Assembly (NCBI GenBank): GCA_003978765.1
Contig: QNYO01000036.1
Coordinates: 1-38,872, forward strand
DNA from: Hydrogenimonas sp.
GTDB lineage: Bacteria > Campylobacterota > Campylobacteria > Campylobacterales > Hydrogenimonadaceae
Length of the DNA stretch: 38,872 bases
Direction: 5' to 3'
Of the stretch, positions 1 through 38,872 are shown in pieces (within the stretch, counting starts at the first letter, position 1; each line of letters starts with the position of its first letter). The notes beneath the pieces are model-generated. The model did no database searches. It saw nothing but the letters and a program-made list of their open reading frames with translations, and had not been told where the DNA came from. A program made the translations under genes and the position numbers.

Positions 1-26
1 GTTTTCATAGTAAAGGACTCTGACAA

Positions 27-2885
27 TCAGAAAGAACATATTAAAATGGAGGGTAAAAAGTATTTGATCACATCATGATCATTTCCATCATTTGGAATCT
101 TCTCAGTACTTGAACTAAACCCTGTACCTCTAAAGTTTGTGACAACAGAAGTTCCACTTCGATTACTATCGGTATATGCCGTAGCTGCAAGCACGTAGGT
201 ATGTCCTGGTAAAAGAGGATCATATTTGACAACAAACTGAACAGTACCATTCTCATCAACTGCATACGATCCATCTGCTTGTTTACTCTTGATATCTGCC
301 AGAACAATTTGATCTCTTAGGACACGCTTTTCACTACCTATAATATACTTAAGCTGATCCACTTGCTGATCATAGTAACTCTCATTAAGATCAAGTGTAC
401 CATTATCCACAATACTACTGATTGTCCAACCACCAAGATATGCTTTACTCAAACGATCCACATATGGAAGAACAATCAATCTATCTTCACTGACATCAAT
501 ATTGGCAAATGGATTGGTAGCATCTTTAAACTGTACAGGTACTCCTGGTACAATCGAGCCTGTTGTATAGTTAATAATTTTCTTTCCATTAATCAGTGTT
601 GGATGCAACAGTGTTCCTGGTTGTGCTGGGTTGGAGTACTTATCGACAGCATGAATTGTCCACACATCTTCAAAAAGTCCTGTCTCATTATAATATTTTG
701 AGGAAGCATAGACTAATGAGAGTGCACTAACTGGTCCAGACATGATAACCACTGGTATCGTCTTATTAATTGTTGTATTCTTCTCTCCATCAAAGATTGT
801 TGCATTAATATCAAGGAGAGCAACGCCTGACAAAGTTTTTGTTGTTGCTGTAATCACTTTTACAGATGTACCACTATAGTGATAGAGTGATGTTCCATTA
901 AAGTCTAGAAGATTTGCAAAGCGGCTTGAAACATTGACATCATACACATAATCAGGAGAGATAAGATTATTAGGATTATTCACCTCATGAATGGTGACTG
1001 TCATCCGTCCTTCACTATCAACTTCAAGGGAGTTCTCTGTTGAAACATTAATATCATAGAGTGTTGCATTGGTCTCTGTAGCATTTTGGAAGCGAAGAGT
1101 AAAGTTGGCTGAAATATTTTGAGAGAGCTCTGTCAAAGTGATATTACGCTCTGCATTTGGTAATGCACTTGGTGCTGTATAGAGAATTTCAGCACGTCCT
1201 GACGCATCAGTTGTTACAGTAGTACGATCAAATACTCCATAGTCAATTCCATCACCATTAGCTAACTGCTCAATCTGAACATTAGTCGATATCCCCACAT
1301 TATTGGCATTTACTGTAACAATTTGAAGGGTTTGCTGCTGATTAGGTTCTGTCACAATCAATTCGGATGGAACAACATAAAGCTTAGCAATTTGACCATC
1401 AGTTTGTGCATTAAAGATAAGACGTGTTGCACCCGTAATACTCACATTCTGTTCCCAATAGAATGTAAGATTGGTCTCATTACCATCAACATATTGAAGG
1501 CGATCTGGACTTGTATAGGTAAAGGTGGCAATACCACTTGCATCAGTAACGGCTTTATAACTCCCTAACTTTCCATACATCGGCTGTAAGAAATCTGCAA
1601 TAATGGTTTCACCCACTGCTGGATGGGTAATATTATTCTCATCTTGATAAGAGAGTGTCACATTAATCGTACTACTACTACCCGATTGTGCAACGGTAAC
1701 ATTACTATCGGCACGCAATGTAAAATCTTTTCGTGCATTGGTCACTCCAAAATGGATAGTAAGATTCTGTTCAATAGAACTATTTTGCTCTAAGTAGAGG
1801 TGAATACTAAAACTTTGACCATTCAATGATGCAATATCACTAGGGGCTGTATAGGTCAATGTAATCTGTCCATTGGCATTTGTGACACCACTGTAACTAC
1901 TCATTTTTCCTTGCTTTGGATCAAAAAAGTCAACCAATAGATTGATACCACTGACAGGTCGATTGTTTCCATCAATTACATAAGCTTCGATCGTCTTCTT
2001 CTCTAATGGTTGTGTTACTGTAAATGTTGTCGCAGGAACCTTAATCTGATATTGACTAATATCTGTCATACTACTCGCAAAGAAGATCTCAACCTCTTTA
2101 TGAACAGTCATATCTTGTGCAGAGTAGATCTCTAAAGGAAGCTTTGAAATGAGTGGAAGCTTTGAAGGGGCCTGATAGGTAAAGACTACACGTCCATTAA
2201 CATCAGTTGTTTTGATATAAGAGTCAACAGAGCCATATTGTGGATCAAAGGTCTCAATAAAGATATTTTGACCAACCGCAGGTACACTTGGAGCATTAAC
2301 TTTATTAATATTAACTTGTACCGTGATGGTGATTGTATCACCTGGCTGTGTAATAGTCGTATTTGATAAAAATGGAATAATTTCTAAAGACTCTGCTGTT
2401 ATAGTGGTTGTCGTTGTTGTGGTTGTCGTTGTATCTATTATGAGTCCACTAGGAAGTACTGATAATGGTATCTCTTTCTTCTCGACCACTTCATGATTGG
2501 TCAATTTCGAAATTTTCACCTCTTGATAACTCAGTACTAAGTCGTTCTTTGAGATGTCCCGTGTCGCAGCTGCAGTATAGTTAAAAGTAACTGTAAGCTC
2601 TACTGTACCACTTTGATCAAAGAGAATCTCATTTTGTGTTATCGATGTAATGGTAATATCATACTGAGATGAAGAGAGATTTATATCTTTGATCATAACT
2701 TGCATATCATCTGACTGGGTACTCTGAATCTCTAAAATTAGAGTACCACTTGTTGCATCACTCGATAGACTCTTATAGGCTACAGTCACCTCCGCTTGCG
2801 AACCGATACCATCACTACCTGTTGAGCCACACCCTACCATAAAAAACGATAGAAACATAAAAAAGAGAGAGTAGATAACTTTCAT
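27..2885 (-). CDS. Large lipoprotein with about four or more tandem Big-1/invasin-like Ig repeats
   Basis: Lipobox-type N-terminus MKVIYSLFFMFLSFFMVGCGS; poly-Thr linker; recurring motifs DVNGRVVFTYQAPSKLP, TNANGQITLTYTAPSDIA, TDASGIATFTYTSPDRLQ, TDASGRAEILYTAPSALP. Confidence 0.8.
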   Translation of the reverse strand: MKVIYSLFFMFLSFFMVGCGSTGSDGIGSQAEVTVAYKSLSSDATSGTLILEIQSTQSDDMQVMIKDINLSSSQYDITITSITQNEILFDQSGTVELTVTFNYTAAATRDISKNDLVLSYQEVKISKLTNHEVVEKKEIPLSVLPSGLIIDTTTTTTTTTTITAESLEIIPFLSNTTITQPGDTITITVQVNINKVNAPSVPAVGQNIFIETFDPQYGSVDSYIKTTDVNGRVVFTYQAPSKLPLISKLPLEIYSAQDMTVHKEVEIFFASSMTDISQYQIKVPATTFTVTQPLEKKTIEAYVIDGNNRPVSGINLLVDFFDPKQGKMSSYSGVTNANGQITLTYTAPSDIASLNGQSFSIHLYLEQNSSIEQNLTIHFGVTNARKDFTLRADSNVTVAQSGSSSTINVTLSYQDENNITHPAVGETIIADFLQPMYGKLGSYKAVTDASGIATFTYTSPDRLQYVDGNETNLTFYWEQNVSITGATRLIFNAQTDGQIAKLYVVPSELIVTEPNQQQTLQIVTVNANNVGISTNVQIEQLANGDGIDYGVFDRTTVTTDASGRAEILYTAPSALPNAERNITLTELSQNISANFTLRFQNATETNATLYDINVSTENSLEVDSEGRMTVTIHEVNNPNNLISPDYVYDVNVSSRFANLLDFNGTSLYHYSGTSVKVITATTKTLSGVALLDINATIFDGEKNTTINKTIPVVIMSGPVSALSLVYASSKYYNETGLFEDVWTIHAVDKYSNPAQPGTLLHPTLINGKKIINYTTGSIVPGVPVQFKDATNPFANIDVSEDRLIVLPYVDRLSKAYLGGWTISSIVDNGTLDLNESYYDQQVDQLKYIIGSEKRVLRDQIVLADIKSKQADGSYAVDENGTVQFVVKYDPLLPGHTYVLAATAYTDSNRSGTSVVTNFRGTGFSSSTEKIPNDGNDHDVIKYFLPSILICSF

Positions 2886-2894
2886 CCGTCGATC

Positions 2895-3425
2895 CTAGAA
2901 TTTGTAATCTACACCGATACCGGCTTGAATATAATCTTTAACACGATTCAATCCAGTGATATAGCGCGCAAATAGATCGATGTTGAATATTCTATTTTTT
3001 GTATAGAGTACACCAACCTCTCCACCATAAACCCAACCTGTCTCTTCACTAATTGTCTGACCAACACGTTTTAATGTGTAGCTTCCCTGTCCCATAACAG
3101 CACCGATGAATGGCTTAATATAATCATTAGGTAGTGGAATAAAAACATCAAAGTTGGCAGTAAGTAGATATTGTGAAAGTGTAAGGGTTGAACCTTGTTC
3201 TTCACTATCTTGAATAAAGTCATACATAAAGAGAATACGATATTCATCATTGATGGCACCAAGTCGTAAACCTGATGCTGCTGAGGAGCTATTATAAAGA
3301 GAGACAACTTCATTTGCTTTATGATATTTTGCTTCAAAACCAATTAAACTATGACCATCAGCATATGCTCCAATTGTGCTTCCCAAAATCAGTGAGAGAA
3401 GAAAACTCTTCAATCGTTTTTTCAC
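2895..3425 (-). CDS. Small outer-membrane beta-barrel protein (OmpW/OmpX-like size class)
   Basis: Signal peptide MKKRLKSFLLSLILGSTIGAYA, alternating amphipathic strands, C-terminal aromatic (GVDYKF); GTG start. Confidence 0.65.
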   Translation of the reverse strand: MKKRLKSFLLSLILGSTIGAYADGHSLIGFEAKYHKANEVVSLYNSSSAASGLRLGAINDEYRILFMYDFIQDSEEQGSTLTLSQYLLTANFDVFIPLPNDYIKPFIGAVMGQGSYTLKRVGQTISEETGWVYGGEVGVLYTKNRIFNIDLFARYITGLNRVKDYIQAGIGVDYKF

Positions 3426-3585
3426 AACAAGCCCCTTTTTTTTGTTTTGTGTTTATATTATAATCAAACTTTCTTAAAAATCAAGCTTTAATCATCTCTT
3501 TTAACTATTAAGAAGAAGTGATATAAACTATCAAGGAAAAGAGCTTTTTATCGCATATGAGCGTAACTTAATCAAAAGGAGTTTT

Positions 3586-3942
3586 ATGATGAATTCATGC
3601 TATCTTGGTCCAAAAAAAATTTTAAAAATCTATATCGATAGTAGTACAACTTTTGAGGGAGAACCACTTTGGGAGATACTTCTTCAAAAATCTAAAGAGT
3701 TGCATATTGCTGGTGCGACTGTCTATAAAGGGGTGGCCGGTTTTGGTGCCCACTCTGAACTCCACACCTTCAATATATGGAGACTTAAACAGAAACTTCC
3801 TATCATTATTGAAATCATTGATACTGAAGAGAAAATTATCACACTTCTTGAACAGATCAATTCTATGATTACAGAAGGGTTGGTGACAATGAGTGATATT
3901 GATGTTATCAGCTATCATCATCCAAAGTTTGGAGAGGATTAA
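3586..3942 (+). CDS. DUF190 (PII-like) family protein
   Basis: Motifs LKIYIDSS..., GATVYKGVAGFG, PIIIEIIDTEEKI; directly overlaps crcB. Confidence 0.85.
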   Translation: MMNSCYLGPKKILKIYIDSSTTFEGEPLWEILLQKSKELHIAGATVYKGVAGFGAHSELHTFNIWRLKQKLPIIIEIIDTEEKIITLLEQINSMITEGLVTMSDIDVISYHHPKFGED

Positions 3943-4322
3943 TGCAGTTTTCACTCTTATTGGCCATCGGTACAGGTGGTTTTATTGGAGCTATTTTACG
4001 TTTTCTTATCAGTGGATGGATGCAGAAGCTCTTTCCCTCTTTTTTTCCTATAGGCACACTGAGTGTCAATGTAATTGGCAGCTTTATCATCGGTTTTAGT
4101 GCCCTCTACTTTGAACAAGTGATTGCACCACACCAAAAAGCCTTAATCATTACCGGTATGCTTGGTGCACTGACCACCTTCTCTACCTTCTCTTTAGAGA
4201 CAGTGACGATGCTCCAAAATGGTCTATGGGGACGCGCCTTTGCAAACATTACACTTAATACTCTTTTATGTATTGGAGCCACTCTTTTAGGCATAATGCT
4301 CTTTAAGCGTTTATATGGATAA
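3942..4322 (+). CDS. crcB: Fluoride ion channel CrcB/FluC
   Basis: GTGGFIGAILRF, GTLSVNVIGSFIIGF, GALTTFSTFSLET motifs; about four TM helices. Confidence 0.95.
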   Translation: MQFSLLLAIGTGGFIGAILRFLISGWMQKLFPSFFPIGTLSVNVIGSFIIGFSALYFEQVIAPHQKALIITGMLGALTTFSTFSLETVTMLQNGLWGRAFANITLNTLLCIGATLLGIMLFKRLYG

Positions 4323-4395
4323 TTAAAAAATTAAGATAATATGAGAGAATAACTTCTCATATTTAATCTTTAACTTAATCAAAAAAGGAGCCCTT

Positions 4396-4611
4396 ATGTT
4401 TACTGTTGATCTTGAAAAAAAGTGTGGATGTGCTAAGAAAGATCAAGAACTTACTTTACCACAATCATTTGAGTCTGAGACAGAAGCGGAAATGACTGCA
4501 TTGAGACTTGCCAACCATATGAATACCAACTACTGCAAAAAACATCGCTTCTCGGTTAAAAAAGAGGATAATCAGTTTATCATTCAAGTCGATCTCTCAT
4601 GCAATAATTAA
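4396..4611 (+). CDS. Small conserved hypothetical protein (71 aa)
   Basis: Complete ORF with RBS (aaaaaaggag); Cys-containing CGCAKK and YCKKH. Confidence 0.6.
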   Translation: MFTVDLEKKCGCAKKDQELTLPQSFESETEAEMTALRLANHMNTNYCKKHRFSVKKEDNQFIIQVDLSCNN

Positions 4612-4628
4612 TTAAGATATCTCATCTT

Positions 4629-4648
4629 CCACCTCTTATATGAGGTGG
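4629..4648 (+). terminator. Candidate hairpin terminator (CCACCTC-ttatat-GAGGTGG)
   Basis: Perfect 7-bp stem, 6-nt loop, 17 nt after the stop of the small ORF; T-tract is weak. Confidence 0.4.
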
Positions 4649-4764
4649 TCTTAAAACTCTATCGTTTAAACCATCTAAATTCTTCTCTATCCTCTTCCCT
4701 ATTTTGCTGTTCATAAACTATTTTTGAGTAAAATAGTGCAACATTTTATGCACGAAGGAAACAC

Positions 4765-6009
4765 ATGGTTGATCTTCGACAACTTGAAAAAGATTTTGAT
4801 ACGATCGCTACATCCCTGAAACGACGGGGTGTTGATGAAAAACTTTTAGAAAAACTCAAAATACTCTTTGAAGAGAAGAAGGGTGTTCAAAAGCGTTTAG
4901 AAGCCGCTCAAGCTGAACAGAATCAAAAGAGCAAACTCTTTGGTCAATATAAGCGTGAAGGCAAAGATCTCAGTGAACTACAAAAAGAGGTGGCAGAGAA
5001 TAAAGCACGTATTGCCGCATTAAATGATGAGCTTCGTACTCTTGATGAGAGACTCTTTGAGGTTGCAGCAACGATCCCCAATATTCCCGATGCGGATGTA
5101 CCAGATGGTGAAGATGAGTCAGATAATGTAGAGATTAAAAAGATTTTAGAGCCTAAGACGTTTGACTTCCAGCCCAAAGAGCATTGGGAGCTCGCTGAAG
5201 CTAATGGATGGATCGATTTTGAACGGGGTGTTAAGATTGCAAAAAGTCGCTTTAGTGCACTGCGTCTTACGGGTGCTCGCTTAGAGCGCGCACTCATTAA
5301 CTATATGCTTGATTTTAACCGTAATCGAGGCTTTGAAGAGGTTTATGTCCCCTTTATGACCAATGCGGAATCACTCTACGGTACAGGACAACTTCCAAAA
5401 TTTGCTGACGACCTTTTTAAAATTGAAGGTGAAGAGCTCTATCTGATTCCGACAGCAGAGGTACCTGTCACTAACCTCTTTCGTGATGAGATTTTAGATG
5501 CCGATGCACTTCCGTATCGTCTTACTGCCTATACACCTTGCTTTAGAAAAGAGGCAGGATCTGCTGGACGCGACACACGTGGTATTATTCGCCAGCATCA
5601 ATTTGACAAAGTTGAACTTGTCGCCATCACAACACCTGATCAAAGTGACAAACTCTTTGAAGAGATGGTTGCATGTGCCTCAGATCTCTTAACCTCTCTT
5701 GGACTTCCTCACCGTCAAGTACTTCTATGTGCTGGAGATATGGGCTTTAGTGCTGCAAAAACGATCGATTTAGAGGTATGGTTACCAGGACAAGGCAAGT
5801 ATCGCGAAATTAGTTCCATCTCCAATACACGTGACTTTCAGGCACGGCGTGCTAAAATTCGTTACAAAGATGGGAAGAAGAACCGCCTTGTCCATACACT
5901 CAATGGTTCAAGTCTTGCAGTAGGACGAACACTTATTGCAATTATGGAGAACTACCAACAGGCAGACGGCTCTATTAACATTCCCGATGTCTTAAAACCT
6001 TACCTCTAG
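4765..6009 (+). CDS. serS: Seryl-tRNA synthetase
   Basis: Full-length class II synthetase: [78 protein letters not shown]. Confidence 0.98.
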
Positions 6010-6018
6010 GGTCATATT

Positions 6019-8343
6019 ATGATAGAAGAAGAAGTTATCATTCTTGCAGAGGAGGATGATCCTCCTTCGCAAGAGGATCGTACACAAACCTCTACCCAAA
6101 CAACGCAAAAGAGAAAAAAACCTCTACGCCTACTAGCAATATTAGCAGCTATTCTGCTTCTTATTGCCGTGATTATTGTCATCATCGCTAAAAAAGAGTC
6201 AACACCCTCATCATCAACTCATACGCCTCAGACTCAAACCATCACCAAACCTAAACCTTCAAAAGAAGATGCACCACTTCCTCCCCTTTCACAACTTGAA
6301 CAGATGATTGAAAAGGCTAATCTCCTCTATGATGGAGGGAATAAAGAGGATGCTCTGAACCTCTTTGAGCAAATTGCGACCTTTAGTGCCTCAATCTCCA
6401 ACTACAACCTTGGTGTTGCCCAAATGCGTCAAGAGCGTTATGACGAAGCCATTCAATCCTTCAAAAAAGCAATTCAAAATGGTGAAAATCGCTGTATCAG
6501 TGCCATTAATGCAGCCGCTTGTGCTCTCTATCTTGGTGATGAACTTCGCTTTCAATACTATCTACAGATGGCAGAAGCCTATCTGCCTGATAGCTATAAC
6601 TCATCACTCCACAGTTACCTGTATGGTTTGATCAACTACTACAAAGGGAACTATTTTGAGATTTTAAGTGCGGTCAACCATCCCCTTGGTAAAAGCTATC
6701 AAAAAGAGCTTGAACATCTTGGTGCTATCAGCTATACCGTTTTTGATCGCCCTCTTCAAGCCATTACCCTTCTTGAACGCAGTGCAACACCAAAAGATTA
6801 TCTCACTCTTGGACAACTCTATGCCGCTATTGGTGACTACACCGTGGCAGTTCAATATCTTGAACGTTCACTCAAAGAGGCTGACACACCCCTCAAAAGC
6901 CGTAAAACTTTGGCTCTGATCCAGTTAAAGAACCAGATGCCCCAACAGAGTGCAGAGATTTTAAAAGAGCTTCAAGAGGTGTTTGATGGCAAAGGACTTA
7001 ATCTCTATCCAATTCATGCCAAAATCTCACCAGCTGTCTATGAGATTGATGCTGCGCAAAAAAGGTATGCCGCGGATGCTATTCTTATGGTACCAACAGC
7101 CTTTAAACTCATCTTTGAGTTTGCACCATTTAAAGTCTTTAATAGCCTACAGACTCTTAATTACATCAAAAAGGGTAATACCGCTATCTATATTGATGAG
7201 GAGAAAGAGGCTGCCAAATATCTTTCAAATAGCTCGAACCTTTCACAGGTCAACCTTCTTATCTCAAAGGCAATTCAAGCCACACTTGATCACCATTTAC
7301 GAGATGCTCTATCGATTCTCAAAAGTGCACTTAAACACTACCCTAACCACTCTATTTTACACTATAATCTTGGTCTCATCTATGCACGATTGGGAGAGAT
7401 TCACAAAGCACATCAACACTTTTTGCGAAGCTACCATCTCGACTCAAGCAACTATCTCTCTGGCATTTTTACACTCATGTGTGAAGAGCTGACCAATACA
7501 CCGATTCCACAAATTGAAAAATTAATCAATGAAGATTTAAGAAGTATCGCACAACCTACTACGGAACAACACTTCTACCGTACACTCTTCAACTTTTACC
7601 GTAGTGACTTCTCCTCTGCCAAAACATGGCTCAAAGTCCAACATGACAATCGTCCAATCTATCTTCTTATGGATCTTCTGCTCAATGCTAACTTAGGCTA
7701 TTGGCAACAGGCACAAGAGAGTGTTACCAAACTACGTGATCGTCTGCCTCATGATGTCATGACCCATCTTCTCTATCTTCAGATACACTACCGTGAACGT
7801 AATATCAAACAGTTTAGTCTTGATGTTCAACGCTATCTAAAGACCCATCCATTAGATCTCAATACCATCTATTATGGAAGTACTTTTACACGTGAAAACT
7901 ATATTGCACTCCGCTTTATTACAGGAACTCTCTATCCATTGAAACAAAAACTTGAGAAGAGACTTTTAGAAGAGTTAAAAGATCCTACAGGCATTATGGA
8001 TGCCCTGGCTCTTAGTAATATCTATCTTAAGCTCTATGAAGAGGCGTATGTCCTTTATAATCAACTGATTGACCAATATAAGCGTCAAGATAGCCGAACA
8101 CTCTTCTTGGCGGCTATTGCTTCGATTGGTGCAGGGCATCATGCCAGTGCAACAGCTCTGTTTGAACTAGCCAAACTGACCGATCCCAACAATTTAGAGA
8201 GCCGTTATGCTCTTGGTCTGCTCTATCTTGAGGCAAAAAATTATGAAGCAGCAATTATGCAGTTTAGTAAAATTCCTAATGGAGCCTTTAAGTCAGAGTA
8301 TTTCGATTTTGATATTGTTGCAGAAAAAGCAGATCAAAGGTAG
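6019..8343 (+). CDS. Single-pass membrane-anchored TPR protein
   Basis: TM segment LRLLAILAAILLLIAVIIVIIAK after an acidic N-terminus; many TPR-like helices (e.g. LHYNLGLIYARLGEIHKAHQHFLRSYHLD). Confidence 0.8.
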   Translation: MIEEEVIILAEEDDPPSQEDRTQTSTQTTQKRKKPLRLLAILAAILLLIAVIIVIIAKKESTPSSSTHTPQTQTITKPKPSKEDAPLPPLSQLEQMIEKANLLYDGGNKEDALNLFEQIATFSASISNYNLGVAQMRQERYDEAIQSFKKAIQNGENRCISAINAAACALYLGDELRFQYYLQMAEAYLPDSYNSSLHSYLYGLINYYKGNYFEILSAVNHPLGKSYQKELEHLGAISYTVFDRPLQAITLLERSATPKDYLTLGQLYAAIGDYTVAVQYLERSLKEADTPLKSRKTLALIQLKNQMPQQSAEILKELQEVFDGKGLNLYPIHAKISPAVYEIDAAQKRYAADAILMVPTAFKLIFEFAPFKVFNSLQTLNYIKKGNTAIYIDEEKEAAKYLSNSSNLSQVNLLISKAIQATLDHHLRDALSILKSALKHYPNHSILHYNLGLIYARLGEIHKAHQHFLRSYHLDSSNYLSGIFTLMCEELTNTPIPQIEKLINEDLRSIAQPTTEQHFYRTLFNFYRSDFSSAKTWLKVQHDNRPIYLLMDLLLNANLGYWQQAQESVTKLRDRLPHDVMTHLLYLQIHYRERNIKQFSLDVQRYLKTHPLDLNTIYYGSTFTRENYIALRFITGTLYPLKQKLEKRLLEELKDPTGIMDALALSNIYLKLYEEAYVLYNQLIDQYKRQDSRTLFLAAIASIGAGHHASATALFELAKLTDPNNLESRYALGLLYLEAKNYEAAIMQFSKIPNGAFKSEYFDFDIVAEKADQR

Positions 8344-8348
8344 CTCAA

Positions 8349-8376
8349 AGAGCGTATTGGAAATCCAATACGCTCT
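8349..8376. terminator. Perfect 13-bp inverted repeat between convergent TPR gene and leuA
   Basis: AGAGCGTATTGGA-aa-TCCAATACGCTCT; effective loop about 6-8 nt; sits between two convergent stops. Confidence 0.65.
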
Positions 8377-8382
8377 AGTGCG

Positions 8383-9948
8383 TTAAATCCCCTCACAACT
8401 CTCAATCTGACAATCAGATGGAAGCATAGAGAGGTAGCTATTGAGTGCACCGATATAGGCTTTTGCACTTGCAAGCATTGTATCGATGCTCAGACCATGA
8501 CCAATCACGGCACTCTTACTCTCATCAAACTGAACATTCACAACCACTTTGGCCAAAGCATCTTTTCCTTGACTCACAGCCTCAACCCGATAATCTTTCA
8601 AAATGCCCGAATGACCACTAATGCGATCAATCGTTTTAAAGATCGCATCAATGGTTCCATCACCAATCCCTGCATCGGTAATCTCTTCACCATTATGGCG
8701 AATGGTGACCGCTGCACTCGGTACACCAGATGAACAGTCAGCAATCTGAAGACCAACAAGCTCATAGGTTTGTGGGATATTGGTAATCTCATTGGCAATC
8801 AACATGCGAATATCATCATCAAAGATCTCTTTTTTCTTATCGGCAAGGACTTTAAAACGCTCAAAGGCTCTATTCATATCTTCAGGACTCAAATCGAATC
8901 CAAGTGCTTCAAGACGCTCTTTGAAAGCATGACGACCAGAGTGTTTTCCCAAGACGATGCGGTTATTTTTTTCAAGACCAATATCCTCGGCACGCATAAT
9001 CTCATAGGTCTCTTGACACTTCAAGACACCATCTTGGTGGATACCACTCTCATGGGCAAAGGCATTTTTACCCACAATCGCTTTGTTAGGCTGTGGTTCA
9101 ATACCAGTAATCGCTGCGACCAAACGACTCGTTGGATAGATCTCTTTAGTATTGATACCTGTTTCAATCCCTTCAAAGATATCTGAACGGGTACGCATCG
9201 CCATTACAACCTCTTCAAGGGCGGCATTACCTGCTCGCTCCCCAAGACCATTGATTGTACACTCAATCTGCTTGGCACCATTCATCACTGAAAAGAGAGA
9301 GTTGGCAACCGCAAGACCAAGGTCATTATGACAATGAACCGAAATAATCGCACGCTCACCCACATGCTCATAAAGCTCTTTCACCATCGCACCCATCTCT
9401 TGTGGCAAACGGTACCCTACGGTATCGGGAATATTCAATGTGGTCGCACCCGCTTCAATGACAGCATCAAGAATCTCTTTCAAAAACGGCATTTCACTGC
9501 GTCCTGCATCTTCACAGCTAAACTCGACATCATCGGTAAAGGTTTTTGCCAACTTTACAGCCTCTACCGCACGTCGAATCACTTCATCGGGACGCATTTT
9601 GAGTTTATGCTCCATGTGGATGGGGCTTGTTGCAATAAAGGTATGAATCCGTTTATGGTTGGCATGGGCAAGTGCTTCACCTGCTTGTACAATATCACGC
9701 TCAACGGCACGTGCCAATGAACAGACCGTACTCTTATCAACCACTTCACAAATGCGTCGTATCGCATCAAAATCGCCAGGACTTGCGGCGGCAAAACCGG
9801 CTTCAATAATATCGACACCAAGCTTTTGCAACTGGATTGCAATCTTGATCTTCTCTTCGGTATTCATTGAAGCACCAGGACTCTGCTCCCCATCACGCAA
9901 TGTTGTATCAAATATATAAATACGTTTACTCTCTTTCATATTGGTCAT
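8383..9948 (-). CDS. leuA: 2-isopropylmalate synthase (start likely the second ATG at 9939)
   Basis: [45 protein letters not shown]-terminal LeuA allosteric domain. Confidence 0.97.
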
Positions 9949-10021
9949 CCTTCAGTATCATTATCATTTTGTTAGTAAAAATAGAACAGTGGTTGTGTAG
10001 ATTGTATGCAGATCAGCAGTA

Positions 10022-10102
10022 TCAAGATAGGAGAGTATTTTTAATTTCGATTTTCGGCAAATGTTTGATCGCCTTTATACGGCCGATCTCAGTTCCGTGC
10101 AT
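10022..10102 (-). CDS. Candidate 26-aa leader/upstream ORF before leuA
   Basis: ATG preceded by strong SD (aaaaggaaggagatactATG); encodes MHGTEIGRIKAIKHLPKIEIKNTLLS; lies between pssA and leuA. Confidence 0.4.
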   Translation of the reverse strand: MHGTEIGRIKAIKHLPKIEIKNTLLS

Positions 10103-10161
10103 AGTATCTCCTTCCTTTTATTCATAAAAGTATACCATATATCATAGAACAAAAAAGAGCT

Positions 10162-10899
10162 CTACTCCATATCATGAGATGATCTGAGTCGTCGCTTTGT
10201 CATCAAGGTATAGAGTGCCCGTCCAATTCCCCAAACAATATAGAGTGATACCAGAAGTGTAAACCCCTCTACAGGATAGAGATAGATCAAAGAGGCGACA
10301 ATAATCAATAGAATCAAGGCTTTGGTCACGATCGGTCGTTCTAAATTGATCTTTTTAAAGCTTGGATAACGGATATTGCTCACCATTAAAAGAGAGATCA
10401 AAAGGACGGCAACAAGAAGAAGCCAACGATACCCCTCAAGTATTTGATAACGTTCAAACATTAATACCCAAATCGATACAAATATGGCAGCCATTGGAAT
10501 CGGTACGCCGATAAAAACAGTGGGATCAGTCTTAGGACTCATCACATTAAATCGGGCAAGACGCACGGCACCAAAAATAATGTAGAGTGCCATCACCAAA
10601 ATACCAAAACGACCATAACTCTGTCCAACAAAAAAATAGATGAGTATCGCTGGTGCCACACCAAAAGCGACAATATCGGCAAGTGAATCAAATTCCACAC
10701 CAAATCGACTCGTGGTGTGTGTCAGTCGTGCGATACGGCCATCAAGCCCATCAAAGAGGAGTGAAAGGAAAATAAGCCACGCCGACTTTTCATAGTCACC
10801 TTGCACCGCCGAAACAATCGCAAGAACTGCTGTAAAGATTGAAGCGGCAGTAAAAAGGTTTGGAAGAATATAGATAAGTTGAAAGGAGCGACCAGGCAT
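10162..10899 (-). CDS. pssA: CDP-diacylglycerol-serine O-phosphatidyltransferase
   Basis: CDP-alcohol phosphotransferase motif DGLDGRIARLTHTTSRFGVEFDSLAD; multi-TM. Confidence 0.95.
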   Translation of the reverse strand: MPGRSFQLIYILPNLFTAASIFTAVLAIVSAVQGDYEKSAWLIFLSLLFDGLDGRIARLTHTTSRFGVEFDSLADIVAFGVAPAILIYFFVGQSYGRFGILVMALYIIFGAVRLARFNVMSPKTDPTVFIGVPIPMAAIFVSIWVLMFERYQILEGYRWLLLVAVLLISLLMVSNIRYPSFKKINLERPIVTKALILLIIVASLIYLYPVEGFTLLVSLYIVWGIGRALYTLMTKRRLRSSHDME

Positions 10900-11522
10900 T
10901 AAGATGCCCTGCGTGCAATCACAGAGTAGCCCCCCATTACCTGATCACCTGGCGAAACCTCTATCTTGACTTCAGAAGGAATGAGAAGCTCCACATAGCC
11001 ATCTGTCAAATGGGCTTGAATATCACCAACTTCAACATCCCCCACATGACAAAAGCGTAGAAGTGAGAATGCATAGAGACCACACTGCAGACGCATCGTA
11101 ACACTCTCATCATACCACTGATAATCGATGCTCATCTGTTCATTCAAAGAGAGACTCTTTTTATCATGTAGTGAGAGAAAGAGACCATGGCGTACATCAC
11201 TCTTTTGAAGAGAACCAGAGAGTGGTGCTCGTACAACACTACTATCAAAAAGCCCCTTTTTAAAACGGAGCCGCATCATCCCATTCACATCCGTTTCAAC
11301 TGTTTCAAGTACACCATCGACTGGCGCAATCAACAGATTCTCTGACTGCTCAAAAGGTACGCGCTTAGGAATATAAAAGAGTGCAGCCACTCCAGCACTT
11401 AGAGCTAATAAGAAGAGATTGAGCACCACTTCATCACTCAAGATAAGAACAAAAAGGGTCACCCCCCAAATAGGGAGAATGATTCGCCAAGCATCTGGAA
11501 GGACTCTTCCATAACTTTTCAT
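10899..11522 (-). CDS. Phosphatidylserine decarboxylase-related membrane protein, probably non-catalytic
   Basis: PSD-like fold signatures IAPVDGVLETVE, FDSSVVRAPLSG, GDVEVGDIQAHLTDGYVELLIPSEVKIEVSPGDQVMGGYSVIAR; located between ftsH and pssA. Confidence 0.75.
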   Translation of the reverse strand: MKSYGRVLPDAWRIILPIWGVTLFVLILSDEVVLNLFLLALSAGVAALFYIPKRVPFEQSENLLIAPVDGVLETVETDVNGMMRLRFKKGLFDSSVVRAPLSGSLQKSDVRHGLFLSLHDKKSLSLNEQMSIDYQWYDESVTMRLQCGLYAFSLLRFCHVGDVEVGDIQAHLTDGYVELLIPSEVKIEVSPGDQVMGGYSVIARRAS

Positions 11523-13513
11523 GACTGACCCTTCTCCTCTTCTCTCTCTTCATCACGCTTAATTGCTTCATAGAGTGCTTCATCACGCTCCACACTCTGA
11601 AGCTTCGATTCGATACCGTTTCGCTCTTCAAAGGATCGGATAATTTCACGCACTCTCGTACCCTCAATGGTCTCAACTTTGAAAAGCTCTTCAACAATCT
11701 CTTCAATTGCCTCTCGATACTCTTCAAGGCGTGCAACGACATGTTTATAGCGCTCATTCAAGAAGTTACGGATAAACTCATCCATCTCTTCTGCTGTCTT
11801 TTCACTATAATCCTTTTGGCTCATACCATTGCCCAAGAACATATTGCTCTGCTTCTCAAGCACCATCAAGCCTGCCACATCACTCATACCATAGAGTCCT
11901 ACCATCGATTTGACAATATCGGTTGCACGCTCAAGGTCATTGCTCGCACCGGTTGATATCTCTTTGATAAAGACCTCCTCTGCGGCACGTCCACCAAGAA
12001 GCGTATCGACCTCTGCCACAAGCTCATGCTTCTGCATCAAATACTTATTCTCTTCTGGTGTATTGAGGGTATAACCGAGTGCCGCAAGCCCTCTTGGAAT
12101 AATCGAAACTTTTGAAACTCTTTTCGCACCTGGTGTTGTCTCAGCAATCAGTGCATGACCACTCTCATGATAGGCAACAATACGCTTCTCTTTTGGAGAG
12201 ATACGGCGTGATTTCTTCTCAAGACCTGCAATTGCCCGTTCAACCGCTTCAAGGAAATCTTCTTGTTCGACATGATCTTTATTTTTACGCCCTGCAAGCA
12301 GTGCCGCTTCATTGACAATATTGGCAAGATCAGCACCTGCCAATCCAGCTGTCAAACGTGCAATCTCTTCGATTTTCACATCAGGTGACATCTTAATATG
12401 CTTCACATGGACATGCAAAATTTTGATACGCCCTTCAAAGTCTGGTTTATCAACCAGAACCTGACGGTCAAAACGACCAGGACGTAGAAGTGCCGGATCG
12501 AGAACTTCTGGACGGTTGGTTGCAGCAAGGACAATAATTGGTGTATCAGAGCTAAAACCATCCATCTCCGCAAGTAGCTGGTTGAGTGTCTGTTCACGCT
12601 CATCATTTCCACCAAGCTGACCACTTGCGGCACGGCTCTTTCCGATGGCATCGATCTCATCGATAAAGATAATCGCTGGAGCATCCTTTTTCGCCTGCTC
12701 AAAAAGATCACGAACACGTGCTGCACCCACACCAACAAACATCTCAATAAAGCTTGAACCACTCACAGAGAAGAATGGTACACTTGCTTCACCTGCCACC
12801 GCTTTGGCAAGGAGTGTTTTACCTGTACCTGGAGGACCTACTAAGAGGACACCTTTAGGAATCTTAGCACCCAAACGAATATAACGCTCGGGGTACTTAA
12901 GAAACTCCACAATCTCCATAACTTCTTCTTTGGCCTCTTCAACACCTGCTACATCATCAAACTTCACATTTGGCTTCTCGGCATTAACCAGTTTCTTCGC
13001 ACTGCCCATGCCTAAGATACCACCACCCATATTTTTTTGCATACGGCTTGCTAAGAACATCCAGATACCAAAGAAGATGATAATTGGAAGCACCCAGCCA
13101 AAGAGGACTTCACCCAGCCAATTGCTTTCACTATAACCGCTATACTCAACCCCCATCTTATCAAGAAGAGGAATCAGCGTGCTATCTTCACCAACCTTCT
13201 TAGCAATATAGAGTGTTTTAAATCCACCCTCGTTGGCTACCGCTTTGATCGTTGTCTGTCCAATCGATACAAAGCGAACTTTGCCCTCTTTAATCATCTT
13301 CTTTAGATCGCTATATGGAACTGTCTTTGTCTGTGCAATCGGTGTTGATCCTAATGCATTGGGATTTTGTGCCCCAAACTCTCCATTTTGTGGATCAATA
13401 AAACTCTTGAAGAGCACGATAATCAGTAGCGAAAAGATTGCAAAAGTCAACAGAGGATTTCGATTAAAGAAATTCTGATTATTTGGATCTTTTTTTGGAT
13501 TTTTACCCGCCAT
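11519..13513 (-). CDS. ftsH: ATP-dependent zinc metalloprotease FtsH
   Basis: Walker [12 protein letters not shown] region LRPGRFDRQ, zinc motif HESGH, two N-terminal TM segments. Confidence 0.98.
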
Positions 13514-13515
13514 TG

Positions 13516-14349
13516 TTATCCTTGTTTTCTATAAATTTTTGTACGCCACTCATTGTTGGCAATCGTTTCAAGAAGCTCTAGATCATTAAAAGCCTCTTCG
13601 CTCATCTTCTCTTTTGTATCGAGTATCCCTGAAAGGATCAATAGTCCACCCTCTTTAGTCCGTTTTTTTAAGTCTTTGGCAATCATTCGTAATACATCGG
13701 CAACGATATTAGCGACTACCACATTATAGGACTTTTGTGTACCCGGTGCGGAACCCTCCCAGATGGCACCCAACGATTGATGATTCAGAGCAAAATTCTT
13801 CTGTGCATTCTCAACCGCTAATGGATCGGTATCACATGCATCGACCTGAGCACCTAGCATGGCTGCTGCAATGCCAAGAATACCGCTTCCACACCCAACA
13901 TCTAAGAGGCTATCCCCCGGTTTGACATACTCACTAATCGCTTTAAGACAACTTGATGTTGTTTCATGGTGTCCCGATCCAAAAGCGAGTGCAGGATCGA
14001 TCATAATATTCCTCTTGCCATCTTTGGGGGCTTCCCAACTTGGATAAACATAAAAATCACCCACTTCAACGGGGCGTATCGCTTCACGATACTTTGCAAT
14101 CCAGTCAACATTTTCTTTGACTGTTATTGCTGTATCAACCTTAATCTCTTCTCCAAGCTTCTCAGAGAGAGCTTCTCCAAAGACTTTTGCCCCCCATGCC
14201 ACTTCATCTAACGCCTCTTCAGAGCGTAAAATGAGTGAAGTCTCAGTAATCTCAATAGTATCTGGGAAGAGTGTTTGGATAAAATCGAGGAAAAGATCAA
14301 GATGGTTGGATGGTGTAATGGTTAGTTCATAATAGGTATCATTCATCAT
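13516..14349 (-). CDS. prmA: Ribosomal protein L11 methyltransferase
   Basis: DPALAFGSGHHETTSSCLKAI, LLDVGCGSGILGIAAAMLGA, VVANIVADVL. Confidence 0.95.
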   Translation of the reverse strand: MMNDTYYELTITPSNHLDLFLDFIQTLFPDTIEITETSLILRSEEALDEVAWGAKVFGEALSEKLGEEIKVDTAITVKENVDWIAKYREAIRPVEVGDFYVYPSWEAPKDGKRNIMIDPALAFGSGHHETTSSCLKAISEYVKPGDSLLDVGCGSGILGIAAAMLGAQVDACDTDPLAVENAQKNFALNHQSLGAIWEGSAPGTQKSYNVVVANIVADVLRMIAKDLKKRTKEGGLLILSGILDTKEKMSEEAFNDLELLETIANNEWRTKIYRKQG

Positions 14350-14569
14350 GACTGACCACTAACTTGAAAGATCATTCTATGGTGATCATAGACAATACAC
14401 CATTCCATCTTCTCTCTTTTCACTCTATCATACGCATCAACCGCCAACATTCTCAAATAGAATTCCTTCTCTTATCTTTTCTTGTAGCTATTTTATCGTG
14501 TGGACTATTTAAAGGAGTTTAAGGTTTTTGGGTGTAATCAATGATCGATCCAAGCCCAAAAGGCTTGAA

Positions 14570-15280
14570 TCATCGCACCAAATCAAAGGCTTGACGAAGA
14601 TCGATCGTCCCTTCATAGAAGGCTTTACCAACAATCACACCTGCCACCTTATTGGTTGCAAGGAGTGCTTCAATATCACTCAGATCTTTCACTCCACCAC
14701 TTGCAATCGTATCAATACCACTTGCTTCAGCGATGCTCACAGTAAAGTCAACATTCACACCTGACAATGTACCATCCCGTCCAACATCGGTACAAATAAT
14801 CGCCTCAACACCACAGTCGGCAAAGGCTTTTGCGAGTGTCGTTGCTTTCATTTGGCTCACTTCAGCCCACCCCTCAACAGCGACATAACCATCCACTGCA
14901 TCAATACCGACGGCAATCGGATACTTCGCTGCCATCGCTTTAACAAAGTCAGGGTCTTTGACAGCAATTGAACCAAGAATTAAACGATCAATGCCAAGAT
15001 CAAGGTAACGCTTAATCGTCTCTTCATCACGAATACCGCCACCCAACTCCATCTTAAGATTACAGTGCTTACGAATCTTCTCAATCTGTTCAAGGTTTTT
15101 TGGTTCTCCTGCAAAAGCACCGTTCAAATCGACAAGATGGAGCCATTTTGATCCCATCTCTTCGAATGCTTTGGCAATCTGCCACGGCTCGTCACTATAA
15201 ATTTTTGCACTCTCCATCAACCCTTTGGTCAGACGCACTGCCTTTCCATCTTTTAGATCGATCGCTGGTAAAATTTCCAT
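14570..15280 (-). CDS. hisA: Phosphoribosylformimino-5-aminoimidazole carboxamide ribotide isomerase
   Basis: [57 protein letters not shown]. Confidence 0.97.
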
Positions 15281-15891
15281 TACAACTCCACAAAATTTTT
15301 CAAAATTTTCAGCCCATTTTCATGCGACTTCTCTGGATGGGGCTGAATACCAAAGATATTGCCATTTTGTACAGCACTCACAAACTCATACCCATATGCT
15401 GTCTTACCAATCACATACGCATCCGTCGTCACGGCATGATAGGAGTGGACAAAATAGAGATAAAAGGCTGAAGGAAGATTCTCAAATAGAGGTGTCTCTT
15501 TTGAGACAGAGAGCTCATTCCAACCCATATGGGGTACTTTATGGGGTGTTTCAAACTTTTTCACATCAAAAGGTACCACCTCACCTGGAATCAAGCCTAA
15601 CCCTTCATGCTCTCCAAACTCCAAACTTTTAGAAAAGAGCAACTGCATTCCCAAACAGATACCAAGCATCGGTTTACCACTTTTAGCAAATGCTTTGACA
15701 GCTTCATCCATGCCATTGTGTCGCAGATGCTCCATGGCATCCCCAAATGCTCCAACACCGGGAAGCAGTACCTTATCATACTCTTTAACAGCATCAGGAT
15801 CAGAGACCACTTCTGAAGCGGCACCAATCTTTTCTAAAGCATTACGGACACTTGCAAGATTGCCCATATTGTAGTCGATAATTGCGACCAT
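15280..15891 (-). CDS. hisH: Imidazole glycerol phosphate synthase glutamine amidotransferase subunit
   Basis: [46 protein letters not shown]. Confidence 0.97.
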
Positions 15892-16790
15892 TACTCCCCT
15901 TTTCCAATACTACGCAGATAGAAAGCCAATCCAACCAGCAACATCGTCACACCACCAATCAAATAGACAGCATAGATCAATTTTTCGGGGTCGATTATAG
16001 CGAATTTAAAGACCAGCATCAAAGCCTCAATCGCCAAAGCAATAATGATCGAACCCAAAAAACGTACCATCGTCTTATGGATCTCATTATGCTCCGATTT
16101 GCGATGCTGTCCCAATACCTCCTCTTCAAAAATCGCTTTAACCAAATCAAAAATTGCCAAGGAGAGTGTCAGCAAAATGGTTGCTTCAAACATCTCCTTA
16201 ATATCGATATGCCAAATATTCAAATCGGTTGTAAAGAAGCTTTTGACACCATTAACAAAGAGGATCACTGCAACAGCAAACAAAGCTAATGAAAAGGCGG
16301 CATAATTAAAGCGTGAAAAGCGCCCAAAAGCGGTCTCTCCAGAGGCTGGATGTACCATATGGAGCAGTTTGCCCAATGGAATATCGATCGCAACAACATA
16401 CTGAAGTTGTCCTTTATCATTATAGACAGGATAGGCAGCTGTCACAACCAAAATACCATCAATCTTTGAAGGATAGGGATCGGTTAAGATACATCGCTTT
16501 TCGCGAACTGCACGATAGTAGTAGGCACGGTCAGCACGGTTTTCACCCTCACCTGTTCGATATTCAGGAGTATTACTAATATTTGGGATAACTTGTCGCC
16601 CTTTTGCATCCAAAATATAGAGGGTATCAATCTCGCGAACCTCTTTTTTAATCTTTTTCAAAGCCGATATGATCGTATCAAGACTTACCTCTGGTGTACG
16701 ATTGGGGATATTTCTTGAGAGTAGATAGCACAAATAGGCTCGTGCTTTTGTTCTAATCTCTGAAAACTGCTGAATCTCTTTAATAACCAT
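15891..16790 (-). CDS. PDC/Cache sensor-domain membrane protein without an obvious output domain
   Basis: N-terminal PDC-like region (IDTLYILDAKGRQVIP...RAYYYRAVREKRCILTDPYPS...LVVTAAYPVYNDKGQLQYVVAIDI) followed by four hydrophobic helices; ATG at 16790 has SD aggagatagc. Confidence 0.75.
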   Translation of the reverse strand: MVIKEIQQFSEIRTKARAYLCYLLSRNIPNRTPEVSLDTIISALKKIKKEVREIDTLYILDAKGRQVIPNISNTPEYRTGEGENRADRAYYYRAVREKRCILTDPYPSKIDGILVVTAAYPVYNDKGQLQYVVAIDIPLGKLLHMVHPASGETAFGRFSRFNYAAFSLALFAVAVILFVNGVKSFFTTDLNIWHIDIKEMFEATILLTLSLAIFDLVKAIFEEEVLGQHRKSEHNEIHKTMVRFLGSIIIALAIEALMLVFKFAIIDPEKLIYAVYLIGGVTMLLVGLAFYLRSIGKGE

Positions 16791-16881
16791 GCTATCTCCT
16801 CTATACAACTTTCATAAATGCTATTTTACCCTAATTGAAGATGGTATAAAAGTGAGAGAGAGGAGTAATTTATCGCCTTAA

Positions 16882-16903
16882 AGGGTGGTAGAGTAACCAC
16901 CCT
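16882..16903 (-). terminator. Hairpin AGGGTGGT-tactct-ACCACCCT after the TraF-like gene
   Basis: Perfect 8-bp stem directly after the stop at 16910 on the minus strand, followed by a short T run. Confidence 0.55.
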
Positions 16904-16909
16904 ACTCTT

Positions 16910-18241
16910 TTACCAACGAGAGACAAGTGCTACATTGAGTCGTGTATATCGTGGAATCTCATTCCCATCAAAGTGCCCCTTTTCCGTACTTGCCATCGCC
17001 GACAGATCCAATTGGAACCACTTAAGGCCAAAGCCAAGTCCTGCCGTCACAATCGTACCCAGTGTATCATCTGCCAAATTTTGCATTGCTCCCATACGTA
17101 GAGAGAACCAACTCACAGGATGGATATTCAAACCTCCTCCAATATATTGGCTATCAACACCATCAAGAAAGGTTTTGTTCGAGGTTAAATCGACATCTAA
17201 TGCCACATCAAGCCAGTGGTGCCAACCTGCATAGTAGATCCCTGCACGTGCCATTGGGTCAACCTTGTAACGACTTCCATCCACCTTATCAAACTCTGGT
17301 GCATTAAGGTTTTTCCCTACCACAGCCAGACGCAGTTTCGGTAAAAAGTTTGGTGTATAGAAGGCACCCAGATCGACACCAAAAGCAGATGAGAGCTTCT
17401 CTTTATCTTTAAAACTATCACTCAAATCTCCTGAGGCTGTATCAAGACTCACTTGGGTTGCATAGGTAACACCATACATATATTTTAAAGAGCCTCCCAC
17501 ACCAAAGGTACCATAGGCTGTCTCAAAAGCGTGTCCATAACTTAATGGTACTTCAGTAATACTGACACCTTTTAAAGAGAGGTATGTCAATCCATTATCA
17601 AGTGCATACTCTAGTGAGTGTGCTTCATAATCATCTACAGCACCATCTTGGTCTAAGACTTGATAGGTATCTGTTGCAGGGTCATATTTGGCATAGAGCG
17701 TTCCTACCAAAGCGTTTTCATTATATTTAACAATCAACTCTAAGTGATTAGGATCAATCACAGGCTCTGCTGTTGCATCGGATGTCATATAGATACCCAG
17801 TGCAAAATTTTTGATCTGTACCCCTAACGCAGCACCTGGTGTTAAAACCAAACCACTCTTCTCTACCGCCATCTTTTTAAGGACATTGAGTGACTCCTCC
17901 ATACGCTTGGCATCACCATTTAATGTGTTGCTTCCTGAAACAGGTGCATGGTTGGCAATACGATCAATTGTACCCGTCAAATCATTGCGATTCAATGTAT
18001 CCAGATTATCCGCAAGATTATGGTCTGTAATGCCAACACCTGCTGAGAGTGTAATCTCTGTCGTATAGTCATGTACCGCTAAAAGTGCAGGATTGTAGTA
18101 AGCCGCCATCGATCCGCTAGCACTTGCGACACCAGCCCCTCCCATTCCCATACTCTGAAAACCGAGTGGCTGAAATCCAATAGCATGTGCCGTTACTGCC
18201 GCAACACAAAGCCCAACCCCATATCGAAACCACTGCTTCAT
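16910..18241 (-). CDS. TraF-like/FadL-type outer-membrane beta-barrel protein
   Basis: Signal peptide then GFQSMGMGGAGVASASGSMAAYYNPALLAVHD, a motif typical of the OMPP1/TraF_2-like group; start at 18241 has SD aaagg. Confidence 0.75.
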   Translation of the reverse strand: MKQWFRYGVGLCVAAVTAHAIGFQPLGFQSMGMGGAGVASASGSMAAYYNPALLAVHDYTTEITLSAGVGITDHNLADNLDTLNRNDLTGTIDRIANHAPVSGSNTLNGDAKRMEESLNVLKKMAVEKSGLVLTPGAALGVQIKNFALGIYMTSDATAEPVIDPNHLELIVKYNENALVGTLYAKYDPATDTYQVLDQDGAVDDYEAHSLEYALDNGLTYLSLKGVSITEVPLSYGHAFETAYGTFGVGGSLKYMYGVTYATQVSLDTASGDLSDSFKDKEKLSSAFGVDLGAFYTPNFLPKLRLAVVGKNLNAPEFDKVDGSRYKVDPMARAGIYYAGWHHWLDVALDVDLTSNKTFLDGVDSQYIGGGLNIHPVSWFSLRMGAMQNLADDTLGTIVTAGLGFGLKWFQLDLSAMASTEKGHFDGNEIPRYTRLNVALVSRW

Positions 18242-18513
18242 ATTCTCTACCTTTATCATTAAAATTATGATCTAATTTTCAGACTAACGCAGTGTAAATT
18301 AACTTTATCTTAAATAAGGATATTGCAATTTATGGCATAAGATTTGTTACTAATCTACACTATTATAAGTTTGTTATATATAAAAGCTCTCTTTTTATGA
18401 CCATTTTATCAGAGTTGTTTTCTACTCTATAAAGAGAGTGCCTAAAATAGAGTTTTTTTCTCTTATCGATTGAGACACTTTACATTGGCTATCTATAATT
18501 AAAGGAGAGTATC

Positions 18514-20751
18514 ATGCGTTTCTGGGCCCATTCCAAAGTTTTACTTTTTAGCGGAGCACTCCTTGTGCTTACAGGCTGTGGTAGTAGCAGTAGTACTTCA
18601 AACACTTTAGAGGAGCCTACATCAACAACTTCAACCACATTAACAACAAGTAACTATGACGTAAGTGTTGTTGATGAATCTATTTTAGGTGCAAAACTGA
18701 CAGCTGTTGGCTGTGAAGGCTATAAAGAGCTTGGTCATGGAGAGTATCGTTTAATAAACTGTACGCAAAAACCTTCCATCATCATCGCAGATGGAGGATT
18801 TATTGATAGAAATGGTGATGGTCAAATTGATGAGAATGATACCTCTATGGGATTGCCCTTAACGCTTGATACAAGACAACTCGATGAGAATGCTTCACTG
18901 ATCATTACACCACTCACCACATTAGCAACTTCGGCAGGGACAGATGAGCTTGAAAACTTAGCACAACAGTTGGGCTTAACAAAAGGTGAACTCTTTTCAG
19001 ATCTTAGTCAAGATCAAGAAAAAAAGGTGCTTCTGCAACTTCTCAATGCACAGTTTATCTTGGCACAGAAGCATGGTGTGATTGATGTTCCTCACTTCCT
19101 CCAAGCACTTAAAGAGCAGATTCTATCGAACCAAACAGCAGGCAGTGCCACAGAGAGAATTCAGCAGGCAGTTGAAGCCATTGGTCAACGTGATGATCTT
19201 AAAAACCTCTTTGGTGGTATTGGCTTTAATGGTTTTGTGACAGAAGCCACAAAGATCTCACCACAAGATATTGCAACCTTTTACCAAAATGAAGTAATTC
19301 CTGCTGATAAAACTATGTTTGTTGGATTTATCTATGATGAGACTCTTCCAGATGCAAATATCACGATCTTTATCGATGGACAAGTTGCAGGAACTGGACA
19401 GAGTGATATCAATGGTCAATTCCAAATCATGATTGATACAGCCTCTCTTCAAGAGGACAAAGTGGTTCGACTCGAAGCGGAACTACCAAACTATAAGAAT
19501 GACCATGTTCGACTTGTATCTCTCACAACAACAAATAAATTACGAGAGCTTGCTAAAAGACGTATCTCGCCAAGTGACTTTATCGATCTTATTATCTCCA
19601 ATGTCACCACAGCAGAGTATGTTGTGGCTAAAAAGCTTCATCATGGAGAAGAGTTTAATAGTACTACCGAACTTGAAGAACAACTACTGAAAGCACAAGT
19701 CAACTATCCTGATACTGTCAAAAAGACAGCTGCACTCCTTAAAGGAATTATTGATACCAGTGAGAGTGTTCAAGAAGAGACCCTTACCTATATCGAAAAT
19801 AAAATTGATTCCAATATCAACCTCACACTTCTAACGAATGAAGAGCAGATTGTAAACACCTACCTACCAGAACTTGATGCCGACCCTATCCTTACACATC
19901 AGCTCACTACATTCACCTATGCAGAGACACAAACAACACTTAATACACTCGCATCTACCAATCAGGCTAAGTTTTACACTATTGATGCCTATCTTAATGA
20001 GAATGGTCAACTTATCAAAGAGTATCAGCGTGTCACATTCACACCAACCGCATTTGAATATAAAGATTATCTCTGGAGTGAAACAAACAGCAGTTGGCTT
20101 ACCAACTCAGTCATAACAGCATCTGGTAGCTATGATGCTGATGGAGTCTTTTATGTAACAGATCCATCAGCTGAACCTGAAAAGATCTGGCTGGTCTCCT
20201 CCATCACATTCCATAATGACTACCTCAACAAAGATTATACCCTCTACAGTATTGCACACACCCTCTATCAACCTCACCAAAGTGCCTACTACACCTCTAT
20301 GTTTGATGGAAAATATATCAAGCAATTCCCTCTTGATACCACCATCACATCATGGAATGAACTCAATACAACCATCATTCAGAGTGGTACCAGTGGCTAT
20401 ATGGTTGGTGACGACAGACTTATACCGACTGATCCATCATGGGAACACTTCACCATTGATGGAAAAGATTTTATCCGTATCACGCATATGAATGATTGCG
20501 ACAATACCCTTTTCGCTCTTGACTTTACCAACCATCGTATCTATCAGAAGTGGGAACAAGATGAAACCTGTATTGGTCAAGTCAACTATGAGTTTATGAT
20601 TGACAGCTTTGATATCGCTTTAGGCTTCCAACTCTTGTCCGATCAAAGAGTGATTGATTTTCTCAATAAGTTTCAAACTGATGAAGAGAAAAAGCGACAA
20701 CTCAGAGAGTTTATTAATGATATTATCACGACAACTACACTAAAAGATTAA
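18514..20751 (+). CDS. Large lipoprotein with EF-hand/dockerin-like calcium loop
   Basis: Lipobox LLVLTGCGSSSS, Ser/Thr-rich linker, DRNGDGQIDEND loop, TPLTTLATS motif. Confidence 0.75.
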   Translation: MRFWAHSKVLLFSGALLVLTGCGSSSSTSNTLEEPTSTTSTTLTTSNYDVSVVDESILGAKLTAVGCEGYKELGHGEYRLINCTQKPSIIIADGGFIDRNGDGQIDENDTSMGLPLTLDTRQLDENASLIITPLTTLATSAGTDELENLAQQLGLTKGELFSDLSQDQEKKVLLQLLNAQFILAQKHGVIDVPHFLQALKEQILSNQTAGSATERIQQAVEAIGQRDDLKNLFGGIGFNGFVTEATKISPQDIATFYQNEVIPADKTMFVGFIYDETLPDANITIFIDGQVAGTGQSDINGQFQIMIDTASLQEDKVVRLEAELPNYKNDHVRLVSLTTTNKLRELAKRRISPSDFIDLIISNVTTAEYVVAKKLHHGEEFNSTTELEEQLLKAQVNYPDTVKKTAALLKGIIDTSESVQEETLTYIENKIDSNINLTLLTNEEQIVNTYLPELDADPILTHQLTTFTYAETQTTLNTLASTNQAKFYTIDAYLNENGQLIKEYQRVTFTPTAFEYKDYLWSETNSSWLTNSVITASGSYDADGVFYVTDPSAEPEKIWLVSSITFHNDYLNKDYTLYSIAHTLYQPHQSAYYTSMFDGKYIKQFPLDTTITSWNELNTTIIQSGTSGYMVGDDRLIPTDPSWEHFTIDGKDFIRITHMNDCDNTLFALDFTNHRIYQKWEQDETCIGQVNYEFMIDSFDIALGFQLLSDQRVIDFLNKFQTDEEKKRQLREFINDIITTTTLKD

Positions 20752-20759
20752 CTCCATTC

Positions 20760-20791
20760 ATAAGCCAATACACCACTCTGTATTGGCTTAT
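20760..20791 (+). terminator. Perfect 13-bp stem hairpin between lipoprotein and beta-barrel gene
   Basis: ATAAGCCAATACA-ccactc-TGTATTGGCTTAT, just after the stop at 20751. Confidence 0.6.
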
Positions 20792-20829
20792 CCTCTTGTT
20801 AAAAAGCTATTTTGTTAAAGGATCCAATC

Positions 20830-21663
20830 ATGAAAAAACTATCTCATATCACACCTCTTATCGCATCACTCTTTTTACCCCTAAGCCTCTCTGCCAATGA
20901 GAAAAGTTATGATGGTTACTCCTATATTGCTATAGGTATCAACCATACCACCTACAAAGAGCGTGTCACCACACAAAGTGGTACGAGTGTCCACTCCAAA
21001 GCCTCAACAACCGATACCTACTATATGACAGGTGGCTTGGTACGTTTTAATAAAGATATTGACTTTTCATACGATCTTGCATCAACACTCTATCCCAATG
21101 ATCTCACTGAAGATGTCTATCTCAACGGTACCTATCAGCCCAACCATGCGACAATTCTTCTGAACCATATGAGCTATCTGCTTCACTATAAACTAACCCC
21201 AAATCATCGTATTGTCGCTGGTGGATCATACATTCTCAACACATTTAAACGCTTCGACTTTATGAATCTTCCAACCCAAGGCATGGTTGAAGAGCGTTCT
21301 GCTTCAGTAACTGCAGATATTGGCTACTGGTATGAGAGTTCACCTGCCGCTGTCAAAGGTTTTCGTTTGACATTCAAAGCCCTCTTAGGTCTCCCTATCT
21401 GGCAAAAAACGACCAACACCAACACCACATCGACCGACTTTAGCAACCCTGATGGCTACAATGCCGATACATCGATATGGATTCACTATACGATGCAACC
21501 TGGTTGGGAGCTTGGATGGGTCACAGGGTATAGCTATATGTTGCGTGAAGGAGATGGTCCCAAAGAGGGGAGTGTCAATGGCGTAACAAAAAATATCTAC
21601 TGGCCACACAACAGTACATCAACATGGTACACGACCCTCTCCATCACATGGAATTTTAGATAG
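20830..21663 (+). CDS. Predicted outer-membrane beta-barrel protein
   Basis: Signal peptide MKKLSHITPLIASLFLPLSLSA; alternating strand pattern; aromatic-rich C-terminus TTLSITWNFR; SD aaagga. Confidence 0.6.
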   Translation: MKKLSHITPLIASLFLPLSLSANEKSYDGYSYIAIGINHTTYKERVTTQSGTSVHSKASTTDTYYMTGGLVRFNKDIDFSYDLASTLYPNDLTEDVYLNGTYQPNHATILLNHMSYLLHYKLTPNHRIVAGGSYILNTFKRFDFMNLPTQGMVEERSASVTADIGYWYESSPAAVKGFRLTFKALLGLPIWQKTTNTNTTSTDFSNPDGYNADTSIWIHYTMQPGWELGWVTGYSYMLREGDGPKEGSVNGVTKNIYWPHNSTSTWYTTLSITWNFR

Positions 21664-21776
21664 TCAGATACGCAATGTTTGATTACAAAACTGTAACTAG
21701 TGTAAAAAGCTGTTTTAGCTAAAAATCATAAATCTTTCATTATAATCGACCAACTCTATTTGGCTGAAGGATCGGT

Positions 21777-22511
21777 TTGCCACTCTTTTATATTCGGAAT
21801 GAGGATATTATTACCATAGAGAGTCCAGAGGATGCCGTCATCATATCTCCGTCTCTCTACTGGTATGAGTATGTCGAATTTCCAACAAAATCTCTCTCAA
21901 AAGCCAAACGGCTTGCAGATACCTTTTTGGCATCACGTCCAAGCTCATATACAAAGATCTATGTTGAGCGACATGGTCAAGGGTTTGACTGCTATGCGTA
22001 CGATCCAGAGAGACTCAAAGTCCAAATTGATAAAATTTCGGCAAAGCACCTTCCCCGCTACTTTCTTCAACAACTTGCCGATCAGTTACCCGTACGAATT
22101 GATGCCCTCTCTATTGCTGAAATGATCAATGGCATTGCTGTTGAGATTGCCAATCCAAAAGAGCAACTTCGCTCGATCGATACAATCGATTTCTCGACCC
22201 TTCCCAAGCCATTTAATCGCCATCGACAGGGCACCCTTCCAAAATATTTGGGGATCACACTTATTGGAGTATTTCTCTTGAGCATGGGAGTTGATCTTAC
22301 ATTACGCTATCAAGCACTTCAAGCCACACAGACCATGGTAGAGCAGACCCGAACCAACCGCTCCTTCTATGAAATTAAGTCCCTTCTAAAACGTTTTGAA
22401 AATCGACAAACGAAACAAGAGAAACTTCGCACAGCCATCCAACAAGCACTTCAACACCGACTCAAAGATCATCTAACATGCTCTATCCAGTCAGGGTGTA
22501 CCTATGAATAG
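21777..22511 (+). CDS. GspL-like T2SS inner-membrane platform protein (divergent)
   Basis: First gene of the T2SS operon; cytoplasmic domain, single TM YLGITLIGVFLLSMGVDL, short coiled region; TTG start with SD gaagga. Confidence 0.6.
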   Translation: MPLFYIRNEDIITIESPEDAVIISPSLYWYEYVEFPTKSLSKAKRLADTFLASRPSSYTKIYVERHGQGFDCYAYDPERLKVQIDKISAKHLPRYFLQQLADQLPVRIDALSIAEMINGIAVEIANPKEQLRSIDTIDFSTLPKPFNRHRQGTLPKYLGITLIGVFLLSMGVDLTLRYQALQATQTMVEQTRTNRSFYEIKSLLKRFENRQTKQEKLRTAIQQALQHRLKDHLTCSIQSGCTYE

Positions 22512-22899
22512 AGCGACCCTCTATCTTCTCATACCATCGCTCTCCCTTCTTATCTGGTTGGGCGTTGCACACTATATGGCATCTCAAAAAGAGCAGCTTG
22601 AAAAGAGCTATCATACACGTAGTCAACTGCTTGCACGCTACCATCACCTCCAATCCAAATGGTCTGAAAAAGCCCAAAAAGAGGCGATCAAACGGTTTGA
22701 TACACTCCTTAGGCTCTACCATATCCAACCACAGATCACCAAACAGCGTAATAAAAAGATCTATAGATTTATTCTTGATAAAGAAAAAGCTGATACCATA
22801 CTCAATAAACTTCTTAACAGTAACCTTGCAATCGATAGATTCACCATCGAACGTCAAGATGACCAACACCTTAGTGTCACAATTGGAGTGACCTTATGA
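22504..22899 (+). CDS. GspM-like T2SS protein (divergent)
   Basis: N-terminal TM LLIPSLSLLIWLGVAHYM, coiled segment, small alpha/beta domain; overlaps the preceding gene. Confidence 0.55.
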   Translation: MNRATLYLLIPSLSLLIWLGVAHYMASQKEQLEKSYHTRSQLLARYHHLQSKWSEKAQKEAIKRFDTLLRLYHIQPQITKQRNKKIYRFILDKEKADTILNKLLNSNLAIDRFTIERQDDQHLSVTIGVTL

Positions 22900-23405
22900 T
22901 CTGGGTGAAACGCATTGCACTCCTTATTACAGCCATCACTCTGTGGCTCATACTCACCCCGCTTTTTATCTCTAAAGAGCGCCTTTGCAATGGTGTGATT
23001 GAGATGGCAGCCAAAGAACAGATAAGCTTCTGTTATGCCCAACGTCACACATCGATGATAGATTGTTATGTGAAAGATTTACAGATCCTCTATGCAACTT
23101 CACCTGTGGCAAAAATTAGAGAATTCAAGGTTGCATTGTGGCAGATACATGCCAACCATATTCATCTTGAAGGGATAGCAGCATCTCTTCTACCTCCATC
23201 GATTGAAACCATCACCATTCACCCGATAGAAGGTCTTATCCATGCCAGAGGTGACTTTGGAACATTGGAGGGGCATATTATGTGGCACAAACGAACCATT
23301 GAACTCACACTCAAACCATCCTCTTTGATGCGTAAAAAGTTTGCATCCACCCTACGCTATTTCAAATTTTCTGATGGAAAGTATCTCTATGTTACGTCGT
23401 TTTGA
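22896..23405 (+). CDS. GspN-like T2SS protein (divergent)
   Basis: N-terminal TM and repetitive beta pattern; positional (ATGA overlap with the GspM-like gene). Confidence 0.5.
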   Translation: MIWVKRIALLITAITLWLILTPLFISKERLCNGVIEMAAKEQISFCYAQRHTSMIDCYVKDLQILYATSPVAKIREFKVALWQIHANHIHLEGIAASLLPPSIETITIHPIEGLIHARGDFGTLEGHIMWHKRTIELTLKPSSLMRKKFASTLRYFKFSDGKYLYVTSF

Positions 23406-24231
23406 GCCACTTCTTCCTACGATGACATGGCTATTTCTTATCATTGTAACAGCCAAATTGACAGCACTCATTGTTGATGCTTTTCTGCCACCGGTGGCAC
23501 ATCTTACTTGTCAGATAGAAGCACCTAAAATCACCCAGCACTACCCATTTACCCAAGCCTTTGGACTTAAAGAAAAGCAGACAAAGACGACTCATACACC
23601 TATCATCCAAAAGCCAAAAGCCCCTGTTGTCTCTTTAAAGGGTTACAAACTCTTAATGACAGCCGTCGGCTCACCAAGTATGGCACTGATCAACTATCAC
23701 GGAAAAAATCATCTGCTTAGTGTCGGTGAATCGATCAATGGCTTTAAACTGATCAATGTAGCGACCGATCGTATCCAACTTGAAAAAGCAGGCACGATCT
23801 ATTGGCTCTCTATGAAGCAAGAGAAGAGTAAAAGATCTTCCATCAGTGTCACACGCAAAGATAAAAAAGTTCAACCAACCCAAAACCGACTGGTCGAACA
23901 GATTCGCCAAGAGGGAGATACCTACTATATCCCTAAAGAGCTGGTTGATGAGATGCACAATATCAAAAAGATCTTCAAATATATTGCCATCAACCCTATC
24001 TATAAAGAGCATAAGCTTACCGGTTTTGCTATCACCCATGTCAAACATGGTTCCGTCTTTGATCACATGGGGTTACGCAAACGTGATATTATTGAAGCAA
24101 TCAATGGCAAGCCACTCACCAATGAGGGCGATGCCTTCAAATATTTCAACCAAATCTCAACACTCAATCAACTCTCACTTACAATTCAACGCGGTAGTGA
24201 ACGCAAGGAGCTTCATTATGAGATCTATTAA
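23389..24231 (+). CDS. gspC: GspC-like T2SS protein with C-terminal PDZ domain
   Basis: N-terminal TM; HR-like domain (LLMTAVGSPSMALINYHGKNHLLSVGESINGFKLINVATDRIQLEKAGTIYWLSM); PDZ GFAITHVKHGSVFDHMGLRKRDIIEAINGKPL; ATG at 23389 is the plausible start. Confidence 0.8.
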   Translation: MLRRFEPLLPTMTWLFLIIVTAKLTALIVDAFLPPVAHLTCQIEAPKITQHYPFTQAFGLKEKQTKTTHTPIIQKPKAPVVSLKGYKLLMTAVGSPSMALINYHGKNHLLSVGESINGFKLINVATDRIQLEKAGTIYWLSMKQEKSKRSSISVTRKDKKVQPTQNRLVEQIRQEGDTYYIPKELVDEMHNIKKIFKYIAINPIYKEHKLTGFAITHVKHGSVFDHMGLRKRDIIEAINGKPLTNEGDAFKYFNQISTLNQLSLTIQRGSERKELHYEIY

Positions 24232-26002
24232 AAGGCTATGGCTTTTAACACTCATCCTACCATTTCTTTTACAGGCTGAAGAGATTACACTCAACTTCAA
24301 CAACACTCCGATTGAAGATGTGATCCGTTTTGTCGCCAAACAGACCCATAAAAATATTCTCATCACCGACCATGTGAGTGGCAATGTCAACTTTATCTCT
24401 GAAACACCTATCGATAAAGATGACCTCCTACCACTCCTTACCCAAATTTTGCAAAATCGTGGCTATACCATTGTCGAAGATAATGGCTATCTACTCGTTA
24501 CCCGTGCCGCCAATGCCAAAAAGTTGGCAAAACCCAAAAAGTCTGATGCAGGCATGGTCACAAAGGTCATTCCTGTTCACTATCTTAAAGCAAGTAATGC
24601 GGTTCAAAAGTTACGCTACCTCAGCAGTCAATTTGCCTCCATCACCTTCGATAATGAGAAGAATATCATTGTCATCAGTGACTACCCAAACCATATTCAA
24701 AACTTTGAAGCAACCCTCAAAAAGATTGACCAACCCATTCATAAAGATGTACGCTTCATCCCTCTAAAAAATGCCGATGCCCAAGTCGCACTGAAAGAGC
24801 TCAATGCCATCTTCAAAGCCCTCTCAACCACCTTCCGCTTTCCTGTCACACTCAATGCCGATGAAAAGAGTAATCAAATTATTCTCATTGCTGATACCCA
24901 TGATATCAATAAGAGTGTTGAGATTATCCAAGAGTATGACCATAAAAATCAGGCAAAAGAGGTGATGAGCCGAGTCGTTTTTCTCAATAATGCTGAGGCA
25001 AAGACAACGGTTAAAGTCATTAACGGACTGCTTAAGAGTTTTGATAAAGAGACCCGTGCCCATATCGCTGTTCAAGCCAAAGAGGATATTAATGCGATTG
25101 CCATTACAGGAACAGCTCAAGCGGTTGCGATGATGACGAGTGTGATTAAAAAGCTTGACATCGAACCACAACAGGTCTATATCAAAGCCCATATCTATGA
25201 AATTAGTCAAAACAGACTCAACAATCTTGGTGCCAAATGGGGATTGGCAGGGGGTGCTGTTGCTGGCAATGCACTTCTTACCTCTCTCTTTAATTTTGGT
25301 GGCTCCTCCTTTGTACTCCCCACATCACTCAGTAGTACCATCGATTTTGGTACCACTTCAAAAGCGATCGCTGTGGGTGCTCTGATCGACCTCTTAAAGC
25401 AATATGGTGCGGTTAATGTTGTCTCTGAGCCCAATATCCTCTGTATCAATAACAAAAAATCGACCGTCTATATCGGAAAGACCATCTCTATTTTGACAAG
25501 CCAAGCCACAGGAGATAGTACCACATCGATTACACGTAACACCTACAGTCGAGAGGATGTTGGTTTGACACTTGAAGTGAAGCCCCAAATTGCAAGTGAT
25601 CATAAAGTGTTGATGGAGGTAAAAACCAAAATTGAAGATATTGACCGATCAACCACCCTTGCTGTCGATCGTCCCACCACCCTCAAACGAGAGGTTAATA
25701 CCATATCGATGGTACAAGATGGAGAGAGTGTCATTATTGGTGGACTTTTGAAAGATTACTACTCAAAAGGGGTGAGTAAGATACCGATTCTTGGAGATAT
25801 TCCATTTATAGGGGGACTCTTTCGCTCAACCAATGAGAACCGTGACCAGATCAATGTTGTCGTGATGCTGACTCCCTATATCATCAAAAATAGCCAATCA
25901 CTCTCACAGATTCAAGAAGAGATTGCCAAAACGGAAGAGCTAAAAGCCCAGCTGACTCAAGTTCTTCAACAAGAGTTGGAGAAGCGTAAGGAGACGAAGT
26001 AA
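24218..26002 (+). CDS. gspD: Type II secretion secretin GspD
   Basis: N0-N3 domains (NTPIEDVIRFVAKQTHKNILI), secretin core VYIKAHIYEISQNRLNNLGAKWG, GESVIIGGLLKDYYSKGVSKIPILGDIPFIGGLFRS; signal peptide from 24218. Confidence 0.95.
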   Translation: MRSIKRLWLLTLILPFLLQAEEITLNFNNTPIEDVIRFVAKQTHKNILITDHVSGNVNFISETPIDKDDLLPLLTQILQNRGYTIVEDNGYLLVTRAANAKKLAKPKKSDAGMVTKVIPVHYLKASNAVQKLRYLSSQFASITFDNEKNIIVISDYPNHIQNFEATLKKIDQPIHKDVRFIPLKNADAQVALKELNAIFKALSTTFRFPVTLNADEKSNQIILIADTHDINKSVEIIQEYDHKNQAKEVMSRVVFLNNAEAKTTVKVINGLLKSFDKETRAHIAVQAKEDINAIAITGTAQAVAMMTSVIKKLDIEPQQVYIKAHIYEISQNRLNNLGAKWGLAGGAVAGNALLTSLFNFGGSSFVLPTSLSSTIDFGTTSKAIAVGALIDLLKQYGAVNVVSEPNILCINNKKSTVYIGKTISILTSQATGDSTTSITRNTYSREDVGLTLEVKPQIASDHKVLMEVKTKIEDIDRSTTLAVDRPTTLKREVNTISMVQDGESVIIGGLLKDYYSKGVSKIPILGDIPFIGGLFRSTNENRDQINVVVMLTPYIIKNSQSLSQIQEEIAKTEELKAQLTQVLQQELEKRKETK

Positions 26003-27492
26003 TGCTAACCGAGCCAATTGAGGCGACACTTCCAATCTATACAGAGGTTGAAAATCTTGACTTCTATCTTAAAAATGGTCTCCTCTTTTGCCTCTATCAT
26101 GAAGAGCCACACGCCGTAATTCGGGAAAATCCCGATGCCAATATGCTCAATGCCCTCTCCCACTTAGCAGGCAAATTTCCTCTGATTGTTTTAGAGAGTG
26201 AGAGCTACAATAAGCTAAAGAGTCAGCTCCTTGAGGCAAAAAGTGAGGAGGGTATCGGTGGTATTGAAGGGTATGAAACCACTGAAGAGATTGAGACCTT
26301 TCTACAAAATGAGGATCTTCTGACCAGCGAAGACTCTGCCCCTATCATCCGTTACGTCAACTCCCTCTTTTTACAAGCTGTCAAACGGCGTGCCACCGAT
26401 ATTCATATCGAAACCTTTGAGTATGAGGGGGATGTTCGTTTCCGTATTGATGGGGTCTTAAATCGTATTGCGACACTCAAAAAAGGGGCGATTGGGTCAA
26501 TTATCAACCGTATCAAAGTGATATCAAATCTTGATATCTCTGAAACACGTATTCCTCAAGATGGTCGTACAAAGATCACGATTGCTGGTGCAAGTGTCGA
26601 TGTCCGTGTCTCTATCTTACCCACCTACTATGGTGAAAAGGCGGTTCTGCGTCTTTTGATGAAAGGGGAATCGATCCCTTCACTTCAAGAGCTCGGCTTC
26701 TCTGAAGAGGTCTATACCAAACTGCGCGCTCTGCTCAAACATAGCTACGGTATGATTTTGATTACTGGTCCAACAGGAAGTGGTAAATCGACAACCCTCC
26801 ACTCCTTCTTAAAAGAGATTGACCACGAACACTACAATATTATCACGGTAGAAGACCCTGTTGAGTACAATGCTGACGGTATCAACCAGATTCAAGTCAA
26901 TGAGAAGGTCAATCTCACCTTCTCGGAAGCACTCCGCTCGATTCTTCGGCAAGACCCTGATGTCATTATGGTGGGTGAGATGCGTGACAAAGAGACAGCA
27001 AAGATTGCCACCCAAGCGGCAATGACAGGACACCTTCTGCTATCCACACTCCATACCAATAGTGCAGCGGCGGCGATTCCCCGTCTGATCGATATGGGAA
27101 TTGATCCCTTTTTGGTCAGCTCCACACTCATTGGTATTCTTGCCCAGCGTCTTGTACGGCTTCTCTGTCCACACTGTAAAACGCCTTACCAGCCAACCGA
27201 TGAGGATATACGTTACTTTAACCTTCCACATGATGTGACACTCTATGCTCCCAAAGGGTGTGAAAAGTGCAGTGGTACAGGCTATATGGGACGGCGTGCA
27301 ATTGGTGAAATCATTATTGTTGATGAGACCTTTGCTGCACAGATTAAAAGTGGTGCAGATGAACAGCAACTACGCCGCTATTTATTAGAGAATACCGACT
27401 TTAAACCGATGTTTGATGCCCTACGTGATATGGTTATGGCCGGAGAGACCAGTATCCCTGAAGCGATTCGTATTGGAGTCAAAGGGTTATGA
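26002..27492 (+). CDS. gspE: T2SS ATPase GspE
   Basis: Walker A GPTGSGKST, Asp box EDPVEYNADGINQIQVN, LLSTLHTNSAAAAIPRL, tetracysteine zinc motif CPHC...CEKCSGTGYMGR. Confidence 0.97.
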   Translation: MLTEPIEATLPIYTEVENLDFYLKNGLLFCLYHEEPHAVIRENPDANMLNALSHLAGKFPLIVLESESYNKLKSQLLEAKSEEGIGGIEGYETTEEIETFLQNEDLLTSEDSAPIIRYVNSLFLQAVKRRATDIHIETFEYEGDVRFRIDGVLNRIATLKKGAIGSIINRIKVISNLDISETRIPQDGRTKITIAGASVDVRVSILPTYYGEKAVLRLLMKGESIPSLQELGFSEEVYTKLRALLKHSYGMILITGPTGSGKSTTLHSFLKEIDHEHYNIITVEDPVEYNADGINQIQVNEKVNLTFSEALRSILRQDPDVIMVGEMRDKETAKIATQAAMTGHLLLSTLHTNSAAAAIPRLIDMGIDPFLVSSTLIGILAQRLVRLLCPHCKTPYQPTDEDIRYFNLPHDVTLYAPKGCEKCSGTGYMGRRAIGEIIIVDETFAAQIKSGADEQQLRRYLLENTDFKPMFDALRDMVMAGETSIPEAIRIGVKGL

Positions 27493-28688
27493 CATTTAGC
27501 TACAAAGGGTACGATGCAAAGGGAAAGCGTACCAAAGGGGTGATCACTGCTCCCGATATTGAATCCGCCAAAGAGCAACTACGCTATCAAGGCACTCTTG
27601 TTGAGCATATCAAACCCAAAAGAGCCTACTTTATCCGTCCTATTCCCCCTGCACTCATTAGCGCACTTGGTCGTAACCTTAGCCTCTATCTTAAAGCGGG
27701 GATTTCACTCAATCAAGGGCTCCATCTTGTCGCTGATAACTTTCCTAAAAAGAGTAGAGAGCGCGCCTTTTTAGAGGAGGTGTCGCGCCATATCGAAAGT
27801 GGTGGCTCCTTTTATGAAGCCCTTGCGACACAAAGCATCTATACCGTTCCCCCCTACTTCATGCATACGATTAAGGTAGCACAAAAGAGTGGTAATCTTG
27901 AGATGGTTCTACGTGAACTCTCAGAGTATGTTCAAGAGCAAGAGCGTATCAAGCGTGATGTTGTGAAAGCCTTTATCTACCCATCATTCATTCTTCTGAT
28001 TGCCATTGCCATGATCAACTTCATGCTCACGACCATCATTCCCAAAATTGTCGATATGTTTGAGTCAACCAAAAGTGAGCTTCCGACAGCGACCAAAATC
28101 ACCTTGGCACTCTCCCACTTTTTCCAAGCTTATTCGGGACTGATGCTGATTGTTGCGATTGGACTCATCACTGCCTTAGTCCTCAGTTGGAAACGGTATC
28201 AAAAGTTTGGCTATATGATGGATCGACTCCTTCTTAAAATCCCTCTCTTTGGGGATATGATTACCTTTATGGAGTTGGGGCGTTTTGGACGGGTGATGGC
28301 ACTTCTGCTTCAAAGTGGTGTCCCTTTTGCACAAGCTCTCAACTATGCCGCCCAAACCATCTCAAACCGTTACCTTCAAAAACTTTTTGGTAAAATAGCC
28401 TCACAAATCGTTGAAGGTAAAAGTTTTACACAAGCGGTACGGGAGAATGTCAAAAAACGGGAAATCCCCAATGACTTTATCAATGCCGTTGCACTGGGTG
28501 AAAAGAGTTCACACCTCGCCTTTTCACTCAAGAGTCTTTCAGAGCTCTATGCCCAACAAAACCGTGACCGCATCGAAGTGATGCTGGCCCTACTTGAACC
28601 TGTTTTAATGCTTGTCATCGGCGGTATTATCGGTTTTCTTGTCATCTCCATGCTGTTACCAATCTTTTCAATCAGCTTAGGAGAATAA
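27489..28688 (+). CDS. gspF: T2SS inner-membrane protein GspF
   Basis: Two T2SSF repeats, e.g. RNLSLYLKAGISLNQGL and LGRFGRVMALLLQSGVPFAQAL; three TM helices. Confidence 0.95.
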   Translation: MTFSYKGYDAKGKRTKGVITAPDIESAKEQLRYQGTLVEHIKPKRAYFIRPIPPALISALGRNLSLYLKAGISLNQGLHLVADNFPKKSRERAFLEEVSRHIESGGSFYEALATQSIYTVPPYFMHTIKVAQKSGNLEMVLRELSEYVQEQERIKRDVVKAFIYPSFILLIAIAMINFMLTTIIPKIVDMFESTKSELPTATKITLALSHFFQAYSGLMLIVAIGLITALVLSWKRYQKFGYMMDRLLLKIPLFGDMITFMELGRFGRVMALLLQSGVPFAQALNYAAQTISNRYLQKLFGKIASQIVEGKSFTQAVRENVKKREIPNDFINAVALGEKSSHLAFSLKSLSELYAQQNRDRIEVMLALLEPVLMLVIGGIIGFLVISMLLPIFSISLGE

Positions 28689-28708
28689 ACATTCAAAAAG
28701 GATTATCA

Positions 28709-29134
28709 ATGAAACAACGACGTGGATTTTCACTGCTTGAACTGATGATTGTCATTATTATTCTTGGACTGCTTAGTGCGCTTGTTCTACCAAACCTCCT
28801 TGGTAAAGCAGAAAGTGCCAAACGCAAACTGGTCTGTATTCAGATGCAACAGATTGAAGAGGCACTCAAATCATTTAAGTTTGATAATGGTATCTACCCA
28901 TCAACCGAAGAGGGGCTTGAAGCACTCATTCACAACCCTGACCCAGAGAAATATACCAACTATGCTTCAACTGGCTATTTAGAGGGTAAAAAGGTACCAC
29001 GTGACCCATGGAAACACCCCTATGTCTATCTTAATGATGAAGGAACGATTAACCTCATCAGCCTTGGTGCTGATGGACAAGAGGGTGGTGATGGTGAAGC
29101 CAAAGATATTACACTTCAGGAGTGTAGCCGTTAA
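28709..29134 (+). CDS. gspG: Major pseudopilin GspG
   Basis: RRGFSLLELMIVIIILGLLSALVLPNLLGKAESAK; C-terminal YPSTEEGLEAL...DPWKHPYVY...ISLGADGQEGGDGEAKDI. Confidence 0.97.
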   Translation: MKQRRGFSLLELMIVIIILGLLSALVLPNLLGKAESAKRKLVCIQMQQIEEALKSFKFDNGIYPSTEEGLEALIHNPDPEKYTNYASTGYLEGKKVPRDPWKHPYVYLNDEGTINLISLGADGQEGGDGEAKDITLQECSR

Positions 29135-29143
29135 CGGTTAACA

Positions 29144-29686
29144 ATGCAATCACCCATTAAACCAGCCTTTACACTTATAGAACTTCTGATTGTTCTTCTA
29201 TTAATGGGGATTCTCTACGGCATTGCTTTCAATGCCGTACTCCCCAAATCATCAACAGCACAAAAACAAGAAGAGTTATCACTCCGCACCATTGATAGAC
29301 TATTTAAAAATTCACAACACTATCGCAAAGAGAGCCTCACACTCTACTGTACCGAATCTAAAGAGTGTTATCTTGTGAGTCAAGGCAAACTTCTCTCAAC
29401 CATCTCACTCCAACAGAGTGGTACAGCCTATCGCCTCAATCCCGATGAGACACTTCAGAGTATCGACTACCCCCATATAAAGATAGGTACCAAAGAGTTT
29501 CGCCCCACATTTGCAATTCACTGCCGTCAAGATGGATACTTTAACCCCCAAATTATTCGTGTTGGTGAACGTTGGCTCTATATTCACCCGTATAAGAAGC
29601 CACAATTTTTTGATGACCCTGTAGAGATGATTGCAACCATACGACAGAGTGACTATCTTCCGGATAAGGCAGGTTATGCACAGTAG
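29144..29686 (+). CDS. gspH: Minor pseudopilin GspH-like
   Basis: IKPAFTLIELLIVLLLMGILYGIAF prepilin motif; position. Confidence 0.75.
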   Translation: MQSPIKPAFTLIELLIVLLLMGILYGIAFNAVLPKSSTAQKQEELSLRTIDRLFKNSQHYRKESLTLYCTESKECYLVSQGKLLSTISLQQSGTAYRLNPDETLQSIDYPHIKIGTKEFRPTFAIHCRQDGYFNPQIIRVGERWLYIHPYKKPQFFDDPVEMIATIRQSDYLPDKAGYAQ

Positions 29687-30080
29687 TCGCAACGCATTCA
29701 CACTTCTTGAAGTACTTTTAAGTGTCATGATTCTCTTTAGTATGGGGCTTGCACTTTTAAAGTTTGATAGCTGGATTAAACATGAGGTTGAGCGGTATCG
29801 AGGCAAAGCGATACTCCTCTACCAAACCACCCCACTCCTCTATGGCAATCTTCGACAGATTACCAAGCAGGGAGTGACACTTTATGACACAACCTACTTT
29901 CAAAAACTTCGTGATGATGAGATCTTTTGGCTTAAAGAGCATCATGCACGCATTACACTCGGTAAAGAGGAGAAGAAAACTCTCTTTCAAAGTGGCGATC
30001 TCGACTTAACCTATAAACTCTTTCCACTCAAAATCAACCAAGAAGAGCATACCGTCAACTTTTTAAGGATTGAGCCGTGA
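29676..30080 (+). CDS. gspI: Minor pseudopilin GspI-like
   Basis: SSRNAFTLLEVLLSVMILFSMGLAL; ATG at 29676 overlaps gspH. Confidence 0.7.
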   Translation: MHSSRNAFTLLEVLLSVMILFSMGLALLKFDSWIKHEVERYRGKAILLYQTTPLLYGNLRQITKQGVTLYDTTYFQKLRDDEIFWLKEHHARITLGKEEKKTLFQSGDLDLTYKLFPLKINQEEHTVNFLRIEP

Positions 30081-30592
30081 AACGCGCCTTTACACTCTTA
30101 GAGATGCTCATCTCTATACTGCTCACGGCGATCCTCTTTACCTACCTTTACAGTGTCTTAAATGGTGTCCGCGACAGCCATCGACGCTACGAAAAGTCTG
30201 CCAAAAGTGTGACTTTGGCACAAACCATCTTTTCAGAGCTTACCCAAGATATCACACAGTTGCGATCCTCTCTTTCAATTATTCATGAGGCAGGCTATGA
30301 TCGCTTCTCTTTTACCACCGACCACTCCATCTATGGCATTGCCCAACCGTGGGTTCACTACTATATCAGTCAAAAGGATCATGCCCTCATTCGTATTGAA
30401 GCCACAGCCCCCATCGACTTTTTTCACAGCAACTATGTGGGGGATCAAAATGGTAGCTACTTTTTTGCTGATAAGTTGGCTGAAGAGTGTACATCGTTAC
30501 GTATCTCCAACCACCAAGCCCATGTCGATCTGATGGTTCAGTGCAAAACCATCACTCCAATTGTGATGAGACTCTATAAAGGTGATCAATGA
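30077..30592 (+). CDS. gspJ: Minor pseudopilin GspJ-like
   Basis: MKRAFTLLEMLISILLTAILFTYLYSVL; ATGA overlap. Confidence 0.7.
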   Translation: MKRAFTLLEMLISILLTAILFTYLYSVLNGVRDSHRRYEKSAKSVTLAQTIFSELTQDITQLRSSLSIIHEAGYDRFSFTTDHSIYGIAQPWVHYYISQKDHALIRIEATAPIDFFHSNYVGDQNGSYFFADKLAEECTSLRISNHQAHVDLMVQCKTITPIVMRLYKGDQ

Positions 30593-31494
30593 GACGAGGG
30601 ATTGTACTCTTTATCACATTAGCAATTTTACTCCTTCTAAGCTCAATCATCTTTCTCTTTTTACATCAGAGTGATCTGCTTAAAAAGAGTGTGCGTACCA
30701 ATATCGATACAATTCAAACCAACCTCCTTTTAAGCGATATGAGCCACTTTTTAAAGGTTCAAAACTTTACTCAAGAGGATATCTTCTACGGGAGTGGTAT
30801 CCCCGTCTCTCTCGACCTTGGCTCCCTATCAGGCACCATCACCCTCTCATCTGCACGCAACCGTATCAATATCAATGCCTATCTTGCATCTATCATTGAG
30901 AATCAAGAGGCACTCCAAAGCTTTTTGCAATGGATGGAGAGTCATCATATCAAAGAGCCAACTCTCCTGCTTGCACTTCTACTTGACACCTATGACACCG
31001 ACCTCTATGAACGCCAAAGTGGTAGTGAACTTAAAAATAGCTACCCCTGGTTTCAAAATGGTTCAATTGCCAACCAAAGAGCGATGCAGATGATTTTAGA
31101 GAGCTATCAAGCGTTGAGTGGAGATGACAATGTAACCCTCGATAGCTGGGAGGAGACCTTTGGGTATGAGGGTTCTCTTTTGGATCTTAACTATGCCACC
31201 ACAGAACAGCTTCAACTCCTCTATCCCAATATCTCACCAGCAACCATTGCCACTCTAAGTGCCCACCAAACCTACTATAGTAAGGTTGATGATATTCCGA
31301 TCGATGAGGCCGATAAAGCAACCCTTTTAGAGCCCCACTTTGGTATTACCCCAGTCCTTGAAACCGATACGATTGATGTACGTATCACATTTAACTCAGC
31401 ACAAGAGTGTCATGGCTCATTAGGCTTCTGGATGGGAATCAAAAGCGATAAAACGATTACCCACCTCACCCTCTCTCCCATAACATGTGAATAG
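30589..31494 (+). CDS. gspK: Minor pseudopilin GspK-like
   Basis: MRRGIVLFITLAILLLLSSIIFLFL; helical-hairpin-like LDLNYATTEQLQLLYPNISPATIATL; last gene of the pseudopilin run. Confidence 0.75.
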   Translation: MRRGIVLFITLAILLLLSSIIFLFLHQSDLLKKSVRTNIDTIQTNLLLSDMSHFLKVQNFTQEDIFYGSGIPVSLDLGSLSGTITLSSARNRININAYLASIIENQEALQSFLQWMESHHIKEPTLLLALLLDTYDTDLYERQSGSELKNSYPWFQNGSIANQRAMQMILESYQALSGDDNVTLDSWEETFGYEGSLLDLNYATTEQLQLLYPNISPATIATLSAHQTYYSKVDDIPIDEADKATLLEPHFGITPVLETDTIDVRITFNSAQECHGSLGFWMGIKSDKTITHLTLSPITCE

Positions 31495-31507
31495 TTCATG
31501 ATAATGG

Positions 31508-31513
31508 TATAAT
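31508..31513 (+). promoter_or_regulatory. Candidate extended -10 (TGGTATAAT) upstream of waaC
   Basis: TGgTATAAT 23 nt before the waaC ATG, in the short gspK-waaC gap. Confidence 0.4.
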
Positions 31514-31535
31514 ATCACTAAAAATTTGGGTCGCC

Positions 31536-32533
31536 ATGAGAGTTGCAATTGTTCGTTTAACCGCTATGGGGGATGTGATTCACACCCTTGCATCTATCCA
31601 GTTTATCAAAGCAGAAAATCCTGACACTCATATCACATGGTTTGTCGAGGAGAAGTTTGCCGAAATTCTCCGACACAACCCAGATATTGATACCATTGTA
31701 CCTGTCAATCTGCATCAACTCAAAAAGTCTCCATCACTCTCTCATCTTAAAACCATTATCGATACTGTTCAAGAGGCGGGTCCATTTGACCTTGTGATTG
31801 ATGTTCAGGGACTTATTAAGTCGGCTATTTTGGCACGTGTGGCAGGAGAGAATGTGGCAGGACTCGATCGAAAATCGGCTAAAGAGGGGATTGCCACACT
31901 CCTTTATCGCCACACCTACCCTGTCGATTGTGCTGAGATTGCCCCCTACCGCTTTGCATCTTTGCTTGCCCAAGCACTCAATCTGACGATCACCAAAGAG
32001 ATGCTTCTCCATAAAGAGCCCTACCTCTACTGTCAAATTGATGAGGCGTGTCGAAGTATTGAACCCTTTTTTAGCGATCAAAAGAAGAATATTGTCATTG
32101 TCACTGCAGCAAGCAATGCAAGCAAAACCTATCCACCAGAGAAATTTGCAGAGTTGGCACACCATCTTAAAGAGCATAACCTACTTCTGATTGCAGGGAG
32201 TGAAGCAGAGCGTCACTCTGCCCGTATCATTGAAGAGCACTCTTCCGCCAAACTTCTACCCCCTATGAATCTCAATACTCTCAAATATGCGATCTTTAAA
32301 GCTGACCTGCTGATTGGTGGGGACACAGGTCCCAGCCACATGGCTTGGGCAATGAATCGCCCATCAATTCTTCTCTTTGGTTCAACACCCAAATCGATGA
32401 TGATGGAGACCCCTATCAACCTTGCCATCACATCCGGTGCAAAGGTCCATCCATGTCGATTTGATAAGAGTGACCGTTCCATTGCTACCATTCCACCTGA
32501 AAAGATTGCCCAAACTGTTCAAAAGGTTCTTGC

Positions 32534-32537
<4 letters not shown>
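31536..32537 (+). CDS. waaC: Lipopolysaccharide heptosyltransferase I (WaaC-type, GT9)
   Basis: MRVAIVRLTAMGDVIHTLASIQFIK, DLVIDVQGLIKSA, LIGGDTGPSHMAWAMNRPSILLFGST. Confidence 0.93.
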
Positions 32538-34481
<1,944 letters not shown>

Positions 34482-34482
<1 letters not shown>

Positions 34483-35648
34483 TGGCATTTATTCCTTACG
34501 GCAAACAGTGGATCGATGATGAAGATATTCAGAGTGTTGTTGAGACACTCACATCAGACTACTTAACGACTGGCCCTAAAGTTGCTGAATTTGAAAAAGC
34601 GGTTGCCAACTATTGTGGTGCACGCTATGGTGTTGCTGTAAGTAATGGAACAGCGGCACTCCACATCGCCTCTCTTGCACTTCTTGAGCCAGGTGATAAA
34701 GTCTTAACCACGCCAAACTCCTTTATGGCAACCTCCAATGCTATCTGTTATACAGGAGCGCAACCCATTTTCATTGATATTCAACCCAATGGTAATATCA
34801 ACCTTGACCTGTGTGAAGAGGCACTTAAAAAAGACCCTTCTATCAAAGCCCTCTATGCTGTTCACTTCTCTGGTAATCCTGTTGAACAAGAGAGACTTGC
34901 AGATATAAAAGAGAGATATGGTATTACTATCCTTGAAGATTGTGCCCATAGCATCGGTGCCAACTATCAAGGGATCAAAGCTGGCAGTTGCCACTATAGC
35001 GATGCATCCATATTCTCTTTTCACCCTGTCAAGCATATTACCTCAGCTGAAGGTGGTATGGTTATGACAAATGATGAAAAGCTCTATCAACGTCTTCTTC
35101 GACTACGTAACCATGGTATGAAGCGTGAAGCGTTTAGCAATACAACAATGGCCTTTGATGAAAAAGGGAATATCAATCCATGGTATTATGAGATCGATGA
35201 ACTCGGTTTCAACTATCGTCTGACTGATTTGCAATGTGCCCTTGGTCTTTCACAACTCTCAAAACTTGACCATTTTGTTGCACGACGAAGAGAGTTGGCA
35301 CGCCATTACGATCAAGCCTTTGCTCATCACCCTATCGTTAAGCCTCTTTATACCTTTAATGGTCACTCCTCGTACCATCTTTATGTTCTCCTTGTCGATT
35401 TTGACCAACTCTCTATCACCAAAGCTGAACTCTTTTATAAAATGCGAGAAAAAGGTATTGGGTTACAACTACACTATATTCCCATTAATAAACTACCCTA
35501 CTATCAAAAACTTGGCTATGGTAACGAAGAGACACCTGTGATGGATAACTACTATCAACAGTGCCTTTCACTTCCTCTCTATCCAAAGATGAGTGATGAA
35601 GAGCAAAGTTTTGTCATCAATACTCTTCGTGAGGTGCTTCATGGATAG
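34482..35648 (+). CDS. pseC: UDP-4-amino-4,6-dideoxy-N-acetyl-beta-L-altrosamine transaminase
   Basis: FIPYGKQWIDDEDIQSVVETL, YGVAVSNGTAALHIASLAL, SIFSFHPVKHITSAEGGMV (PLP Lys). Confidence 0.96.
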
Positions 35649-36354
35649 GTGTATTGCTATCATTCCTGCAAGAGGTGGTAGTAAACGTATTCCTCGAAAA
35701 AATATCAAACCTTTTCATGGGAAACCTCTTATTGCCTACTCTATTGAAACAGCTTTAAAAAGTAAACTTTTTGATCAAATTATCGTCTCAACTGATGATG
35801 AAGAGATTGCCGATATTGCAAAAACGTATGGAGCTGAAGTCCCTTTTCTTCGTCCTAAAAGATTAGCCGATGATTTTACTGGGACAGCCGATGTGATCAA
35901 CCATGCACTTGAATGGCTTCAACAACATGGTAAGCAATTTGACTATGCCTGTACCATTTATGCTACAGCACCACTCCTTCAAGCCAAATATCTGATAGAA
36001 GGGTATGAAAAGCTAAAAAACTCTGATGCGGTCTATGCTTTCTCAGCGACATCTATGCCCTTTCCTATTCAACGAACCTTCAAGATTACAGAAGATGGGC
36101 GATGTGAAATGTTTTTTCCAGAACATTTTAAAAGTAGAAGTCAAGATCTCGAAGAGGCCTACCAAGATGCTGGACAATTCTATTGGCGTAAACTTTATCA
36201 AACATCTCATCAACCAATGTTTGGTAAAGACTCTATTCCTATTATTTTACCAAGACACCTTGTACAAGATATCGATACGTTAGAAGATTGGGATCGAGCC
36301 GAAAAGCTATATAGAGTCATACAAATGGAAGAATCTCAATCAAAACTATCTTGA
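35641..36354 (+). CDS. pseF: Pseudaminic acid cytidylyltransferase
   Basis: CIAIIPARGGSKRIPRKNIKPFHGKPLIAYSIE, STDDEEIADIAKTYGA; start at 35641. Confidence 0.95.
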   Translation: MDRCIAIIPARGGSKRIPRKNIKPFHGKPLIAYSIETALKSKLFDQIIVSTDDEEIADIAKTYGAEVPFLRPKRLADDFTGTADVINHALEWLQQHGKQFDYACTIYATAPLLQAKYLIEGYEKLKNSDAVYAFSATSMPFPIQRTFKITEDGRCEMFFPEHFKSRSQDLEEAYQDAGQFYWRKLYQTSHQPMFGKDSIPIILPRHLVQDIDTLEDWDRAEKLYRVIQMEESQSKLS

Positions 36355-36461
36355 TAAACCATGAAAAAGATCCTTAAGCTTAAAAAAGAAAACTATCGCT
36401 CTTTACATAAGTTTGATAGATGCTTTTTATATGATACTATCAAAAAATAGTAAGGTATATC

Positions 36462-36956
36462 ATGCATAACGACATCAATCTTATCAACTTCATCGATACT
36501 TCTTTAGAAGAAAAAAAGATGATTTTAGAATGGCGTAATCATCCAAATATCAGAAAGTGGATGTATAACCAAAAGATAATTGATTTAAGCTCTCATTTAG
36601 CATTTATTGATTCATTAAGATATAGTCAAGATAAACTCTACTTTTTAGTCAAAAAGGCAGAACAATATATTGGTGTTATTGACTTTACAAAAATTGACCA
36701 TAATAATAAGTCAGCATACTTTGGACTCTATGCCAATCCCTATTGTAAATTAGCAGGTATTGGTAGAATTTTAGAAACTATCTCAATCGATTACGCTTTC
36801 AATACATTACATCTCACTGTTTTAAAACTTGAAGTATTAAGTAACAATATCCAAGTACGAAATCTTCATAAAAAATTTCATTTTCAAGAACTTGGGACAA
36901 AGATGATTAATGATAAAGAGGTTATCTATATGGAGTTAACTTATGAAAATAGGTAA
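36462..36956 (+). CDS. pseH: UDP-4-amino-4,6-dideoxy-AltNAc N-acetyltransferase (GNAT)
   Basis: GNAT fold; MILEWRNHPNIRKWMYN and YFGLYANPYCKLAGIGRILE resemble PseH; cluster position. Confidence 0.88.
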   Translation: MHNDINLINFIDTSLEEKKMILEWRNHPNIRKWMYNQKIIDLSSHLAFIDSLRYSQDKLYFLVKKAEQYIGVIDFTKIDHNNKSAYFGLYANPYCKLAGIGRILETISIDYAFNTLHLTVLKLEVLSNNIQVRNLHKKFHFQELGTKMINDKEVIYMELTYENR

Positions 36957-37980
36957 TTTTGATCTCTCTGGAGACAAAACATTTATTATTGCAGAGCTTT
37001 CTGGCAACCATCATGGAAATCTACAGACGGCACTTGATACGATTCAAGCAGCTAAAGAGATTGGTGCTGATGCCATTAAACTACAAACCTATACAGCTGA
37101 TACAATCACTCTTGATTGTGATAAAGAAGAGTTTGTGATTAAAGGAGGAACACTTTGGGATCATACAACACTCTATGATCTTTACAAAAAAGCCTATACT
37201 CCTTGGGAATGGCATGAAGAGCTCTTCAACTACGCTAGAAAAATTGGTATCGATATCTTCTCATCTCCTTTTGACAAAAGTGCTGTCGATTTCTTAGAAC
37301 AGTTCAACCCAAGTGCCTATAAAATCGCATCGTTTGAAATAACAGACTATGAGCTGGTCCGCTACACTGCATCCAAGGGTCGTCCGATGATTATCTCTAC
37401 TGGTATCGCCACAATTGATGAAATTCAAGATGCTGTTGATATCTGTCGAAGTGAAGGAAATAATGATATTGTACTGCTTAAGTGTACTAGTGCATATCCT
37501 GCTCCACTTGAAGAGGCCAATCTAAAAACTATTCCAAATCTTGCTGAAACCTTTGGCGTTATTGCAGGATTTTCTGACCATACGTTAGGTATTACTGCAC
37601 CGATTGCTGCTGTAACACTTGGTGCAAAAGTCATCGAAAAACACTTTATCCTCGATAAAAGTATTGGAGGACCTGACGCAGACTTTTCACTGGATAAAGA
37701 AGAGTTTGCTCAAATGGTTCAAGCTGTTAGAGATACAGAAAAGCTCTTAGGAAGAGTTGACTACTCTATGACAGAGAAAAAAAAGAAAAGTAGGCAATTT
37801 GCAAGAAGTCTTTATATAGCTGAGGATATCAGACAAGGGGAAATCTTTACAGAAAAAAATATCCGCTCTGTACGACCTGGCTATGGTCTTCATCCTAAAT
37901 ATTTTAAAGAAATTATTGGGAAAAAAGCAAAAAGAGACCTTACCAAGGGTACTGCATTAAAATGGAGAGATGTTCAATGA
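36943..37980 (+). CDS. pseI: Pseudaminic acid synthase
   Basis: FIIAELSGNHHGNLQTALDTI, FSSPFDKSAVDFLEQF, C-terminal SAF domain ARSLYIAEDIRQGEIFTEKNIRSVRPGYGLHPKY. Confidence 0.96.
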   Translation: MKIGNFDLSGDKTFIIAELSGNHHGNLQTALDTIQAAKEIGADAIKLQTYTADTITLDCDKEEFVIKGGTLWDHTTLYDLYKKAYTPWEWHEELFNYARKIGIDIFSSPFDKSAVDFLEQFNPSAYKIASFEITDYELVRYTASKGRPMIISTGIATIDEIQDAVDICRSEGNNDIVLLKCTSAYPAPLEEANLKTIPNLAETFGVIAGFSDHTLGITAPIAAVTLGAKVIEKHFILDKSIGGPDADFSLDKEEFAQMVQAVRDTEKLLGRVDYSMTEKKKKSRQFARSLYIAEDIRQGEIFTEKNIRSVRPGYGLHPKYFKEIIGKKAKRDLTKGTALKWRDVQ

Positions 37981-38744
37981 AAAAAACACTTGTTTGGGGA
38001 TTTGAGTGGGAAAGCCAAATTGAGGCTATTAAAAATATTCATCATAAAGGACTCATTGAAGTCAAAGGTTGGGTTATCAGTCCATCCCAACAATCAAGAG
38101 TTATCAATGGACTTGATATGATTAATATACGATATCTACGTCTTGAAAAACATAACTTTTCAGGCAAAGCTCATTACCTTTATGATGATGTTAAAACAGC
38201 ATGTTTAGAGAAGTTTATTGAAATGTACTCACGTAATCACTTTACAGAGTCATTCGACTATATCGATTTTCTTCAAGCATTCAATCTTTTTTATGACTAT
38301 TTTGCAACCCTTTTAATAGAACGTAATATTGAACTTATACTCTTTTCATATTTACCACATTTTGGAGATGACTTAATTCTCTATACTCTGGCCAAAAAAC
38401 TTGGAGTCACAACTGTCATCTATTATCAATCTCATATTCCTAATCGTCTCTATTATATGCTTGATATGGATGACTATGGCCGATTTGAAACGATTCCTCT
38501 TCGTTTCGACCATCCATATATATCGATTGAAAAAAAATATGAAAAAGAACACTTCTATATGAAAAAGAAGAGATTGGATGTCCCATGTACTCCAAGATTT
38601 CTCAAAGAGATACGGCGTATCGTCTTTAGACGAAGAAACCGTATAGGCTTCCTTAATGCATTAAAACTTCAAAGAGACTGTATTCGCTATAAAAAGAATC
38701 TCAAAAAACACTCTATCAATCACATTGACTTTAGGAGAGGCTAA
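37977..38744 (+). CDS. Surface-polysaccharide/capsule-type family protein, apparently truncated N-terminal part
   Basis: Segment [51 protein letters not shown] resembles the N-terminal half of this family; ORF ends abruptly in [11 protein letters not shown]. Confidence 0.6.
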
Positions 38745-38870
38745 TACAACATTTTTGATACGTGAGAGTCTTTCAAAAAAGAGTGGACCACGATATTTTT
38801 GTAACTGTTTTGGGTTCTCTTTGACAACAATTTTCCAATCTTTGGGAAGAAGAGTATGCAGTATTTCAAT
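38661..38870 (-). pseudogene. Opposite-strand reading frame, open at the window edge, resembling the downstream half of the same family
   Basis: Minus strand reads [52 protein letters not shown] then [17 protein letters not shown]-stop; 69 sense codons. Confidence 0.55.
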
Positions 38871-38872
38871 AG

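Follow-up and report, generated by a model that had tools for sequence, protein, structure and literature searches.

Chimeric molecules in which a second segment of DNA is joined in reverse orientation are described from multiple displacement amplification (MDA), where 85% of 475 chimeras were inverted (Lasken and Stockwell 2007, PMC1855051). Priming had mostly taken place where 2-21 nt were complementary, and nearby segments were favoured (Lasken and Stockwell, PMC1855051). Fold-back or palindromic chimeras are known from ordinary libraries as well as from amplified DNA (PMC10908179, PMC6218980). The right end of the contig analysed here resembles the MDA products (PMC1855051) in its inverted second segment, its intervening deletion, the origin of both segments at one locus and its short complementary junction; it differs from them in that it is known from assembled contigs only and that amplification of the sample is undocumented. 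With the library artefacts (PMC10908179, PMC6218980) it shares the character of a self-complementary chimera on short inverted repeats, but those were described in reads, whereas the present one would have survived into contig ends. We conclude that this end is very probably a fold-back (inverted) chimera formed in vitro.

One glycosyltransferase gene on two strands

The window, a stretch of 38,872 nt, is the complete contig C8, one of the 94 contigs of a 1.6-Mb draft genome that is 80% complete and whose smallest contig measures 2.5 kb. A first-pass annotation of the window had named a chimera at a contig end as one possibility, and position 38872 is where the contig physically stops. The relevant features are:

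33454-36956, + strand: pseB, pseC, pseF and pseH, matching the NCBIfam equivalogs TIGR03589, TIGR03588, TIGR03584 and TIGR03585, all above cut-off
36943-37980, + strand: pseI, pseudaminic acid synthase (NCBIfam TIGR03586, E = 1.4e-159), directly upstream of the split gene
37977-38732, + strand: N-terminal part of a PF05159/KpsS-like glycosyltransferase gene, ~252 residues in native orientation, profile columns 14-260
38715-38732, no strand assigned: probable chimeric junction, the 18 nt ATCAATCACATTGACTTT, family sequence on both strands, with the core ATTGACTTT at 38724-38732
38715-38870, − strand: inverted later part of the same gene, 52 residues, profile columns 291-342, its open frame running off the contig end
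38733-38744, + strand: chance tail RRG* of the + strand ORF, where the inverted segment is read through

Both translations are present as the first-pass annotation had described them, and its suggestion that they belong to a single gene holds: the + strand ORF and the minus-strand frame are consecutive parts of one PF05159 (Capsule_synth) glycosyltransferase. Seven full-length homologs were combined into a profile, and among the 598 six-frame ORFs of the window the + frame matched it over columns 10-260 with E = 1.6e-54 (2.3e-56 for this half alone) and the minus frame over columns 291-342 with E = 8.5e-18 (1.5e-20 for this half alone). No third frame of the window matched, the next best of the 598 having E = 0.79, and the two-frame match is far beyond chance. 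The same order is found within single proteins. Aligned to P0002 (L003:922-2241:-), a PF05159 protein of 440 aa encoded after a pseI gene, window positions 37980-38732 (+) correspond to residues 10-252 and positions 38867-38718 (−) to residues 284-333, over which the minus half is 52% identical (59% to the homolog L006). Each half was also searched in 60 relatives; in one of these, G039:C14, both led to a single shared gene, the one that encodes P0002, at successive positions of one open frame. A second full-length homolog was found in a Duodenibacillus draft, after a neuB/pseI-like gene, and three additional ones came from 399 genomes of the order; a scan of the genome collection returned no relatives for the + half and one for the minus half. 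Neither half alone matches Pfam, but P0002 and L006, both full-length, score above the Pfam cut-off, and the window halves match the homolog profile. A gap of 30 residues (columns 261-290, ~90 nt) separates the halves in the profile, and a search of the rest of the draft genome located neither these columns nor anything beyond column 342.

The split gene begins at an ATG that overlaps the pseI stop, and the order of a pseI/neuB-like gene followed by a homolog of the split gene recurs in L003 and L006. According to work cited in PMC12887879, the A. baumannii enzyme KpsS1 is a pseudaminyltransferase of the retaining type, family GT118. The seven-homolog profile also matches, with E = 3.3e-39, a PF05159-like gene of Acinetobacter baumannii that lies in a capsule locus with psa/pse-type genes. 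This match and the gene order make the split gene a plausible candidate pseudaminic-acid transferase. It resembles KpsS1 (GT118), KpsC-KpsS and PF05159 in the PF05159 assignment of its full-length homologs and in the pseudaminic-acid neighbours found in several genomes; it is unlike KpsS1 and PF05159 in that overall identity is low and the transferase role of its branch is putative. The full-length relatives belong to PF05159, and their sequence similarity to solved KpsC structures is weak. The family adjoins pseudaminic-acid genes in L003, L006, L029 and L204, and does not do so in L030 or L031. Within the window's own pse cluster, pseG is absent between pseF and pseH (35593-36956), and contig C19 carries a PseG match that exceeds the family cut-off (L194; G000:C19:9617-10432).

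The junction and its probable origin

The first-pass annotation had placed the loss of family resemblance near 38.70-38.74 kb. That zone stands and can now be narrowed, since homology extends to 38732 on the + strand and to 38715 on the minus strand, so that the two readings overlap by 18 nt and leave no gap. The + alignment stops at F (38730-38732), beyond which the seven-homolog profile finds no family homology in this frame, and the minus alignment stops at D (38715-38717). In the + frame the end of ATCAATCACATTGACTTT reads I-D-F, comparable to V-D-F in the homolog from G202, and on the minus strand ATCAATCACATTGACTTT reads K-V-N, comparable to S-P-K-V-N in G039. By its sequence, then, the junction coincides with a short stretch of inverted complementarity, strongest in the core ATTGACTTT/AAAGTCAAT. 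The figure of 9-18 nt that we give for this microhomology is the overlap of the homologous readings, the native arm sequence being absent from the draft. In the intact gene the complementary arms lie ~230 nt apart, a distance that follows from the missing columns 261-290 and from the profile positions of both halves. From left to right, C8 thus carries profile columns 14-260 forward and then columns 342-291 reversed, with a deletion between, and the contig stops 140-158 nt beyond the junction, about the length of one short read.

These observations are best explained by a molecule that formed in DNA amplification or library preparation and that the assembler then incorporated into the contig. 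One strand of the intact gene would end near the K-V-N codons (profile column ~339), and its 3′ end would anneal near the I-D-F codons (column ~260), where a short complementary stretch lies ~230 nt upstream. Extension of the annealed 3′ end would copy the upstream part backwards, giving a molecule that, read from the left, follows the native gene to 38732 and continues as the reverse complement of the gene's later part. That the molecule arose in vitro, that it was primed in this way and that the cells have an intact gene are inferences; a search of the draft for the native C-terminal part of the gene found none. The fold-back chimera is favoured because the halves belong to one protein, the microhomology is inverted, the contig ends ~140 nt further on and a comparable fold-back occurs at another contig, C17. 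Of the two explanations offered by the first-pass annotation, these points (junction overlap, contig end and C17) favour the inverted contig-end chimera, and we hold it with high confidence.

A second fold-back and the scan of contig ends

We scanned 184 contig ends, 558 kb including the window and with two contigs masked, for fold-backs. Counting exact, non-palindromic inverted repeats that are 20 nt or longer and have their arms within 1 kb, these 558 kb hold a single case, at the left end of C17:

L023:1-385 (G000 contig C17, left end): fold-back with a 122-nt exact inverted repeat and a 141-nt loop, flush with the terminus

This fold-back interrupts a frame of 524 residues, where the proteins of relatives have ~640-670 residues. 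Homology of the closest of these proteins to the C17 frame stops at residue 511-514, at the fold-back, and the relatives run ~130 residues further. The end of C17 consists of native A, native B and reversed A, and that of C8 of native A and reversed B. The two ends would be two readings of one type of fold-back molecule, A-B-rcA, whose reverse complement is A-rcB-rcA, and the two tails extend beyond the junction by 122-158 nt, roughly the length of a short read. The arrangement at C17 reads as an inverted duplication, because native A and B are followed by inverted A, and a simple inversion, although it could explain C8, cannot give such a structure. The first-pass annotation had treated an MDA-amplified library with similar inverted chimeras elsewhere as the mark of an artefact, and the left end of C17 would be such a chimera.

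The pattern was seen at only two of the 184 ends, chimeras of the C8 type being visible only where homologs exist. Across the whole window no convincing close-range inverted repeat was found. A search for strand switches at all contig ends gave 35 candidate ORF pairs, and apart from C8 and C17 those judged by eye looked like ordinary convergent genes or spurious frames. As biology the feature on C8 would be without importance, being most likely an artefact, but it bears on data hygiene: terminal fold-back chimeras in drafts mimic inversions, truncated genes and phase-variable loci. A scan of contig ends for flush hairpins and strand switches can reveal them.

Inversion, two genes or a chromosomal duplication

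The other explanation in the first-pass annotation, and the one implied by its heading, was a real inversion, perhaps phase-variable, splitting the gene. The split is borne out, but the inversion finds no support, given that the segment ends in the last ~150 bases of the contig and that the microhomology is 9-18 nt of coding sequence. The proposal would be that ~230-270 bp inside the glycosyltransferase gene were genuinely inverted via a short inverted repeat, by phase variation or spontaneously, and that the inversion is fixed or segregating. The left junction alone would look the same in either case, and since spontaneous inversions with short inverted repeats at their endpoints are documented in bacteria (PMC3411829), microhomology alone is not decisive. 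C8 moreover resembles phase-variable invertible segments in having a flipped segment, an inverted repeat and a surface-glycan locus, and the enzyme in question acts on surface glycans, as do many variable ones. It departs from them in several respects: the contig shows one junction only, the right side being missing from the draft and the second junction unseen; the repeat of 9-18 nt is ordinary coding sequence; and inspection of the window ORF list by eye turned up no known recombinase, family searches having covered the pse-region proteins. An internal flip of 250 bp would merely break the gene. What remains is a truncated ORF ending in RRG*, which makes neither a gene meaningful in both orientations nor a promoter switch. 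No comparable split was seen in the 399 genomes of the order that were searched, and the fold-back at the C17 end is beyond what an inversion can produce. We therefore consider a genuine inversion unlikely. That an invertible segment of ~250 bp turns a putative pseudaminyltransferase gene on and off in this uncultured bacterium is more doubtful still; if true, a surface-sugar gene would contain an on/off switch of very small size.

It is also conceivable that the halves come from two separate members of the family, carried by one genome or by strains binned together, which faced each other and were joined or truncated at one place. The draft does appear to be strain-mixed, with contig ends that overlap at 93-97% identity (for example C4/C11, C15/C45 and C58/C64), but it holds a single set of family matches. 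In the profile the pieces complement each other (14-260 and 291-342) without overlap, and one would not expect both genes to be cut off at the same 18-nt site, which makes this origin highly improbable. A stable inverted duplication of the chromosome, produced inside the cell when the template switched at a quasi-palindrome, would be expected to leave the same junction and the C17 structure too, but we give it hardly any credence, since it needs two independent events that each end a contig within one read length and since long palindromes are unstable in cells.

The in-vitro fold-back chimera is thus the reading we retain for C8. The contig ends of this genome (G000) show other peculiarities. 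Pairs of ends overlap over hundreds of bases at 93-97% identity, for example C4 left with C11 left and C15 right with C45 left, and likewise C17 right with C66 right, C55 right with C77 left and C58 left with C64 left. Such overlaps suggest that the draft is a strain composite and came from a metagenome bin of mixed strains, not from one cell. Three more pairs of contig ends have exactly 149 nt in common. Were 149 nt the assembly k-mer, the C8 end minus 149 nt would fall at 38724, within the junction overlap, which is suggestive of a merge point in the assembly graph; we do not rely on this idea because the corresponding figure at C17 differs (122 nt). Finally, a short tandem repeat forms the right ends of C36 (L115) and C9 (L088), where matches shift by 7 nt and one frame reads as HHPSSII repeats.
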